Shown here: in pieces, positions 1 through 64,000 of the stretch
Position numbering within the stretch: the first letter of the stretch is position 1
How the letters are laid out: every line of letters begins with the position of its first letter
Assembly (NCBI RefSeq): GCF_022809315.2
Contig: NZ_JAKZJU020000002.1
Location: forward strand, 168,326 to 232,325
DNA: 64,000 nt
Reading direction: 5' to 3'
Source of the DNA: Mesosutterella faecium
Lineage (GTDB): Bacteria > Pseudomonadota > Gammaproteobacteria > Burkholderiales > Burkholderiaceae_F
Notes under the pieces: model-generated
Seen by the model: the letters and a program-made list of their open reading frames with translations, nothing else
What the model was told of the DNA's origin: nothing
The model's database searches: none
Made by a program: the position numbers and the translations under genes

Positions 1-262
1 TGAGAAGAAGAAAGCTCTCGGTAGCCTCGCGCACGATCCGCGGGGCGGCGATCAGCCGCCCCTGGGCGTCAGCCCAGCCGGTGAGCTTCGCCCCCTCGCC
101 AATGTCAGAGATGCGGCTGCAGAAGAGCCGGTCGAAAAATCCAAGCGCATCCGCGCCTGAGGCGCGGATTACCGAAAGCGACTCAAGCGGCGAGAGCGCC
201 GCCCCCTGCCCGAGCCCGCGGCAGTCCTGCGGGCTTACCGCCCAGCTTCCTTCCTGCATCAT
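1..262 (-). CDS. ygfZ: YgfZ-like folate-binding protein, N-terminal part (runs off window)
   Basis: This is the first ~87 residues of a gene that continues beyond the left edge. The segment LESLSVIRASGADAL, followed by FFDRL and GWADAQGRLIA, fits the N-terminal folate-binding/aminomethyltransferase-like fold of YgfZ, a protein that supports assembly or repair of certain Fe-S enzymes such as MiaB. The start is set by two adjacent ATG codons at 262-257 with an AAGGAG ribosome site about 9 bases upstream. No stop is seen inside the window. The YgfZ assignment rests on about a quarter of the protein; another GcvT-like family member is the main alternative. Confidence 0.6.
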   Translation of the reverse strand, partial: MMQEGSWAVSPQDCRGLGQGAALSPLESLSVIRASGADALGFFDRLFCSRISDIGEGAKLTGWADAQGRLIAAPRIVREATESFLLL

Positions 263-299
263 GGCCTGATGGCTCCTTTTCATCCTGGCTGCAGGCGCT

Positions 300-1142
300 T
301 TTCGCGCGCCTGTGCTCCACAATGCAGGAAAGGATACCCGAGTTGGAGAAAAACTGCGTTCCCTGGGGAGCCCGCTTGACCGTGTTCCCCCTGAGCACGC
401 CAAAATTGTCGAGCCTTCCCGGATCAGCAGATCAATCTCCCGCTTTACCGTATCTCGGTAAAAGTAAAAGAGCGTCTTCTTCCCGTTGCGACGCCAGCTC
501 TTCAAGATTTCCATGACGACGAAATTTTCGAAGAACACACCTGCGTTGTATGCCTGCCTCAGCGCTGAGAGCCAGGCGGCTGGCGCAGCCACGCGGCAAA
601 TTCTGTGTCCGTGAAGTAGAGCCGGGACTTTTTGATGAGTGTTTGCCCAATATTCTCGCAAAAGGGCGAAAGCAGATAGACGCCCCCCGCCGCCACGACC
701 CCATTGAGCCATCCCCAGGCCGTTTCTGCCGCGACGCCGGCTTCCTTTTGAAGCGGGCCGAGAGCGAATTCCTGTCCATTGCGGGCGTCCAGAACTGCGA
801 CGAACTTCTCAAAGACCGGGATGTGCCGAACCCCGGCTGCCGGGATGCCCTTTTCAACGAACGCTCCGGGCAGATTCTCAAAAAACGGCCCTTCTGATCC
901 GGATCATTCTGCGCCGCCGCGGGCCAGGAACCCTGCCCGATGATCTGCCGGATCTCTTCCTGTGTCAGGGAATCGAGGCTGTCCGGAGAAAGATCTCCGG
1001 CCGACAGAAAAAGTCTCTGCCGCAGTCCTTCCCCCTGGCGTTCATAAAGATTCAGGGGAAAAAGCTCAGAGGAGACCGCTCGTCTGGGCGAAGCCCTGGT
1101 GATCACGACCTCCCGCATCCGGGGAAGACAACCGGAGTTCAA
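300..1142 (-). pseudogene. Broken ATPase with DUF4143 C-terminal domain
   Basis: Three reading frames must be joined to read this protein. The first part (from about 1142 down to 900) resembles the end of an AAA+ ATPase domain (REVVITRASPRR). A second frame (about 897-560) carries the DUF4143 core with WGWLNG, YLLSPF and KKSRLYFTDTE. A third (about 555-390) carries FFENFVVMEILKSW and the nuclease-like KREIDLLI. The Walker A region at the N-terminus is absent. Family members are stand-alone ATPases of unclear role, often found on mobile DNA. At least two frameshifts plus the N-terminal truncation make it non-functional. It lies just upstream of the ygfZ-like gene on the same strand. Confidence 0.7.
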
Positions 1143-1364
1143 AGGTTTCAGACCGCCTATGGGAGCACCTCATCTGAATGGCTGAAGAAAAACAGAGCTC
1201 TTGTGCATTCAGGCTGCCCCCGCAGGCACCCGGGGCAAAAAATCACTGCTGCACAAAGGGCTTTGCCTTTATTGAGCCAGAGCTCAATGAAATAAAGACA
1301 ACAGTCTCTGCTTCCTGCGCCTTCCTGACTGCCCGGGGCTGCTCTCCAGCCTGCTGCCCAGTCA

Positions 1365-1397
1365 AACGCCCCGGAAAGCGAAGCCTTCCGGGGCGTT
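1365..1397 (-). terminator. Strong hairpin after the ABC transporter operon
   Basis: A perfect 12-bp stem (arms 1365-1376 and 1386-1397, core ACGCCCCGGAA) with a 9-base loop lies 32 bases beyond the ATPase stop codon. On the minus strand it runs into TTTGAC, on the plus strand into a T-rich stretch, so it may work in both directions. Confidence 0.65.
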
Positions 1398-1429
1398 GCT
1401 GTTCTTCTTAAGAAGCTGTTTTTCCGGGC

Positions 1430-2521
1430 TCAGCGGCGGATCACGACGCCAGCCTCGGGAGTGAAGGCCGCCTCGATGATCGTGCCCTGCTCCACGAGCT
1501 TCGTGCCGGGCAGGAACGGCACCGACATCGAGAAGGGCTTTTTCTGCCCGGAGCCGGGCAGCACCACTTCGTAGTCGACCCGGTCGCCCTCGAAGTAGCG
1601 GTTTACGATCTCAAGCGGGAAGCCCGATTCGCCGGGCTGCGCAATCCGAAGATTTTCGGGACGCACGACAAGCAGCGCCTCTTCGGCTTTCTTCGGGGGA
1701 TTCTGCCGGCCCATGCGGGCGCGCAGCTTCCGGCCGCCCACCTCGAAGAGCGCGTAGCCGTTCTCGTCGGAATCGAGCCGCCCCTCGATCAGGTTCGCCT
1801 GTCCGATGAAGTCCGCGACAAAGGCCGTGGCCGGGTCCTCGTAAAGCTCCATCGGAGTGCCGAGCTGCTCGATGTGGCCGTGGTTCATCACCATGATGCG
1901 GTCCGACATCGTGAGCGCCTCCTTCTGGTCGTGCGTGACGTAGAGGCAGGTGACGCCGAGTTCCTGCTGGATGCGGCGGATTTCGGAGCGCATGTGCAGC
2001 CTCAGCTTCGCATCGAGGTTCGAAAGCGGCTCGTCCATGAGCAGCAGCTGTGGACGCAGCACGAGTACGCGGGCAAGCGCAACGCGCTGCTGCTCGCCGC
2101 CCGAGAGCTGGTTGGGATAGCGGTGCTCGGCCTTTTCGAGGCCCACCATCGCGAGCCCCTCGCGCACTTTCTTCGCGATTTCAGAGGAGGACTCGCCCCT
2201 CACTTTCAGGCCGTAGGCGACGTTGTCGAAAATCCTCATGTGAGGAAAGAGCGCGTAGTTCTGGAAGACGAAACCCATATTGCGCTCGTTCGCGGGGAGG
2301 CTCGTGACGTCGCGGCCGTCGAGCAGGATGCTGCCGTCGGTGGGCGAGGCAAAGCCCGCGACCATGCGCAGCGTCGTGGTCTTCCCGCAGCCCGAGGGTC
2401 CGAGGAAGGTGAGGAACTCGCCCGGGGTCACCTCGAGGTTCACATGGTCGACCGCCCAGAACTTTTCATTGTCCTTCACATAGCTGCGGCAGAGATTTTT
2501 AAGGGTAAGAGCAACCGACAT
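1430..2521 (-). CDS. ABC transporter ATP-binding subunit (ferric/AfuC-PotA type)
   Basis: This 363-residue protein is the motor of an importer and acts at the inner face of the cytoplasmic membrane. Walker A is GPSGCGKTT (residues 41-49), the signature is LSGGEQQR, and Walker B is LLLMDEPLSNLD. After about residue 240 there is a TOBE-type C-terminal domain, as in iron(III), polyamine and 2-aminoethylphosphonate importers. It is the last gene of a three-gene operon, with 1 base between the permease stop and its ATG. Length and motifs look intact. The substrate cannot be fixed from the ATPase itself; the upstream Fur-like site favours iron. Confidence 0.9.
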   Translation of the reverse strand: MSVALTLKNLCRSYVKDNEKFWAVDHVNLEVTPGEFLTFLGPSGCGKTTTLRMVAGFASPTDGSILLDGRDVTSLPANERNMGFVFQNYALFPHMRIFDNVAYGLKVRGESSSEIAKKVREGLAMVGLEKAEHRYPNQLSGGEQQRVALARVLVLRPQLLLMDEPLSNLDAKLRLHMRSEIRRIQQELGVTCLYVTHDQKEALTMSDRIMVMNHGHIEQLGTPMELYEDPATAFVADFIGQANLIEGRLDSDENGYALFEVGGRKLRARMGRQNPPKKAEEALLVVRPENLRIAQPGESGFPLEIVNRYFEGDRVDYEVVLPGSGQKKPFSMSVPFLPGTKLVEQGTIIEAAFTPEAGVVIRR

Positions 2522-2522
2522 T

Positions 2523-4193
2523 TCAGTGAACTCCGATAGCGTCGCCGCTGCGGCAGAACAGGCGCGCGAGAAGCGCCATCACGCCCGAGGCGATGAAAAT
2601 GAGGATGATGAGGACGATGGAGAAGGCGCAGGCCTGGGCGAACTGCAGCTCGGTCATGCACTCGAGAATCCGGGTCGTGATGAGCGACCACTGCACCGAC
2701 ACGAGGAAGATCGTCGCGCTGATGGCGGTCATCGAGTGGATGAAGAGGTAGCGCATGCCGGCGAGCACCGCGGGCAGCACCATCGGGACCGTGATCGAGA
2801 AGAAAGTACGCACCGAGGAGGCTCCGAGGCTGCGGCTCGCCTCCTCGATCGAGGGGTCAATCTGGGTGAGCGTGGCGATCACGTTCCGGATGCCGGCCGA
2901 GGAGTAGCGGAACACATAGGCCGCGATCAGGATGTAGATGGTGCCGGTGAGCACGATCGGCTCGCTGTTGAAGGCGAGCACGTAGGCGATGCCCACCACG
3001 GTGCCGGGCAGCGTGTAGTTAAGGAGCGAGACGGTCTCGAGCAGCTTGCTGCCGCGCACCCGCAGCCTCGTGGTGACATAGCCCACGACCACGGCGAGCA
3101 GCCCGCCCAGGGGCGTGCCGATCACGGCGATGAGCAGCGTGTCCTTGATCGCCTTCATGCCGAAGGTGAAGACGTACTCGTAGTTCTCGAGAGTGAACTC
3201 GTTGTTCACGCCCCAGACCTTCACGACTGAACCAAGCAGGATGATGGCGTAGATGTAGAGGATGAAGGCCGAGAGCAGCGCCACCACGCCGACGATGAGC
3301 GAGGAGAGCAGCAGCCCCGGACCCTTCACGCTGCTTCTGCCGCCCGCCTTGCCGGTCACCGTGACGTAGCTCTTCCTGCCCACCCAGTAGTTCTGCAGAA
3401 AGTAGACGACTAGGGCGGGGATGAGGAGCATGAACGACAGGGCTGAACCGCCCTTGAAGTCATACATGCCGGTGATCTGCAGGTAAGCCTGCGTCGGCAG
3501 CACCGGGAAGGAGTGGCCGCCCAGGACCTGCGGCGTCGCGAAGTCGGCGAGCGAGCAGGAGAAAACGAGCAGAAAGGCGTTGGCGATGCCCGGGGCCGCA
3601 AGCGGCAGCGTCACCGTGCGGAACACCCTCAGGCTCGAGGCGCCGAGCGAATAGGCTGCGTCTTCGAGGTTGGGGTCGATGCGCGAGAGAATCGTCGAGA
3701 GCGTCATGAAGGCGACCGGGAAGTACGTGAGCGACTCGGAAATGTAGGTGCCCCAGAAGCCGTAGAAATTGAAGTCGTCGATGCCGAGGAAATCGAGCAG
3801 AATGCCGTTCGGACCGAGCGAGAGGGTGAGCGCGATGCTGCTCGTGAAAGGCGGGGAGATGAGCGGCAGCAGCGTGACCGCGCTCACCGCGAGCTTGAGC
3901 CAGGTAGGCAGCCCGAGGCGGGTCACCGCGTAGGCGAAGATGAAGCCGAGGATCGTGCCGGTGAGCCCCACCGAGCAGCCGAGCAGGATGCTGTTCACCG
4001 CGGCGCGCTGATCGTACCAGCTGCCGAGGAAGGGCTTCAGGTTGTCGAGCGTGAAGCTGCCGTCCACGAAGAAGGCAACGCCCAGAAGCCGCAGGAAAGG
4101 ATAGATGACGAAAACGCCCAGCAGCAGCCAGAGCATGAGAACCGTCAGTTTCGTGCTCAGGTCGCGCTGCGTCGTTGCTGCGCTGTAAGCCAT
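2523..4193 (-). CDS. ABC transporter permease, fused two-unit type (FbpB/AfuB-like)
   Basis: A 556-residue polytopic inner-membrane protein made of two homologous permease units. Each unit ends in an EAA loop that docks on the ATPase: EDAAYSLGASSLRVFRTV (around residue 180) and EEASRSLGASSVRTFFSI (around residue 450). This double arrangement is typical of FbpB/AfuB-type ferric and hexose-phosphate or phosphonate importers, so one polypeptide forms the whole channel. It starts 176 bases after the solute-binding gene, with an intercistronic hairpin between them, and ends one base before the ATPase gene. There is no sign of damage. Confidence 0.9.
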   Translation of the reverse strand: MAYSAATTQRDLSTKLTVLMLWLLLGVFVIYPFLRLLGVAFFVDGSFTLDNLKPFLGSWYDQRAAVNSILLGCSVGLTGTILGFIFAYAVTRLGLPTWLKLAVSAVTLLPLISPPFTSSIALTLSLGPNGILLDFLGIDDFNFYGFWGTYISESLTYFPVAFMTLSTILSRIDPNLEDAAYSLGASSLRVFRTVTLPLAAPGIANAFLLVFSCSLADFATPQVLGGHSFPVLPTQAYLQITGMYDFKGGSALSFMLLIPALVVYFLQNYWVGRKSYVTVTGKAGGRSSVKGPGLLLSSLIVGVVALLSAFILYIYAIILLGSVVKVWGVNNEFTLENYEYVFTFGMKAIKDTLLIAVIGTPLGGLLAVVVGYVTTRLRVRGSKLLETVSLLNYTLPGTVVGIAYVLAFNSEPIVLTGTIYILIAAYVFRYSSAGIRNVIATLTQIDPSIEEASRSLGASSVRTFFSITVPMVLPAVLAGMRYLFIHSMTAISATIFLVSVQWSLITTRILECMTELQFAQACAFSIVLIILIFIASGVMALLARLFCRSGDAIGVH

Positions 4194-4301
4194 GATGAGA
4201 TAGGTCTAAAAGGCTGTGCGGAAAAGCGCGGGCGGCTGCGGGAAAAAGCGGCCCCGGGTAAGAAAAGCGGGCCGCGGCAGCGGCCGCCGCGCGCGAAAGC
4301 G

Positions 4302-4330
4302 GTCCCTTTTCGGAAGCTTCCGGAAGGGAC
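4302..4330 (-). promoter_or_regulatory. Intercistronic hairpin between binding protein and permease genes
   Basis: An imperfect inverted repeat centred on the GGAAGCTTCC palindrome lies in the 176-base gap, with outer arms GTCCCTT and AAGGGAC. Such a stem after a binding-protein gene usually protects that part of the mRNA or attenuates the downstream genes, giving excess binding protein over permease. The function is inferred. Confidence 0.45.
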
Positions 4331-4369
4331 TTCGCGCCTGCGGGGAAAAGGCAGGCGCGGTCGCGTTTC

Positions 4370-5359
4370 TTACTTGATCACTTCGTTGATCCAGCGCTCG
4401 GTGTAGGCCTTGCGGTGCGCGCCCTTCCAGGCGACGTCCACCGACACGGTCTTGATCTTCGAGAGATCAAGCAGCGGGTTCGTCGTCTTCACGTCGCGGC
4501 GGGTCGGGACGTAGTTGATCTTGTTCTTCACGATGAACTCGGCGAATTTCTTGGAGGCCGCCCAGTCAACGAACTTCTTCGCCTCGGCCGAGTGCTTCGC
4601 GCCCTTCACCACGCCGGTCGCCTCGATTCCGAAGCTCACGCCGTCGGACGGATAGGTGATCACGACCGGGTAGCCCTGCTGCTGGATGTCCAGGGCGTCG
4701 ACGATGTAGAAGATGCCCGAGGCGCACTGGCCGGTCGCGATCGGCATCGCGCCGCCCGCGCCGCTCTTCGTGTACATCTGCACGTTGGCGTTGAGCTTCT
4801 TCTGGAACTTGAAGGCTTCTTTCTCGCCCTTCACCTTGACCAGGGAGTAGATGCGCTCGGTGGCGGTGCCGGAGGTGCGGGCGTCGGCCATCTGAAGGTT
4901 GTTCTTGTAGCGGGGGTCAAGCAGGTCGTCCCACTTGGTCGGGGGATTCATGTGATTCTTCTTCAGGAACTTGGTGTTCGTGAGGAAGCAAAGCGGGATA
5001 ATGCCGATGCCGGTCCAGTGATTCTTGGGATCGCGGAACTGAGCCGGAATCGCGTCGGAATCCTTCGGGCGGTAGGACTCGAACACGCCCTCGCGGACGC
5101 CCGCGGCGTAGGTGTCGGCCGGGCCTCCGAGCATCACGTCAACCTGGGGATTCTTCTTTTCCGCGGTGAGCCTCGCCAGCGCCTCTCCCGAGGAGAAACG
5201 CAGGAAGTTCACCTTGATGCCGGTATCCTTCGTGAACTGCGCGAAAACCTTGGAGGCGTACTTTTCGGGCATGATCGAATACGCATTCAGTTCTGCCGCG
5301 GACACCGAGCCCGCCAGCACACAAAGCCCCATGAAGAGGGCCGAGAGCCTGAGTTTCAT
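4370..5359 (-). CDS. Periplasmic solute-binding protein (ferric/AfuA-like)
   Basis: A 329-residue exported protein that would capture the substrate in the periplasm and deliver it to the permease. The chosen ATG at 5359 has an AAAGGA ribosome site and opens a clear signal peptide (MKLRLSALFMGLCVLAGSVSA, likely cut after VSA). The mature part has the type-2 binding-protein pattern of the FbpA/AfuA/PhnS group, including DVMLGGPADTY, PTKWDDLLDPRYKN and YVPTRRD. It is first in the operon. A Fur-like site 240 bases upstream suggests iron(III). Related proteins bind hexose phosphates or 2-aminoethylphosphonate, so the ligand stays open. Confidence 0.85.
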   Translation of the reverse strand: MKLRLSALFMGLCVLAGSVSAAELNAYSIMPEKYASKVFAQFTKDTGIKVNFLRFSSGEALARLTAEKKNPQVDVMLGGPADTYAAGVREGVFESYRPKDSDAIPAQFRDPKNHWTGIGIIPLCFLTNTKFLKKNHMNPPTKWDDLLDPRYKNNLQMADARTSGTATERIYSLVKVKGEKEAFKFQKKLNANVQMYTKSGAGGAMPIATGQCASGIFYIVDALDIQQQGYPVVITYPSDGVSFGIEATGVVKGAKHSAEAKKFVDWAASKKFAEFIVKNKINYVPTRRDVKTTNPLLDLSKIKTVSVDVAWKGAHRKAYTERWINEVIK

Positions 5360-5562
5360 AAATTTATCCTTTTGGTATGGTCCGTGCGCCCTCCGTAAGC
5401 CGCTTGCACAGGGCGACATGGCGCCGTCCGGGCCGAGCCGGTGGGAGGCTCTTTCGGAAGCGCGCTTTTTTATACCTAAAAAGTCATGACAAGGCAAGTG
5501 CTTATAACCCCTTTTACCATCCGCTCCGTTGCCTTCAGCTTTCCAGGGGAAGGACCTTCGGT

Positions 5563-5576
5563 TTGATCCATGTCAA
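5563..5576. promoter_or_regulatory. FNR-box-like site
   Basis: TTGATCCATGTCAA matches the FNR consensus TTGAT-N4-ATCAA at all but one position. It lies between the Fur-like site and the solute-binding protein gene, so oxygen could modulate the operon. This is a sequence match only. Confidence 0.45.
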
Positions 5577-5595
5577 TCTGCACCGTTCTTTTATT

Positions 5596-5614
5596 GCTAA
5601 TGATTCTTATTTCC
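5596..5614. promoter_or_regulatory. Fur-box-like site upstream of the ABC operon
   Basis: GCTAATGATTCTTATTTCC matches the 19-bp Fur consensus at 13 positions. The half-unit ATGATTCT recurs at about 5618-5625, one Fur-dimer step away. The minus-strand reading (AATAAGAATCATTAGC) is the form often seen before betaproteobacterial iron genes. Confidence 0.55.
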
Positions 5615-5809
5615 AATATGATTCTCGCATCAGGTCCACGGGGTCGGACCTGGTGAAAGCAGACAAGACCGCGGAGCGTCTCCTCTTCGCCGTCTTTGGG
5701 TAACTTTAGGGTGTGGCGCACTCGCTGCCACACCCCTTTTTTCCCTGCGCTCTTTTATACTGTGATTTTCAACGGCTTAATTTTCAGGGCTGCATTTTCA
5801 GGGCTGCAA

Positions 5810-6087
5810 ATGAGACAGTGCATGGATGCGCCCAATCTGCATCGCCGGCTGAGAAAATCATCGGCCAGGTCCAGGCTATCGACCGCATGGTCGACGAGGA
5901 CATCCCCTGCGAGGACGTGCTCTCGCAGATCAACGCGGCCAAGACCGCCCTGCACCGCTGCGGGCAGATCGCGCTCGAAGACCACATCAGGCACTGCGTC
6001 CGCGACGGCATCGAGCACGGAGACGCCGAAAAGACGATCGAGAGCTTCACGAAGGCGGTCGAGCGCTTCTCCAACATGGGCCGGTGA
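5810..6087 (+). pseudogene. csoR: Frameshifted CsoR-family copper-sensing repressor
   Basis: The frame opening at ATG 5810 (or 5822) reads NLHRRLRK, the usual start of a CsoR/RcnR protein, and then goes out of frame. The continuation IIGQVQAIDRMVDEDIPCEDV to the stop at 6087 is in another frame. Adding one A to the AAAA run at 5854-5857 joins them perfectly. The continuation keeps a Cys, a His 25 residues later and a Cys 29 residues later, which is the Cu(I)-binding triad of CsoR. It sits 76 bases before a P1B-type ATPase that is also broken. A base-calling error in the homopolymer is possible. Confidence 0.8.
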
Positions 6088-6107
6088 GGGCGCGACGGCC
6101 GGATGGC

Positions 6108-6147
6108 TTGACAGGGAGCGGGGGCGCATTATACCGATACCCCTATG
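6108..6147 (+). promoter_or_regulatory. Promoter and possible CsoR operator before the metal ATPase
   Basis: A perfect -35 TTGACA (6108-6113) lies 16 bases from a TATACC -10 (6130-6135). The adjoining GATACCCCTATG is a GC-run flanked by AT, as in CsoR/RcnR operators. AAGGA and ATG 6164 follow. Operator identity is inferred from context. Confidence 0.45.
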
Positions 6148-6163
6148 TGTGTAAGGAACAGCC

Positions 6164-6921
6164 ATGTCCTTCTCCCTCGGGCTCGAGCGCCGGGAAGGCC
6201 TCAGCCGCAGCATACCCGTGCTTCTTCTTGCCGTCGCGACCCTGGCGGCGAGCCTGTTTTTCCCGGGCCGCTTCATGCTTTGACATCCGCGCCGACGTCC
6301 TCGTCACGATCGCCCTTGCCGCCTCAATCGCCCCGGACGAGGTTTTCGCCGCAGGCGAGGTCGCGCTTATCATGCAGCTGGGCTCCCTGCTCGAGGATAA
6401 AACGGCCGCGCGGGTATCGAGCGGCTCGTGAGGATCACGCTGAAGACGGCCCGCGTCCTCTCGGGCGGAGCCGAAAAAGTGATCCCCGCCTCTGAAGTGC
6501 GCCTAGGCGACCGGCTCCGGGGCCTGCCCGGCGAAACCGTTCCGGTCGACGGCGCCATCGTTTCGAGCTCAGCCTCGGTTGACGAGTCGGTCATAACCGG
6601 GGAACCGATTCCCGTGGGCAAAACCGCGGGCAGCGAGGTCACCGGCGGCACCACGAACCAGTTCGGGGCCTTCGTGATGAGGAGGGCCTGCCGCACCTGC
6701 GGGACCTCTCGAGGCGGATGATGACGACGATCAGGCTGAACTTCGCCTTCGCGATGTCGCTCAACCTTGTCGCGGTCGCCCTCGCTGCGGCGGGAATTCT
6801 CAACCCTGTCACCGGCGCCCTGGTCCACAACGCGGGCTCGGTCTTCGTGATCGTCTGCTCGGCGCTGCTGCTCAACTGGGAGAAAGGAGGCGGCTCCGGG
6901 CGCGCGGCGCTTGAAACCTGA
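6164..6921 (+). pseudogene. Internally deleted P1B-type heavy-metal ATPase
   Basis: Remnant of a copper/heavy-metal exporting ATPase. One frame gives the N-terminal membrane start; after a shift near 6280, DIRADVLVTIALAASIAPDE and GEVALIMQLGSLLEDKTAAR follow. A further shift gives the actuator domain with GETVPVDGAIV and VDESVITGEP. Near 6672-6680 the text jumps straight to the C-terminal membrane segments (LSRRMMTTIRLNFAFAMSLN and onward). The CPC membrane segment, the DKTGT phosphorylation motif and the nucleotide-binding domain are missing. Several frameshifts plus the internal deletion mean it cannot pump metal. It pairs with the broken CsoR gene upstream. Confidence 0.85.
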
Positions 6922-6956
6922 AGGCCCTGCCGCAGGCTTCGGGGTTCTTCCGGCCC

Positions 6957-7751
6957 CTAGCCGGGGCCGCCCGAAGCCTGCAGGGCGCCCATCGCCCCGG
7001 CCTGCGCCTGCTCGAGGGTCTCGCGACGGTAACCCCAGCCCGCGAGGCACCCCTCCCCGGGGGTCTGATTGAGGAGATGAAAACGGACCCCGCGCCGCAC
7101 GAAACTGCCCGCGCAGTGCCAGTGCCCAAAATACCAGTCCCTCACCCGCGGCAGCCTCTGAAAGATGCGCTCGAGCGCGTCCTCCGTCGCGCGCCCGGAG
7201 ATCCACTCGGGCTTCAGGCCGCAGATCCCGCACACCTTGTCAAGGCAGCCCGCGGGGCAGGTGTGGGAGACCACGGCATCGACCGAATCGAGGTCGCTGC
7301 GCTTGAGAATCCGCTCGAGCTCCTCCTGTCCCATCTCCTCTTCGGCAAACCAGGTCCTGCCCTCCTCGCGGTACGCGCGGTCGATGGAGAAGGCCCCGCC
7401 CGCGAAAAGCACGCGCCGGCCCCGGATCACCGCGGTGCTGCCGCGCGGCGCGTAGAAGAGACCGGGCGCGACGTGGATCGGCTTTTCCCAGCCGCGGGTT
7501 TCCACGAGGCGACGCAGCAACGCGTGGTTTTCATGGTTGCCGTCGCAGAAGAAAATCCGGGTGCCGGGATGCCGCAGCCCCTCGTGGAAAAAGCCCTCCC
7601 CGGCGCCTTCCTCGAAGTCGCTCCGGCGCCAGTAGCCGAAGTCTCCCGCCACGATGCAGACCGAGGGCCGGAGGATCCCGAGCGCCCCCTGCAGGAAGGA
7701 AAAGTCGGCGTGCGTGTCGCCGCAGAAAAGCACCTTGTCGAGGCCGTGCAT
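6957..7751 (-). CDS. Calcineurin-like metallophosphoesterase
   Basis: A 264-residue cytoplasmic protein with all five blocks of a binuclear metallophosphoesterase in order: GDTHADF near the start, GDFGYW, GNHEN, SHTCP and GHWH. These residues bind two metal ions and the phosphate ester. The start is ATG 7751 because GGAG sits 9 bases before it; an upstream in-frame TTG overlaps that ribosome site. No signal peptide is seen. The substrate is unknown; relatives act on phosphoproteins, nucleotides or RNA ends. It is divergent from the esterase gene at 7916, with about 165 bases between them. Confidence 0.85.
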   Translation of the reverse strand: MHGLDKVLFCGDTHADFSFLQGALGILRPSVCIVAGDFGYWRRSDFEEGAGEGFFHEGLRHPGTRIFFCDGNHENHALLRRLVETRGWEKPIHVAPGLFYAPRGSTAVIRGRRVLFAGGAFSIDRAYREEGRTWFAEEEMGQEELERILKRSDLDSVDAVVSHTCPAGCLDKVCGICGLKPEWISGRATEDALERIFQRLPRVRDWYFGHWHCAGSFVRRGVRFHLLNQTPGEGCLAGWGYRRETLEQAQAGAMGALQASGGPG

Positions 7752-7915
7752 GCGAGCAGTCTCCAAAGAAAGAAGGCGGGAAAAGCCCCGGAGCGGCAGG
7801 CGCCGCCCGGACCGGACTCATTTTATTATGGTGGAGGGCGCGGCACGCCGCCCCCGGCTTAGAGCAGGGGAAGGACGCATTTTCGCGCGCACCGCTGAAA
7901 AAAGGAGGGCGGGCA

Positions 7916-8881
7916 ATGGAAGGAAAGAAAAAGGCAGGGGCCGGCAGCCACCCCGCGGGCTGGACCGAAGGCGCGGAAGAGCTCCGCATCAAAGTCCGCG
8001 GGCCCATGATCCGGGTCATTTCCGAAGCGGTCTATTCGCAGGCGATCGGATCCCGGCAGGCCACGCAGCTGCGGATGACGCTTTTCGTGCCGAACTCGCC
8101 CGGAGCGCACCCCGCGGTGCTCTTTTTCCCGGGCGGCGGGTGGCTGCAGGCCGCAAAGGATCGCTTCATCGAGTGCCGCCTCGCCCTCGCCCGGGCGGGC
8201 TTCGTGGCGGCAAGCGCCGAGTACCGGACCCTCCCGCAGGCCTTTCCCGCCCAAGTGCAGGACGGCCGTGCGGCCGTGCGGTTCCTGAGGGCGCACGCCT
8301 CCGATTTTTCGGTCGATCCGACGCGCATCGGCGTCATGGGGAACTCCGCGGGCGGCTGGCTCGCGCTCATGGTGGCTTTCAGCGGCTCCCGCAAAGGCTG
8401 GGACTCGGACGAATGGAAGGACTTTTCGTCTGCGGTGCAGGCCTGCTGCGCGCTGCATCCCGTGACGCAGCTCTCAAGCCTCTCCGAAGGACTTTCACCT
8501 GAAGGCCGCGCCGCGCACTCGGGACCGGCCTCGGCCGAATCGCTCCTGCTGCACGGCATCTCCTTTTCCGGCGCGGGCCGAGCGCTCGACCCCAAAGAGG
8601 AGGCTGCCGCAGGGGCTAGCCCCGAAGCGCTTCTGCGGCGGCGCCGCAGGGGCTGCGCGCTGCCTCCCGTGCTCCTGATGCACGGCACAGCCGACCGGCT
8701 GGTCTCGCCGCTGCAAAGCGCCGCACTCTATGAGCGGCTTCGGGCCCTGGGCTCGCCCGCCCGGTACCTGCTGCTCGAAGGCGTCGACCACTCTTCCGAT
8801 CCCTCCTGGTACCAGGAGGAGGTGGGCCGCGAGATCGTCCGCTTCTTCCGTCAGGCGCTCGGAGCGGTCAGGGAGGCCTAA
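7916..8881 (+). CDS. Alpha/beta hydrolase, esterase/lipase (HSL-like)
   Basis: A 321-residue hydrolase of the hormone-sensitive-lipase type. It has the oxyanion-hole motif FPGGGW, the nucleophile elbow GNSAGG, the acid Asp in MHGTADRLV and the catalytic His in GVDHSSD, so the triad is complete. ATG 7916 is preceded by AGGAGGG. No signal peptide is visible, so it probably acts on small esters in the cytoplasm. The stop codon overlaps by a few bases the ancestral end of the convergent cupin gene. The substrate cannot be told from the sequence. Confidence 0.85.
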   Translation: MEGKKKAGAGSHPAGWTEGAEELRIKVRGPMIRVISEAVYSQAIGSRQATQLRMTLFVPNSPGAHPAVLFFPGGGWLQAAKDRFIECRLALARAGFVAASAEYRTLPQAFPAQVQDGRAAVRFLRAHASDFSVDPTRIGVMGNSAGGWLALMVAFSGSRKGWDSDEWKDFSSAVQACCALHPVTQLSSLSEGLSPEGRAAHSGPASAESLLLHGISFSGAGRALDPKEEAAAGASPEALLRRRRRGCALPPVLLMHGTADRLVSPLQSAALYERLRALGSPARYLLLEGVDHSSDPSWYQEEVGREIVRFFRQALGAVREA

Positions 8882-9697
8882 GGCGCGGGCTTCCGATCCA
8901 GCTTTTCAAGCTCTGAGGAGGCCACGGGCTCCATCCATTTGGTCTTCGCACCCTCGCCCGGCACCTCGATCGCGACGTACTGGTCAGCTGCCCCAGGCGG
9001 CCCCGTACCGGTACTTTACTCCTGCGGGGATCGAAACCGTGCCGCCCGGCAGAGGCTCGTGCAAGGGTCTGCCCCACTCCTGAAACCAGCCGTGGCCGGA
9101 GACCGCGATCAGGATCTGACCGCCGCCGCGGGCAGCCTCGTGTACGTGCCAGTTGTTCACGACGCCCGGGGCGAAGGTGACGTTGTAGACGCCCATCGGG
9201 GAACCGGCGAGCTTCGTGACGAAACTGTTGCCGGTGAAGTAGCGGGCATTGGCGGTGTTGGGCTGCCCCACGGGGAAGGCGGAAAGTCCTTCGGGCGCGG
9301 CCGCGGTGTGCTTCCCGTCGTCCGCGTACACCTTGCGGATGATCGGAAACGCGCTCCAGGCCTTGGACCAGCCGCAGTAGAAGGTGAGGTGCGTGACCAG
9401 CGCCACGGCCTCCTCGCGCTTGCCGCCGTACCTTCGCCCGAGGATCGGGTGCGAGCGCAGCTGCGGATACAACCCAGCCGAAAAGAGCGCCGCGATCGTG
9501 ATGAGGCTGCGGTCGCGCAGCGACAGCTCCCGCTCCCTCGCCCAGACCTGCCCGAAAAGCACATCGTCGTTCAGATGGGCGAACTGCGGCGCGAGGTCTC
9601 CCGGGCGGTCGTGGCCCGCCGTCTGCTTTTCAAGCCCCGCAGCGGGGTGCAATGCGAGGACAATGGCGGCCGCCAGCCCTGCAATGCATTTCTTCAT
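8878..9697 (-). pseudogene. Carboxymuconolactone decarboxylase-cupin fusion, frameshifted near its end
   Basis: An exported two-domain protein. A signal peptide (MKKCIAGLAAAIVLALHPAAG) is followed by a carboxymuconolactone-decarboxylase-like helical domain (RDRSLITIAALFSAG) and then a cupin barrel (WHVHEAARGGGQILIAVSG). The open frame stops at 8984, right after KYRYGAAWGS. The missing tail DQYVAIEVPGEGAKTKW is present in another frame and ends at a TAG at 8878-8880, where a full-length family member would end. One indel therefore removes about 35 residues of the barrel. An IS element lies 11 bases upstream of the ATG and separates it from its former operon partner at 11641. Confidence 0.8.
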
Positions 9698-9702
9698 GAT
9701 GC

Positions 9703-9708
9703 TTCTCC
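9703..9708. repeat. Left target-site duplication of the IS element
   Basis: TTCTCC directly before the left end; the same six bases occur directly after the right end at 11628-11633. Confidence 0.7.
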
Positions 9709-11627
9709 CCTAAACTCCCGGTTAACTGATCCCTAACGCAGGACTTTAGGCGGGAGGGGCACCGACAGAAGCAGCGAGAGAAAATCCCGCTGCTTCTTCG
9801 TTATGGGCCGCGTCACCCAGGCATTGCCGCTGGGGCGTTTGTCCGCCTTGATGCACCTTAGCTTTGCCAGCAGGCAGTCAATCGAGTTGTGCGGGAGAGA
9901 GACTCTCGGAGCAGCACAGTCGCGGGCCCGCTTCAGCATCATGAGCCTGATGGCGGCGGCCAGAGTGCAGATGAACAGCTTTCCAATGTACCCGGTCTGC
10001 GAGCAGCGCAGACGGTCTCCGTCTACCTGGTTCTTGAACTGGTTGAAGTCGAGTTCGACCCGTCCCCTCAGGCGATAAGCCCAAAGAGCGCGGAAGGGAT
10101 CCTCTTCCTCATTGGTCCGCAGAACAAACATGCCGGCATAGCGGCAGGCGTCCCGCATTGCGTCATCTTTCCTGACCCATCTCAGCGCTCCGTTCCTGCC
10201 AGAGACCTTTTCTACAAAGCGCCCGCAGCTTCTCCACAGGTCATCGGGCCGCCTGCCGCCTTCATTGAGGATGTCCAGCAGATCCTCGATTCTGGCCGCC
10301 AGCTGCTTCATCTCAAGCTCATCTCCTCCCGGAAAGCGGTAAAGGTGGACGTAGACCGGTTTTCCAACGGGGCCGAAATCCGTATTCCGGGTCCAGTCTT
10401 CCTTGATCGTCCTTGCGTACACCTCGAGCCTGGGGTTGTAGAAGCTCACGTCGCGCAGAGACGCGCTGTAGCGGTCAAGCGCACGCAGGACTGAGTCTTC
10501 GGCCCTGCGGACGCCTTGAATGAAGCGCAGCTCGAGATCGAGCATCTTCTGCACGTTATAGAGGCTCCCATAGCCTCGGTCCGTCACAAGAACCGTGTCT
10601 TCAAGGTCAAATCCGGCGCTTTTCATCCGGTAAAGAATGTCGCTCAGGGCGGTGACGTCATTGACGGAGCCCGCATAGGCATGCGCATAGGCAATGTCGC
10701 CGGTGGCCTGGTCGCAGACAAAGGTGTAGTTGATCTGCCTGAGCTCTGGATCGCGTTTGGCATGCCCGAATTCAGCATCATCGATGGTAGTCGAGTACGT
10801 GGAGACGGAAGTGTTGTCCAAGGCGTAAAAAGTCTTCTCCTGCCGGCTTCTCGCCTGCTCGAGAATCCTCTGGTGCCGCAGGGCAAAGTAACTCTCGACA
10901 TTCTTCTGCTTCACGCTTTCCATCAGTTCGCTGATGCGCTGGGAGCTGAGCCGGCTGCGGGTCTGGAGGTAAACGTTGCGCCGCCAGTCCTCGCAGGCGG
11001 CCATTGATCCCCCGTTGTCAAGCTTGTAAATGGCAAGCGCCAGCAGGTCATTGGCATCGTCTCCGAAGACTGCTTTCAAATCGCTGCGCATCCCGGATTG
11101 ATCGGCAATGGACTCGGCCGCCCAGGTCACGCCGGCGCTGAGCGTCTCATCCAGCTCCGGATCTTCCTCTGGCTTGGGTCCGGGTGCGGCCGGAAAGTCC
11201 TGCCGGTAGGTCACTTCATCCACGAGGGTTTTGTCGACTCCGTAAAAGAAGTCACCTTCGGCATAGGCGGGAAAATCAGCCAGGAAGCGCTTCCCAAACG
11301 ACACTCTGCCATCCTCATGCAGCCGCCCCGCATAGCGTTTCGCGCTGCGGCAGGACTGCTTTTTCACTGGATCCCAGCGTGTCTGATAGGCATAGACGTA
11401 AGAAAGTCCTTGGGCGTTTGTTTCAACAGTGAAATGCCATCTGTCAGGGTTGTTTCGACGCATGGGACAGCCTTTATGATCATTATTAATAAAATATGGA
11501 TCATTTTACATTATAAAAGAAAACTCCACAATTTCTTTTTCAAAGAAATCACGGAGTTATCAACTTTAATAAGAGGTTGTTTGACTTACGTCATCCTTTT
11601 TCTTGATCAGTTAAATGGGAGTTTGGG
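9709..11627 (-). mobile_element. Complete IS1634/IS4-type insertion sequence, 1,919 bp
   Basis: The ends are 23-bp inverted repeats with three mismatches: 9709-9731 (starting CCTAAACTCCC) against the complement of 11605-11627 (starting CCCAAACTCCC); both end in TTAACTGATC. A 6-bp TTCTCC duplication flanks the element. It holds one transposase gene of full length. It landed 11 bases upstream of the cupin-gene ATG, between two genes that would otherwise be about 25 bases apart. Intact ends and ORF suggest a fairly recent arrival. Confidence 0.85.
9733..11463 (-). CDS. IS1634-type transposase (DDE)
   Basis: A 576-residue DDE transposase that cuts and joins the element ends. The catalytic acids fit FYALDNTSVS (first Asp), VLVTDRGYGS (second Asp) and RVELDFNQFKN (Glu in the last third, after a long beta insertion as in IS4-group enzymes). 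The N-terminus (YVYAYQTRWDPVKKQS) resembles other IS1634-type proteins. The frame is uninterrupted and nearly fills the element. It is only distantly related to the transposase at 34.8-36.4 kb, so the two elements are separate arrivals. Confidence 0.9.
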   Translation of the reverse strand: MRRNNPDRWHFTVETNAQGLSYVYAYQTRWDPVKKQSCRSAKRYAGRLHEDGRVSFGKRFLADFPAYAEGDFFYGVDKTLVDEVTYRQDFPAAPGPKPEEDPELDETLSAGVTWAAESIADQSGMRSDLKAVFGDDANDLLALAIYKLDNGGSMAACEDWRRNVYLQTRSRLSSQRISELMESVKQKNVESYFALRHQRILEQARSRQEKTFYALDNTSVSTYSTTIDDAEFGHAKRDPELRQINYTFVCDQATGDIAYAHAYAGSVNDVTALSDILYRMKSAGFDLEDTVLVTDRGYGSLYNVQKMLDLELRFIQGVRRAEDSVLRALDRYSASLRDVSFYNPRLEVYARTIKEDWTRNTDFGPVGKPVYVHLYRFPGGDELEMKQLAARIEDLLDILNEGGRRPDDLWRSCGRFVEKVSGRNGALRWVRKDDAMRDACRYAGMFVLRTNEEEDPFRALWAYRLRGRVELDFNQFKNQVDGDRLRCSQTGYIGKLFICTLAAAIRLMMLKRARDCAAPRVSLPHNSIDCLLAKLRCIKADKRPSGNAWVTRPITKKQRDFLSLLLSVPLPPKVLR

Positions 11628-11640
11628 TTCTCCCTGTCTG

Positions 11641-12689
11641 TCAAAATGTGAGCGGCTCTAAGCGCAGGCCCGCCTGCTCAAGGTCGGCTTCCATCAGGGA
11701 GGCGATCTGCGCGTTGTTCTCCTCCTCGAAAAGGAAGTGGCTGTTGCCGCGGATGCCCTTTTCCGGCAGCGACACGACGCGGCACTCGACACCGCGCTCG
11801 GAAAGCGCCTTTGCAAAGACCCGCGCGCTCTCAAGCGACTTCTGCCAGAAGGCGGTGGAGTCGATGTCCTTCGGACCGTTTCCGATGTAGTCGCCGTAGT
11901 AGAAAATCACGGGAATGCGGGCCCGGGCTGCGGCCTCGAACTCCGGGGAGCCGGGCTGAGGCGCGCGCCCGGGCTCGATCAGCACGAGGGCGGAGGCCTC
12001 GCTCAGATCCGTCTGGAAAGCCACCGAGCAACCCTGCGAGTGCGCGATGTAGACCGGCTTCCTGCCGGTCTTCGCGCGGGCGTCCTTCAGCACCTCGGTG
12101 AGGGCAGAGCCGGCCACGCGGGCGTCAAAGGAACCGGTGTTGGGCGTCATCTGCCTGAAGAACTGGTTCTGGGCGGCGGCGCCCTGCGGGAACTGCGAGC
12201 TCGCGTAGCGCTCCAGGGCCACGCGCCCGATGCGGAAGTGCGTGTACCAGGCCTGATCGCCGGGAAGGTAGTCCTTGCCGCGGCCCTTCTGCGTGGCGTC
12301 GAGCGCGTCGCCGGTCAGGGAAACCGCAGCCTCGGCTGGTCGACGAGAAACACCGGGTGTCCCATTTCGAGGAAGAGCTGCGCGAACCCCGGGCGGCCGT
12401 CCGGCGTCGTCATCCATCCGGTGCGCGACTGCCCGTAGCCGTGCAGGAACACGACCGGGGCCCTGCCGGCGCGCGCCGGGATCTGGTAGAAGACACTCGC
12501 GTGGTCAACGTGCGCCGTGTTGCCGGCGCGGGTAAAGTCAAGCCAGTTGCGCTTTGCGTCGTAGGCACCCGGTAGCGGCCCGGCCACCGTGCCGCCGGAG
12601 GAAAACACGCCCTGCTCCGCAATGGCGAGCGGGGCGGCCTGGGCGGCGGTCCCGGAAAGTGCGGCGGCCATAACCAAACGTTTAAGCAT
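11641..12689 (-). pseudogene. Exported alpha/beta hydrolase, frameshifted
   Basis: The frame from ATG 12689 encodes a signal peptide (MLKRLVMAAALSGTAAQAAP) and the first third of a hydrolase with the oxyanion loop VFLHGYGQSRTGW. It ends shortly after VDQPR. The remainder is in a different frame from about 12330 down to the stop at 11641, with the nucleophile motif AHSQG and the catalytic His in GNSHFLFEEEN. A short deletion after VDQPR explains the shift. It is divergent from a LysR gene and was probably co-transcribed with the cupin gene before the IS element separated them. Confidence 0.8.
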
Positions 12690-12810
12690 ATCCACTCGCA
12701 GCCCTTTACAAAAACAATCTTTATATATGAATATATTGAAGAAAAATAATAATATACAATGGCAAAAACGCATTGCACAATCATCTTGACTTATAGCAGG
12801 ATCGTCTACT

Positions 12811-13722
12811 ATGCCCCGCCTTGTTGAAATCGGTCTGCTGCTGCAGCTTGAAGCCTTCTCAAGGCTGGGAACGCTCTCGGCCGCGGCCGAGGAGCTGCAC
12901 ATCACCCAGCCCGCGCTCACCCGCTCCATGAAAAAGCTGGAGGACCGGCTCGGTGTGACGCTCTTCGTAAGGGGCAGGAACCGCCTGGAGCTCAATGACA
13001 ACGGGCGGCTTGCGGCCCGCCTCGCCGCCCAGGCGGTGGCGGCCGACGAGCAACTCGTACGCGAGGTGCGCGCGGCCGACCTCATGCGCCGCACCATCTC
13101 GGTGGGCTGCTGCGCGCCGGTGCCGCTGCAGGAGGTCACGCTCGCCCTTCAGCGCCTTTTCCAAGGCAAGACCGTGGCGGCCTCGATCGTCCCGGACCCG
13201 AGGCTGCTGCCCGGGCTGCTCGAGGGGACGCTACAGCTCGCGGTGACGCACGTCCGGCCGCAGGAGCCGGGCCTGTGGTCCGAGCCCTGCGGAGAGGAAA
13301 CGCTGTTCATCGCGATGCCGCCCGATCATCCGCTCGCGGGGCGCGTGAGCGTGCGCTTCAGCGACCTCGAGGACGTCCCCTTCCTGCAGTTCTCTGAGGT
13401 GGGCTTCTGGTCCGAGCTCGTCCGGTCCCGGATCCCGAGGCCGCACCTGCTGCTGCAGCAAAACCGCGAAGACTTCACCGAAATCGCTGCCGCCACGGAC
13501 CTGCCCACTTTCTTTACCGATTATTTCTTCAGCCGCGGCGACCGGATCACGCGCAACCGCAGGATCATTCCGATCGACGACCCCGAGGCCCGAGCGGTCT
13601 ACTACCTGGTCTGCCGCGAGACGGACCTGCCGAAATTCAGGCCTCTTTACGCGCGGCTGCCGCTTTTCGGCAGGACGCTGCGCCCCGGCCCGGGCAAAAA
13701 GCCGGCGGGCAGCGAGCCCTGA
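12811..13722 (+). CDS. LysR-family transcriptional regulator
   Basis: A 303-residue regulator with an N-terminal winged helix-turn-helix (FSRLGTLSAAAEELHITQPALTRSM) and a C-terminal effector-binding domain, as usual for the family. It is intact and divergent from the broken hydrolase gene, the classic layout for a LysR protein and its target. The 121-base AT-rich gap holds short palindromes such as ATATATGAATATAT that could be its site. Its likely regulon (hydrolase, cupin, flavodoxin) is largely decayed, with the aldo-keto reductase the surviving member. The effector is unknown. Confidence 0.88.
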   Translation: MPRLVEIGLLLQLEAFSRLGTLSAAAEELHITQPALTRSMKKLEDRLGVTLFVRGRNRLELNDNGRLAARLAAQAVAADEQLVREVRAADLMRRTISVGCCAPVPLQEVTLALQRLFQGKTVAASIVPDPRLLPGLLEGTLQLAVTHVRPQEPGLWSEPCGEETLFIAMPPDHPLAGRVSVRFSDLEDVPFLQFSEVGFWSELVRSRIPRPHLLLQQNREDFTEIAAATDLPTFFTDYFFSRGDRITRNRRIIPIDDPEARAVYYLVCRETDLPKFRPLYARLPLFGRTLRPGPGKKPAGSEP

Positions 13723-13726
13723 ATCC

Positions 13727-14569
13727 TTAGTCTGCGTCGAAGTTCGGATGCATGTTCGCGTAGCTCGCGAGCACTTCGGGCGTGGCCGTGTAGTAGCGGC
13801 GGGTGCCGTCGAGCCTGGCGATCCTCGCCAAGTCCTCTCCGCTCAGGCTGAAGTCGAAGATGTCCGCGTTTTCATCGACGTGGACCGGGCTCTTCGAGCC
13901 CGGAATCACGATAAAGCCCATCTGCACGTGCCAGCGCAGGATGACTTGGGCGGGCGTCTTGCCGTAGCGCGCGGCGAGCTCCGCAAAGAGCGGGTGATCG
14001 ATCAGGCTGCGGTCGCCGTGTCCGAGGGGGTACCAGGACATCAGCCGAATCCCCTCGGGATCGAGCTTCTTCCTCAGCTCGGTCTGAGCGAAAAACGGAT
14101 GGGCCTCGGTCTGCAGGACCTGGGGCTTCACGCGGGCCCCGGCGAACAACTGCGCGAGCTCCGGCGCCTCGAAGTCCGAGATGCCGATCGCGCGGATCTT
14201 GCCCGCCTCGTAGGCTCGCTCGAGCTGCTCATAGCCCGCCTGCCAGTTCCCGGCGGGCTGGTGGATGAACAGCAGGTCGATGTAGTCGGTGCCGAGCCGC
14301 CTGAGGGTTTTGTCGACCGCCTGGGGGGCCTCGTAGACGCTCACCCAGAGCTTGGTCGACAGAAAAACGCTGCGGCGGGGCAGCCCCGACTCGCGGATCG
14401 CGCGGCCCACGGCGATTTCATTGCAGTAGGCATTGGCCGTGTCGATCAGGCTGTAGCCGTGCGCGAGAGCGTGACGCACCGCTTTCTCCGCGTCCCTCGG
14501 GGCGATGAGAAAGGTGCCGAGCCCGAGCGCGGGGATCCGGACTCCGTTGTTCAGTTCAAAGCTGTCCAT
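13727..14569 (-). CDS. Aldo/keto reductase
   Basis: A 280-residue NADPH-dependent carbonyl reductase of the 2,5-diketo-gluconate-reductase type. It shows the TIM-barrel signatures ALGLGTFLI at the start, the catalytic Asp/Tyr in LIDTANAYCNE, the Lys in STKLWV and the His in LLFIHQPA, and the cofactor-binding IPGSKSPVHVDEN near the end. ATG 14569 is preceded by AGGGA; an upstream extension lacks this. It converges on the LysR gene 4 bases away. A broken flavodoxin gene lies just upstream on the same strand, probably in the same operon. Confidence 0.9.
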   Translation of the reverse strand: MDSFELNNGVRIPALGLGTFLIAPRDAEKAVRHALAHGYSLIDTANAYCNEIAVGRAIRESGLPRRSVFLSTKLWVSVYEAPQAVDKTLRRLGTDYIDLLFIHQPAGNWQAGYEQLERAYEAGKIRAIGISDFEAPELAQLFAGARVKPQVLQTEAHPFFAQTELRKKLDPEGIRLMSWYPLGHGDRSLIDHPLFAELAARYGKTPAQVILRWHVQMGFIVIPGSKSPVHVDENADIFDFSLSGEDLARIARLDGTRRYYTATPEVLASYANMHPNFDAD

Positions 14570-14622
14570 GATTTTTTCCCTTTTGTCGTCGTTTGCAGAA
14601 ATTGCAGAAAGTGATCCGGGCC

Positions 14623-15123
14623 TCAGAAGCCCTGGGAGGCGAGGAAGCGCCACACCTCCGAGTCGGAAGGCACACCCATGAAGCAGACGCCGCGGCGCCA
14701 TCTGCCGCCGCGGGCGGCCTTCTTCAGGTGCCGACCGCTCAAGCCGTAGGGCGAGCCCTGGGAGGTCGCAAACGGAATCACCGTCCGGTCCCCGAAGTCG
14801 ACGCGGCGCATGAACTCATCGAACACCCAGGGGGCTTCGCCCCACCAGAGGAGATATAGCCGATGAAGACCGTGCCCACGCCTTCAAGCCTCGGGCAAGA
14901 GGGGAGATCAAGCTCGACCCTGCGCCCGGGCGTCCCCATGCTCGCGGTTCACCCGCGAGGCGCGGTCCGTCCAGTCGAGGTCCGCGCTGCTGTAGGGACG
15001 CGCGGGCCGGATCTCAAGCGTGCGACCGCCGGCGGCCGAGGCGATTTTTTCGGCCGCACGGCGCGTAGTGCCAGTGACCGAGAAGTAAGTCACCAGGACC
15101 GAACCTTTGTTCTGTTCCGTCAT
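14623..15123 (-). pseudogene. Flavodoxin gene broken by at least two frameshifts
   Basis: The frame from ATG 15123 begins VLVTYFSVTGTTRRAAEKIA, a flavodoxin with its FMN phosphate loop, and stops at 14908. The continuation PRVELDLPSCPRLEGVGTVF is in a second frame. From about 14860 a third frame reads LLWWGEAPWVFDEFMRRVDF and then IPFATSQGSPYG to the stop at 14623. Joined, they give one flavodoxin of normal length. It belongs to the gene cluster with the aldo-keto reductase; at most the upstream promoter can still serve that gene. Confidence 0.8.
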
Positions 15124-15347
15124 TTTTATGATCCTCAGTCATTATCCTTTTCGTGACGGATGGAAATTTAGTCTCTGAAATCCGGCTAGTACAATGCTTT
15201 ATCAGGCTTCTGCTATAACAATTGATTATATTAGCCGGGCGGCGCCCCTTCGGCTGGGAGCCTGCCGCGGCGCGACCGGCCGTATACTCGAAGCTGAACC
15301 GGAAGAGGAAAACTCCCCCCGCTTTACCCCCGAAACCTTCTGCAAAC

Positions 15348-16265
15348 ATGGACAGCACCAACTCCAACCTCCGCGCGGGACTCGCGGCCGGGCTGCTCGC
15401 CAACGGCATCTGGGGGCTTTTTCCCCTTTACTGGCATCTGCTCGGCGGGGCAGCCTCCACCGAAATCCTCGCCCACCGCATCGTCTGGTGCCTGGTCTCG
15501 CTTGCGGCCGCCCTCGCGCTTACGGGACGGCTCGGGGCATGCGCGCGGGCGGTGCGGGCACTCGCCTCCGACCGCAGGCTCGCGCTCACGCTTTTCGCCG
15601 CCACGGTCTTCGCGAGCGCGAACTGGCTCATCAACATCGTGGGGGCCAACACGGACCGGGTGGTGGAGCTCGGCATCGGGATGTTCATCACGCCGCTGGC
15701 CACCGTGGGCCTCGGCATGGCGTTCTTTCACGAGCAGCTCTCAAGGACGCGCGTCGCCGCAGTGGCGCTCGCCGCGGCCGGGGTCCTCATCATGATCTTC
15801 GAGCTCGGGCGCTTTCCCTGGATCGCAATCGGGGTGTCGGCCTCCTGGGCCGTGTACGGGGCGCTCAAGAAAACCGTCCGGATGGACCCCTGGTACAGCA
15901 TCACCGTGGAGCACGCGATGATGGCTCCGTTTGCGCTGGCCTGGCTCGCATGGCTCGCCGCCTCGGGCGAAGGCGTGTTTCTCGCTCCCGGGCGCGCCGC
16001 GCTGTCGCTCGAGCTCATGGGAACCGGCCTTCTCACCCTGATCCCGATGGTCTCCTTTTCCATCGCGGCGCAGAAGCTACCGCTCATCCTCCTGGGCATC
16101 ATTCAGTATCTGAACCCGGTGATGACGCTGCTGCTCGGGCTCTTCTGGTTCGGCGAGCCGATCAGCCGGGGCGAGGTGATACCGCTCCTTTTCATCTGGT
16201 CGGGCATCGCGCTCTACCTTGTGCCTTCGGCCGTTACGGCGCTGCGTGAAAAAGCCCGGGAGTAG
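15348..16265 (+). CDS. rarD: RarD-type EamA/DMT transporter
   Basis: A 305-residue inner-membrane protein with about ten membrane segments and the RarD signature near the N-terminus (NGIWGLFPLYWHLL, then EILAHRIVW). RarD proteins belong to the drug/metabolite transporter group; the substrate is unknown. The start is ATG 15348, since upstream codons lack hydrophobic character. The stop TAG (16263-16265) is formed by the first bases of the inserted IS3 element, so the last residues may differ from the original ones. Overall length is normal, so function is probably kept. Confidence 0.85.
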   Translation: MDSTNSNLRAGLAAGLLANGIWGLFPLYWHLLGGAASTEILAHRIVWCLVSLAAALALTGRLGACARAVRALASDRRLALTLFAATVFASANWLINIVGANTDRVVELGIGMFITPLATVGLGMAFFHEQLSRTRVAAVALAAAGVLIMIFELGRFPWIAIGVSASWAVYGALKKTVRMDPWYSITVEHAMMAPFALAWLAWLAASGEGVFLAPGRAALSLELMGTGLLTLIPMVSFSIAAQKLPLILLGIIQYLNPVMTLLLGLFWFGEPISRGEVIPLLFIWSGIALYLVPSAVTALREKARE

Positions 16266-16316
16266 ACTGCCCCAAAAAGTTAAGACACCCCATATTATTC
16301 AAAAGGAGTGCCTACC

Positions 16317-16868
16317 ATGGTCAAACGCCTCACCTTCCAAGAACGCATCAATGTCGTCAAATACGCCGCGAGGCACGGCAACTCAGGCGCCGCCCGCCAC
16401 TTCGGCATTGCCGCAACGCAGGTGGATTCCTGGGTGGCATTTGAGAAGGCCGGCTGCCGCGAGCTCTACGATCCCGCTTACAAGTCGCCTGAAATCACTG
16501 AGGAGCTGCTTCGGAGCATCTTTTCCGACCTGGACAACGGATTATCGCTGTTGCAAGCCTGCATCAAATATGGCTTCAAGAACACAGGCAACCTCAGTGT
16601 CGTCTTGAAGAAAGCAAGAAGCGGAAAGCCCCTGCCGGTGCGGCGCGGCCGTCGGCCAAAGAATCCCAGGTCCCGGGCTCCTGACCCGCTTGACGAAAAG
16701 CTGCCGGAGATAAAGCCCGGAGCCACCAGGCAGGAGCTCGAGGAACTGTGCAGGAAGCAGGCAGGCCTGCTCAAGGCATTTAAGGAGGAGCGCGAATGCA
16801 GGGTTGACCTGTTAAAAAAATTCGAGGCCTTAGTCCACGACTCACTCAAAAGCAGCGGCGGGCGCTGA
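16317..16868 (+). CDS. IS3 OrfA, helix-turn-helix protein
   Basis: A 183-residue DNA-binding protein of an IS3 element. The N-terminus has the transposase helix-turn-helix (FQERINVVKYAARHGNSGA, then HFGIAATQVDSWV). The last third is charged and could form the coiled coil that OrfA uses to pair with OrfB (RQELEELCRKQAGLLKAFKE). ATG 16317 has AAGGAG 8 bases upstream. OrfA looks intact, but it normally acts only as part of the OrfAB fusion, which OrfB decay prevents here. Confidence 0.85.
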   Translation: MVKRLTFQERINVVKYAARHGNSGAARHFGIAATQVDSWVAFEKAGCRELYDPAYKSPEITEELLRSIFSDLDNGLSLLQACIKYGFKNTGNLSVVLKKARSGKPLPVRRGRRPKNPRSRAPDPLDEKLPEIKPGATRQELEELCRKQAGLLKAFKEERECRVDLLKKFEALVHDSLKSSGGR

Positions 16869-16870
16869 TT

Positions 16871-17694
16871 GTGAAAGCGATCGATAAACTAAGGCGAAAC
16901 TATCCGCTGGCCCGGACAAGTACGCCGCCGCCAAACAGGGCATCCTGGAGACCTGGAAGTGCCACAGGAGCTGCTACGGGTATGACCGCCTGCCCCATGT
17001 CCTCAAGGCCGGGACTGACCTCTCCCTGGACCGCAAGACCGTGTACAGGCTGATGAAGGAGATGGGCATCGCCGGCAGGACTGCCCGGCGCAAGTACAGC
17101 TCCTGCAAGGGCGATGCGCACTGATGCATTCCCAATGAGCTCAAGCGGGATTTCAACCCGCCGGCTCCGTTCAGGAGCTTCGTCACCGACATCTCGATGT
17201 TCAGCGTCCATGGCCAGTGGGTGTACCTCTCGCCCATCATGGACTTGTACAGCCGCGAGATTGTCGGGCTTTCCTGCGGCACCAGCCAGGGCCTGTCCCT
17301 GATCAAAGCCATGCTCGATGACTTCAAGCGAAACATGGATGCGCGCGGCGTCAGCCTGGCAGGATCGCTGCTGCACAGCGACATGGGATGGCAGTACCAG
17401 CACAGCACTTACCGCTGTGCCCTGGCCCGGACGGGGATGCGGCAAAGCATGAGCCGCAAGGGTAACTGCCTTGACAATGCAATCATCGAGATTTTCTTCG
17501 GGAGGCTCAAAGTGGAGCTGTCCTACGGGCAGGAGCGGAAATTCAAAACCGCTCAGGAACTGATCGACGCCTTGCCGGACATGATCCGCTGGTACAACCA
17601 GGAGCGCATCAGCAAGCGCACAGGCTGGAAAACCCCTGCTGAATACTCTGCAGAATATGAAAGCGCCCGACGGATGGCGGGCGCTTTGGGATAA
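16871..17694 (+). pseudogene. IS3 OrfB transposase, broken
   Basis: The catalytic half of the IS3 transposase. After VKAIDKLRRNYPLA the frame shifts and an N-terminal stretch is missing. DKYAAAKQGILETW and RLMKEMGIAG follow. An in-frame TGA after KGDAH (about 17122) interrupts it, and the rest reads on to 17694. The rve-domain acids are still present: FVTDISMF, LHSDMGWQYQ and IIEIFFGRLK. One frameshift and one nonsense codon should prevent transposition without help from another copy. Confidence 0.85.
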
Positions 17695-17813
17695 GATTCA
17701 ACTCAAAAACAGAGTGTCTAAACTTTAAGGGTTAGTCTACCCTCCACCCCCTTTTTGTCTTCGCGGCCCCCGCCCGGGCTGAAAGCCCGGCGGGAAGTGC
17801 CTTCATTTTCCCT

Positions 17814-19139
17814 TCAGTTAAGCGTGTACATCGCGATCGTCACCACGACCACCGCGATCAGAACCGGCAACGCGGTGCGCTTGACGACCTGCATCGGGTT
17901 CGCGCCCGCGATGCCAGCCAGAATGATGACGCCACCGGCCACCGGGGACATCGAGCGGCCAAGGCCTGCCGCGATCTGGGCCACAGCGCCTAGCTGGACC
18001 ACCGTCATGCCGAAGTCGGCCGCATGGGGCGTGATCGCCTCATTGAAGGCGAGCGCTGCGGCGTTGCCCGAGCCCGAAATAACAGCCATGATGAAGGGGC
18101 CGGCCGCAGCCGAGAACATAGCGACCGACTGCGAGCCCTTCATGGCGTTCACGAGCGCGCCCGTAAGCCCGATCGACTTCATGCCGGCCGCAAAAAGAGC
18201 GGCTGCAGCGATCAGGATCACCACGTTGTTGAAGCCGTCGCCCGCGCCCTTGCAGAAGCGCTTCGAGCACTCGCCCGCGGGCTGCTTGTGCACGAGCCCC
18301 ACAATCATGCCGAGCGCCGTGCCGATCAGCATGCACACCGGCACCGAGAAGGTCTTGGTGGGCAACAGCCCCACCTGCTTGGAGGCGATCACGAGCAGGA
18401 AGAGCGGGACGATCGGGATGAGCGCCATGATCGGGTTTACCTTGAAGTCCCCGTTCACGCCCGAGACCTTCTCGTCAACGTCCTTCGTACTCCCGACGCC
18501 TTCCTTGAGGAAGAAGCAGACCGCGGCGAGCACCACAGCGGCAACAACCACGCCGATCGCCGAGGGCAGCGCCTCCTGCATGATCACCACCATCGCGTCG
18601 GCCTCCGGGATCTCGCCCGCCTTATAGGCGATCGTGGCGATCTGAGGATTGAACATGAGCCCCGGGCTGATCACCGAGCCCCAGGTTCCGAGGAAGACGG
18701 CCGCGGCGGCCATCACCGGACGGACCCGGAGCGCGATGAGCGCCGGGATGAGCAGCACGCCGACGGCGGCCGCGACGCCCGCGGCCGAGGGCAGCACGAT
18801 GTTCATGAGCCAGGTGATGATCACCGCGCCCGGCACCACGATCGCCGGCACGTGGGTGAGCGGCCGCACGAGGGCGTTCACCAGGTGATCGGAGCACTTC
18901 GTGTAGGTCATGACCGCGCCGAAGCCCATCACCGTGACGATGGTGGGCACGAGGCCGCCGTTGACGAGCTGCTTCACGAAAGCGTTCACCGCAGCCGACA
19001 CCGTGGTGTCGGAGCCGACGATGAACTGCCCGATCACGGCCATGAGCAGGCCCGAGAGCGCGAGAACGAGCCGCGCCTCATAGTTTTTATAGATGAAGTA
19101 GAAGGTGATCAGTACGATCGCAAGGCCAATCCATATCAT
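17814..19139 (-). CDS. dcuC: DcuC-type anaerobic C4-dicarboxylate carrier
   Basis: A 441-residue inner-membrane protein with about 12 membrane segments, of the DcuC family that exchanges or exports succinate and takes up fumarate or aspartate during anaerobic growth. Family blocks are seen: GFGAVMTYTKCSDHLV, NIVLPSAAGVAAAVGVLL and SGSGNAAALAFNEAI. ATG 19139 follows AAAGGAGATAAGGC. It lies 88 bases downstream of a broken fumarate-releasing lyase gene on the same strand, so the pair would have imported a substrate and exported succinate. The carrier itself looks intact. Confidence 0.9.
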   Translation of the reverse strand: MIWIGLAIVLITFYFIYKNYEARLVLALSGLLMAVIGQFIVGSDTTVSAAVNAFVKQLVNGGLVPTIVTVMGFGAVMTYTKCSDHLVNALVRPLTHVPAIVVPGAVIITWLMNIVLPSAAGVAAAVGVLLIPALIALRVRPVMAAAAVFLGTWGSVISPGLMFNPQIATIAYKAGEIPEADAMVVIMQEALPSAIGVVVAAVVLAAVCFFLKEGVGSTKDVDEKVSGVNGDFKVNPIMALIPIVPLFLLVIASKQVGLLPTKTFSVPVCMLIGTALGMIVGLVHKQPAGECSKRFCKGAGDGFNNVVILIAAAALFAAGMKSIGLTGALVNAMKGSQSVAMFSAAAGPFIMAVISGSGNAAALAFNEAITPHAADFGMTVVQLGAVAQIAAGLGRSMSPVAGGVIILAGIAGANPMQVVKRTALPVLIAVVVVTIAMYTLN

Positions 19140-19227
19140 GCCTTATCTCCTTTAAGTGCCCCGGCGGGCCTTCCTCTGGAGGCAGGGGAAAGGCTTCGCT
19201 TCAGCTTGAAAAAATCCGATTCCGCCT

Positions 19228-20712
19228 TTAAAGCAACGCCTCGAAGGCCGCATCGAGCTTCGCCTTCGCCTCGTCGATCGCCTCGCAGCGCGAGGCGACC
19301 CAGCGCTCGTCCTCAGAGAGCCGCCTGCCCGCGGCCTCGAGCCCCGCCTTCGTCGAGGCGGGGGCGGGGGAGCCTGTGCCTACCCTCGTACGGACCACGT
19401 AGCCGGGCGAGAGGTACCTGCGGAACTCTTCTTCGGACATCGGCAGCTCCTCCTCCTTGCCGAGCAGTTTTGCCGTCACCTCGCGGAAACACTGCTGCGC
19501 CTTCTCGTAGGGGAAGTTCTTCGGGATCCAGCCCTCGCTGCGCGCCACGGTCACCACGGCACTCGCGAAGTTGTGCCCAACCCTGAAGGGCAGGGCGAAC
19601 TCCATCTGCAGCCCTTCGGCTAGCGCCATCGTGCAGGTCCAGTCGTTTTCCAGCTCCTCTAGCGCCCGGTCCTTGTGCACCCGCAACAGCTCGAAGGTTT
19701 TCTTCGCGAGCGCGAGCAGGTGCACCGCCTTCACAAAAACCGCGGTGTTGTCCTCGCTCACCGACTCCTTGTTGTCGTACATACCGAGCGGCAGGTTGTG
19801 GGCCCGGATGAAGCACGTGTTCACCGCGCCGATCACGTCTCCCGCCTTCGCGCGGGCCTTATTGATGATGCCCGGGTTCCTCTTCTGTGGCATCGCGGAG
19901 CTGCTGTAGGTAGAGTGCTGGTCGAGCAGCAGCCAGGGGCGGGTCTGAGCGTACTGCTGCGCGATATCGGCGAGCAGCGTCGAGATGAGCACCGCCGCGC
20001 GGCCAGCCACCCCAGCCTCCTCGAGCGGCACGTCAAAGAGACTCACCTGAGAGCTGTCAAGCGAGTTCGTGATCGGGCCGTCGAAGCCCAGTAGCTCGGC
20101 GAGCCTCCCGCGCGACAGCGGTCAGGCGGAGTTCGCGAGGACCGCGGAGCCCAGCGCGCAGCGGTTCACCCGCGTATAGCCCTCGCGCAGCGCATCGAAC
20201 TCGCGCTCGAAGGCCTCGAGGAACGCCCAGAGGTAGAAGCCCAGCGTCACGGGCATTGCCTGCACGCCGTTCGTGTAGGCGGGGATCAGGGTCTCGACGT
20301 GCTGGAGCGCGATCGAAAGCAGTGTGCGCCGGAACTCGTTCATCGACTGCGCTAGATCGAGCACCGAGCGGCGCAACCGCCCCTGGTTGAGGGTGGCGAA
20401 GATATCCTGGCGGCTGCGGCCGGTGTGGATGAGCGTCGCCTCCTGGCCGCACTGCTCGATGAGAGCCTTCTCTAGCGGCATTATGTCAGAGAGCGGCGGC
20501 TCGCCCGGTCGCGTGAACTTCTCCTCGGCCTTCTTCTGCGCCCGGGCGATCCGGCTCACCGTCTCGGGCGGCAGGATCTTCTGCTCGGCGAGCATGACGA
20601 GGGACGCCCGGTTGATAATGAGCTCCCAGAAGCCCCAGTTTTCCGCTTCGGCCCGGGCGCTCGTTGAATGAGGAATGTCCCGCCCTCAAGGGCAGGTGTT
20701 GGTGATTTCCAT
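19228..20712 (-). pseudogene. Argininosuccinate-lyase-superfamily gene with nonsense codon and frameshift
   Basis: A third paralogue of the lyases at 44.5 and 50.3 kb. The ancestral ATG at 20712 has AGAGG upstream, but codon 9 is TGA. The body continues with RASLVMLAEQKILPPE and TGRSRQDIFAT, goes out of frame near 20122 after AVLANSA, and resumes with LLGFDGPITNSLD and the lyase signature SSAMPQKRNP to the stop at 19228. Enzymes of this family split C-N bonds and release fumarate. With two lesions the gene should not give a full protein. dcuC follows. Confidence 0.85.
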
Positions 20713-20995
20713 AGGACACCTCTTTTTTTCCAAGCCGGGCGCGGCCCGCGCCCTTGAAGAATCCGGGGACGCTGCAACTCATCCGACCGCAATAGCTAAT
20801 TGCGCCTAGTTTAAGAAAACAGCCCAAGAAACTCAAGATGCCCGCAAAAGCTCCGTCTTACCTGATCTGCAAAATAATTTTTGCTCGACAGAGGTTGATT
20901 TCTAATCCGCAATTGTAATTAACGCTTTGGGCCGATCCCCTCCCCTGCGCGGCCATTCGTTGCAAAATTAAAAATCCAGAGAAAATTCTTTTGGT

Positions 20996-21102
20996 GCGGA
21001 AACGAAGACATGGCAGCCTCAGTTCAGACAACCGCCTCCGGGCAAGGCGGACTTCCGATGGCCGCTGCCGTTTCCGGTTCAATCCGGGAGCGGTCTTTTT
21101 TT
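20996..21102 (+). ncRNA. Candidate structured RNA ending in an intrinsic terminator
   Basis: In a 436-base gap, CGGAAAC (20997-21003) can pair with GTTTCCG (21070-21076), and GGCAGC (21012-21017) with GCTGCC (21064-21069), stacking into one long stem. An inner hairpin CCGCCT/AGGCGG (21032-21050) sits inside. A second fold pairs CCGCT (21062-21066) with AGCGG (21089-21093) and runs into TCTTTTTTT, an intrinsic terminator. The two folds use the same bases and exclude each other. A TTGCAA element lies at 20960. No plus-strand gene follows, so a small RNA is more likely than a riboswitch. No known family was recognised. Confidence 0.4.
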
Positions 21103-21109
21103 GTCCCGC

Positions 21110-21130
21110 AAAAAGCCCGCCCTTCCGGGC
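21110..21130 (-). terminator. queE terminator
   Basis: Minus strand GCCCG-GAAGGG-CGGGC (21130 to 21115) followed by TTTTT, 19 bases after the queE stop. Confidence 0.65.
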
Positions 21131-21148
21131 CTCGCGCGGGAAGCGCCG

Positions 21149-21820
21149 CTACCGGATGTCAATCATCTTTTCGGTCTGCAGGCTCAGCCTAAGTTTGCCG
21201 CTGCGGCTGATGACGTACTCAAAGCACAGCCGGGTGGCCTCCTTGTCCTGAGACTTCGGCTGAAGGCAGAAAAGCTTGTCCGGGTACGCGACCCGCAGCG
21301 GCTTCATCCTTTCGAGGTCCGCCTCGTTCCCGATGACATACTTGATCTCGTCAGCCCGGCGGGCCATACGCGGAACGAGCTCCCCGTTCGGGACGCCGAG
21401 CTTGGGGGAAACGACCACGTAGACGTAGTCCGGGAAATCGAAGTCGACGTGCCCGGAGGTTTCAACCGCGATGTCCAGCCCCCGGGCCCTGAGCGACTCG
21501 CATAAGGGGCCGATGTCCTGCTCGCAGGGCTCGCCGCCCGTCAGGATGACCAGCGGAATGTTTGGGTACCGGCCGGTGATGTCCCGCACGAGCGCTTCCT
21601 TTTCAATGAGCGCGCAGCCGGCTTTCCGGTCCTTTACGAAGATTTCCGATGCAGGCACGAGCGAGGCGCACTTCGCGCCGCCCTTCCACGTGTACTTCGT
21701 GTCGCACCATGGACACCTCACGGAGCAGCCTTGAAACCTCACAAACACCGCCGGGCAACCGGTTTTCGCGCCCTCGCCCTGCACGGAGGGGAAAATCTCG
21801 TTGATGTAGTAGCTCGTCAT
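21149..21820 (-). CDS. queE: 7-carboxy-7-deazaguanine synthase
   Basis: A radical-SAM enzyme of 223 residues that converts 6-carboxy-tetrahydropterin to 7-carboxy-7-deazaguanine on the way to preQ0 and queuosine in tRNA. The N-terminus has the typical NEIFPSVQGEG and the cluster-binding cysteines in GCSVRCPWCD, with a QueE-type longer insert in the cysteine loop region. LTGGEP and VETSGH bind SAM and substrate. It starts one base after the queD stop, so the two are translated together. Length and motifs are normal. Confidence 0.92.
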   Translation of the reverse strand: MTSYYINEIFPSVQGEGAKTGCPAVFVRFQGCSVRCPWCDTKYTWKGGAKCASLVPASEIFVKDRKAGCALIEKEALVRDITGRYPNIPLVILTGGEPCEQDIGPLCESLRARGLDIAVETSGHVDFDFPDYVYVVVSPKLGVPNGELVPRMARRADEIKYVIGNEADLERMKPLRVAYPDKLFCLQPKSQDKEATRLCFEYVISRSGKLRLSLQTEKMIDIR

Positions 21821-21821
21821 C

Positions 21822-22235
21822 TCAAAGCGAAAAAGCCGCCGAACATTTTCTTGTCTCCTCCACTTCGCACCTGACGAGGGTCACGCCCGTTCCCTCGAGC
21901 TGCTTCGGGGCGACGACCCGGACCAGATGCTCGGCGATGTTCTCCGCGGTCGGGTTGAACGGGACGAACACGACCGCCGGGTCGAGCCTTCGCAGATCTT
22001 CGGCGATCGGATCCTTCTCCCAGATCAGGAACCGGTGGTCGTAGTTTTCCTCAAGCCACTCGCACAGCCGCGCCTTGATCACGCTGAAGTCGATGACCCT
22101 TCCAACGTCGTCGCGGTCCCCCGCGCAGGTGAAGGTGATCCGGTAATTGTGCCCATGAAGATGAGCGCATTTCCCTTCATGGCCGTAAACCCTGTGGCCG
22201 CAGGAAATATCATGATATCTGGTGCAGGTGATCAT
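21822..22235 (-). CDS. queD: 6-carboxy-5,6,7,8-tetrahydropterin synthase
   Basis: A 137-residue QueD/PTPS-family enzyme that makes 6-carboxy-tetrahydropterin from dihydroneopterin triphosphate, the first dedicated step of queuosine synthesis. Zinc-binding histidines are visible in SCGHRVYGHEG and HLHGHNY, and the catalytic region includes ENYDHRFL. It precedes queE in a two-gene operon. Its ATG (22235) has no good ribosome site of its own; the strong AAGGAG upstream fits a five-codon leader whose TGA overlaps this ATG. Confidence 0.92.
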   Translation of the reverse strand: MITCTRYHDISCGHRVYGHEGKCAHLHGHNYRITFTCAGDRDDVGRVIDFSVIKARLCEWLEENYDHRFLIWEKDPIAEDLRRLDPAVVFVPFNPTAENIAEHLVRVVAPKQLEGTGVTLVRCEVEETRKCSAAFSL

Positions 22236-22249
22236 TTCGCTGGATCCAT
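22232..22249 (-). promoter_or_regulatory. Five-codon leader ORF overlapping the queD start
   Basis: ATG at 22249 preceded by AAGGAGTTT, encoding Met-Asp-Pro-Ala-Lys and a TGA that shares ATGA with the queD start. The best ribosome site in the region serves this mini-ORF, which suggests queD is translated by re-initiation. Translation of the leader is inferred. Confidence 0.4.
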
Positions 22250-22330
22250 AAACTCCTTCGTGAATCGGATTATCTCAGAAGATGCCGCGCGCGGCCGAAT
22301 CGAACGGCAGTGCTGGCGAGGCCCGCAAAA

Positions 22331-22413
22331 GGCCCGCCGGCATTTCCGAAACCTCTTTTCGGAAATGCCGGCGGGCCGTCGGAAAGCCGCTGCGCTGCGA
22401 CTCAGCGCAGCGG
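22331..22413 (-). terminator. Double hairpin after the C-S lyase gene
   Basis: Two perfect hairpins lie in the gap after the patB-like stop: an 11-bp stem with a 5-base loop (22387-22413) and a 21-bp stem with a 5-base loop (22331-22377). On the minus strand the longer one runs into TTTTGCGG. They end the ridA-dcuC-patB transcript before queD. Confidence 0.65.
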
Positions 22414-22444
22414 TCTTCCCTCAAAAAAAGCGGGCGGGGAAATA

Positions 22445-23614
22445 TTAAAGCGATTTCACCGCTTCGCTCAGGCGCTTCATGGCTTCGACCAGATAGGAGC
22501 GCGGGCTGGCCACGTTCATGCGAACAAAACGCTCGCCCTCGACGCCGAAGGTATTGCCGGGGTTCAAACCGAGCTTCGCCTTCTCGACCATGAACTTGTC
22601 GAGCTCGGCCTGGGTCTTGAAGGGCAGTCCGCGGCAGTCGAGCCACAGCAGGAACGTGGCGTCAGGCATATAGGCCTTGATCTGCGGAATGTTCTTCGTG
22701 ATGTAGTCGACCACGTAGCGGTGGTTCGCCTCGACGTAGTCACGGATCTGGTCGGCGTAGTAGTCGCACTCCGTGAAGGCCTTCACGTAGCCGGCGATGC
22801 CAAAGCACTCGCGGCCGAGCTTGCAGGAGGCGAGGGCCGCCTGGTACTGCTTCTGCACTTCGGGGTTCGGGGTGACGACCGAGGAGGTGCGCAGGCCCGC
22901 AATGTTGAAGGTCTTAGCCGGGTTCACGGCGACCACGCACATGTTCTTCGCCTTCTCAGAGAGCTTCGCGAAGACCTGGTGCTTATGGGGCGCGAACACA
23001 AAGTCGGAGTGCACCTCGTCGGCGAAGATCGTCACACTGTTGGCCGCGCAAATGTCGGCCATGCGGTTGAGCTCCTCGGCGGTGAAGCAGCGGCCGGTCG
23101 GGTTGTGCGGATTGCACAGCATGAAAAGCTTGCACTTCGGATCCTTCGCGCGGGCCTCGAAATCCTCCCAGTCGATTTCCCAGCGCCCGTTCACGAACTT
23201 GAGCGGGTTGTTGGAGGCGTAGCAGCGGTTTTTCACCGTCACGGCCGTGAAGGGGGGATAGATCGGGGTTTGCATCAGCACCTTGTCGCCCGGCTCGCAG
23301 AACGCCTTCACGGCCACGGCGAGCGCCGTGCCGGTGGAGGGGACGAAGTCGACCATGCTCTCGGTGATGTCCCAGTCGTAGCGAACCTTGCACCAGCGCA
23401 CCGTCGCCTTTTCAAAGGAGCCTTCCTGCACGTAGGGATAGCCGTAGATGCCGTGCTGGGCGATTTTGATCATCTCGTCAATCACAGGCTGCGGGCATTT
23501 GAAGTCGGTGTCTGCGATCCATAGCGGCAACACTCCCTTCGGATACTTGAGCCACTTGGAGCTGTTGGTATGGGTGCGGTCAACCACTTCGTCAAAATTG
23601 TGCTTCAGGGTCAT
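22445..23614 (-). CDS. patB: PatB/MalY-type PLP-dependent C-S lyase (aminotransferase fold)
   Basis: A 389-residue fold-type I PLP enzyme. MalY/PatB proteins split cystathionine or cysteine-like C-S bonds, giving 2-aminoacrylate that becomes pyruvate and ammonia. Marks include PLWIADTDFKCP at the N-terminus, the substrate-side CNPHNPTGR, ADEVHSDF, and the PLP lysine in NPAKTFNIAGLRTS. GGAG precedes ATG 23614. It is the last of three same-strand genes with a DcuC-like carrier and RidA. RidA removes the reactive 2-aminoacrylate such enzymes make, which supports a lyase over a transaminase role. Confidence 0.85.
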   Translation of the reverse strand: MTLKHNFDEVVDRTHTNSSKWLKYPKGVLPLWIADTDFKCPQPVIDEMIKIAQHGIYGYPYVQEGSFEKATVRWCKVRYDWDITESMVDFVPSTGTALAVAVKAFCEPGDKVLMQTPIYPPFTAVTVKNRCYASNNPLKFVNGRWEIDWEDFEARAKDPKCKLFMLCNPHNPTGRCFTAEELNRMADICAANSVTIFADEVHSDFVFAPHKHQVFAKLSEKAKNMCVVAVNPAKTFNIAGLRTSSVVTPNPEVQKQYQAALASCKLGRECFGIAGYVKAFTECDYYADQIRDYVEANHRYVVDYITKNIPQIKAYMPDATFLLWLDCRGLPFKTQAELDKFMVEKAKLGLNPGNTFGVEGERFVRMNVASPRSYLVEAMKRLSEAVKSL

Positions 23615-23685
23615 TTTCTACTCCAAAAAAGATTGCGGTTTGATTCAAGGGCGGCTCCCGCTGCGCGGGAGCCTGCCGACTGAAC

Positions 23686-25065
23686 CTAGTACCAGAACAT
23701 GAAGTAAGCCACGAGGGTCACGATCGTAGCCACAAACATCGGGATGCAGGTGCGCTTGGCGACCTGGAAGGAGGAAACGCCGGCGATGCCCGAAATGGCG
23801 ATCAGGGCTGCCGTGATCGGCGAAGAGACGCGGCCGAAGGAGACGAGCACCTGAAGCGGGAAGATGAGGGAAACGATCGGGGCGCCGACGGCATGAGCGA
23901 TCGGCGGGACGAGCGGGGCGAACGAGAAGAAGGCCGCGTTGCCCGAGCCCATGATGAAGGCCATGATCCACAGCAGCAGGCCGCCGATCACCACCATGGC
24001 GGCAAGCCCGAAGCCCGCGTCATTGGCCGCGGAGATCAGGGTGCCCATCGCACCGGACTTGATCAGCCCCTGGGCGAAGTACTCGCCGCAGATGATCAGG
24101 GAGACGACGCCGACGAGGATCTTGCCCATGCCTTCAAAGAAGAGCTTGAAGGTGCCGAGGATCTTGCGCAGGTCGCGCCAGCGGATCAGCTCGAAGATGA
24201 TCGCGATGATCGTGGAGATCACCATGGCGGTCACCACGTCCATGCGGATCGTGGAGCCGGCCACCTTCGAGAAGAAGATGATCAGGAACAGCGGGATGAT
24301 CGGCAGGATGGCGTAGATGCGGGGCGCATCGACAGGCTCCTTCACCGACTTCTCGCCCGCGAAGGTCTTCACGTGCTCAGGATCGAAGTGCCAGCCCTCG
24401 CGCTTGTCCCACCAGGCCTGGACGAACATCTGCACGAAGGTGAGGATGACGACAAGGCCGATGAAGAGCGGCAGCTGGTAGTACACGAAGTACTCGGAGA
24501 CGTCCATCTGAGCCACCTGCGCGGCCATGTTGGCGTTGCCCGAGCCCGGGCCCACGTCCATGAACTGGCAGCAGCCGATCACGCCCAGGGCGGAAAGCGG
24601 GCTCACGCCGGAGCGGACGAGAATCGGGTAGAGCGTGCACATGAGCAACAGCCCGAGACCCGCATGGGACGGCACGAAGATCACCATGATTTGCTCGACC
24701 AGGAACGCAGCGCCCAGCAGCAGGTACGGGTTCTTGATCTTCTTGAGCGGCTTTTCAAAAACCTTGAAGAGCGCGCTCGAGGCGCCGACGTACTCCATGT
24801 AGCGTGAGAAGCCGCCGATCGCCATCAGCATGAGGCCCAGGCCGCCGATGCGGGTGGCAAAGCGCGTGCTGAAGACCTTGAAAATGTCGAACCCGCCGAA
24901 GTGGGTGGTCTGCTTGGCCGGCAGCAGGTCCCCGAGGCCGAAGATCCACGTGCAGGTGAGCAGAATCAGGCCGCCGATGAACAGTGCGGCCTGCGGGTAG
25001 TAGCCCTTCACGAGCAGGTAGACCACGATCACGAGGGTTATGCCGGCAATGACGAGGCTTAGCAT
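23686..25065 (-). CDS. DcuC-family carrier, probably for the C-S lyase substrate
   Basis: A 459-residue inner-membrane carrier of the DcuC group with about 12 membrane segments. Conserved blocks are GGLGLMLMAIGGFSRYME, FVPSHAGLGLLLMCTLYP, the Gly/Ser-rich DVGPGSGNANMA and MGSGNAAFFSFAPL. AAAGGGGA precedes ATG 25065. It differs clearly from the dcuC at 17.8 kb. Its place between ridA and the C-S lyase gene suggests that it brings in an amino acid or other anion used by the lyase rather than serving only succinate exchange. The substrate is inferred from context. Confidence 0.8.
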   Translation of the reverse strand: MLSLVIAGITLVIVVYLLVKGYYPQAALFIGGLILLTCTWIFGLGDLLPAKQTTHFGGFDIFKVFSTRFATRIGGLGLMLMAIGGFSRYMEYVGASSALFKVFEKPLKKIKNPYLLLGAAFLVEQIMVIFVPSHAGLGLLLMCTLYPILVRSGVSPLSALGVIGCCQFMDVGPGSGNANMAAQVAQMDVSEYFVYYQLPLFIGLVVILTFVQMFVQAWWDKREGWHFDPEHVKTFAGEKSVKEPVDAPRIYAILPIIPLFLIIFFSKVAGSTIRMDVVTAMVISTIIAIIFELIRWRDLRKILGTFKLFFEGMGKILVGVVSLIICGEYFAQGLIKSGAMGTLISAANDAGFGLAAMVVIGGLLLWIMAFIMGSGNAAFFSFAPLVPPIAHAVGAPIVSLIFPLQVLVSFGRVSSPITAALIAISGIAGVSSFQVAKRTCIPMFVATIVTLVAYFMFWY

Positions 25066-25123
25066 AAGAGTCCCCTTTGGATGTTTTTTAAGTGTGTTTT
25101 AAACGACAGCTGCCGCCGGTTTC

Positions 25124-25501
25124 TCAGCGCACGGCGATCGCTTCGACTTCGAGCTTCGCGCCCTTCGGGATAGCACCCACCTGGAAGCAGGAGCGGGCAG
25201 GAGCATCCTTCGGGAAATACTCCGCGTAGACCTTGTTGAAGACGGCGAAGTCAGCGATGTCGGCAAGGAAGCAGGTGGTCTTCACGACTTTGCAACAGCA
25301 GGACCCGGCCTGCTCGAGAATGGCCTTCACGTTTTCAAGCGACTGGCGGGCCTGGGCCTCAATCCCCTCGGGGATCTCGCCGGTGGCGGGGTTCACGGGA
25401 AGCTGCCCGGAAACGAAAATGAGGCCGCCGGACGCGATGCCCTGAGAATAAGGTCCAATCGCCGCAGGGGCCTTGGGAGTTGCAATAACTTCCTTTTCCA
25501 T
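25124..25501 (-). CDS. ridA: RidA-type 2-iminobutanoate/2-iminopropanoate deaminase
   Basis: A 125-residue YjgF/RidA protein that hydrolyses reactive enamine/imine intermediates such as 2-aminoacrylate and so protects PLP enzymes. It has the early PAAIGPYSQGI, the central GQLPVNPATGEIP, and PARSCFQVGAIPKGAKLEVE, which holds the essential Arg and the C-terminal Glu of the active site. An unusual CCC triplet (SCCCKVVK) is present. AAAGGAG precedes ATG 25501. It is first in the operon with the carrier and the C-S lyase, a fitting partner for an enzyme releasing 2-aminoacrylate. Confidence 0.93.
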   Translation of the reverse strand: MEKEVIATPKAPAAIGPYSQGIASGGLIFVSGQLPVNPATGEIPEGIEAQARQSLENVKAILEQAGSCCCKVVKTTCFLADIADFAVFNKVYAEYFPKDAPARSCFQVGAIPKGAKLEVEAIAVR

Positions 25502-25955
25502 TCGAAAACTCCTTTGAAATTGAAAACTGCAGACCGTAGTTCAGACTCCGCCTGAGCCGGCCTCCCAGATCTTGCCGCTGTCCTTACCGGAATCAGCAGA
25601 CCTCCATCAGAAGGAAAGCCCTCAGCCCTCAGAGGTAGTACATCAAGTCTAAATACCGGTATACCAACGAACGATATTGTGAACCCGGAACGGTTATGTT
25701 CTGAATTATTACTTACCCCCGGACATAAGCGGAAATCGAAACCCGATTTATTGAAAATTGAAACGGTAGATTACCGCCCTGTTTTCATGGACTTAGGAAG
25801 CATCTTGGACGGCCTGCGGCCGGGGGTTTTTAAAGGTATGGAGAACAACCTTAAGATAAAATACCTAGTCCGGTTCGGCTAGGAGCCCGGGCGCGGGGGG
25901 CAGGCGGGCCGCGGCCCCCGGCCAAAACGGGGCTGCGGCTTTGGTGGAAAGAGAA
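25502..25955 (-). promoter_or_regulatory. Upstream region of the ridA operon with two CGGTA palindromes
   Basis: No convincing gene is seen in these 454 bases. Two palindromes share the same half-site: ATACCGGTAT (25653-25662) and CGGTAGATTACCG (25764-25776), about 110 bases apart. They may be operator sites for an unidentified regulator of the ridA operon. The stretch is less GC-rich than its neighbours. Confidence 0.35.
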
Positions 25956-26504
25956 TCAGAGGCCGGACGCCACCGCGATGTCTCCGGTGCTCATGCCGGC
26001 TGTGAGCGCGCGGTACTCCCCGGACCGGGTCTTCACGACCCCCAGAGGCAGGCCCCGCGTCCCGTTCCAGCGCGCGAGCTTGGAATTCGCCCAGACCTTC
26101 ATGCGGACTTCCTGCGGCAGCTTCCAGACCTCCTTCTGATCCACGGGGAGCCCCCGAAAGGCTTCGTCCCCGAAATGATCCACGTGCTCGTTCAGCTTTT
26201 TCCAGGGATCCTCGCTCATCAGGATCATCGTCGACTGCGGGTCGGAGTTGAAGTTGACGGCCGCGATCAGCAGCCACCGCACGCAGAGCCTGTCGGCCAG
26301 GGGCTTTGCGGCTCGGAACAGAGCCATGCTCTTCGGGCACTGGGGATCGATCGCCACATAGGCCTCCACCCTCCCCTCGGGCCCCGGGGTCGGCACCGTG
26401 CAGCCCTTCGCGGCGTACTCGGCGAACATTTTCTCCCCGTCCCAGGCGGGCGGAGGCAGCGCGGGCTTTGCTGCCACTTCACAGGCGCAGGCAGGTGCAG
26501 TCAT
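25956..26504 (-). CDS. Cytoplasmic DsbG-like thioredoxin-fold protein with CPKS in place of CxxC
   Basis: A 182-residue protein resembling the catalytic domain of DsbC/DsbG (YVAIDPQCPKSMALFRAAKP, then a helical insert and SKLARWNGTRGLPLGVV, where a cis-Pro-like loop would lie). In DsbG the motif is CPYC; here the second Cys is Ser, leaving one active-site Cys, as in monothiol enzymes. There is no signal peptide: ATG 26504 (AAGGAG upstream) opens with a Cys-containing MTAPACACE. The N-terminal dimerisation domain of DsbG is absent. A redox or thiol-binding role is likely, but the partner is unknown. Confidence 0.6.
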   Translation of the reverse strand: MTAPACACEVAAKPALPPPAWDGEKMFAEYAAKGCTVPTPGPEGRVEAYVAIDPQCPKSMALFRAAKPLADRLCVRWLLIAAVNFNSDPQSTMILMSEDPWKKLNEHVDHFGDEAFRGLPVDQKEVWKLPQEVRMKVWANSKLARWNGTRGLPLGVVKTRSGEYRALTAGMSTGDIAVASGL

Positions 26505-26575
26505 TCCGAACTCCTTTCTTGAAGTCAGACCGAATGAAGGAAGTATGTCACAAAAGGGGGGCGGCAGATAAAGCA

Positions 26576-26615
26576 AAGCCGCATCCCGGAGTCTCTTGTA
26601 ACCGGGAAGCGGCTT
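26576..26615 (-). terminator. Terminator of the first porin gene
   Basis: A 14-bp stem with one mismatch (AAGCCGCTTCCCGG paired to CCGGGATGCGGCTT, minus strand), followed by TGCTTTATC. A GGCGG hairpin also lies nearer the stop at about 26627-26655. Confidence 0.65.
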
Positions 26616-26668
26616 TGAAGTTCCAAAGGCGGAGGCGCAGCCCCCGCCTTTCCTCAGCTTTAAGGAAA

Positions 26669-27841
26669 TCAGAACTTGTGGACCAAGCCCAAGCCTACCT
26701 GAACTTCGTTCGGATTGGGGTTACTATTTAGCTTCTTGTAAGAAGCTCCCTTAGCCTTTTCCTGAGCGTAACCGACAAGGCCATAAACGTTAGTTCTCTT
26801 AGAGAAAGCGTAGGTGTAGCCCGCGGCCACGTTCCAACGATGGAACTTCACATCGGAGTCGTCCACATCCTTCGCGTCGCGGTAGCCGACAGCGGCGAGG
26901 AAGTTTCCGCCGAAGGCCGGCACCTTCGTGCCGAGTTCAAGACCCCAGCCCTTAACCGCATCCGTGGTCACATCTTCGTTATTAACCTTATGTGTGACAT
27001 TCTTCAGGAGCTTGAACGTATCCACAACAGAGCCAACGTCTTCGTTGTCGAAGTAAGTGGCCTTGGCGAAGACCTTGGCAACGCCGAAGTCGTAGTTGCC
27101 TCCCAGGATGATGCTGTAGCCGTCATCAAGGTCCTTGCCATACTGATCATTGCCCCACATCGTGTAGTCACCGGCGAGGACCACCTTGAACTTCGGCGCC
27201 TTGTACTGCAGACCTACAGCAGCGTAGCGGGTGGCACTCGCCTTATTCTCGACACCGCTCACATCTTTACTATTTTTGTCCTTCGCAAGGTCATTGCCCT
27301 TGAAGGAGTACATCGCGCCGGCACTGAAGCCGCCGAACTTCGGGGTCATGTAGGCGAGGGTGTTGTCGTAACGGGTATAAGCAGACCCGGTAGAACCATT
27401 GCCCTTAGCTGTATCGCCGTAAGTCATGCCGAAGGCCGAGATATCGCCCAGCATGGAGACCGAGCCGCCGATACTGGCAATAGACATCAGGCGACCGGCA
27501 TAGAGAGCGCCGTAAGCACCGGAAACATTCACCTGGGCTTCACGGCCGAAGAGGCGGCTCTGTCCGTTTGTACCATCGTCAGAATTGAAACCCGATTCGA
27601 GGACGAAACCGACCTTGGCGTTGCCAATGTCTTCCGTCCCCTTCAGGCCCCAGCGGGAACCGGTGGAGAAGCCGGACTTCATTTCGAACGTGTCGGTGGA
27701 ATCAACACCCTTTTTATCCAGATCCTGGTGGGTGTAGACGAGGCCCGTATCAATGCGGCCGTAGAGGGTCACGGACGGGGCAGCGAAAGCAGAAGCGGCA
27801 AAGGCTCCGAGGATCGCAGCCGCAACCAAAGACTTTTTCAT
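26669..27841 (-). CDS. Outer-membrane porin (Burkholderiales trimeric type), copy A
   Basis: A 390-residue general porin. A signal peptide (MKKSLVAAAILGAFAASAFA) is followed by APSVTLYGRIDTGLVY, the first strand typical of Neisseria/Burkholderia porins, then alternating beta strands and a C-terminal strand ending in Phe (VQVGLGLVHKF) needed for outer-membrane insertion by the Bam complex. AGGAG precedes ATG 27841. It is about as long as, and highly similar to, the next gene; the two differ mainly in surface-loop stretches. They form a tandem duplicate pair, each with its own terminator, so they are probably regulated separately. Confidence 0.93.
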   Translation of the reverse strand: MKKSLVAAAILGAFAASAFAAPSVTLYGRIDTGLVYTHQDLDKKGVDSTDTFEMKSGFSTGSRWGLKGTEDIGNAKVGFVLESGFNSDDGTNGQSRLFGREAQVNVSGAYGALYAGRLMSIASIGGSVSMLGDISAFGMTYGDTAKGNGSTGSAYTRYDNTLAYMTPKFGGFSAGAMYSFKGNDLAKDKNSKDVSGVENKASATRYAAVGLQYKAPKFKVVLAGDYTMWGNDQYGKDLDDGYSIILGGNYDFGVAKVFAKATYFDNEDVGSVVDTFKLLKNVTHKVNNEDVTTDAVKGWGLELGTKVPAFGGNFLAAVGYRDAKDVDDSDVKFHRWNVAAGYTYAFSKRTNVYGLVGYAQEKAKGASYKKLNSNPNPNEVQVGLGLVHKF

Positions 27842-28126
27842 CTTATCTTCTCTCCTACTCATAATGAAATTGAACTTTGGATGATGAGGGCAGATCTCAT
27901 CCGTTGAAACTAGTCCAATAGTGACACTGCTTCGGGCGTTTGTCGGCAAAAAATGAAACAAAAGAGTTTTGCATAATCTGCAAAACTCTATCCGAAAAAC
28001 ATCTAAAGTATTAAATCCTAATGAATTTTATCTATACGAATCCAAATTCCCCGGCAAAATCCTGCTGTTGCAGAAACGCAACAGAGAAGGTTTAGCCCGG
28101 CGGCCTTTCTTTTTCCGCAGAAAAGC

Positions 28127-28160
28127 AGAACCGCATTCCGGAATACCGAAATGCGGTTCT
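28127..28160 (-). terminator. Terminator between the two porin genes
   Basis: A perfect 11-bp stem AGAACCGCATT/AATGCGGTTCT, followed on the minus strand by GCTTTTC. A second hairpin (AAGGCGGA/TCCGCCTT) lies at about 28170-28200, closer to the stop. Confidence 0.65.
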
Positions 28161-28216
28161 TTCGCTTCAAGTTCAAGGCGGAATGCGTGTTCCGCCTTTT
28201 TCTCAGTTAAGAGAAA

Positions 28217-29371
28217 TTAGAACTTGTGGACGAGGCCGAGGCCGACCTGAGCGGCGTTCGGGGTGCGGGCGTCAGCACCACCCTTAGCCTTTTCCTGAGC
28301 GTAGCCAGCGGCAGCGTAGACGTTGGTGCGCTTGGAGAACGGATAGGCGTAGCCGACAGCGGCGTTCCAGCGATGATACTTGATGCTAGTGTGGTCCACA
28401 TCCTTGGCGTCACGATAGCCAACGGTGGCGAGGAAGTCGCCGCCGAAAGCCGGCACCTTGGTGCTGACTTCAAGGCCCCAGCCCTTCACAGCAACTGTGC
28501 CGTTACCGACATAGCCCGTGGTCTTGTTAGTAGCATCAAAAACACCGAAGGAGTCAAGAGCGTTGGCCGCGTTGTCGAAGTAAGTGGCCTTGCCGAAGAC
28601 CTGGGCAACGCCGAAGTCATAGTTGCCGCCGAGGACGATGGTGTAGCCATCATCAAGATCCTTGCCATACTGATCATTGCTCCACATCGTGTAGTCGCCA
28701 GCCAGGACGGCGGTGAACTTGCCGGCCTTGTACTGCAGGCCAGCAGCAGCGTAGCGGGTAGCACTCGCCTTATTCTCGACACCGCTCACATCTTTTTTAT
28801 CTTTGTCCTTCGCAAGGTCATTGCCCTTGAAGGAGTACATCGCGGAAACCGTGAAGCCGGCCATCGACGGGGTCTTGTAGGCGATGACGTTGTCGTAGCG
28901 GTCATAGCCGGAACCGGTCGAGCCCTTCATCGTGCCGACGATGCCATAGCCGTTCGGGAAGGCGGAAACGCTGCCCAGCAGGCAGAGGGAGCCGGAATCG
29001 CTCACGATGGAGCCCAGACGGCCGGCATAGAGGGTGCCGTACGCGCCGGAGACGTTCACCTGAGCTTCACGGCCGAAGAGACGGCCGCCCTGGCCGCTCG
29101 TGCCGTCGTCAGAGTTGAAGCCGGACTCGAGGACGAAGCCGACCTTGGCGTTGCCAATGTCTTCCGTGCCCTTCAGGCCCCAGCGGGAGCCAGTGGAGAA
29201 GCCGGTGGTCATCTCGAGCGTGTCGGTGGAATCACCCTTGGGCTGATCCAGATCCTGGTGAGTATAAGCAAGGCCGGTATCAATACGGCCGTACAGGGTC
29301 ACGGACGGAGCAGCGAAAGCAGAGGCGGCAAAAGCGCCGAGCAGAGCAACTGCAACAAGAGACTTTTTCAT
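28217..29371 (-). CDS. Outer-membrane porin, copy B
   Basis: A 384-residue paralogue of the porin at 26.7 kb. It has a signal peptide MKKSLVAVALLGAFAASAFA, then APSVTLYGRIDTGLAY, shared inner-strand text such as GSRWGLKGTEDIGNAKVGF, and the same C-terminal VGLGLVHKF. Loops differ, for instance GQGGRLFGRE and the region around DATNKTTGYVGN. AGGAG lies upstream of ATG 29371. Porins of this type admit small polar and anionic solutes and are usually among the most expressed genes. Divergent loops between tandem copies suggest phage or immune pressure. Confidence 0.93.
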   Translation of the reverse strand: MKKSLVAVALLGAFAASAFAAPSVTLYGRIDTGLAYTHQDLDQPKGDSTDTLEMTTGFSTGSRWGLKGTEDIGNAKVGFVLESGFNSDDGTSGQGGRLFGREAQVNVSGAYGTLYAGRLGSIVSDSGSLCLLGSVSAFPNGYGIVGTMKGSTGSGYDRYDNVIAYKTPSMAGFTVSAMYSFKGNDLAKDKDKKDVSGVENKASATRYAAAGLQYKAGKFTAVLAGDYTMWSNDQYGKDLDDGYTIVLGGNYDFGVAQVFGKATYFDNAANALDSFGVFDATNKTTGYVGNGTVAVKGWGLEVSTKVPAFGGDFLATVGYRDAKDVDHTSIKYHRWNAAVGYAYPFSKRTNVYAAAGYAQEKAKGGADARTPNAAQVGLGLVHKF

Positions 29372-30134
29372 TTGGTTTAAAACTCCTAATCCAGCCTCGG
29401 CTGAGGCTTCTTTGGTTAAGAACAATCGGGCATAACCCGAACGTCCTCTGTGTCTATCCTGCCAAGACTTGCCGACTTAGGATATAGGGTTTTTACCAAT
29501 AAATTACCGGTCTTCTGTTTTAGCGTCTATGTATTTATTTGTTTTTAATGTATAAATTTATAAATTAAAAAACTCTGGGCTTTTAGTTTTTTTACATTGA
29601 AGTGTTGTTAAAAAGCAACATTTTCGTTTCCGCCGTCGTTTCAACCGATCTAAGCAGAGCTTGAAATAAACGGCTTTGCCCCAGCCGAGCCCCCCTTCGG
29701 CGCTCAGCGCAGCGCTTAAAGCTACACCAGTAGCTTCGCCCCTGAGCAGTCCTCCGCCGGTCCCCGGTGCGAGGTCCATCGAAATCAATTTCCCATTCAC
29801 CGCTGCGGGAGATTTTTTTCCTGCCCTCTTCATCTCTCCAGCCGGCCCCGGCCGGGGCTTGTCCGGGAGGTTCAGGCAGACGCGGCTCACGCTCTCCCCG
29901 CGCGCATCTTTCTTTCTGAGAAAGCCAGGCTTATAGGCCGGCCTCCAACGAATCAAATTCGGGACCCGCTTGAATTTTCTTCCGCGGAGGCACTGTAAAA
30001 GCACAGCAGACCCGGTTTACGGACACCCTGCTTCCGGCCCAAAAAGCGACCGGAGTTCGGCTATAACAATAACCGTTTAGAACAAACCCTTAGCCCCAGA
30101 ACGGGGGCAGCGCCCAGCGGCCCGTCCCGCCGGT
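29372..30134. other. 763-base spacer with no supported gene
   Basis: The first 200 bases are AT-rich and should hold the porin B promoter. The remainder is GC-rich with no recognisable protein. An open frame at 29558-30004 has no ribosome site and an implausible Arg/Lys/Pro composition. This spacer separates the chromosome-like genes on the left from the replication module. Confidence 0.4.
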
Positions 30135-31247
30135 TCAGGACCTCGAGCGGCGGCGGCTCCGGAATCCCAGCTGCTTGAGCCAGGGGTTATAGATCTTTTG
30201 AACAAAGGAAGGAGAGGCAAGCTCGCTTCGCAGCCAGTCCGCAAACTCTTCCGACGAAGAGCCCTTCGGGTTCATGTTCTGGGCTTTGAGCCACTCGAAA
30301 AAAGCGTGCGCGTTGAAGCCGGTCGCCTCGACCTTTTTGGCGTTCCGCCCCGCGAGCCAGTCCGCGTACATGGGGATCTGCCGCACGGAAAGCGTCGCCT
30401 GCGCTTCGGTGAGCACCGTCTGGGCCTTCGCGTGCGCTGCGCCCTCCTCGTGCTTTGCGGGTTTGCCGCTGGGGAGCACGGAATAGGGCTTGGGCTGGAG
30501 GTGGAAGATCAGCCTCGTCACGCGGTTGTGCTCGCCCTTTTCGATTTCAAGCTCCAGCCCGAACTTCGTGTAAGGGGAAGCGTTGATCTGCCGCACTGCG
30601 ACGTCGAGAATCCGCTGCTTGAAATTGCCGAAGAGCCGGTAGGCGCTCCCCAGGTTGAGCGCCTTGCGCAGCTCCTCCACCGTCGTGATGAACGTCCTCT
30701 TCGGATGGTTCTGGTACTGAAGCGCCATCGTGTAGATGCGGACCGCGTAAACGCTTTTGAGGCCTTTTAAATCCACGAGCTCGAACTCGGTGAACCGCTC
30801 CTTCAGCTGCTGGATGAACGGGATGAACTGCTCGGTGAAGTTAAAGCCGATTTTCCCGTCCCCGTAGGACAGGGCCGCAAGGAAGTGGAACTGCACGTAG
30901 TTTTTCTTGTCCGGGTGCTTCTTATAGGCCTCGTACTGGGTCCTGAAGCCGCTTCGCAGCGACGGAAAGGCGTCGAGCGCGCTCATGGAAATCGTGGCCG
31001 AGCTGTGAAAGAGCGTCTGCGAGGCCTTGGAGAGCGCCGCGTACACCTCCTGCTTGCGGGTGCCGAGCATCATCACGTCCTCGGCTGAAACATAATAGGT
31101 TTCGCTCGGCCTGATTTCCTCGTCGGGCTTCACCGAGGCGATGGCGGCCATGACCACGCGAAGCTCGAACAAATCCAGCTTGTAGGAAGCAAAATTGAGC
31201 GGATTCAGGTACCGCACCATTTTGCCGTCTTTTGAATGATTGGCCAT
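30135..31247 (-). CDS. repB: Rep_3/RepB-family plasmid replication initiator
   Basis: A 370-residue initiator built of two winged-helix domains, as in Rep_3 proteins (pPS10 RepA, R6K Pi, F RepE). The first includes DLFELRVVMAAIASVKPDE and a MSALDAFPSLRSGFR stretch; the second includes GLKSVYAVRIYTMALQYQ and TVEELRKALNLG. Such proteins bind iterons, open the origin and repress their own gene as dimers. It is transcribed away from 15 iterons that start 114 bases upstream of the chosen ATG (31247). The C-terminal tail is long and basic (SRRRSRS). The gene looks intact. Confidence 0.9.
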   Translation of the reverse strand: MANHSKDGKMVRYLNPLNFASYKLDLFELRVVMAAIASVKPDEEIRPSETYYVSAEDVMMLGTRKQEVYAALSKASQTLFHSSATISMSALDAFPSLRSGFRTQYEAYKKHPDKKNYVQFHFLAALSYGDGKIGFNFTEQFIPFIQQLKERFTEFELVDLKGLKSVYAVRIYTMALQYQNHPKRTFITTVEELRKALNLGSAYRLFGNFKQRILDVAVRQINASPYTKFGLELEIEKGEHNRVTRLIFHLQPKPYSVLPSGKPAKHEEGAAHAKAQTVLTEAQATLSVRQIPMYADWLAGRNAKKVEATGFNAHAFFEWLKAQNMNPKGSSSEEFADWLRSELASPSFVQKIYNPWLKQLGFRSRRRSRS

Positions 31248-31310
31248 CGAAAAACCCGCCTCTGCACAGAATGGAGAAATCGTACGCCCGCATTTCAAAG
31301 GCTGCAGGAT

Positions 31311-31319
31311 TTATCCACA
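31311..31319 (+). promoter_or_regulatory. DnaA box 1
   Basis: TTATCCACA, a perfect consensus DnaA box between repB and the first iteron. Confidence 0.8.
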
Positions 31320-31360
31320 GGCCTTGAGCCATAACAACAAAATACTTTGTTATACCCATG

Positions 31361-32339
31361 CACGGCAGACGTAATTTGAACGGTACGGCAGACGTTATAA
31401 CAATACACGGCAAAGGTTATACCAAAGGTACGGTCTCCGTTATAAAAAAGGGGCCTCTATATATAAAAGAAAGGAAAAGATTTAAAAATACTAAAAAAGA
31501 AAGTACAGAAGCTGTGGATAACAAGCCCGAAGAACAGCACTTACTTAAGAAAAACGAGCACGGCAAACGTTATACCGACCAGCCGTTTCTTTTTCCCCGA
31601 CCAGTACGGGAAACGTTATATCAAAAGGTGAGCTTCTTTCTGCACCTCATTGTTTAAAAACAAAAAAATACGTGAATTCAAGAAAAACTGCACCCGACCG
31701 CACGCGTCTTTTCCTGCTCTCAGCCATACACGGCAAACGTTATAGAAAGGACCAAAAGGCTTTCAAAGCCGCGCATGAACGCAAAAAAAAACGAGAAGCC
31801 TGTTTCCCTGTCGCTTTCCGTCAGACCCACGTCTTTAAAAGACATCAAACCGAACAGCCCGCCCTTCTCCCCGCAGATTGGGATTTAAAGACATAAAAAA
31901 ACAGGAAAACGAAGCCGGAAACTGACTTTCCGGCCGGTACGGAAGACGTTATAGCGGCGGTCTTACTGGCGGGCAATCGGGTACGGTAAGCGTTATATCT
32001 CCAAAGCAGCCCCGCCGTTCATTTTCTTAAAGTCCCGAAAAGGGTACGGCAGACGTTATAGCTAGAGAAAAAAAGAAATCACCCCAGGGTACGGAAAGCG
32101 TTATAGCCGCGGCTGGAAAGGCGTTGCCGCAAAGGATACGGCAACCGTTATACCCTGTTTCACCGGAAGCTTCAGACACCTATTCATATCTTATTGATTT
32201 AAAAGAATTATTTAAGAAAGCGTCTGATCCTGCAAAGCCGGCACGGCAAACGTTATACCTCAAGCTGAGCTTCAAGAGAACCAGCGGGTACGGAGAACGT
32301 TATTTCAGGATGTCTCCTTAAGGTACGGAAAACGTTATA
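31361..32339 (+). repeat. Fifteen iterons of the plasmid-type origin
   Basis: Consensus (T/C)ACGGNAAACGTTATA, 16 bp, all on the same strand. Starts: 31361 (degenerate), 31384, 31406, 31429, 31559, 31605, 31729, 31938, 31982, 32045, 32090, 32137, 32242, 32289, 32324. The first four are 22-23 bp apart, one copy per two helical turns as in classical iteron origins. Many later ones are 44-47 bp apart, and others are scattered. The ACGTTATA part is nearly invariant; the AAA/AGA part varies. Initiator binding sites are the expected role; the later group may control copy number by handcuffing. Confidence 0.9.
31440..31521 (+). other. Probable origin opening region with DnaA box 2
   Basis: An AT-rich stretch (about 31440-31510) lies between the tight iteron group and a second perfect DnaA box, TGTGGATAA (31513-31521), in opposite orientation to box 1. 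Order: DnaA box, four iterons, AT-rich stretch, DnaA box. This matches the layout of iteron plasmid origins. The melting role is inferred. Confidence 0.7.
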
Positions 32340-32420
32340 GCCCTGCCCTTCCGGCGGCAGTCTGCCTGCCGATCTGCTTCAAACCTTTTTTAAACAGTCA
32401 ATAAAGAGTGAATTTAAATT

Positions 32421-32612
32421 GATTCAATATTGAAACACTCAGAAGACAAATTTAAAGCAGTCTTAAAACACATTTAAATCGGCCTGCCGAAGGCGGAACC
32501 GAAAACCGCTTCTTCCTCGCCTCGAGATCTCCAAGAGAAGAACTCAGTCAATATTGCCTATGATTACAATGTAGAGACAATTGTTTAACAATTATAAAAC
32601 ACATTGTTTAAA
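32421..32612 (+). promoter_or_regulatory. Probable operator/partition region before parA
   Basis: An AT-rich stretch with the palindrome TTCAATATTGAA (32423-32434) and a cluster of related repeats at 32561-32612 (TACAATGTA, ACAATTGTTTAACAATT, ACATTGTTTAA). ParA operons are commonly autoregulated at such sites, and similar motifs recur in the spacers to 40.5 kb. Confidence 0.5.
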
Positions 32613-32714
32613 ATCTAATATTTGTGGCTTCATCCTCCTCTGTGTAATATTCTCTGGCGGAAAAAAAACGGCGGCTCCGCCGCTTTTTTCCTCATTTCCT
32701 CAAGGGGACGCCAA

Positions 32715-33368
32715 GTGATCATCGCTGTAGCCAACATCAAGGGCGGCGTTGGAAAGACCAACATCGCCGTTTCCATCGCGACTTACCTGCTCACGCAGAA
32801 AGCCAAAACGGTCTTCCTCGTCGACACCGATGAGCAGGAGTCGGCCTCGATGGCCCTGAAAGTCCGCAAAATGCTGGGAGTGAAGCCCGCCGTGCCCTTC
32901 AAGCTGATCACGGAAGCGAAGGAGCTCAGCTGGAACCTTGAGGAATTGAAAAAACAGTACGACTACGTCATCGTCGACGCGGGAGGACGCGATACGGAAG
33001 CCCTGAGGGCGACGCTGCTTCGCACGGATATTCTTCTGGTCCCCTGCCCTCCCGGAAGCACCGACATCTGGTCCTTCAAAAAGAAGCTGGGCAAAATCGT
33101 CGCCGACGCCAGAAAGATCGGCGGCAAATTCAAGGCCTACAGCTTTCTCTCGCGGGCTGACGCGAAGCTCGGCTCGGCCGACAACATCAACGCCCAGAAA
33201 ATCATCGAGCAGGTGCCGGAGTTTGAGTTCGTCGACGCGAGAATCGTGAACCGCAAGGCCTACGGCATCGCCCTGGGTTCCGGGAAATCGGTTTTCGAGC
33301 TTCGGCCGCGCGATCTCAAGGCCTGCAACGAAATCCGGTATCTGGTGGAAAAAACCATCCCGCTCTGA
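32715..33368 (+). CDS. parA: ParA-type partition ATPase (short, type Ib-like)
   Basis: A 217-residue Walker-type ATPase that would move or position replicon copies on the nucleoid. The deviant Walker A is KGGVGKTN right after VIIAVANI; LVDTDEQESA and YVIVDAGGRDT are the Walker A-prime and B regions. It lacks the N-terminal helix-turn-helix of long ParA proteins, as in type Ib systems whose small partner does the DNA binding. The start is GTG 32715 with AGGGGA upstream; an earlier TTG at 32622 has no ribosome site. A small ribbon-helix-helix gene follows 85 bases later. Confidence 0.88.
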   Translation: MIIAVANIKGGVGKTNIAVSIATYLLTQKAKTVFLVDTDEQESASMALKVRKMLGVKPAVPFKLITEAKELSWNLEELKKQYDYVIVDAGGRDTEALRATLLRTDILLVPCPPGSTDIWSFKKKLGKIVADARKIGGKFKAYSFLSRADAKLGSADNINAQKIIEQVPEFEFVDARIVNRKAYGIALGSGKSVFELRPRDLKACNEIRYLVEKTIPL

Positions 33369-33389
33369 CAGATGTAATACAATGTGTTA

Positions 33390-33420
33390 AAACAGCTGAA
33401 TAAATACATTTCAGCTGTTT
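33390..33420 (+). promoter_or_regulatory. Hairpin between parA and the RHH gene
   Basis: A perfect 11-bp stem AAACAGCTGAA/TTCAGCTGTTT with a 9-base loop, next to TACAATGTGTT (33378), which repeats a motif from the parA upstream region. It may be an attenuator or a binding site for the partition protein. Confidence 0.45.
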
Positions 33421-33453
33421 AGCACTGTTTCTCAAAATTTACGAGTCTCCACC

Positions 33454-33738
33454 ATGCCCAATACCTTCTTTGATCCGGATATGGATGAAAACAGCCCTGC
33501 CCCTGCGGAGAAAGAAGAATCCGCGGACGGCTCCCTCTCGGCGAAGGAAAGAGAGTTCGTGCAGAGGAAGCCCGGGCGGCCGCGCCTCATCAACAAGCGC
33601 CAGCAGCTCACGATCTACCTGCCTAAGGAAAAGCTGCAGGAAGTCGACAAGGTGGCAAGCGACTACGGGATGACTCGAAACGGCTTCATCAACGCGGCGA
33701 TTTCCCAGGCCCTGAACAACGGCCTCATGGTCCGCTGA
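33454..33738 (+). CDS. Ribbon-helix-helix partition partner with AT-hook-like motif
   Basis: A 94-residue protein. After an acidic, probably disordered N-terminus, RKPGRPRL (about residues 38-45) has the PGRPR core of an AT-hook, which binds the minor groove of AT-rich DNA. It is followed by a ribbon-helix-helix domain (RQQLTIYLPKEKLQEVDKVA, then GMTRNGFINAAISQAL). Small RHH proteins next to short ParA proteins act as centromere-binding ParB equivalents and operon repressors. No other ParB is nearby. The AT-hook-like element would fit the AT-rich repeats around the module. Role inferred from position and fold. Confidence 0.75.
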   Translation: MPNTFFDPDMDENSPAPAEKEESADGSLSAKEREFVQRKPGRPRLINKRQQLTIYLPKEKLQEVDKVASDYGMTRNGFINAAISQALNNGLMVR

Positions 33739-33760
33739 AAGGGCTGCCCCTTGAAAAGCT

Positions 33761-33787
33761 CCGGCCGCACCGCGGCCGGTCTCTTTT
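33761..33787 (+). terminator. Terminator of the parA operon
   Basis: CCGGCCGC-ACC-GCGGCCGG followed by TCTCTTTTT, 23 bases after the RHH stop. Confidence 0.8.
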
Positions 33788-33789
33788 TG

Positions 33790-34701
33790 TCTGCTCAAAG
33801 ACCTGGGCTACTGAGGTCAGCGCCATCATCTGCCCGCCCTTTTCCCCTCCCCGCTTAAAGGGAGCCTCGGCGCTGAAGGCCGGGCGGAGGACGCCCGCAG
33901 AAGCTCTTCTCTTCCCCGCCGGCTTCCTTACCTTCTTTTCCTTTTCCCCTTGTTTTCAATCGGCGGCGGCTCCGGTCTCAGGCCAGGCGCTTCTCCGCTT
34001 TTCTGGGGTTTCTCTAATTTTTACAATGGTTGAAAATAAGTGATATCTGATTTTTTCAATATTAAAAAAAGTTGATTTGAGGCCCGGAAGGCCTTCTGCC
34101 GGCGGTTTCGGCTAGGGCAGTGAAACGAGGAAAGCAGAACCTTCTTATCCCTATTTTATTAATAGTGTAAAAACAGCGTTCTATGATTTTAACGATTGTT
34201 TTTCGACTGTGATCGCGAGGCTCTTTCTGCGTCTGTTCGGTTTGCTATGGAGTCGAGTAAATGCAGTCTGAGACGGCGGTGTGCTTCCGGCCCCGCAAAG
34301 CGGAACTCCTCCCTTCCCTGCGGTGAGATGAAAGAAAGAACAGTCCGTCCCGAAAAAAGTCTTTTAAACTCGTATCAATGATGAAGCACGTGCTATACAA
34401 TATTAAAAAACATTATTAAAAATTTAACAACAGAATGACATAGAGCATCGAAAGTAAGGGAGGAGCTTCCTCGGGAGCCAAAAAAGAGCGGGCAGAAAAA
34501 AGACCCGCAGAAAAAAGAGCAGGCTTTGTCCGTCTCCATAAGGCGGAGGAAAAGCGGGCCGCAGGGATCAAGAGTGCCCGGGTGAACTCGTGAGGATGCT
34601 TCCTAAAGGATGAAATCCCGATGGAGCGGATGAGGCCGGATGCATGTCCGCCGCCCGGCCGGCCCTGCAGGAAGACGAGCCGGCGGGAGCCGAAACGCGG
34701 C
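33790..34701. other. Spacer with AT-rich motif copies and no supported gene
   Basis: Two copies of the AT-rich motif are present: TTCAATATTAAAA at 34055 and ACAATATTAAAAAACA at 34397. The open frames here (34196-34381 plus, 34416-34706 minus) show no domain, poor ribosome sites and odd composition. The right end was the target of the IS insertion. Confidence 0.4.
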
Positions 34702-34707
34702 TTCAAC
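34702..34707. repeat. Left target-site duplication of the second IS
   Basis: TTCAAC before the left end at 34708 and again directly after the right end (36567-36572). Confidence 0.85.
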
Positions 34708-34859
34708 CCGTAACGGTTTCAATTTAGGTACGTTACTCAGTTCCGGCGACCAATTTTTCGATTTTCTCGGCAGTGACGTTAATCCGTAACGGTTTCAATT
34801 TAGGTACGTTACTCAGTTCCGGCGACCAATTTTTCGATTTTCTCGGCAGTGACGTTAAT
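34708..34859. repeat. 76-bp tandem duplication of the IS left end
   Basis: Bases 34708-34783 and 34784-34859 are identical. Each copy holds the whole left inverted repeat (starting CCGTAACGGTTTCAATTTAG) and the first bases inward, including the last codons of the transposase gene. The target duplication borders the outer copy, so the element now carries two left ends. Confidence 0.9.
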
Positions 34860-36401
34860 GCCAAGTTTTTCGCACAGCCTGGCAGTAGACCTCTTAATGG
34901 GCGGCATCTGCCACGATTTTCCCAATCTTGCCGCCCTGATTTTCTCCAGGCCGCTGGTCAGGTCCTTGTACGAAATGTTTTTGCCTTCGCCGATGGAATA
35001 AATGTCCTCGATGGTTTTGACGCAGAAGCCGGCCGCAAGATGGTTCAGGAACAGCCACGCTTCCTCCTGGGTTGCTCCGCGCATATACGAGGCTTCGAAG
35101 TCCAGGGTCTCTGAATAGGTTTTGAAGAACTGCTCGATGTTCTGGCGCTGCTTGTAGATGTAATAAACAGCCTCGCCTTCCAGGTCCAGCCGATTGGTCT
35201 TAATGATGATGACGCCCATCGCCGGATGGGCGTCATGAATGTCAGAGAGCTCCACAGGCCTGAGAGCCTCCAGTTCGGCGTCGGTCAGTCTTCCCTTGCC
35301 CTTTTTTCTTCTGTTTTCTTCCGCCTGGCGAGCCTGTCCGACGGTGCGGTTCTGTGCTTCCATTCGGGCGGTGGCCGTAGCCATCTCATCGGAGTACAGC
35401 TCTGGATCGAAATAGATGTGGAGCCGTGAAGCTTTGTCCTGGCAGTCAAAGGAACTGTACTGAATCGAGCGGGAGTGATACGTGAAGCCCTTCTGGTAGC
35501 CTCTGGGCGACTCAGGTATCAGATCCGCCGCTGCCGCGCAGTTCCGCCTGAGGGGCAGCAGGTACTTCAGGCCATCGTCCTCAAGCTGGCAGAAGCCATC
35601 CTCGCTCGCAAAGCCTTTGTCGGCGATGACGGTGTAGTTTTTCCCGTTCATCGAGGTCTCGCGCAGCAGGTCGGAGAAGCAGCTCACGTCGGGGGTGCTC
35701 CCGGCATACTGCTTGTAATACAAAGGCATCCCGGTGTCTTCGCCCAACGAAAATACGTACACCAGATTGATCTGGGGCTTGAATCTGCACTTGGAGTCGT
35801 AGCCCAGTTCAGCCGTCGTCATGGTCTGGGAGGCAGACAGGATTCTGTGCCCGTCAAAAAGGATGAAGGCTTCCCGATCTTCAAGGTCTTCCCGCATGTA
35901 GCCTCGGATGGCCTCCCGGCTCCTGCCCAGCTGCTCGAGCAGATCCCTGATGCACGGCCTTTGGAAGGACAGGCCCGGGCAGAGGTAGGAGAACAGGCTG
36001 TTTTCGTAGTGAGACTGCAGCCTTCGGAATCGGGGATCCAGCGCCGAACGGACATACACGGCCGTGTAAATCTGCCGCCAAAGATCAGGAAAATATTTCC
36101 TGAGGCGCCGACGCATGGGAGCCGTGTTTTCCCAGAAATACACTTCATTGCCCACGGCAACCACATCGTTCAGAACAGCGGGCTTGGGCTCGGCGAGCCT
36201 GCGGGTGGTTTTCACCAGCCCCTCGGGAGTGATGGCTCCGAGGCATTTCCCGGATATTTTCCGGCTGCGCTTTATTTCCGGATCGTATTTGCTGAAGCGC
36301 TCATAAAGATACCAGCGGCCGCCGATTTTCTTGATCTCGGTCTGCCTGGGTTTGGACTTCTGAAATTGAATCACATAATCCGGTTTTTCCGTCGTAGCCA
36401 T
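34809..36401 (-). CDS. IS1634-type transposase, second family member
   Basis: A DDE transposase of about 530 residues reading from ATG 36401 (an upstream in-frame extension to 36464 lacks features). Catalytic acids fit AFILFDGHRI, TVIADKGFASEDG and YKQRQNIEQFFKTY. A long Lys/Glu-rich insert (RQAEENRRKKGKGRL) precedes the last block. The final codons lie in the inner copy of the duplicated end, so the protein is unaffected. It is clearly distinct from the transposase at 9.7 kb. Confidence 0.88.
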   Translation of the reverse strand: MATTEKPDYVIQFQKSKPRQTEIKKIGGRWYLYERFSKYDPEIKRSRKISGKCLGAITPEGLVKTTRRLAEPKPAVLNDVVAVGNEVYFWENTAPMRRRLRKYFPDLWRQIYTAVYVRSALDPRFRRLQSHYENSLFSYLCPGLSFQRPCIRDLLEQLGRSREAIRGYMREDLEDREAFILFDGHRILSASQTMTTAELGYDSKCRFKPQINLVYVFSLGEDTGMPLYYKQYAGSTPDVSCFSDLLRETSMNGKNYTVIADKGFASEDGFCQLEDDGLKYLLPLRRNCAAAADLIPESPRGYQKGFTYHSRSIQYSSFDCQDKASRLHIYFDPELYSDEMATATARMEAQNRTVGQARQAEENRRKKGKGRLTDAELEALRPVELSDIHDAHPAMGVIIIKTNRLDLEGEAVYYIYKQRQNIEQFFKTYSETLDFEASYMRGATQEEAWLFLNHLAAGFCVKTIEDIYSIGEGKNISYKDLTSGLEKIRAARLGKSWQMPPIKRSTARLCEKLGINVTAEKIEKLVAGTE

Positions 36402-36863
36402 AGCTGTCTTTATAACCACCCTATTAGGTATACCAATTATGACATATACAGGCCCGAATTTCAAGGTTTGAGAAATAGAGGTAAACGCCCGGTGGTGCGG
36501 GCTTTAGGGAAAATTCTGAAAGATAAGGGACGCGATTATCGCGTCCCTAAATTGAAACCGTTACGGTTCAACCGCACCGGCAGGCGGCAGCCCCATGGAG
36601 GGCTTCCGGCTCTTCGGGCCGGAGCGTCCCGAAAGACCTTCGTCCAGGCGCGTCGGGGTCGCAGGGCTTCCAGGTTGACTGCCCTTTGGGGACTCGAGTT
36701 GAAACTTAAGTTCGATCCGGGATGAAAAGCTATTAATACAAGTTTAATAACAAGCGAATAAATAGTGAAAACCGATTTAACCGATTGTTAAAAATTCTCA
36801 AGGCGGACAGCCTTTGCCCGAAAGAAGCGGGCTGAGGCTGCTCGCTCAAAGTTTCTCCAGGGA

Positions 36864-38033
36864 TCAGTAGGGCTGCAGGCGCCAGGACCGTATGCCGACC
36901 TTCGAGCGGCAGACGGCCAGGAGCACGGGAAGAAGCGAGGCCAGGAAAAAGAGCGGGGCCAGCAGCCAATGAGAAGGACCCGCGGGTACGACCGCAGCGG
37001 TCAGAAAGAGGGCTCCCAAAGCGGCGAGGATCACAATCATCGAGCCGCAGATTCTCGTCGGCAGCTGCATGATTCCAACGAGGAACGCTGCGCTGGCCGC
37101 GAAAAGCGCCCCGAAAAGGCACGTGAGGGCGAGGAGGGCCGAGGCGCTCCATTGAAAGCCGGCGCTGTTCAGACCAACGGAGTTCTGAAGATACGGAAAT
37201 GAGTAAACCGCAGACCACCAGAGCGCGCAGAACAAAATAAGCGTGCGCTGCGGAATGGTCCGCCACTGCCAGAGCGGCCTGAACGCGCTCACCGATGCGA
37301 AGCCCTTCCGGCGGCCCCAGGCAAGAAACACGCTGTAGACCCCTGCACAGACCAGCCAGTCGATGAGCCCGGTCGCGATCACGTGGGAGACGAAATGCGC
37401 GCCCTGCATCACCCGCGTGAAGCCGCAGAAGGTGCCAAAAAGCAGGGCGAACCAGAAGGCGGCCCGGGCGAGCGGCCGGCTCACGCCTCTCAAGGCGAAG
37501 TAAAAAGCGAAGAAGACAAAGCCGGTTCCTGCGTGTCCCGCGGGCCAGCAGTTCCCGATCTGCGGGAACAGGGAAAAGGAGGGATTGGTGATGGAAAATG
37601 TTCCCCCGAACTCGCTCAAATCCCAGGGGCAGGCAACGCCCGTCGTGCGCTTGAGCCACCAGACCAGAATCGCGCCGCAGGCCATGGCCGCGAGCACGTA
37701 GACTTCCCGCAGCGTCGTCAAATCCTTGGGCAGGGTGCGGTTCTTTCTCCAGTGGAAGGCAAGCCTCGCCATCATGGCGAGGGCGACGGAGAAAGTGACG
37801 ACCTTGGTCGCCGTGTGAGTCCAGAAGACAAAGGAATCGCTTCGATGCCATCCCCAGCCCTCCGTAAAGAAGAGGTGCGAGATCGACAGGTCAAGGGCGT
37901 GGGGCGGGTAGATGACGAGAATCGTGAGCAGCGCGAGCGGCACCACGAGGCACGAAAAGAGAGACAGGGGCGGAGGATTCTCCGCTGCCCCTGAAAGGTT
38001 CCTGCCGTATTCCACGTTTGCTGCGTCCGTCAT
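36864..38033 (-). CDS. PAP2-family membrane phosphatase with extra C-terminal membrane segments
   Basis: A 389-residue polytopic protein. Residues 1-230 are a PAP2/LpxE-like phosphatase: KRTTGVACPWD (about 128-138) is motif 1, NCWPAGHAGTG (161-171) motif 2, and TRVMQGAHFVSH with LIDW (about 206-226) motif 3. Such enzymes remove phosphate from lipid A, undecaprenyl pyrophosphate or phosphatidate on the periplasmic side. The remaining 160 residues hold about four more membrane segments that loosely resemble the N-terminal membrane part of EptA lipid A phosphoethanolamine transferases, without its catalytic domain. GGAG precedes ATG 38033. A shorter paralogue lies at 56.3 kb. Confidence 0.75.
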   Translation of the reverse strand: MTDAANVEYGRNLSGAAENPPPLSLFSCLVVPLALLTILVIYPPHALDLSISHLFFTEGWGWHRSDSFVFWTHTATKVVTFSVALAMMARLAFHWRKNRTLPKDLTTLREVYVLAAMACGAILVWWLKRTTGVACPWDLSEFGGTFSITNPSFSLFPQIGNCWPAGHAGTGFVFFAFYFALRGVSRPLARAAFWFALLFGTFCGFTRVMQGAHFVSHVIATGLIDWLVCAGVYSVFLAWGRRKGFASVSAFRPLWQWRTIPQRTLILFCALWWSAVYSFPYLQNSVGLNSAGFQWSASALLALTCLFGALFAASAAFLVGIMQLPTRICGSMIVILAALGALFLTAAVVPAGPSHWLLAPLFFLASLLPVLLAVCRSKVGIRSWRLQPY

Positions 38034-38390
38034 GGCCTGCTCCAGCCTGGTTTGATCACCGGTTGAAGTATCGGGTGGAGGCGGTCAAGAACCCGACAAG
38101 CCCGCGTCTAAAGAGCGTCAAAACGGCCTGACGCATGAAAAATGTTTTTTTTGAGTTACATAAACATTAGAAAAATAGTGAATCATTCATAGGACAATGT
38201 TGATTCAATATTTAAACAAATGAGAAAAGAGCCGTCCGGAAAGCGGCCGCTGCGGCGGGGAAGGCGGAGCGGCGTGCCGCGGGAAAATATTCCTTGAGCA
38301 TCTTGGCCTGGAGCCGTAGGCTGGAGGCTGCCGGGGCTCAGGGTTTCAAAACGGAAGCTTCTTCCCCGGCTCCCAAAAAGGAGAGTGGCG
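38034..38390. other. AT-rich intergenic region with a replicon-type motif
   Basis: GATTCAATATTTAAACA at 38202-38218 differs at one base from the site before parA (32421-32437). The region also holds the promoter of the flavoprotein gene that follows. No gene is seen. Confidence 0.45.
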
Positions 38391-39992
38391 ATGGCTGTGC
38401 AGATATCGAGAAGAGGGTTCCTTAAGGGCGCGGCAGCGGGCGCCGCCGCTGCAGCGGCCGCGGCTCCGGCCCTGGCGATTGAAAGCGAAGCCGACCTGCG
38501 CTGGGACCGGTCGGCGGACCTCGTCGTGATCGGCTACGGCAACGCGGGCTGCAACGCGGCGATCGAGTCCGCCGATGCGGGGGCTTCCGTCCTCATTCTT
38601 GAAAAGATGGGGCAGGGCGGGGGCAACGTGTCGGTTTCAGCCGGCGGCTTTGTCGTCCCTACGGACAAACAGGCGTATTTCACTTATCTGAAGACGCTCT
38701 ATGAGCTCTCGCGCTCGGAGTGGGACGAGGAGATCCTGAGGGTCTTCTGCGAGGAGTCCGCGGAGCTCCCGGCGTATTTCGCCCGGCTCGCGCCGAAGGC
38801 GAAAATCGCGGTCTACGGGCACGCCGGCTACCAGCAGCTTCCGGGGGCGGGCAGCGTGAACAAGATGTCGCTGCGAAACGTCCCGGGCAAAAAGGGCGGA
38901 GACCGGCTCTTCGGGGTGCTCGCGCGCGCCGTTGAGAAGCGGGGCGTCCCGGTGCTGCTCAATACGCCCGCGAGGCGGCTCATCGTCCGGAAAGGGGAAG
39001 TGGCGGGGGTCGAAGCGCAGGAAAAAGGGAAGACGATCCGGATCCGTGCGAACAAGGCGGTGCTGATCGCCTCGGGCGGGTTCCAGTGCAATCCGGAGCT
39101 GATGAAGAAATACATCTACGGAAACCCGATGTCCTTTCTCGGCAGCCCCGGTCATACCGGCGACGGCCTGCTGATGGCGCAGTCGGTGGGCGCGGGGCTC
39201 TGGCACATGAATGCGGTCTCAGCCCCGCTTGGGGTGAACGTGCCGGGGGTGAAGGCGGGCATCGCACTCGTCACCCGGCAGCCCGCCTTCATCTGGGTCG
39301 ATCAGGACGGAAGGCGGTTCGTGAACGAAAAGAAGCTCGACTACCACTGCTCCTGGATGGCGGTGAACGGCTTTGACGCCATCCATCACCGCTACCCGCG
39401 CATTCCCTGCTTCATGGTGATGGACGAGAGCTACATCAAGGCCGGTCCGATCGCGACGGCGGGAGCCTCGGGCTACGCCATCAACCGCGAGGGCTATGTC
39501 TGGAGCCGGGACAATAGCCGGGAGATCGCCTCGGGCGTCATCGTGAAGGCGGACACGCTCGAAGAGCTCGCAAAGAAGCTGGGCATGAAGGATCCGAAGG
39601 TGCTGGTCGATCAGGTCGAGCGCTGGAACCGGGACCTGAAGGAAAAGGGCGTCGACACGGAATTCGGCCGCACCCTCACGGCCGACCCGAAGATGAAAAC
39701 CATTTTCGCCGGCCGGGACGTCAGGGCCTGGTCCGCGCCTTTGTCCGAGAAAGGCCCCTACTATGCGATGAAGCTCGTTCCCGTGCTCTACCACACGATG
39801 GGCGGCCCCCGACACTCCATCCGCTCCGAGTGCCTGGATCCGTACGGGAAGCCGATTCCGAGGCTCTTTGTGGCGGGCGAGGCCTCGTCGATCTGGGGGC
39901 TCACCTACCAGGGGGCCTGCGCGAACGCGGACGCAATCATTTTCGGGCGGATCGCGGGCCGTGAGGCGGCGAAGCTCAAAAGCTGGGTCTGA
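38391..39992 (+). CDS. Tat-exported FAD-dependent fumarate-reductase-like flavoprotein
   Basis: A 533-residue periplasmic flavoprotein of the flavocytochrome c/urocanate reductase group. The twin-arginine signal SRRGFLKG is followed by an Ala-rich stretch. The FAD dinucleotide fold starts ADLVVIGYGNAGCNAAIE, and the C-terminal FAD block is PRLFVAGEASSIWGLTYQGACANADAIIFGRIAG. There is no haem domain and no FMN-binding domain, so electrons must come from a separate carrier. ATG 38391 has AAGGAG 8 bases upstream. A LysR gene lies 525 bases downstream on the other strand. The acceptor could be fumarate or another enoate such as urocanate. Confidence 0.85.
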   Translation: MAVQISRRGFLKGAAAGAAAAAAAAPALAIESEADLRWDRSADLVVIGYGNAGCNAAIESADAGASVLILEKMGQGGGNVSVSAGGFVVPTDKQAYFTYLKTLYELSRSEWDEEILRVFCEESAELPAYFARLAPKAKIAVYGHAGYQQLPGAGSVNKMSLRNVPGKKGGDRLFGVLARAVEKRGVPVLLNTPARRLIVRKGEVAGVEAQEKGKTIRIRANKAVLIASGGFQCNPELMKKYIYGNPMSFLGSPGHTGDGLLMAQSVGAGLWHMNAVSAPLGVNVPGVKAGIALVTRQPAFIWVDQDGRRFVNEKKLDYHCSWMAVNGFDAIHHRYPRIPCFMVMDESYIKAGPIATAGASGYAINREGYVWSRDNSREIASGVIVKADTLEELAKKLGMKDPKVLVDQVERWNRDLKEKGVDTEFGRTLTADPKMKTIFAGRDVRAWSAPLSEKGPYYAMKLVPVLYHTMGGPRHSIRSECLDPYGKPIPRLFVAGEASSIWGLTYQGACANADAIIFGRIAGREAAKLKSWV

Positions 39993-40516
39993 AGGCGCTT
40001 GAACGGACTCCGTCCCCGGAGCGCGTTCCCGGGGACCGTGCGCCTTTGATGGATGCAGATTAAATTTATTAAAACAGTCTTATCTGATTTTTCTAAAATT
40101 TAAACAAGGTTTATTAATTTCAAAACACCAGCGGTGAGTTTCCAGTCAGAACGATAATTTAAAAAAAAAACTTATTTCAATGTTTATTAATTTCTTAAAA
40201 TATTTATAAAATTTAAAAAAACATTAAAACTCATTGTTTAAACGGAAAGAAAGCTTCGGGGGAAGGAACGGGAGATCTCCGAAGAGAGGCGCCGTTCCGG
40301 GGTCTGCCCGCGGAAAGGCGAAGAAAGAGAGGCTGAAGGATTAAAGACCCTGTTTCAACCATGAATCAATATTTCAATAACATTAAAAAACGTTGAAATA
40401 GTGCGCGAGGAGAGAGACAGGGCTCGGCGGCTGGCCGCAGGCTCTGCGGATTCAGCCGCCGGATTTTTCAGGTTGTTTCAGCATCAAAACAATGGCAGAA
40501 AAAGGTTTATGCACAA
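39993..40516. other. AT-rich spacer with motif copies and no gene
   Basis: Long A/T runs at about 40060-40240 and GAATCAATATTTCAATAACA at 40363-40382, another relative of the parA-region motif; TCATTGTTTAAAC (40231) and GCACATTGTATT (40522) match the second motif. No open frame of interest. Confidence 0.45.
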
Positions 40517-41509
40517 TTAAAGCACATTGTATTGATCGGAGCCTTTGCTGCACAGCAGCCTGCAGCTCTTTTTGAGAAGCGGGGAGATGCCTTCGAGCTC
40601 GCGCATCATCCGGTCCCTGAACGCGGCCGTGGCCGCTTCGGCGACCACCTCGAGCATCTCTGGCAGCAGCAGCCTGTCGGAGACCGCCCACATGGTCCTC
40701 GTCACCCGGCGGCCGCCGGGCAGCGGCCCCGCGTGCACGTCCTTCAGGAACTGGCGGCCGCACCAGAGGTTCGTGGGCGGGATGATCGTCCAGCCCTCCT
40801 GCTGGGAGACGAGCCCCACCAGCATGTAGCTCGCGCTCGCCGTCACGCGCCCGAAGGGGTGGACATTCATGGAGCGGAGGATGCGCGACATCACCACCTC
40901 GTCGGAGCTGCCCCCGGCGTAGGTGATGAAGGGGTATTTCACGCTGATGAGCTGCAGCTCTTCCGGCGTGCGGGGCAGGGGGATGGAGCGCGCGGAGGCG
41001 AAAAGGAAGTCTTCCTCGTAGAGTCCGCAGTGGGCCCAGCGCTCTTCGGTGAGAAGCGAGTCGGGCGAGATGATGACGTCGAGCGCCCCGGCCCGAAGCT
41101 CGTCGCTCAGGGGCCTGGCAAGCAGCGTCCTGGTCTCCAGCTTTCTCACGCGCCCTATGAGGTCGGCCACGAGCCAGGGCCCGATCGTCGCGGTCGCGGT
41201 TTCGCCGATTCCGAGCCGCAGCGCGAATTCCTTGAGCGAGTGGTTGGAGACCTGGCTGGCGAGCTGCTCGGCCTCCGCGACGAGCCGCCGGCTCGACTCC
41301 AGAAGCCGCGAGCCCGCGGGCGTGAGCTTGAGCGGCCTCACGTCGTGCTCGAAAAGCTCCGCTCCGAGCTGGGCCTCGAGCTTCGAAAGGGCCTGGGAGA
41401 CCGCCGAGGAGGTGAGCCCCAGACGCTGGGCCGCCTTTTTCAGAACCCGCACTTCTGCCACGGTGTTGAAGGCGCGGAGAAACTCCAGATTGGGCAGTTC
41501 GTAGTCCAT
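40517..41509 (-). CDS. LysR-family regulator
   Basis: A 330-residue regulator with the helix-turn-helix KKAAQRLGLTSSAVSQALSKLEAQLG near the N-terminus and a full effector domain. It is divergent from aspA with a 153-base gap that holds a perfect inverted repeat GTTAAG-N5-CTTAAC, a likely binding site for the protein, so aspA control is probable. Its coding end faces the flavoprotein gene, which it might also control. The inducer is unknown; aspartate or another C4 compound would be a fair guess from context. Confidence 0.88.
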   Translation of the reverse strand: MDYELPNLEFLRAFNTVAEVRVLKKAAQRLGLTSSAVSQALSKLEAQLGAELFEHDVRPLKLTPAGSRLLESSRRLVAEAEQLASQVSNHSLKEFALRLGIGETATATIGPWLVADLIGRVRKLETRTLLARPLSDELRAGALDVIISPDSLLTEERWAHCGLYEEDFLFASARSIPLPRTPEELQLISVKYPFITYAGGSSDEVVMSRILRSMNVHPFGRVTASASYMLVGLVSQQEGWTIIPPTNLWCGRQFLKDVHAGPLPGGRRVTRTMWAVSDRLLLPEMLEVVAEAATAAFRDRMMRELEGISPLLKKSCRLLCSKGSDQYNVL

Positions 41510-41531
41510 GTCGCCCCGGCGGGAGCCGCAA

Positions 41532-41548
41532 GTTAAGCGCGGCTTAAC
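41532..41548. promoter_or_regulatory. Candidate LysR operator between lysR and aspA
   Basis: GTTAAGCGCGGCTTAAC, a perfect 6-bp inverted repeat with a 5-base spacer, 23 bases before the LysR start and 115 before aspA. LysR proteins bind such dyads near their own start. Confidence 0.5.
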
Positions 41549-41662
41549 CGCGAATTAAAAATGAAGAAAGGAAGGGGAACTTTCACCCCGCCCTGCCCAT
41601 AATAACCTCAACCGCAGCCGGACGAACCTTCCGGCCGGGACTTTTTCCTAGAGGATCAAGGC

Positions 41663-43099
41663 ATGACGACAACCCGCATTGAAAAAGACTGTCTGGGCGA
41701 GATGGAGATTCCGAACGACCAGTACTACGGCATTCAGACCCACCGCATGGTGAAGGTTTCCGGGGCGGCCGGAGTTCCCGTGATCGCCTACCCCGAGATG
41801 CACCGGGCGCTGTTTCACATCAAGAAGTGCTGCGCACTTGCCAACGCCGACATCGGGGCCCTTGAGCCCGAAGTCGCCCAGGCGATCGCCAAGGCCGCCG
41901 ATCTCGCGCTTCAGGGGCGCTTCGACGACCAGTTCCCGCTCGACATGTGGCAGGGCGGAGGCTACACCTGCGTCAACATGAACGTGAACGAGGTGCTCGG
42001 CAACGCCGCAAACGAGATCCTCACCGGCCACAAGGGCCAGGACCGCGTCCACCCGAACACCCACGTGAACAAGGCCCAGTCCACCAACGACACCATTCCC
42101 TCGGCCACCCACCTCGCGATGGCCCCCGGAATCGACAAAATCATCGACGGACTGGACAAGCTGCAGGCGAGCTTCGCGAAGAAGGCCGAAGAATTCAAGG
42201 ACGTCGTGAAGGTCGGCCGCACCTGCTGGCAGGACGCGCTGCCCTTGACGTTGGGCCAGGAGTTCTCGGGCTACGCCTCTCTCATGGGGCGGCTGGCCGC
42301 GAAGCTGCGCGCCGCGCGGCCCGGCTGCTTCGAGCTCGTGATGGGCGGCAGCGCCGTGGGCACGGGGCTTGGAGCGGATCCGGGCTACATGGAGGCGCTC
42401 TACCGCCACCTCTCCGAAGAGTACGGCGAGACGGTGCGCCCGATGGACAACCTCTTTGACGGCTTCCAGAACTCCGACTTCGTGGTCACGGTCTCGGGGC
42501 TCGTGAAGGAAGTGGCCGCGTCGCTGTCCAAGATCTGCAAGGACCTGCGGCTCATGAGCAGCGGCCCGCGCTCGGGCTTCATGGAAATCGGCCTGCCCGC
42601 GCTCTCTCCGGGAAGCTCCATCATGCCCGGCAAGATCAACCCGACGGTGCCCGAGATGGTGATCCAGATCGCGCACCAGGTGATCGGCAACGATGTGGCG
42701 ATCACGGTGGCCTACGACGAGGGCGAGCTCGACCTCAACGTCTGGGACTCGACCTTCTACAAGTGCATCATGGAGAACCTCAGGCTCGTGGGCGAGGAGC
42801 TCGTCATCCTTCGGCGCGACTGCGTCGACGGCATCACGGCGAACCGCGCCCGCTGCCAGCAGGAGGCCGACCGCTCCGTCGCCCTTTCGACCGTGGTCGC
42901 GGCGACCTTCGGCTATCCGGAAGGGGTGCGGGTCGCCCATTACTGCGAGCAGCACAACGGGACCGTGAAGCAGGCGGTGGTCGACATGGGCCTCATGACA
43001 AAGGAAGAGGCCGGGCGGATGATCGACCCCATGCTGATGACCGAGCCGGCACAGATGGCCCGCGCGATCGCGCAGTTCAAGGCTTCGAAAAAGGCCTGA
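41663..43099 (+). CDS. aspA: Aspartate ammonia-lyase
   Basis: A 478-residue enzyme of the aspartase/fumarase superfamily that splits L-aspartate into fumarate and ammonia. Signatures are GGGYTCVNMNVNEVLGNAAN, NKAQSTNDTIPSA, the catalytic-loop GSSIMPGKINP and a C-terminal domain of usual length. GAGGA precedes ATG 41663. A LysR gene lies divergently upstream, and a strong terminator follows at 43165. In an asaccharolytic anaerobe this is a main route from amino acids to fumarate as electron acceptor. Fumarase differs at HVNKAQS, so aspartase is favoured. Confidence 0.92.
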   Translation: MTTTRIEKDCLGEMEIPNDQYYGIQTHRMVKVSGAAGVPVIAYPEMHRALFHIKKCCALANADIGALEPEVAQAIAKAADLALQGRFDDQFPLDMWQGGGYTCVNMNVNEVLGNAANEILTGHKGQDRVHPNTHVNKAQSTNDTIPSATHLAMAPGIDKIIDGLDKLQASFAKKAEEFKDVVKVGRTCWQDALPLTLGQEFSGYASLMGRLAAKLRAARPGCFELVMGGSAVGTGLGADPGYMEALYRHLSEEYGETVRPMDNLFDGFQNSDFVVTVSGLVKEVAASLSKICKDLRLMSSGPRSGFMEIGLPALSPGSSIMPGKINPTVPEMVIQIAHQVIGNDVAITVAYDEGELDLNVWDSTFYKCIMENLRLVGEELVILRRDCVDGITANRARCQQEADRSVALSTVVAATFGYPEGVRVAHYCEQHNGTVKQAVVDMGLMTKEEAGRMIDPMLMTEPAQMARAIAQFKASKKA

Positions 43100-43164
43100 C
43101 CTGACGAACCGACACTGTTGGAATCACATGGTTTGATCCATGTCCCTCTTTTCCAGGAGGGTTC

Positions 43165-43197
43165 GGGCTGCCCGGCGGGTTCGGGCGGCCCTTTTTT
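43165..43197 (+). terminator. aspA terminator
   Basis: GGGCTGCCC paired with GGGCGGCCC (one G-U pair) followed by TTTTTTT. Confidence 0.8.
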
Positions 43198-43333
43198 TCT
43201 TCTGCAGGAGAGAGTATGTGGCGGAGAATCGGCGCGTCTAAAATGGAAGCCCGGCCAGGCGCGGCAGCAGCGCCTCCCGGGGACCGGACCGCGCTTTTTC
43301 TCTTTGCTCCCGCGGGCCGGGTGAAACGCTTGG

Positions 43334-44323
43334 ATGGGGATCCCTGACATGGCCGCCAGAAACGAATATCCGGAAATATCAACACTGCGGGCTTTTTCCA
43401 TCACGGCCCGGGAGGGAAGCGCCGCCCGGGCGGCGAAAATCCTCGGGGTGTCGCAGCCGGCGATTTCAATTGCAATCCAGAAGCTCGAAGGGATGATCGG
43501 GCTGCCGCTGTTTGACCGCAGCTCCCGGCCCATGCAGCTCACCGCCGCCGGGCGGCTCCTTAAAAACCGAGCGGACCCGATTCTGGGGCAGCTCGAGAGC
43601 ATCGCCTCCGAAGTAAAGAGTGCCGTGAAAAGCGGCGGACTCGACCTGCGGGTGGGATTTTCCGACTCCTACAGCGGCTGCGTCTCCCCCTACATGCTCC
43701 CCAGGCTCGTCTCCCGGGTGAAGAATCTCTACGCCTACAGCCACTCCACGCCCCAGATCGTGCGGATGCTGCTCGAAGACAAGGTGGACATCGCAGTTGC
43801 AACCAAGTTCCCGCGCGAAAACCCGGACATCAGCGGGCTTGTCCTCCTCACGGAAAAATTCCTCGTCGTAACCCCGAAAAAATACGAGGGGAAGATCCAT
43901 TCGGTCTGCGACCTGCAGAAACTGCAGGCGCAGCTTCCGGTCATCCGCTTCAACGACGCGAGCCTCGACCGGATCCAGATCGAGCGGGTGCTGCGCCAGT
44001 GCAGCATACAAAGCGAGCGGGTCATCGCGGCCGACATCAACGGCTCCGTCCTCGAGCTTGTGAACAGCGGCACGGGCTGGACCATCATGAGCCCCTTAAG
44101 CCTTTGGATGGCGCACGATCACATGGCCAATATCGCCTGCCACGAAATCGAAGGCCTCAAGGCCACAAGATCCTTTTACGTGCTCTACAGAAGCCCGGTC
44201 TACAGAAGCCTCGCCAATTTCATCCATGAAGAGTCTCTTTCGATCCTGAAGGAGATCGTCCTGCCGGCAATCGCCCGCGTCTCGCCCTTCCTTTCTGAGT
44301 CGGTCACGTGCGCCAAGGATTGA
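43334..44323 (+). CDS. LysR-family regulator
   Basis: A 329-residue LysR protein. The helix-turn-helix is EGSAARAAKILGVSQPAISIAIQ, with FDRSSRPMQLTAAGRLL next, and then a normal effector-binding domain. ATG 43334 is used here; ATG 43349 is an equally possible start, as neither has a strong ribosome site. It lies between aspA and the lyase/dcuA pair on the same strand. LysR proteins in this position often sense the lyase substrate or product. It is not closely similar to the LysR at 40.5 kb. Confidence 0.87.
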   Translation: MGIPDMAARNEYPEISTLRAFSITAREGSAARAAKILGVSQPAISIAIQKLEGMIGLPLFDRSSRPMQLTAAGRLLKNRADPILGQLESIASEVKSAVKSGGLDLRVGFSDSYSGCVSPYMLPRLVSRVKNLYAYSHSTPQIVRMLLEDKVDIAVATKFPRENPDISGLVLLTEKFLVVTPKKYEGKIHSVCDLQKLQAQLPVIRFNDASLDRIQIERVLRQCSIQSERVIAADINGSVLELVNSGTGWTIMSPLSLWMAHDHMANIACHEIEGLKATRSFYVLYRSPVYRSLANFIHEESLSILKEIVLPAIARVSPFLSESVTCAKD

Positions 44324-44491
44324 AGGCGCCTGAGAAGCCCGCCTTTTTGAGCCTTTTTTAAGATTTGGATTAATTTTTCTTATAGTGGGAGAAAGCCTCG
44401 CCTTCGCGCCCTATAGTTTGGGGCACGCGGCGGCGGGCCGCTCCGAAACGCCGGTGTCCGCCGCCCGGTCCTTCTGTTTTGGAGAATGCTC

Positions 44492-45997
44492 ATGGCTGAA
44501 AGAATTCATCGCGGCAAAATCAAGACTCCGCCGGATCCGCTGGTTGTCAAATACCTGATCACCCCGGGCATAGAAAACGACATCAAGTACCGCTACCAGG
44601 CTTTCCTTGACTGCAACAAGGCCCATGTCCTGATGCTCATGCGCCAGAAGATCGTCACGCGCGAAGTGGCCAGCGCCATTTTGAAGTGCAACCGCGACAT
44701 GGCCGCAATGGGCGACAAGCCGGACTTTCCGATCGATCCCAACCGCGAAGACTTCTATTTCAATCTCGAGGCGCACCTGATTGAGCAGGTGGGCATCGAA
44801 ATAGGAGGCCAGCAGCACACGGCCCGCTCGAGGAACGACCTGTACGCGACCTGCGCGAGGCTTGCGGTCCGCAACTCCTACTTCGAAATCTGCCGCATCT
44901 TCAACCGGATGCGCCAGGCGATCATCGAGGTGGCCCGCGCGAACGAGGACGCGGTCTACGCCGGCTACACGCACATGCAGCCCTCGGAGCCGATCACCTT
45001 CGCGCACTACTGCTCGGCGGTTTTAAACGGGCTGCAGCGCGACTACAGGCGCATCGCTCACTGCTACGAGGGGCTCAACCTCTGCCCGCTGGGCGGCGGC
45101 TCCATGGGCAGCACCACCTGGAACATCGACAGGAACTACACCTCGAAGATGCTGGGCTTTGACGCCCCGGTCGACAATTCGATCGACTGCGTGGCCACCC
45201 GCGACTTCATCACCGACATCCTCGCCGCGCTGTCCATCGCCGCGAACACCCTGAGCCGCTTCTGCCAGGACCTCTACGTTTGGGCGACGCCCGACTACGG
45301 CTACATCGAGGTGTCCGACAGCTGCGCGGTCTGCTCCTCGATCATGCCCCAGAAGAAGAACCCTTGGGTGCTGGAGCACATCAAGGCGAAGGCGGCCCAC
45401 GTCGAGGGCTGCTTCATGAGCGCTCTCAACGTGATGAAGAACGTTATCTACTCGCACTGCGAGGACATGTGCGGGGAGTCCGCCAACTACTTCTTCCCGG
45501 CTCTGCAGGAAATGAAGATGATGTGCGAGCTGATGGAGGTGAGCATCAGGGGGATCACCGTGAAGAAGGAGCGGATGCTGGAAAACGCCAAGGGTGACTT
45601 CTGCACCGTGACCGAGCTCGCGAACGCCCTGGTCCGCAAGGACGGCATCAGCTTCCGCATGGCCCACGACATCGTGGCCCAGGTGGTCGCTCACATGCTT
45701 GAGACCCACAAGAGGGCGGACGAGATCGGCACCGATGTCGTGAATCCGATCTATATGAAGCTTTTCAACCGCACGACCGGCATGACCGACGAGGAAATCC
45801 GCGCCGCCCTGGATCCGGTTGCGATCGCCTATGCGAAGAAATGCATCGGAGGAACCGCTCCTGAAGAGGTCGAGCGGCAGCTCAACAACCGCCAGAAGGC
45901 GCTTGACCAGGACAACGCCGAGCTGAAGGAAAGGATGGACCGCGTCGCTGCGGCCAAGGCCGCGCTTGAGCAGGCCGTGACCGAAGCCATCGCCTGA
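44492..45997 (+). CDS. Argininosuccinate-lyase-superfamily enzyme, copy 1
   Basis: A 501-residue C-N lyase related to ArgH and to lyases that cleave N-succinyl amines, all releasing fumarate. It has ARSRNDLYAT, YAGYTHMQPSEPITFAH, GGGSMGSTTW and the catalytic-serine loop CSSIMPQKKNP. GGAG precedes ATG 44492 (an earlier in-frame ATG at 44486 lies too close to it). No arginine genes are near. Next on the strand is a DcuA/B carrier, and aspA is upstream. The paralogue at 50.3 kb shares most motifs. A catabolic role, giving fumarate from an imported N-succinyl compound or argininosuccinate, is inferred. Confidence 0.8.
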   Translation: MAERIHRGKIKTPPDPLVVKYLITPGIENDIKYRYQAFLDCNKAHVLMLMRQKIVTREVASAILKCNRDMAAMGDKPDFPIDPNREDFYFNLEAHLIEQVGIEIGGQQHTARSRNDLYATCARLAVRNSYFEICRIFNRMRQAIIEVARANEDAVYAGYTHMQPSEPITFAHYCSAVLNGLQRDYRRIAHCYEGLNLCPLGGGSMGSTTWNIDRNYTSKMLGFDAPVDNSIDCVATRDFITDILAALSIAANTLSRFCQDLYVWATPDYGYIEVSDSCAVCSSIMPQKKNPWVLEHIKAKAAHVEGCFMSALNVMKNVIYSHCEDMCGESANYFFPALQEMKMMCELMEVSIRGITVKKERMLENAKGDFCTVTELANALVRKDGISFRMAHDIVAQVVAHMLETHKRADEIGTDVVNPIYMKLFNRTTGMTDEEIRAALDPVAIAYAKKCIGGTAPEEVERQLNNRQKALDQDNAELKERMDRVAAAKAALEQAVTEAIA

Positions 45998-46024
45998 TTT
46001 TCCGTTTCATTCGGTGAAAAGACG

Positions 46025-46064
46025 CCCCGGCTCCCCTCCTGACTGGGAAGCCGGGGTTTATTTT
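46025..46064 (+). terminator. Terminator of lyase copy 1
   Basis: CCCCGGCT/AGCCGGGG stem followed by TTTATTTT, 28 bases after the stop codon. Confidence 0.75.
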
Positions 46065-46818
46065 GCCTGACGACGGGCTTTGCCGCCGGGCCGGCAGGCC
46101 CTCCATCGGCTTTTACGCAGACAGGCCGGTGCAGCGTCGCGCGTCAATCGGCGGCATGCTGCTTACTGCGATGATCCCATGACTAAGCCGGTCTGGATCC
46201 TGCCCCGGTCTCTAAGCGGCCAGGGACTGCTTTTCCAAAGCCGCGGGACCAATAGGCCACGCCCTCTCCGCCCTTTGGGACGAGGGCCTGCGTCAGCCTC
46301 TTTAGGCATGCCGTGCACTCTCGCAGGCTCAGGTTTTAAAGAGCGGGCTCTTATAGGCCAGTTGAAAAATTGTCCAGCGGATCTTTTTGCACCCTGAGGC
46401 GGGGATTTGTGCTGCGTCGGGGGAGTGTTCCCGCCGGCTGCCAGGAAGACATCGTGAAGGAGGGCCGAAGCGGCCGCGCGCGGCAGGAAACCTTCCCGCC
46501 AGAATCGGAAAAATCACAGGAAATTCTATAGGCCTGCCTTCTCAAACCCTTCTGATTTAAAAATTTTTTCACAAAGAAATAAGTTTTGGTTAATTAGCTT
46601 TTGGTGCTGACGCGTCCTAGACAGAATTGACTAGTCGAAAGGATTTATAGGGGCTTTCCTTAAGGCGTTTATGGGACGAAGCCCTTCCAGATTCTCTCGC
46701 GGTGGTTCCGGCGGCCGGCGTGGAGACTTTTCCGAGTTCGGGAAACGATCGGTTCGGCTTTTCTCAACTGCTATGGGTTCTGCCGCTGACCTTCCTGGGG
46801 AGGCGGCTCAAAAACACT
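46065..46818. other. 754-base spacer with no supported gene
   Basis: Short open frames on both strands (46080-46397, 46329-46517) have no ribosome sites or recognisable domains. The last 200 bases are more AT-rich and should hold the dcuA promoter. The stretch may be debris of a lost gene, but nothing in it can be named. Confidence 0.35.
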
Positions 46819-48135
46819 ATGTCAGTCTTAATACAATTTCTTATTGTCTTTGGCGCCATTCTAATGGGCGTCCGCTACGGCGGGCTCGCCCTCGGACTCT
46901 GGGGCGGCCTCGGACTGGTGGTTCTGTCGCTGGTCTTCGGCGTCGTCCCGACCGCGCCGCCTATCGACGTGATGCTCATCATCTTCGCCGTCTGCATGTG
47001 CGCCTCCTGCATGGAGGCGGTGGGCGGGCTCGACATTCTGGTCCGCATCGCGGCCCGCATCATCCGCTCCAATCCCCGCTACGTCGCGGTTCTCGGGCCG
47101 CTGGTGAGCTTCTTCCTCACGTTCTTCGCCGGCACCGGCAACGCCGTCTACGCCATCCTGCCGGTGATTTACGAGGTGTCCTACAACGCGAAGGTGCGCC
47201 CTGAGCGCGCGATGGCGGGCGCCGCAGTCGCGGGCCAGGTCGGCATTACCGCCTGCCCGATTTCGGCGGCTACCGCGGCCATGATCGGACTCATGGTGCA
47301 GAACGGGCACCCCGAGATCGGCCTGGGGCAGATCCTCATGATCACGTTCCCCTCCTGCCTGATCGGCGTCATCGTGGCCTCGATCATCTGCATGTTCCGC
47401 GGCAAGGATCTCGACAAGGATCCCGAATACCAGGCGCGCCTCAAGGCCGGCCAGGTCGAGCCCCCGCAGCCGATTTCCAATGAGAAGCTGCCGCGCGAGG
47501 CGACCTGGTCCGTGCTGATCTTCCTCGGCTCCATCCTCCTCATTGTCTGCGCCGGGTTCTTCCCGGAGCTGCGCGTGCTGCACGGCCAGACCAAGCCGGT
47601 GAGCATGTCGCTCGTCATCGAGGCGGTGATGCTTGCCGCCGGCGCCCTGATGTGCATCTTCTGCAAGCCCAACATGGACAAGGTGGCCCACGGCCAGATT
47701 CTCCACGCCGGCGTGGTCTCCATCGCGGTGGTGTTCGGCGTCGCCTGGATGTCGGACTCCTTCATCAACGGCAACAAGGGCTTCTTCCTTGACCTGTGCG
47801 GGCAGCTCGCCGCCACGGCTCCGTTCCTCTTCGCGCTCGTGCTCGGCTTCATGTCCGCGCTGCTCGGCAGCCAGGGCGCCACGACCCGCGCCATCATGCC
47901 GCTTGGCTTCGCCCTGGGCATCAACCCGTGGTCTCTGGTCGCGATGTTCCCGGCCGTGAACTGCCTGTTCATTCTCCCGACCACCGGCCCGGCGCTTGCC
48001 GCAATCGGCATGGACCGCTCCGGAACGACGAAGATCGGCAAGTTCGTGTTCAACCACTCCTTCCAGCTGCCCGGCCTTCTGATGGTGATCATTGCGGTCG
48101 CCGTGGGCTACGTGCTGGTGCCGATCCTCACATGA
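46819..48135 (+). CDS. dcuA: DcuA/DcuB-type C4-dicarboxylate antiporter
   Basis: A 438-residue inner-membrane carrier of the DcuA/B family, which exchanges external fumarate, malate or aspartate for internal succinate in anaerobes. Family blocks: MGVRYGGLALGLWGGLGL near the N-terminus, FFAGTGNAVYAILPVIYEV, GQVGITACPISAATAA and LPTTGPALAAIGMDRSGTT. The start is ATG 46819, where the first membrane helix begins; the GGGGAGG upstream is further away than usual. It follows lyase copy 1, with which it would supply substrate and export the reduced product. Confidence 0.9.
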   Translation: MSVLIQFLIVFGAILMGVRYGGLALGLWGGLGLVVLSLVFGVVPTAPPIDVMLIIFAVCMCASCMEAVGGLDILVRIAARIIRSNPRYVAVLGPLVSFFLTFFAGTGNAVYAILPVIYEVSYNAKVRPERAMAGAAVAGQVGITACPISAATAAMIGLMVQNGHPEIGLGQILMITFPSCLIGVIVASIICMFRGKDLDKDPEYQARLKAGQVEPPQPISNEKLPREATWSVLIFLGSILLIVCAGFFPELRVLHGQTKPVSMSLVIEAVMLAAGALMCIFCKPNMDKVAHGQILHAGVVSIAVVFGVAWMSDSFINGNKGFFLDLCGQLAATAPFLFALVLGFMSALLGSQGATTRAIMPLGFALGINPWSLVAMFPAVNCLFILPTTGPALAAIGMDRSGTTKIGKFVFNHSFQLPGLLMVIIAVAVGYVLVPILT

Positions 48136-48169
48136 GGCCTGAGGGCTGCTTTTAAAGCCTGAAAAAACA

Positions 48170-48198
48170 GGGTCGGCCGATGTCTGGCCGGCCCTTTT
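48170..48198 (+). terminator. dcuA terminator
   Basis: GGGTCGGCC-GATGTCT-GGCCGGCCC followed by TTTT, just before the next gene. Confidence 0.75.
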
Positions 48199-48221
48199 CC
48201 GTCTCTGAAGGGAGCGATCAG

Positions 48222-49064
48222 ATGGATTTTCTTGCCCATTTCGTTGAAAGCGCTTTTTTCTATCCCGACCGGCGCCGCTACTGGCGCCCCGGGCACTACG
48301 GCCTCAAAGGCACGGAGTTCGAGTGCCAGGCCCCGTCCGGGGCCGTGCTCTCGGGCCTGCTGCTGCACGCGGGCGGCGGCTTTGAAGAACACCCCGCAGG
48401 CACCGTGGTGTACTGCCACTCCGGCCGCATGAACCGGGAGTTCAACCTGCCCCAGGCCGCGTTCCTCGCGGAGGCGGGCATGAACGTCCTGCTCTTCGAC
48501 TACGAGGGCTGCGGGCGCTCCGGGGGCAGCCCCTCGCTCGACCGCCTGGGAGAGGACGTGGAGGCGGCGGCCGGCTGGCTCGACGCGTCACCCTGGAAGG
48601 CGGAGCGCTACGTGCTGTTCGGGCAGTTCATCGGGGCAGACGCGGCGCTTCAGTACTACAGCGCGCACCCGAAGCGTGTGGCGGGTCTTGCGCTCGAGTC
48701 CTGCTATGCCACGAGGCGAGGCTGGGTGAAGGATAAGTGGGGGCCGCTCGTCGGTGACATTCTCGCTCGTTTCCTGCACTCGCAGACCGTCGAGCCCGCC
48801 CAAGTGCTCAGGAACTCTCATGTGCCGACCGTTGTCATCTGCCCGGGGCGCGACTTCGTGGTGCATTCCAGAGAGAGAAAAGCACTCCTTGCTGCCATCC
48901 CACCCCACGCGCAAGTCTGGAAGGCGGAGGGACTGCGTTTCCTCGGCGTTTTCGGCGGTCAAAAAAACATCTGGCAGGAAAGCCTGGTGCAGTTTGTCAG
49001 GGAAAAGTGCTTCGGGGTGAAGGAGGGAAAGAAAAAAGGATCACGGAACAAAACAGGACGATAA
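48222..49064 (+). CDS. Alpha/beta-hydrolase-fold protein lacking catalytic Ser and His
   Basis: A 280-residue protein with a normal alpha/beta hydrolase layout: oxyanion-side VVYCHSGRMNRE, LLFDYEGCGRSGG, the elbow FGQFIGADAAL, and an acid loop CPGRDFVV. In active relatives the elbow is GQSIG; here Ser is Phe (TTC). Where GHLGVF is expected, the text is RFLGVFGG, so the catalytic His is also Phe. The Asp remains. AGGGAG precedes ATG 48222. The rest of the fold is well kept, so it is either a non-enzymatic protein or an early pseudogene with intact frame. Confidence 0.75.
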   Translation: MDFLAHFVESAFFYPDRRRYWRPGHYGLKGTEFECQAPSGAVLSGLLLHAGGGFEEHPAGTVVYCHSGRMNREFNLPQAAFLAEAGMNVLLFDYEGCGRSGGSPSLDRLGEDVEAAAGWLDASPWKAERYVLFGQFIGADAALQYYSAHPKRVAGLALESCYATRRGWVKDKWGPLVGDILARFLHSQTVEPAQVLRNSHVPTVVICPGRDFVVHSRERKALLAAIPPHAQVWKAEGLRFLGVFGGQKNIWQESLVQFVREKCFGVKEGKKKGSRNKTGR

Positions 49065-49097
49065 AGCCCCAGGGGCAGAAGGCGCGTCGCCGCAGAA

Positions 49098-50183
49098 TCA
49101 ATCAGAGCGAGACGGCCAGAGTCTTTCCATCAGAAGGGCGAGCGCGAGGGCAGCAAACGCTGCGAGAAGCTTTCCCGCGAGCAGCGGCGTGATGCCTTCG
49201 GGAAACGCAGCCGAGAAAAATCCCATGTGGTCGCCAACCAGGCAGAGCACCGGGCCGGAGAAGGCAGAACAGACGACTTTGCCGGAGTTTGACATACGGT
49301 CGAGCATCGAGTACATCGGCAGCGGGTTCGCGCAGGAGACGAACATTCCGAGAACCGCCGTATCATCGATTCGAAGCAGCTGCGCGATGGCGTGCAGCGC
49401 TCGCGTGCAGTATTTCTGTATGAAAAGCACAAAGGGAAAGGCCCCAGAGAGCATGATTCCAATCTCGCCTATGATCGCGAGCTGGGGCTCGATCGGGGCC
49501 ATGCCGTGCACGAACCCCAGGCTGAAATAGTGGTCGAACGCGGCGTATACGAGCAGCAGGATGAAGACGGCGATCAGTCCCTCCGCGAACTTGAGGCAGA
49601 TCCGCACGGTGAGGTCGCGCCGGAAGGTGAGCATCGCGGCAAGAAGCAGGGCGGCCGCAAAGACCGGAGCCCCGAGCCGGAGGATCTCGAGGGGCGGGCA
49701 GCCCGTCGCGAGCCCGACTCCGGCCATGCTGAGGGGCGAAGCGATGAGTCCCGCCACGATCCCCCTGGCAACATAGGGCTGGGAGGCTTTGCTGCACACC
49801 GACAGCGAGATGGGAAGCGCGAAGGTGAGGATCGAGCCCAGGGTGCTCGCGAGCCCGATGCCGGAAAGAGCGGCGGCCTCGGGGCTGCGGGCGAGACTTT
49901 TCGCAAGCGGAAATCCCCCGTTGTCAGGACCGAGAAACACGCCTGCCACCATGGCGGGATCCGAACCGATCGACTCGAAAAAAGGCCCGATAACCGGTCC
50001 CAGGAAGCTTCCGAGCGCGGGAGCCGCGCACATCGTGCCCACCATTACGAGGGCGAGCGGGCCCATGGCGTTCAGTCCCTTCTCGAACTCCTTTCCGTAG
50101 CCGAACCTGCTGTCAAAGAGCGCCCGATCAAGCGCTCCGATCGTCATGAAAAAGGCCATGACGCCGATCACTATCGCATTCAC
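49098..50183 (-). CDS. eutH: EutH-type ethanolamine permease homologue
   Basis: A 361-residue inner-membrane protein of the EutH family, shorter than the roughly 400-residue enterobacterial protein. Marks are the N-terminal VNAIVIGVMAFFMTIGALDR, AMGPLALVMVGTMCAAPALG, GPDNGGFPLAKSLA and CANPLPMYSMLDRM. The start is GTG 50183 with GGAG 8 bases upstream. No other eut gene is present. It lies 113 bases behind lyase copy 2 with a terminator-like hairpin between, so it probably carries a substrate or amine product of that lyase rather than serving an ethanolamine microcompartment. Confidence 0.82.
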   Translation of the reverse strand: MNAIVIGVMAFFMTIGALDRALFDSRFGYGKEFEKGLNAMGPLALVMVGTMCAAPALGSFLGPVIGPFFESIGSDPAMVAGVFLGPDNGGFPLAKSLARSPEAAALSGIGLASTLGSILTFALPISLSVCSKASQPYVARGIVAGLIASPLSMAGVGLATGCPPLEILRLGAPVFAAALLLAAMLTFRRDLTVRICLKFAEGLIAVFILLLVYAAFDHYFSLGFVHGMAPIEPQLAIIGEIGIMLSGAFPFVLFIQKYCTRALHAIAQLLRIDDTAVLGMFVSCANPLPMYSMLDRMSNSGKVVCSAFSGPVLCLVGDHMGFFSAAFPEGITPLLAGKLLAAFAALALALLMERLWPSRSD

Positions 50184-50229
50184 CTTTGATTCTCCGAAGC
50201 GTCCACGGAAAAAATCCGCCGGCCGCGCC

Positions 50230-50251
50230 AAAAAAAGGCGGCCGGCGGCCG
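50230..50251 (-). terminator. Attenuator-type terminator between lyase copy 2 and eutH
   Basis: Minus strand CGGCC-GCC-GGCCG followed by CCTTTTTTT (the run of A at 50230-50236 on the plus strand). It would reduce eutH expression relative to the lyase. Confidence 0.6.
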
Positions 50252-50296
50252 GGCCGTCAGGGGCGGTTCTCTTTTAAAACTTCAGCCTCTGCAACC

Positions 50297-51811
50297 TCAG
50301 CTGTTTTTAGCGAGGAAGCTGTTCACGGCGCGGTCGAGCTTCGCGTGCGCCTGGGCGAGCCTGCCGCGGCGAAGCGTCGCCTCGGCCTCGTCGATGGCGA
50401 TTCTCTTTTCGACGAATGCGAGCTGCCGCTCCACTTCCTCGGGTGCCGTCCCGCCGAGCACTTTCTTCGACATTGCGTTTTTTACCGGGTCGAGTCCGCT
50501 CTGGATCTGGGCGTCGGTGATCTTGAGGCTCCGGTTGAAAAGCTTCCTGCTGATCTCGTTGAGGATTCCGGAGTTGATCTCGGTCGCCTTCAGGCTGTGC
50601 TCGGTCATGTAGCCCACCATGTGGGCGACGATTTCGTGGGCCTCGCGGAAGGGGATCCCTTCAACGCGCACCAGCGTGTTGGCGAGCTCCGTCACCGTGC
50701 AGAAGTTAGCCGCCGCAGTGCTGCGGGCCCGGTCGCGGTGGACGATGACGCCCGCCATCGTGACGTCCATCAGCTTCAGGATTGCGGTCATGTCCTTCAC
50801 ACAGGGCCAGAAGTCGGCGATCACGTCCATCGACTCCATGGTGAAGGCGTAGGGCACGCCCTTGTAGGTCATCCACACGGCGTCGAAGTCGCTCTTCACC
50901 CGTGCGCACAGCCCGGCCGTCGTCTCGAACGTCCAGGGGTTCTTCTTCTGCGGCATGATCGAGGAACAGACCGCGCAACTGTCGGAGACCTCGACGTAGC
51001 CGAAGTCGGGCGTCGACCAGATCCGCATGTCGGTGGTCATCCGGGCGATGGTGTTCGCCATGATGGAAAGCGCCCCCATCACCTCCATGAGATAGTCCCT
51101 CGAGCAGACGCAGTCGATTGAGTTCTGCACAATGTCGTCGAACCCGAGAAGCTCCGTCGTGTACCTTCTGTCGATGTTCCAGGTGGTGCTGCCCATGGAG
51201 CCGCCGCCCAGCGGATTGAGGTTGATCGAATCCCAAGCGCGCGAGAGCCTCGAGTAGTCGCGGGCGAGGGCGAGCGACACGGCCGAGAGGTAGTGCCCAA
51301 AGGTCATCGGTTCGGAGGGCTGCAGATGGGTGTAGCCCGACATCACGGCGTCTTCGTTCTTCCGGGCGAGGGCGATGAGCGTCCTGCGAAACTTGTTGAT
51401 GAGGGTGCAGAGGTCGAGGAAGGCCTTGCGGGTCACCATTCGGTCGACAGTGGCGTGCAGGTCGTTGCGGGAGCGGGCCGTGTGCTGCTGGCCGCCCACT
51501 TCCATGCCGACCTGGCCGATCAGATAGTTCTCAAGGTTGAAGTACATCTCCTCGAGCGCCGGGGTGATCTCGAAGTCGGGCTTGTCGCCCATCGCCGCCA
51601 TCTTCCGCGCGACCTCCAGGATCTTCGCCGCGGCGGGGGCGCCGATGATGCCCTGGCGCGCGAGCATGAGGACGTGGGCCTTGTTGATGTCGATGTAGCT
51701 CTGGTAGGAGCGCTCCACTTCCTCGTCGGTGAGGGTGGGCTTGATCATGTAATCCATCACTTCCTGGGCCGGCGGCTCCTTGAGCCGGCCGCGTTCAATT
51801 GCCTGTGCCAT
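50297..51811 (-). CDS. Argininosuccinate-lyase-superfamily enzyme, copy 2
   Basis: A 504-residue paralogue of the lyase at 44.5 kb, with GGQQHTARSRNDLHAT, SGYTHLQPSEPMTFGHY, GGGSMGSTTW and the catalytic CSSIMPQKKNP loop. These enzymes eliminate fumarate from N-succinyl compounds such as argininosuccinate. AGAGGA precedes ATG 51811. It is co-directional with eutH and divergent from a ureohydrolase gene, an arrangement not typical of arginine synthesis. Inference: it breaks down an amine- or guanidine-bearing C4 compound, feeding fumarate to respiration. The exact substrate cannot be read from the sequence. Confidence 0.8.
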   Translation of the reverse strand: MAQAIERGRLKEPPAQEVMDYMIKPTLTDEEVERSYQSYIDINKAHVLMLARQGIIGAPAAAKILEVARKMAAMGDKPDFEITPALEEMYFNLENYLIGQVGMEVGGQQHTARSRNDLHATVDRMVTRKAFLDLCTLINKFRRTLIALARKNEDAVMSGYTHLQPSEPMTFGHYLSAVSLALARDYSRLSRAWDSINLNPLGGGSMGSTTWNIDRRYTTELLGFDDIVQNSIDCVCSRDYLMEVMGALSIMANTIARMTTDMRIWSTPDFGYVEVSDSCAVCSSIMPQKKNPWTFETTAGLCARVKSDFDAVWMTYKGVPYAFTMESMDVIADFWPCVKDMTAILKLMDVTMAGVIVHRDRARSTAAANFCTVTELANTLVRVEGIPFREAHEIVAHMVGYMTEHSLKATEINSGILNEISRKLFNRSLKITDAQIQSGLDPVKNAMSKKVLGGTAPEEVERQLAFVEKRIAIDEAEATLRRGRLAQAHAKLDRAVNSFLAKNS

Positions 51812-52138
51812 TGCGAATTATCCTCTTCACAAAACAGAAACCGGGCGTCGGATCTGCCCGCGGAACCTATTTTGGCGTCGGCAAGGCGCTCGCCGCGAGG
51901 ATCCTATGGAAAACTTATCCATTAGCTTTAATTCTGTTTAATTTGGCCGGATCCGGCATTTCCATCTCCCCGTATTTTTCCGCCGTCCCTCAAGCCTATA
52001 AAGGATAAATGACGCTTAAGAAAAACATTTAAATGAATTAACCAGTTTGCTGCCGCACTCCTGACTTCGGTAAAAACCTAAGAAGTTTCAGCAGTAGCTT
52101 CTGCATTTTTCTTGATTTTGAGAGGGAGAGCGCTTCTC
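51812..52138. promoter_or_regulatory. Divergent promoter region between lyase copy 2 and the ureohydrolase
   Basis: 327 bases without a gene. A perfect 12-bp palindrome GCCGGATCCGGC lies at 51946-51957, and AT-rich stretches on both sides could hold the two promoters. A shared regulator is plausible but not shown. Confidence 0.4.
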
Positions 52139-53092
52139 ATGCCTAAGAAAATCCACAACCTTCCCATCACGGGAATCGCAAGCTTTGCCAAGTACCCCAT
52201 CTGCACGGATCTCGATCAGCTCGACGCGGACGTCTGCGTGATGGGCATTCCCTACGACCAGAGCACGCCTTACCTTACAGGTTCCAAATTCGGGCCGAGG
52301 AGGATCCGCGAAGTCTCCTGCCACTACGGCCGCGGCGATGAGGGTTTCTGGGACCCGGAGCGGCAGGAGCAGTATCTGGCCGCGCCTGTGAGGGTGGTCG
52401 ACGGGGGCGACGTGGACATCCATCCGATGGATTTCCATGAAACCTTCGACAACATCACAGAGACCGTAAGGAAAATCCTCTCCAAGGGGGCGCTTCCCGT
52501 CATGATGGGCGGCGACCACTCGGTGACCTATCCCGAGGCCCGGGCTTTTGACCAATTCGAGGACCTCTGCATCGTTCAGTTTGACGCGCACCTGGATTTC
52601 GGGCAGCGCACTTACACAAACGGTAGCCCTATGAGGCTCATCTCGCAGCTGCCCCACTTCAAGAAGATGTGCCAGATCGGCATGCGGGGACTGGGCAGCA
52701 ACACGCGCGAGGACTTCCAGGCTGCGTATGACTTCGGCTCGGTCGTGATCCCCGCGCGTCAGGCGCTCGAAATGGGAGCCGCCGAGGTGATCAAAAAGAT
52801 CCCGCAGGCGAAAAACTACTTCGTCACGATCGACATCGACGGCTATGACATGAGCACCGCCCCCGGAGTGGGCTCCCCTTCGCCCGGCGGCCTCAACTAC
52901 GTTTTTGAAACCGATGTGCTCGAGGGCATCGCGAAAAAGGGTAACGTCGTGGGGTTCGACCTCGTCGAGGTGGCCCCGCAGTACGATCCCACGGGCATCA
53001 CTCCGCGGCTTGGCGCGATGACGATGCTCGCCTTCATGGGGTTTATCATGAAAGAAAAGGAGAAGAAGGGGCTGCTGAAGCACCGTTCATGA
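52139..53092 (+). CDS. speB: Agmatinase-like ureohydrolase
   Basis: A 317-residue manganese ureohydrolase that would split agmatine or another guanidino compound into urea and an amine. Metal ligands are seen in GGDHSVTYP, FDAHLDF and IDIDGYDMSTAPGVGSPSPGG. The last motif has Gly-Tyr where agmatinases and guanidinobutyrases have Cys-Leu, so the substrate pocket may differ. GGGAG precedes ATG 52139. It is divergent from lyase copy 2. A guanidino substrate is certain only at family level; agmatine, guanidinobutyrate and guanidinopropionate are all possible. Confidence 0.82.
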   Translation: MPKKIHNLPITGIASFAKYPICTDLDQLDADVCVMGIPYDQSTPYLTGSKFGPRRIREVSCHYGRGDEGFWDPERQEQYLAAPVRVVDGGDVDIHPMDFHETFDNITETVRKILSKGALPVMMGGDHSVTYPEARAFDQFEDLCIVQFDAHLDFGQRTYTNGSPMRLISQLPHFKKMCQIGMRGLGSNTREDFQAAYDFGSVVIPARQALEMGAAEVIKKIPQAKNYFVTIDIDGYDMSTAPGVGSPSPGGLNYVFETDVLEGIAKKGNVVGFDLVEVAPQYDPTGITPRLGAMTMLAFMGFIMKEKEKKGLLKHRS

Positions 53093-53279
53093 TCCCCTCT
53101 GCGACGCGGCTTCAATGAGGCCGCGGCGGCTTTGCATCGGCGCCCGAGCTGAGGTTCTGCGGTTTGGGCGCCGCGCTTTCTCCTCTATGCACGGATGTTC
53201 GGAAAGAGGACCCGTGCGCTTGCTTCTCTCCTCTTTCCTCATCTGCCCATGGTCTGTCCATGGCGCAAGGAAACAGAAA

Positions 53280-53828
53280 ATGACCCTTCCGCAAGATACG
53301 ACCCGGGGCCGGCCCATCAGCCGGAAAAACCGTGCCCTCACGCGCAGTCAGGCGCTTGAAATCGTTCGCGCGTCTGACCACTGCGTGCTCTCCACCTGCG
53401 ACAAGGCGGGCGTTCCCTACGGAGTGCCGGTGACGCCGGTTCTCGTGGACGAGGTGATTTACTTTCATGCCACCGCAAGGCCCGAGAGCCGCCGCCGGGA
53501 AAACCTCCTCATGAACCCGGCGGTGAGCCTGTGCTTCATCGGCAAGTCGACTATCATCGAAGACCTCTTCGGCGTGGACTACGCGAGCGCGATCGTGGCG
53601 GGGAAGGCGAGCCTTGTCACCGAAGAGGACGAAAGACTGCGGGCGATGAGGGCGATCATCGCTCGACACGCGCCCCATAATCCCCCGGAGCTAAACGAGT
53701 CCTATCTTAAAAAGGGACTGCCGTTCACCCAGGTCTGGAAGGTGGAGATCGAAAGTGTGACGGGGAAGGCCCGGGTCGGGGCTGAGCGCTGGAAGTCCGG
53801 CGTGTCGCTTAAAACCCTGGAGAGATAA
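53280..53828 (+). CDS. NimA-like pyridoxamine-phosphate-oxidase-fold flavoprotein
   Basis: A 182-residue split-barrel flavoprotein of the family that includes NimA nitroimidazole reductases. Typical text is DHCVLSTCDKAGVPYGVPVTPV, IYFHATARPESRRREN and the mid-region ATAIVAGKA-like SAIVAGKASLV. The barrel binds FMN or haem in relatives. AAGGAAA precedes ATG 53280. A flavodoxin-like gene starts 4 bases after its stop, so the pair is probably one operon. Nitro-reductive drug resistance is known for some family members but cannot be claimed here. Confidence 0.75.
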   Translation: MTLPQDTTRGRPISRKNRALTRSQALEIVRASDHCVLSTCDKAGVPYGVPVTPVLVDEVIYFHATARPESRRRENLLMNPAVSLCFIGKSTIIEDLFGVDYASAIVAGKASLVTEEDERLRAMRAIIARHAPHNPPELNESYLKKGLPFTQVWKVEIESVTGKARVGAERWKSGVSLKTLER

Positions 53829-53831
53829 GCC

Positions 53832-54380
53832 TTGCATTCATCTATAGATACCGGCGCGCTCCGCGTCGTTTTTTCCAGTCGCAGCGGCAACACGGAAAAG
53901 CTCGCCCGCGTCGTGTCCTCTTCTCTGTCTCTCCCCGGGCCACGGCGCGCGTCAGACGCTCCGCCCGAGCCCGGAGCGCTCACCTTCTTCGGTTTTTGGA
54001 TCGACAAGGGCGCGATGGACGCAGAGTCACTCGCTTTCCTCAGGCGGCTTGACGCCGCGGCCGCAAAGGCTGGCCGTACCGCTCGCGCCGCGCTTTTCGG
54101 GACCATGGGTGGAGACCCTGCGGGACCGAGGGCGAAGAAATACGAAAAGACAGTTCGCGAAGCGCTCGCGCGGGAGTGCCCGCACCTTGCCGTGGTGTCC
54201 CTGCAGCTCTGGCAGGGGAGAATCGCCCCGGAAGTGGTCGAGTCCCTTCGTGCACTTTACCCCCTCTCTCCTGCGGCGCTGCGGTCGATCAAGGAGGCCG
54301 CGAAGCACCCGGACGAGAAGGACGAAGCTTCCGCCGCGGCTTGGGCGCTTGAAGTGGCTGCTCCGGCCCCGGCTTTCTGA
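53832..54380 (+). CDS. Flavodoxin-like protein
   Basis: A 182-residue protein that starts with TTG 53832 (GGAG 9 bases upstream). The FMN phosphate loop VVFSSRSGNTEKLARVV is near the N-terminus, and FFGFWIDKGAMD and ALFGTMGGDP follow as in flavodoxins used as electron carriers in anaerobes. It sits directly behind the NimA-like gene, so it may pass electrons to or from that protein. The C-terminal 40 residues are helical and not typical of short flavodoxins. Confidence 0.7.
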   Translation: MHSSIDTGALRVVFSSRSGNTEKLARVVSSSLSLPGPRRASDAPPEPGALTFFGFWIDKGAMDAESLAFLRRLDAAAAKAGRTARAALFGTMGGDPAGPRAKKYEKTVREALARECPHLAVVSLQLWQGRIAPEVVESLRALYPLSPAALRSIKEAAKHPDEKDEASAAAWALEVAAPAPAF

Positions 54381-54389
54381 AAGAGCTCC

Positions 54390-54420
54390 GCCCGGAAGGA
54401 CGGGCCTCCCTTCTTCTTTT
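54390..54420 (+). terminator. Terminator after the flavodoxin-like gene
   Basis: GCCCG-GAAGGA-CGGGC, then CTCCCTTCTTCTTTT. Confidence 0.6.
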
Positions 54421-54880
54421 ACTTTTCCAGGGCTTCGGCAGCGGCGTTCTGGCCCGAGAGCCGCCCGAGTACGATCGCGATCGTGAGGCCCTGCCCGTAC
54501 TGGCTTACCGTTTCGCCTGCCGCATAGAGCCCTGGGATCGGCCGCCCGCCGCGCGAAAGCGCGCGGCACTTCAGGTCGCGCATGACGCCCCCGAAGGTGG
54601 TTTGGCCCGCGGGGCTGACTTCTGACCGTAAAAAGGCGTCTTGTCCAGCCGCGAGAAGATCAAGACTTTGCGGCCGCATTCGGGATCCTTCTCGAGCCGT
54701 AGACCGATTCCCAGGCTTCAAGCGTCTTTTGAAGTTCGGAGGCAGGCAGCCCGAGCTTCCCGTTGAGCTCCGGCACGGTCTTTCTCTCGACGAAATAGCC
54801 GTTTTCCCTGTAGCCCTGCATCACCTTTGCGCGCTCCACCGAGGCTTCGTCGAAAGATGAGCCGGGTGCAATCCCCCCTG
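54419..54880 (-). pseudogene. C-terminal remnant of a fumarate-reductase-like flavoprotein
   Basis: Only the last ~150 residues remain, spread over frames. From 54880, SFDEASVERAKVMQGYREN and LNGKLGLPASELQKTLEAW resemble the substrate-domain part of flavocytochrome c proteins. After shifts, FGGVMRDLKCRALSRGG and IPGLYAAGETVSQYGQGLTI, with the end LGRLSGQNAAAEALEK, form the FAD-binding C-terminus. The N-terminal FAD fold is missing. It is a relative of the intact gene at 38.4 kb, abuts the MFS gene and must be non-functional. Confidence 0.75.
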
Positions 54881-54897
54881 GGGGGGTGCCGCGCGCT

Positions 54898-56073
54898 TCA
54901 GGCGCGGTTTCGGCTGTGCGGCGGAGGCAGGAACCGCGTGATCACGGCCGCAAAGACCGACAGCAGCACAACCAGCGCCATCGTGGAGGAAATGCCCCAC
55001 TTGTCCCCGAACCAGCCGAGGGCCGGGGCAAGAATGCCGCCCGCGCTGAACGAGATGCCGAGCGTGATCCCGGAGGCAAAGCCTACGCTTTTGGCGAGAT
55101 AAGACTGCCCGAGCACGACGAAAGGCGAATAAGTGATGTTGAAGGCGAGGCTGATCGGGATCAGCATCGCGTAGACCCAGGCGAGGCTGTGCGGCAGGAC
55201 CGCAAGCGCGATCGCGGGCACGAGCAGGAGGCTCCCCAGCCGGACCATTTTGACGCAGCCGAACCGGTCGGCCAGCGGGCCGCCGAGGAACGTGCAGACG
55301 ATGCCCGAAAGGGCGATCACGGTGAGCGTCGCGCTCGCGGCCGAGTTAGAGGTCCCGAGTCCATAGATGCAGTAAAGCGGCAGGAAGCTCATGATCCCGG
55401 TGTAGCAGACTGAGCGCAGGACGATGAAGGCTGATAGCTTCCCAAAAGACTTCCAGTCGTTTTCCCGATCTTCGGCGGCCGCGGAAGGCGCTTTTCCGGA
55501 GGAGGACTTGAAAGGAGCGGGGGCGGACGCCCGGATGCGGCCGCCGAAAAGCAGTAGCGGCACGCCAAAAAGAACCGAAACCACGCCGTAAAACGCAAGG
55601 CCCTTAAGCCCAAAGGCTGTGAGCAGGGCGACCGCGATGAGAGGGCCGAGCCCGAAGCCGCCGTTGCCGCCCACCGAGAAGATGCTGATCCCGGTGCCGC
55701 GTTTTCCGCCCGAAATGGCGTTCACGAGTTTTGCGGCCTCCGGGTGGAAGATGGCGCTGCCCACGCCGGAAATGAGGATCGCGGTGAAAATCGCCCAGTA
55801 GTTTGTGAGAAAGCCCGCGAGTGCGAAAGTGACGCCGCAGAGTATGAGCCCCAGTCCCATGAACCAGTTCCTAGGCCCCCGGTCAGCAAGCCACCCGAAG
55901 ATGGGCTGCACGATGGTCGACAGGCATGACGAGGCGAACATGAAGCCCGCAACCGACTTGTAGTCGAATCCGTAGGCCGCGATGAAAAAAGGCAGCACGG
56001 CGGGCAGCGACCCCAGGTTGAGGTCGGTGAAAAAGTGCGAGATGGCTAAAAGCCCAAGATATTTCTTATTCAT
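54898..56073 (-). CDS. MFS transporter, fosmidomycin-resistance (Fsr)-like
   Basis: A 391-residue inner-membrane protein with 12 membrane segments of the major facilitator superfamily. AISHFFTDLNLGSLPAVLPFF at the start, FHPEAAKLVNAISGGKRGTG, and GGNGGFGLGPL are typical of the Fsr-type branch. The loop motif WLADRGPRNW is present between segments 2 and 3. Members expel small drugs or metabolites; the substrate here is unknown. The ATG at 56073 has only a weak ribosome site. No regulator is adjacent. Confidence 0.85.
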   Translation of the reverse strand: MNKKYLGLLAISHFFTDLNLGSLPAVLPFFIAAYGFDYKSVAGFMFASSCLSTIVQPIFGWLADRGPRNWFMGLGLILCGVTFALAGFLTNYWAIFTAILISGVGSAIFHPEAAKLVNAISGGKRGTGISIFSVGGNGGFGLGPLIAVALLTAFGLKGLAFYGVVSVLFGVPLLLFGGRIRASAPAPFKSSSGKAPSAAAEDRENDWKSFGKLSAFIVLRSVCYTGIMSFLPLYCIYGLGTSNSAASATLTVIALSGIVCTFLGGPLADRFGCVKMVRLGSLLLVPAIALAVLPHSLAWVYAMLIPISLAFNITYSPFVVLGQSYLAKSVGFASGITLGISFSAGGILAPALGWFGDKWGISSTMALVVLLSVFAAVITRFLPPPHSRNRA

Positions 56074-56293
56074 AGAGTTTCAGGGAAGGAGAGCTTCGAA
56101 CCCCGGCAGGGCGGGTATTTTTGAGGGGATTAAAAGGAAGCTTACTGCGAACGGATCCCCCTCGTCACGAAGGGCCTCGAAGGAGAGCTGAGTCCGCAGG
56201 AAAGGGCGCCTGCTTGACGCTCTTTTGACGTGCTCTTGACAGTCTCAGGAGTTCAATGCTCAGCGTGAAACTGTTCTCTTATCGAAGAGCTTT

Positions 56294-57136
56294 ATGTATT
56301 CAACGATGAGGCTCAGGCCGATTTCCCCGCTGCAGTGGGCCGTCTGGTTTCTGCTGCCGGGGGCGGTTCTCGCCTGGATAGTTTTTGCGACTCCCCACGC
56401 GCTGGACATTGCGCTGAGCAGCCCCTTTTATTTTTCTGACGGCTTCTCCCTTAACCGGGCGCCCTTCATGCTCTTTCTGCACCGGGTGGCCCGGGTGGTG
56501 CCGATCGGCACGGCCGTCCTTGCCCTGGTGATTGTCCTGCGCACCCTGCGCGCCCGAAAGGCGTCCGGCGGGGGCTTCCTCGACCTGAAGCATCTCTTCT
56601 ACCTGCTGGCCGCCATGCTCGCCTGCGTGATGCTCGTGAAGTTCCTGAAGACGACGACCGGGGTCTACTGCCCGGTGCGGGTCGACGTGTTCGGGGGCGA
56701 GGAGCCGATCGCCTCTCCCACCTTTTCCTGGTTTGCGCGCCCGGGCCACTGCTGGCCCTCAGGGTTCGCGGGAACAGGCTGGTGTCTTTTCGCGCTTTAT
56801 TTCGCCTTCCGGGACCGGAGCGCCCTTTATGCGAAAAGGGGGTTCGCGCTCGCACTGGGGGTCGGCCTTTTCTGCAGCGTCGTGCAGGTGATCCGCGGCG
56901 AGCACTTCTTCACCCACGTGCTGGGGACCGCCCTGATCGACTGGCTGGTGTGCGCGTCGCTTTACGTGCTCTTCTTTGCCCGGGACATCATCCGCGCCGC
57001 GGTTCAGGAGAAAAGCGCCACGGCGGGCTCAATGACATTGAGCTCTTTTTCAAGCAGGAAAAAAATCGCGTCAGGGCAGGCGGCCGCGGCAATCGGCGCG
57101 GCGGGCGTGACTTCATGCCGTTCAGGAACCAAATGA
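56294..57136 (+). CDS. PAP2-family membrane phosphatase
   Basis: A 280-residue membrane phosphatase, a paralogue of the protein at 36.9 kb. Motif 1 is LKTTTGVYCPVRV, motif 2 HCWPSGFAGTG (Gly-Phe where most have Gly-His), motif 3 VIRGEHFFTHV with LIDWLV. The His-to-Phe change in motif 2 touches a residue that helps catalysis in PAP2 enzymes, so activity is uncertain. The last 40 residues after LFFARDIIRAAV are Ser/Ala/Lys-rich and overlap a possible gene on the other strand; they may be read-through of a lost stop. ATG 56294 has a weak ribosome site. Confidence 0.72.
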   Translation: MYSTMRLRPISPLQWAVWFLLPGAVLAWIVFATPHALDIALSSPFYFSDGFSLNRAPFMLFLHRVARVVPIGTAVLALVIVLRTLRARKASGGGFLDLKHLFYLLAAMLACVMLVKFLKTTTGVYCPVRVDVFGGEEPIASPTFSWFARPGHCWPSGFAGTGWCLFALYFAFRDRSALYAKRGFALALGVGLFCSVVQVIRGEHFFTHVLGTALIDWLVCASLYVLFFARDIIRAAVQEKSATAGSMTLSSFSSRKKIASGQAAAAIGAAGVTSCRSGTK

Positions 57137-57290
57137 GAAACAGCAGGAAGAGAAACGTGCTGAGATAAAAGCCGATCCCGGAGATGAGGACAATCCAGGC
57201 CTGAAGGGAAAGGAACAGGATCACAGTCTTTCCGGACAGCGCCCCGGGCGCTTCAAAAAAGGGCTTGAGCCCTCTTTTGGTGCGTTTCAC
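56988..57290 (-). pseudogene. Possible TctB-like small membrane protein remnant
   Basis: From GTG 57290, VILFLSLQAWIVLISGIGFY and LSTFLFLLFLIWFLNG give two membrane helices in the pattern of TctB, the small subunit of tripartite tricarboxylate transporters. The text after residue 60 is Arg/Pro/Ser-rich and overlaps the PAP2 gene end. No TctA or TctC is near. Probably a fragment; real expression is doubtful. Confidence 0.3.
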
Positions 57291-57315
57291 CGGGGCGTGC
57301 GCTCTTCCTTTGGGA

Positions 57316-58821
57316 TCAGGCGGCGACGTAGGGGAGGATAAAGAGCGCCAGGGCGAGGACGCAGGCCGCCGCTACGACCGCGACCCAGATCCGGTATTCG
57401 CGGTCCATTGCGGCGCGCTCCTTCGGATCAGGCTGGTCGGCCGCCCCGGAGGCCTTGAGGTCGAGCGAGAACTCGCCTCCGCGGCCGTACCTGCGGCTGC
57501 AGACGAGATAGATCGCGATTCCGATCACGCACCAGACGATCCCGGTCACAAAGGCCTCGCGGTCGAGCTGCGTCATCATGGCGAGATAGATGAGGGCGCT
57601 CACCGGCGCGCCGACTGCGATTAAGGGAGCCCTGTAGGGGCGCTCGAGCTCCGGGTGGCGGCGCCGCAGGGCCCAGGCTGCGACGATCCCGATCACATAG
57701 TAGAAGAGGTCGGCGAAAAGCGAGAGCGAGGCGATGTACATAAGGGAGTTGGTGGCGATGAGCGCGACCGTGAGCACGCCCAGCGTCGCCACCGCCACGT
57801 ACGGGCACTGGAAACGGTTGGTCTTCGCGAAGATTTTCGGCATCGAGCCGTCGCGCGCCATCGAAAAGAGGTAGCGCGGGGGTGTTGAAATGGAGGCGTT
57901 CAGGGTCGAGAAATCGCCACCGAAGGCGATTCCCGCTGCGAGTAGCGCGAGCGGGAAGCCGAGGATTCCGGCCGAGACCATGGCCTCGGCAAACGGCGCC
58001 TCGGCCGTGGAGAGCGCCGTGAGATGCTCGGCTGGCGTGATTCCGATGAGGTACCACTGGAAAAGCGCGTTCACGGCGAAAACCACGAACGGGGCGAGAA
58101 ACATTGCGCGGGGGATGTTGATGCGGGGGAAGCGGATCTCCTCGCCCATCGCGACGCACGCCTCAAAGCCCGCGAAGCACCACCAGATCATGCAGGTGGC
58201 GGAGAAGAACCCGAGCGCGTCGGTCTTGGGCAGGAACGCTGGGGCCTGCACGAAGTAGGGCAGGTGCACGTTCGGGATCATGGTGAGAAACCAGATGGCG
58301 GCCACTCCCCAGAAGAAGAACATGAAGGCGTTCTGCAGCCGTCCGGTGAGCTCGACCCCGAAGAGGTTCGCGGCGATGAAGCCGAGCGTCACAATCGAGG
58401 CGAGGACGACGTCGGAGATCGGCAGCTCCACCCCGAAGGCGAGGAAGATCGTGCGGAAGTAATAGCTGAAGGCGAGTGCCTCGCCCCCGGTCACCGCGAC
58501 AAGGGAAATGATGAAGTTCCAGCCCGCGAGCACCCCGGCTCCGCGTCCGAGGCCTAAGGAGGCGAATTGGTAGGTGCCCCCGGCGTAGGGCAGCGCCGCA
58601 CCCATTTCGCCGTAAAGCAGCGCGGGGTAGATGCTCACTACGAGTGCGAGCAGCGTGGCGAGGATCACCGCGGGGCCGAGGGTTCCCACGACGTTGGAAC
58701 CCGTGGTGAAAAGTCCCACGCCGATCACGGAGCCTGCTGTGATCGTGATCGCCTCCCGAAGCCCGAAGCGGCGCCGGAGGCCTCCGGAGGCCGGGGCGCT
58801 GTTGATGGATGTTGTCGACAA
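57316..58821 (-). CDS. APC-family amino-acid permease
   Basis: A 501-residue inner-membrane transporter with about 12 segments. The APC signature TITAGSVIGVGLFTTGSNVVG at the first helix, IYPALLYGEMGAALPYAGGTY and FAGFEACVAMGEEIRFPRINIP match amino-acid/polyamine/organocation carriers. The start is TTG 58821 with GGGAG 9 bases upstream; no better ATG exists. It stands alone between the PAP2 gene and the methionine-type operon. The substrate is an amino acid or related cation by family only. Confidence 0.87.
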   Translation of the reverse strand: MSTTSINSAPASGGLRRRFGLREAITITAGSVIGVGLFTTGSNVVGTLGPAVILATLLALVVSIYPALLYGEMGAALPYAGGTYQFASLGLGRGAGVLAGWNFIISLVAVTGGEALAFSYYFRTIFLAFGVELPISDVVLASIVTLGFIAANLFGVELTGRLQNAFMFFFWGVAAIWFLTMIPNVHLPYFVQAPAFLPKTDALGFFSATCMIWWCFAGFEACVAMGEEIRFPRINIPRAMFLAPFVVFAVNALFQWYLIGITPAEHLTALSTAEAPFAEAMVSAGILGFPLALLAAGIAFGGDFSTLNASISTPPRYLFSMARDGSMPKIFAKTNRFQCPYVAVATLGVLTVALIATNSLMYIASLSLFADLFYYVIGIVAAWALRRRHPELERPYRAPLIAVGAPVSALIYLAMMTQLDREAFVTGIVWCVIGIAIYLVCSRRYGRGGEFSLDLKASGAADQPDPKERAAMDREYRIWVAVVAAACVLALALFILPYVAA

Positions 58822-59030
58822 AATACGTTCTCCCTGAATATGGCTTCCCGGGGGCCTGCGGCCCGCCGGTGAGGAAAATGAAAATCACTCCCGGGGACAA
58901 TCATAAGCAAGTGCGCCGGGGAAAAGGGTCCGGGATTTAGGCGAAAAGCCTGAGACAAAAAGGAAACGAAGGAGGCGGGCTTTCGAAGAAGGGGGGAGTC
59001 CCGGAAGCGGAAACGGGGCTCCTTCCCTCC

Positions 59031-59711
59031 TTAGTGCTTGGTGCGGCGGATAATGAGGTTCCCGAAAAACTGGAAGATGCTGATGATCGCGAGGATCACG
59101 AACACCGTGATCCAGATCATGTCGCGGTAGCCCATCTGGTAGCCGTAGCGGATCGCGAAGTCGCCAAGTCCCCCCGCGCCGATCGCTCCCGCGATCGCTG
59201 TGATTCCCACGAGGCTTACGAACGTGATCATGGTGACGCGGGTAATACCCGGGACGCTTTCCTTCAGGTACACCCCGGTGATGATCTCAAGGGGGGTGAG
59301 GCCCATCGCCTCGCTTGCCTCCACGAGCCCCCCGTCGACCTCCGAGAGCACCTGCTCGATCTGGCGCGCGAAAAAAGGCACCGTGCCGAACACGAGCGCG
59401 ACGAAGGACCCCGTGACGCCCGAACCCGTGCCGACGATCAGGCGCGAGAGCGGGATCAGCAGCACGATGAGGATGATGAAGGGAATCGAGCGGATGATGT
59501 CGATCGCGCGGTCCGTGAAGGTGAAGATCCAGCGGTTTTCGAGGATGCCGCCGCGGCGGGTCGTCACGAGGACGACCCCGGTCGCAACGCCCAGGAACCA
59601 GGCGATCGTGCCCGCCACCGCGAGCATGATGAAGGTCTGCTCGAGGCAGGTGAGCAGCTCCGGCCAGAGCCGCTCGAGGTTCGGAGCGATGCGGAAAAGA
59701 AAGTCAACCAT
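59031..59711 (-). CDS. metI: Methionine-type ABC transporter permease
   Basis: A 226-residue inner-membrane permease with five segments, the MetI of the D/L-methionine importer family. The EAA loop that meets the ATPase is EASEAMGLTPLEIITGVYL, and GAIGAGGLGDFAIRYGYQ follows, as in MetI. It starts one base after the metN stop and ends the operon metQ, M20 hydrolase, metN, metI. Length and motifs are normal. Confidence 0.92.
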   Translation of the reverse strand: MVDFLFRIAPNLERLWPELLTCLEQTFIMLAVAGTIAWFLGVATGVVLVTTRRGGILENRWIFTFTDRAIDIIRSIPFIILIVLLIPLSRLIVGTGSGVTGSFVALVFGTVPFFARQIEQVLSEVDGGLVEASEAMGLTPLEIITGVYLKESVPGITRVTMITFVSLVGITAIAGAIGAGGLGDFAIRYGYQMGYRDMIWITVFVILAIISIFQFFGNLIIRRTKH

Positions 59712-59712
59712 G

Positions 59713-60738
59713 TCAGAGCTCCTCCACCGTTACGCGGCGGTCCTTGATGTAGGCGAGCGCCCGGGAGACCGCCTCATTTTCCCCTGAGAGCGTGACGCCC
59801 AGCCGCCCGATCGGGGTGCCGGCCACGAAGTCGACGTTGCCGAAGAGGATGTTCGCCGAGACGCCGAAGAGTCGGTAGAGGTTTGCCATAAGGGGCTCGC
59901 TCGTCTCCGAGCCCGCGTAGGTGAGCAGATAGACGGGGGCTCCCCCCGTCACCGCCTTGCGCTCGGTCTGGTCCTCGAGGTAGTCGCGCAGGCTGTCAAC
60001 GTTGCAGGCCGTGTCGATGAAGCTCTTTGTGATCGGCTGCTGCGGGTGCGAGAAAAGGTCGACTGCAGTGCCGCGCTCAACGATGCGGCCGTGCTCCATC
60101 ACGGCGGCGTGTCGGCAGAGCGACTTCACCACCGACATCTGGTGGGTGATCACGACCATCGTGATCCCGAGCTTTTCGTTGAGTGACCGGAGAAGCTTCA
60201 GGATCGAGCGGGTGGTCTGGGGGTCGAGCGCGCTGGTCGCTTCGTCGCAGAGCAGCACCTTCGGGTCGTTCGCGAGGGCGCGGGCGATGGCGACGCGCTG
60301 CTTTTGACCGCCGGAGAGCTGCGAGGGATAGGACTCGGCGCGTTCGCCCAGGCCCACGAGCTCAAGGAGCGACGCAATCTTCTCCTTTTTCTTCTCCGGC
60401 GTGAGCGCCGAGTGCCGGAGCGCCATCGCGATGTTGTCTGCGACCGTGCGCGAAGGCATCAGGCTGAAGTTCTGGAAGATCATGCCGATGCGGCGGCGCG
60501 CTTCGCGCAGCTGCGGCACCGACAGCTCTGTGAGTTCCACGCCGTCGACGCGAACGCGGCCCGAGTCGGGCCGCTCGAGTAGGTTGATGCAGCGCACGAG
60601 GGTTGACTTTCCGGCTCCTGAAAAGCCGATGATGCCGTAGATGTCGCCCTTCTCAACGGAAAGCGAGACGCCGTCCACGGCGGTCACGCGGGCGCGGCCG
60701 GTGTCGTAGGTCTTTTTGATGTGTGTGAGTTCGATCAT
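59713..60738 (-). CDS. metN: Methionine-type ABC transporter ATPase
   Basis: A 341-residue ATPase energising methionine import. Walker A is GFSGAGKST, the signature LSGGQKQR, Walker B VLLCDEATSALD, and the switch His is in VITHQMSVV. The last 90 residues form the NIL/ACT-like domain that senses intracellular methionine and shuts the transporter (trans-inhibition). It begins 9 bases after the M20 hydrolase stop with AAGGG upstream, and is tightly coupled to metI. Confidence 0.93.
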   Translation of the reverse strand: MIELTHIKKTYDTGRARVTAVDGVSLSVEKGDIYGIIGFSGAGKSTLVRCINLLERPDSGRVRVDGVELTELSVPQLREARRRIGMIFQNFSLMPSRTVADNIAMALRHSALTPEKKKEKIASLLELVGLGERAESYPSQLSGGQKQRVAIARALANDPKVLLCDEATSALDPQTTRSILKLLRSLNEKLGITMVVITHQMSVVKSLCRHAAVMEHGRIVERGTAVDLFSHPQQPITKSFIDTACNVDSLRDYLEDQTERKAVTGGAPVYLLTYAGSETSEPLMANLYRLFGVSANILFGNVDFVAGTPIGRLGVTLSGENEAVSRALAYIKDRRVTVEEL

Positions 60739-60747
60739 GCAGGGCCC

Positions 60748-61950
60748 TTACTGTTCGGCCACGCGCCGGGCGTGGTCGGCCTTGATGCGAGCGAGAAGCC
60801 CGGGGTCGAGGATGAGGTCGAGCGCGGTGAAGGCGAGAAGCCGGGCGCCGAGCCGGATCGAGGCGAGGCCCGACTCGCTGCAGGCCGCCTTCTTGAAGCC
60901 CTCGGTATGCGGAACGAGCTTTTCGCAGCTGATCTTGATCCAGGGCTGGATCGTCGGGACCACCTGGCTCACGTTGCCGACGTCGGAGGAGTCCTGAGCC
61001 CGGGGAGCCTCTTCTTCCGGGCAGGTCTCGCCCGCCTCGAGGAGGTGCTTCCGGTAGACGGCGTCGAAGGAGGGCGTCGGGACGAGGTTTTCGACCCGGT
61101 TCTGCGTGGGCTTCATCTCGCCTCTCGCGCCCGTCATGAGGGCCGCGCCCTCGACGATTTTCTCCACCTTTCCGTAGAGCGCCTCGAGCTTCGGGGCGGT
61201 TGCGGCGCGCAGGTAGAAGTACCCGCGCGCGTAGTCAGGCACCATGTTGGGAGCCTTGCCCCCGTCGGTGATGATGCCGTGGATGCGCACATCGGAGGTA
61301 ACGTGCTGGCGGAGCGCGTTGATGCCGTTGTAGGTGAGGATCAGGGCGTCAAGCGCGTTGATCCCGCGCTCGGGCATGCTCGCCGCGTGGGCGGCCCGCC
61401 CGAAAAATTCGATCGAGACCGGGGCGCAGGCGATGTTCGCGGCCGAGAGCCGGTGGCCGGTCGCGCCCGGGTGGACGCAGAGCGCCGCGTCCACATCCTT
61501 GAAAAAGCCCTCGCGCACGAAGCTGCCCTTAGCGCTGCCGTTTTCTCCGCCTTCCTCGCCCGGAGTGCCGTAGACGCGGATCGTCCCGCCGGTCTGATCG
61601 ACGACGGCCTTCAGCCCCACCGCCGCGAGCGAAGAGGTCGCCCCGAAGAGGTTGTGACCGCAGCCGTGCCCGAGACCCGCAAGAGCGTCGTATTCGGCGA
61701 GAAACACGATCACGGGGCCGGGCCGCGCGCTTTTGTACTCGGCGGTGAAGCCCGTCGGATGACCGGCGACTCCCACCTTCACGTCAAATCCCTCGGACTT
61801 GAGAAGATCGGATAGCCTGCCGCAGGCGAAGTACTCGTGGTTGCTTGTCTCCGGGTGCCCGTGGATGTCAATGGCCGCCTGGCGGTACTCGGGATAGCGC
61901 CCGGCGATCCGCTCAAGGATCGCCTCGTGAAGCGCCGTGATGTCCGGCAT
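60748..61950 (-). CDS. M20-family amidohydrolase within the methionine transporter operon
   Basis: A 400-residue metal-dependent amidohydrolase of the AbgB/aminoacylase-like M20D group. Metal ligands are in DIHGHPETS, FLAEYDALAGLGHGCGHN and GTPGEEGGENG, with ALCVHPGATG and RAAHAASMPERGIN in the dimerisation part. GGGAGAG precedes ATG 61950. It lies between metQ and metN, so it probably trims an N-acyl or peptide-like form of the imported substrate in the cytoplasm, e.g. N-acyl-methionine. The substrate is inferred from the operon. Confidence 0.85.
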   Translation of the reverse strand: MPDITALHEAILERIAGRYPEYRQAAIDIHGHPETSNHEYFACGRLSDLLKSEGFDVKVGVAGHPTGFTAEYKSARPGPVIVFLAEYDALAGLGHGCGHNLFGATSSLAAVGLKAVVDQTGGTIRVYGTPGEEGGENGSAKGSFVREGFFKDVDAALCVHPGATGHRLSAANIACAPVSIEFFGRAAHAASMPERGINALDALILTYNGINALRQHVTSDVRIHGIITDGGKAPNMVPDYARGYFYLRAATAPKLEALYGKVEKIVEGAALMTGARGEMKPTQNRVENLVPTPSFDAVYRKHLLEAGETCPEEEAPRAQDSSDVGNVSQVVPTIQPWIKISCEKLVPHTEGFKKAACSESGLASIRLGARLLAFTALDLILDPGLLARIKADHARRVAEQ

Positions 61951-61986
61951 GTGTTTCTCTCCCCCTAAAGCAATGAAAACAAAAGC

Positions 61987-62006
61987 AACGGCCCCTTTCG
62001 GGGCCG
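61987..62006 (-). terminator. Attenuator after metQ
   Basis: ACGGCCCC-GAAA-GGGGCCGT on the minus strand followed by TGCTTTTGTTTTC. It lies between metQ and the hydrolase gene and should give extra metQ transcript over the downstream genes. Confidence 0.7.
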
Positions 62007-62026
62007 TGCGGGACAGCGGGATCAGT

Positions 62027-62887
62027 TTACTTCTCAGCGCCTTCCCAGGCGGGGATGAAGGCCCCGTGATAGGTGTCCTTGATGGTCTTCGCGACGTCGG
62101 CCGTGTGGTAGGCGTCAACCACCTTCTTGTAGGTCGGGTTATCCTTGTCGGCCGAGCGCGCGACGATGACGTTCACGAGCTTGGCGGCCACGGGGTTTAC
62201 CTTCGGATCCACGTTCTCGACGAAAATCGAGTCCTTCGTGGGATCAAGGTGCGCGGTGAAGGCGTTGCCGCCGTTGATGAGGGCCGCGGTCACGTCGGGC
62301 AGCAGGTTCGCAAGCGCTCCGGACTCAGCCTCCATGATCTTGATCTTCACGTTGTACTTCGTGATGTCGGTCTTGTTCGCGACGTAGCCCTTGGCGGGGT
62401 CGACCGTGATGAGGCCGGCTGCCTCGAGCACCTTCAGGGCGCGGCCGCCGTTGGTGAGGTCGCTCGGGATGGCAATCGTGTCGCCGTCCTTAATGTCCTT
62501 AATCGACTGGATCTTCTTCTTGTTGTTGAAGACGGCGAGCGGGGCGATCAGCGTGTCGCCGATCGCTTCGATCTTGTAGCCGTGCTGCTTCACGTCGTTC
62601 GCGAGGAACGCCTTGTGCTGGAAGGCGTTGAGGTCGATTTCCTTGTCGTTCAAGGCGCGGTTCGGGGTCGCGTAGTCGGAGTACTTCACGAGCTCGACCT
62701 TGATGTGGTCCTTCGCGAGCAGCTTGTTCACGGTGTCCCACTGGGCGTTGTAGTCGCCCACGACGCCGACCTTCACGATCTTGTCGCCGGAGTCGGCTTT
62801 CTTGTCGCCGCAGCCGGTGAGGCCCGCGGCAAGGACGAGGGAGGCGGCGGCAGCGCCGATCGCTTTGAAAAGGGTGCGTTTCTGCAT
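62027..62887 (-). CDS. metQ: Methionine-type substrate-binding lipoprotein
   Basis: A 286-residue NlpA/MetQ lipoprotein. The lipobox LTGC at residue ~26 ends a signal peptide (MQKRTLFKAIGAAAASLVLA). The mature part has KVGVVGDYNAQWD, DLNAFQHKAFL and the substrate-lining NGGNAF and ADKDNPTYKKVVDAY. It is anchored in the inner membrane and hands the ligand to MetI. First gene of the four-gene operon. Methionine is the family ligand; N-formyl or acylated methionine is possible given the hydrolase behind it. Confidence 0.92.
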   Translation of the reverse strand: MQKRTLFKAIGAAAASLVLAAGLTGCGDKKADSGDKIVKVGVVGDYNAQWDTVNKLLAKDHIKVELVKYSDYATPNRALNDKEIDLNAFQHKAFLANDVKQHGYKIEAIGDTLIAPLAVFNNKKKIQSIKDIKDGDTIAIPSDLTNGGRALKVLEAAGLITVDPAKGYVANKTDITKYNVKIKIMEAESGALANLLPDVTAALINGGNAFTAHLDPTKDSIFVENVDPKVNPVAAKLVNVIVARSADKDNPTYKKVVDAYHTADVAKTIKDTYHGAFIPAWEGAEK

Positions 62888-63350
62888 GGTTGAGGTTCTC
62901 TTATAAAAATAATGTTCGTCTGGATGCCGCTTTCGGGCCCGGGCGGCGGCTCAGGGGGCTCGCCTGGAACGGGCTTTTGGGGAAAAGCGTGACGAAAGGC
63001 AATGATTTTAACTGTTTCCCGCGTGTTTTTGGCACGGGCGGTTCGCTTCAGGGGGCGAGCCTTCCCCGACGTCCGGCGTCCCGCGGGCTCCGCTGCCCGC
63101 GCCTGGGAGAGCGGCGGTCACATTCGGGGGGCGAAGCGGGAATCGACTCGGCTGCTCTTTGTGATGATGTAGTGCATTTCGGTCGGTTCTTCCGGTGAAG
63201 TGTTGTTCTTGAACCTGCTGAAAAGCTTACCCCATTTCAAAGCGTGAGCCTCTGGTAATACCTCAGAAGGAGGCGGAAAAAACGCTTCACCTGAGAGCGG
63301 CCCGCAGAAAGAGAGGGGCGGGCAATCGAGGGGAAAGCTGCGGCGGTCTA
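62888..63350. promoter_or_regulatory. Upstream region of the methionine-type operon
   Basis: 463 bases with no supported gene. The minus-strand stretch GTTAAAATCATTGCC at about 63010 is AT-rich and may hold the metQ promoter. GC-rich inverted repeats lie further upstream, but no SAM or SAH riboswitch pattern was recognised. Confidence 0.35.
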
Positions 63351-63356
63351 CGCTTT

Positions 63357-63385
63357 TGCAATTTTTGCTGCAACGTGCTAACTTT
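63357..63385 (+). promoter_or_regulatory. tRNA-Gly promoter
   Basis: TTGCAA (63357-63362), a 17-base spacer, then TAACTT (63380-63385), 13 bases before the tRNA. Confidence 0.5.
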
Positions 63386-63398
63386 CACTTCTCGATTT

Positions 63399-63473
63399 GC
63401 GGGTGTCGTATAACGGCTATTACCCCAGCCTTCCAAGCTGGAGACGAGGGTTCGACTCCCTTCACCCGCTCCA
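63399..63473 (+). tRNA. glyT: tRNA-Gly (anticodon TCC)
   Basis: Acceptor arms GCGGGTG and CACCCGC pair perfectly, the anticodon loop is CTTCCAA with TCC as anticodon, the T-arm is GAGGGTTCGACTCCC, and the discriminator T plus CCA is encoded. It reads GGA and GGG codons. It stands alone and is followed by an AT-richer stretch. Confidence 0.95.
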
Positions 63474-63502
63474 CTGAATCTGAAGATTGGGGACTTTGCG
63501 CC

Positions 63503-63958
63503 TCAGGTTTTGTTTTTCTGAGCTTTTTTTGTATTTCGCTCCTTGACACAGCCTTTTCTTCGTAGTCTATAAGTCCCTGAGTTTTGGATTACGTGTTGCA
63601 ACGCTTGGAGTTCTCTTTCTCTGTCCTCGCGTACAGAAAACGGAGTCTTTCCTGCCGCGGCCTCCATGGGACCGGTCTCCGAAAAGGTGCGGGATTCTGC
63701 GTAGCTGTGGGCAGCAGGTTTGATTTTCTCAGGATCTGGTTGTTCATAGATCTTCCCTTCCGGCGTTCGTTCAGGAACAGTCTCTTCAAATCCTGAGTCT
63801 TTCTGCGGTTTCTCGATTCCCTGAGTCTGTCCGGCCAACCGTTCTGTTGTCAGAATCCGGCTGAGGGTGCTAGAGAACTTTCTCTCATATGGATTGTGCT
63901 TTCTGCTAGTGTTGCTTTTGCCTGTGCTCCGGTGCCGATTGGACATCACTGTTGTCAT
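63503..63958 (-). CDS. Hypothetical charged protein
   Basis: A possible 151-residue product, rich in Arg, Lys, Glu, Ser and Thr, with no hydrophobic core and so probably disordered. It matches no family I know. Base composition is less GC-rich than the neighbourhood, and it lies directly behind a tRNA gene, a common landing site for islands. It may be a foreign fragment or no gene at all. Confidence 0.3.
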   Translation of the reverse strand: MTTVMSNRHRSTGKSNTSRKHNPYERKFSSTLSRILTTERLAGQTQGIEKPQKDSGFEETVPERTPEGKIYEQPDPEKIKPAAHSYAESRTFSETGPMEAAAGKTPFSVREDRERELQALQHVIQNSGTYRLRRKGCVKERNTKKAQKNKT

Positions 63959-64000
63959 ATGCGAAAATCAAAAATTTAATTTCGAAATGAGAAAAGCCTT

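Follow-up and report, generated by a model that had tools for sequence, protein, structure and literature searches.

A Rep_3-type replication and partition module as the probable core of a separate secondary replicon in Mesosutterella faecium

The replication and partition module in the 64,000-nucleotide stretch of Mesosutterella faecium AGMB02718T DNA analysed here (the window) is very probably the core of a separate, circular secondary replicon of 232 kb, a chromid-like megaplasmid that members of Mesosutterella share, probably by descent. The contig that holds the window (C2, 232,325 bp) is a circle of its own, has its GC-skew minimum at the module, and carries a core origin that is conserved in related replicons. 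The type-strain paper describes the assembly as a single circular chromosome (PMC11022602); the separate C2 circle contradicts this description. A search for Rep homologues located the initiator in four of five Mesosutterella genomes, with homologous contigs in three of the four others: M. porci (M2, 217 kb), G003 (K2, 585 kb) and M. multiformis (D2, 702 kb). No Rep relative was found in the 100 contigs of the fifth genome (G002), so either the replicon is not universal in the genus or this assembly is incomplete.

The predicted Rep_3 initiator was confirmed by both winged-helix domains (Pfam Rep3_N, 1.8e-21; Rep3_C, 4.2e-10; both above the gathering score), and its PDB matches are plasmid replication initiators, including 1rep and the pi protein. 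As in iteron plasmids of the Rep_3 (RepM/RepE/pi) type, iterons lie beside rep together with DnaA boxes, an AT-rich stretch and an inverted repeat that contains an iteron half. In contrast to such plasmids, the replicons are 217-702 kb in size, the NCBIfam RepM model (NF038290) is matched below its curated cut-off (E 7e-32; 110.9 bits against 250), and the Rep matches in 2,542 plasmid records are all below 60% identity. The 20 plasmid matches listed of these 2,542 show 26-29% identity, with a record from an uncultured bacterium at the top followed mainly by small Acinetobacter plasmids.

Allowing two mismatches, we identified 14 matches to TACGGN4CGTTATA between 31384 and 32339, all on the forward strand, against two scattered matches on the reverse strand of the window and a mean of 0.96 when the whole window was shuffled. 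With a more degenerate copy at 31361 (limit of three mismatches), the 15 same-strand iterons of the original prediction are recovered, as are its two perfect DnaA boxes around the AT-rich stretch (TTATCCACA; 2 found, 0.09 expected). Four iterons spaced 23-22-23 bp, the AT-rich stretch and a DnaA box are present in all four replicons, and the 23-22-23 core is doubled in D2 and K2. The inverted repeat between rep and the iterons shares GTTATA with them and is conserved in M. porci. By analogy with known Rep_3 plasmids, Rep monomers would bind the four phased iterons and, with DnaA at the flanking boxes, may open the AT-rich stretch, leading to a bidirectional start of replication. Rep dimers could repress rep at the inverted repeat, and the 11 additional iterons might keep the copy number low through titration and handcuffing.

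ParA is, as predicted, of the short type that lacks an N-terminal DNA-binding domain, as in type Ib par systems; it matches Pfam AAA_31 (4e-16) and, below the cut-off of 180, NCBIfam ParA_partition (128.3), and its best PDB match is ParF (E 1.6e-9 over residues 2-212). The expected partner gene is present, and its product is a putative ribbon-helix-helix (RHH) protein. This 94-residue protein has no Pfam or NCBIfam match; the RHH assignment is suggested by weak matches in the PDB (Arc, CopG, MazE6 and HicB; E 0.2-0.6) and by similarity to the protein encoded after the parA gene of M. multiformis (33%, 66 residues; E 5e-9 in a single comparison), which a tblastn search of the entire M. multiformis replicon at E 0.01 missed. 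AlphaFold models the partner poorly (pLDDT 68); two helices at the C terminus are modelled with more confidence. A search for a clear repeat unit in the AT-rich region preceding parA found none. ParA and its putative partner would segregate the replicon copies, as their counterparts do in known systems.

Table 1. Features of the module and of neighbouring genes (positions in the window)
Feature	Position	Strand	Basis or remark
queE and queD	21149..22235	-	both under NCBIfam cut-offs; only queE found in the M. faecium genome
Rep_3 initiator gene	30135..31247	-	370 aa; likely ATG at 31247; open frame reaches 31298
Perfect DnaA box TTATCCACA	31311..31319	+	motif count
Inverted repeat ATAACAA-9-TTGTTAT, putative Rep operator	31331..31353	.	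between rep and iterons
Core origin, four iterons (31361, 31384, 31406, 31429)	31361..31444	+	spacing 23-22-23
AT-rich putative unwinding region, conserved CTCTATATA	31445..31512	.	alignment of replicons
Perfect DnaA box, end of core origin	31513..31521	-	motif count and alignment
Eleven more same-strand iterons, putative copy-control array	31559..32339	+	iteron scan
AT-rich stretch preceding parA; local centromere candidate	32380..32620	.	weak; partly conserved in M. porci
ParA, 217 aa, ParF-like	32715..33368	+	GTG start at 32715; open frame from 32622
Putative RHH centromere-binding partner, 94 aa	33454..33738	+	weak PDB matches; M. multiformis similarity
IS1634-family transposase adjoining the module	34809..36464	-	NCBIfam
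Aspartate ammonia-lyase-like gene	41663..43099	+	71% to its reciprocal best hit on D2
tRNA-Gly(TCC)	63399..63473	+	second copy in the genome

The original prediction left two options, a secondary replicon or a plasmid-chromosome fusion; circular closure and separate skew cycles decide for the first. Bases 1 and 232325 of C2 correspond to adjoining positions of the M. porci contig (M2 101523 and 101524), as expected of a separate circle; since the C2 junction itself is spanned by no open frame, the closure rests on M. porci. The end-to-start junction of the chromosome contig (C1) is crossed by a 330-codon open frame. In both M. faecium and M. multiformis the full dnaA and all SSU rRNA matches, whose location the prediction had asked about, are on the chromosome. 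From dnaA (547 kb) to about 1.6 Mb the skew of C1 is above zero, and in the other arm it is below; 17 of 20 sampled stretches fit this pattern, and the remaining three are the two ends of the contig (+0.063, +0.025) and 1.90 Mb (+0.001). The proposed skew check at the module showed that minimum and iterons are 2.2 kb apart in C2, 2.3 kb in M2, 1.3 kb in K2 and 22 kb in D2, with chance probabilities of 0.019, 0.021, 0.004 and 0.064, respectively; as C2/M2 and D2/K2 are close pairs, this amounts to about two independent tests. The skew maxima fall short of the exact opposite point by 12-22% in C2, M2 and D2, and by 5% in K2.

Fusion into the chromosome, with the module as an inert remnant, is therefore highly improbable. 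The metabolic genes and the tRNA in the window and the single chromosome of the published description (PMC11022602) would speak for it, but the self-closure of C2 and the two-armed skew of C1, seen likewise in the M. multiformis chromosome, argue against it. In the M. multiformis chromosome contig, moreover, 19.7 kb of sequence from the start recurs close to the end, the pattern expected of a circular contig whose ends overlap, and the N50 in the type-strain paper (2,332,978) is smaller than the assembly total given there (PMC11022602).

Whether the replicon is a true chromid with indispensable core genes is a different matter, and we consider this possible but doubtful. In line with chromids as defined by the Harrison criteria (PMC6090056), C2 is a separate replicon with plasmid-type replication and partition and a composition near that of the chromosome: its GC content is 59.96 against 60.93 in the chromosome sample (D2, 55.78 against 56.05; differences of 0.97 and 0.27 points), and its dinucleotide distance from the sampled chromosome is 0.026. 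The D2 distance of 0.040 is not distinctive, as the phage-like contig C3 of M. faecium is at 0.0435 from C1. In all four Rep-bearing genomes the Rep replicon holds the sole class I nrdB and all of the aconitase-length matches listed; in M. faecium the only queE found lies there too, whereas that of M. multiformis is chromosomal. The predicted cargo of core metabolism is thus partly borne out. Against a true chromid, a panel of 91 E. coli housekeeping proteins gave no ortholog-grade match on C2, M2, D2 or K2, aconitases of this type occur patchily in the family (2 of 16 genomes), and nrdB shares only about 30% identity with its counterparts in relatives and may not be needed by an anaerobe. The chromosomal-looking genes named in the prediction are present, but carry less weight than claimed: 53 of 54 tRNAs are on C1, including a tRNA-Gly(TCC) copy between Thr and Tyr tRNAs. 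We rejected tRNA-Gly and rpsT as chromosomal signs, both being redundant copies on C2. In contrast to proven chromids (PMC6090056), essential core genes are here only a candidate feature, and the housekeeping result favours a chromid-like megaplasmid over a proven chromid.

The absence of the panel housekeeping genes would equally suit a dispensable megaplasmid of the ordinary kind that reached several species by horizontal spread, as would the Rep relatives, 25-35% identical, that another genus contains (G008, G034). We regard this as unlikely, since the iteron consensus and the core origin are common to all four replicons though Rep is just 53-54% identical, C2 and D2 are connected by 29 protein pairs that are reciprocal best hits at 45% identity or more, replicon GC tracks that of the host chromosome, and the module has no DNA match longer than 61 bp in 72,556 plasmid records.

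The chromid-like megaplasmid can be further compared with well-studied systems. It differs from Vibrio cholerae chromosome II (RctB, ori2) in having Rep_3 in place of RctB, and in that a scan covering 620 kb of chromosome in M. multiformis gave no iteron at one mismatch or fewer; nor did one over about 400 kb in M. faecium. A crtS-like link via chromosomal iteron-like sites was rejected on these results, and two-mismatch chromosomal matches, from a scan without shuffle control, were taken for chance. The short ParA, the adjacent putative RHH protein and the short repeats at the presumed centromere resemble ParF-ParG of TP228 and delta-omega of pSM19035. Unlike in these systems, D2 and K2 contain arrays of a 10-bp repeat (CTATNAG kind), the unit of which also flanks parA, and these are scattered: 20 of 23 and 16 of 20 arrays in the two larger replicons lie within about 90-100 kb around the origin, and some adjoin iterons tens of kb from it. 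Full activity in pSM19035 takes at least four contiguous heptads (PMC9499535), whereas 30 of the 43 D2 and K2 arrays have three strict units. No dispersed arrays of this kind were found in C2 and M2, and no other 7- or 8-mer is clearly enriched near their origins (250-312 tests, lowest p 3e-4). Most of the repeats from a 6-mer scan with fixed period were not linked to partition.

It is conceivable, if somewhat short of probable, that the larger homologues acquired a chromosome-like control region, in which 16-20 centromere arrays for the RHH protein around the origin, some beside distal iterons, couple segregation to initiator titration. As both the arrays and the distal iterons are absent from the 0.22-Mb versions, such control would have grown with replicon size. 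C2 by itself is a known type of replicon, and the novelty would be in these arrays and distal iterons of the larger versions. Our data correct the published genome structure of the M. faecium type strain, and place in a gut commensal genus with genomes of 2.6 Mb a secondary replicon on which all the class I nrdB and aconitase-length genes found are located. With sizes of 0.22, 0.59 and 0.70 Mb and a single conserved origin, the replicons provide a natural test of what has to be added as a plasmid grows towards a second chromosome.

The replication and partition module of the 232,325-bp replicon of Mesosutterella faecium (C2) is built as originally predicted. The window spans positions 168326-232325 of C2. 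A domain search bore out the Rep_3 initiator gene, the 15 same-strand iterons were recovered (14 with at most two mismatches, vs 0.96 expected for the window), as were both perfect DnaA boxes (0.09 expected), and the short ParA is ParF-like. The 94-aa partner of ParA is probably a ribbon-helix-helix protein, its predicted model being weak. An inverted repeat, ATAACAA/TTGTTAT, separates rep from the iterons and is also present in the aligned M. porci sequence; by analogy with other Rep_3 plasmids, it is likely to be a Rep operator. Two tandem porin-like frames adjoin rep (Table).

The expected change in GC skew was found at the module, the minimum of the detrended cumulative skew of C2 lying 2.2 kb from the iterons. 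The distance is 2.3 kb in M. porci (contig NZ_JAKNCT010000004.1, M2), 1.3 kb in the 585,375-bp replicon of a further genome (G003:C6, K2) and 22 kb in the 701,885-bp replicon of M. multiformis JCM 32464T (G001:C2, D2); as C2/M2 and D2/K2 are close pairs, these amount to about two independent tests. Skew ranges were larger than after shuffling in 2-kb blocks in both C2 and D2 (p = 0.0002) and in M2 (p = 0.0008). The module is likely the replication origin.

The C2 Rep is 98% identical to that of M2 and 54% to those of D2 and K2. Despite this divergence, the four replicons have in common the iteron consensus GGTACGGnnnnCGTTATA and a core in which four iterons, at spacings of 23-22-23 bp, precede CTCTATATA, then an A-rich stretch and lastly a DnaA box. 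The core is present twice in D2 and K2 (copies 300 and 344 bp apart), with one mismatch in the DnaA box after the second copy. D2 ParA is 39% identical to that of C2, and its gene is followed by one for a 93-aa protein corresponding to the partner (33% identity over 66 residues). Around the D2 origin stand two 422-aa frames whose first 60 residues are identical.

With at most one mismatch, the iteron occurs 37 times each in D2 and K2 (permuted motifs, about 1.6 and 1.5) and 13 times each in C2 and M2, and samples of the chromosomes gave no match at this threshold. Seven of the 37 D2 matches lie beyond the origin region, two of them inside called genes; the site at 317 kb looks fortuitous. Five of the seven have a K2 counterpart with at most one mismatch, and a sixth has a more degenerate one. 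The three distal places compared by alignment carry arrays built from a 10-bp repeat, nnnCTATNAG in either orientation, which also flanks parA and the partner gene in D2. Arrays of at least three units number 23 in D2 and 20 in K2 (permuted motifs, at most two); none were found in C2, M2, the 40,950-bp contig C3 of M. faecium or the chromosome samples. All 23 D2 arrays lie outside called genes. Within 62 kb of the origin, a limit chosen after the data were seen, are 20 of the 23 D2 arrays (18% of the circle) and 14 of the 20 in K2 (21%), where a further two lie just beyond, at 63-64 kb, and the remaining four at a distance of 146-163 kb. We read the arrays as a putative dispersed centromere for the probable ribbon-helix-helix partner, with the distal iterons as candidate additional Rep-titration sites, in the manner of the distal sites for RctB on chromosome II of V. 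cholerae (PMC3937223). In contrast to pSM19035, described as needing four units (PMC9499535), 30 of the 43 D2 and K2 arrays contain three strict units.

Features observed on the Mesosutterella replicons (G000, M. faecium; G001, M. multiformis; G003:C6, K2)
Coordinates	Feature	Detail
window 30135-33787	replication and partition module	
window 26669-29425	two tandem porin-like frames	78% DNA identity
window 34708-34859	end of IS1634-family transposase gene	perfect 76-bp tandem duplication
G000:C2:12131-14716	861-aa protein	C-terminal reverse transcriptase near retron and defence RTs (Pfam RVT_1; PADLOC RT_XIII, 7e-62); no PADLOC match in flanking genes
G000:C2:43763-50083	2,106-aa protein	autotransporter beta-domain
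G000:C2:79194-83822	second rpsT (bS20) segment	bracketed by two identical 333-bp direct repeats; its genes are without a match on M2
G001:C2:113954-115222	422-aa frame	interrupts the D2 iteron region, which is shorter in K2
G001:C2:119417-120685	422-aa frame	
G001:C2 53-157 kb; G003:C6 244-332 kb	scattered 10-bp-repeat arrays	some with distal iterons alongside
G001:C2:296200-298560; G003:C6:555588-558032	second aconitase paralog	54-55% identity with the C2 aconitase
G001:C1 347-20000	start of chromosome contig	recurs at 1880001-1899663, 99.9%

Two readings had been proposed for this DNA, a secondary replicon carrying core metabolism or a plasmid fused into the chromosome. The M. faecium genome comprises three contigs (2,606,253 bp in total); the assembly of AGMB02718T was published as a single circular chromosome (N50 2,332,978; PMC11022602). 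When M2 is aligned to C2, bases 1 and 232325 of C2 become adjacent, so that C2 closes on itself as a separate circle; no open frame spans its junction, and closure therefore rests on M. porci. The end-to-start junction of the M. faecium chromosome is crossed by an open frame of 330 codons, and 17 of the 20 stretches sampled from it fit a two-armed skew that flips at dnaA, the exceptions being both contig ends and one stretch at 1.90 Mb. K2 is very likely circular too: its start and end map to neighbouring D2 positions (396 and 394 kb) and have 178 bp in common at 97%. D2 positions 9 kb and 659 kb are joined in K2, where the intervening D2 ends are absent, a junction that fits D2 as a circle. 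The M. multiformis chromosome has one two-armed skew cycle with a flip near dnaA (11 sampled stretches), and the start of its 1,920,098-bp contig recurs near the end, as would be expected if a circular contig had overlapping ends; the genome size as published may thus be 20-40 kb too large. C3 is phage-like, with integrase, ParA, DnaB-like helicase and terminase in its first 20 kb, and is possibly a phage-plasmid or prophage circle.

The claim of core metabolism held in part. The sole nrdB is on the Rep contig in all four Rep-bearing genomes, as are all aconitase-length matches listed, from a search that could miss an AcnB-type enzyme and with one weak G003 match outside the list. In M. faecium, queE was found solely on C2; it lies on the Rep-bearing contig of M. 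porci too, but on the chromosome in M. multiformis. A fifth genome of the genus (100 contigs) has its aconitase on a 33-kb contig, and neither nrdB nor Rep was found in it. Reciprocal best hits on D2 were obtained for 63 of the 194 called C2 frames, many of them weak; 35 frames have a D2 match of at least 45% identity and 60% coverage together with some K2 match, 29 of them reciprocal. Against a chromid stands the E. coli housekeeping panel (n = 91), which gave no match on the four replicons beyond those judged to be likely paralogs: at 60% cover or more, ihfA and lptB on C2 and M2 and lptB alone on D2 and K2 (32-35% identity), with two more, shorter matches on M2. With this panel, 400 kb of M. 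faecium chromosomal sequence gave matches for 13 of the proteins and 220 kb of M. multiformis chromosomal sequence for 21, paralog-like rows included. The tRNA-Gly that had looked chromosomal, like rpsT, duplicates a chromosomal copy and is redundant. In one survey, Rep_3 plasmids carry universal single-copy genes less often than other plasmids (PMC10645730).

Among the matches listed from the open-access literature on Mesosutterella, Sutterella, chromids, megaplasmids and multipartite genomes, the replicon is unreported; Mesosutterella together with plasmid gave only a list of new names, Sutterellaceae together with chromids gave nothing, and Sutterella is unnamed in the main text of a 2025 chromid survey (PMC12456017). 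Our verdict is that the C2 replicon is a chromid-like megaplasmid.
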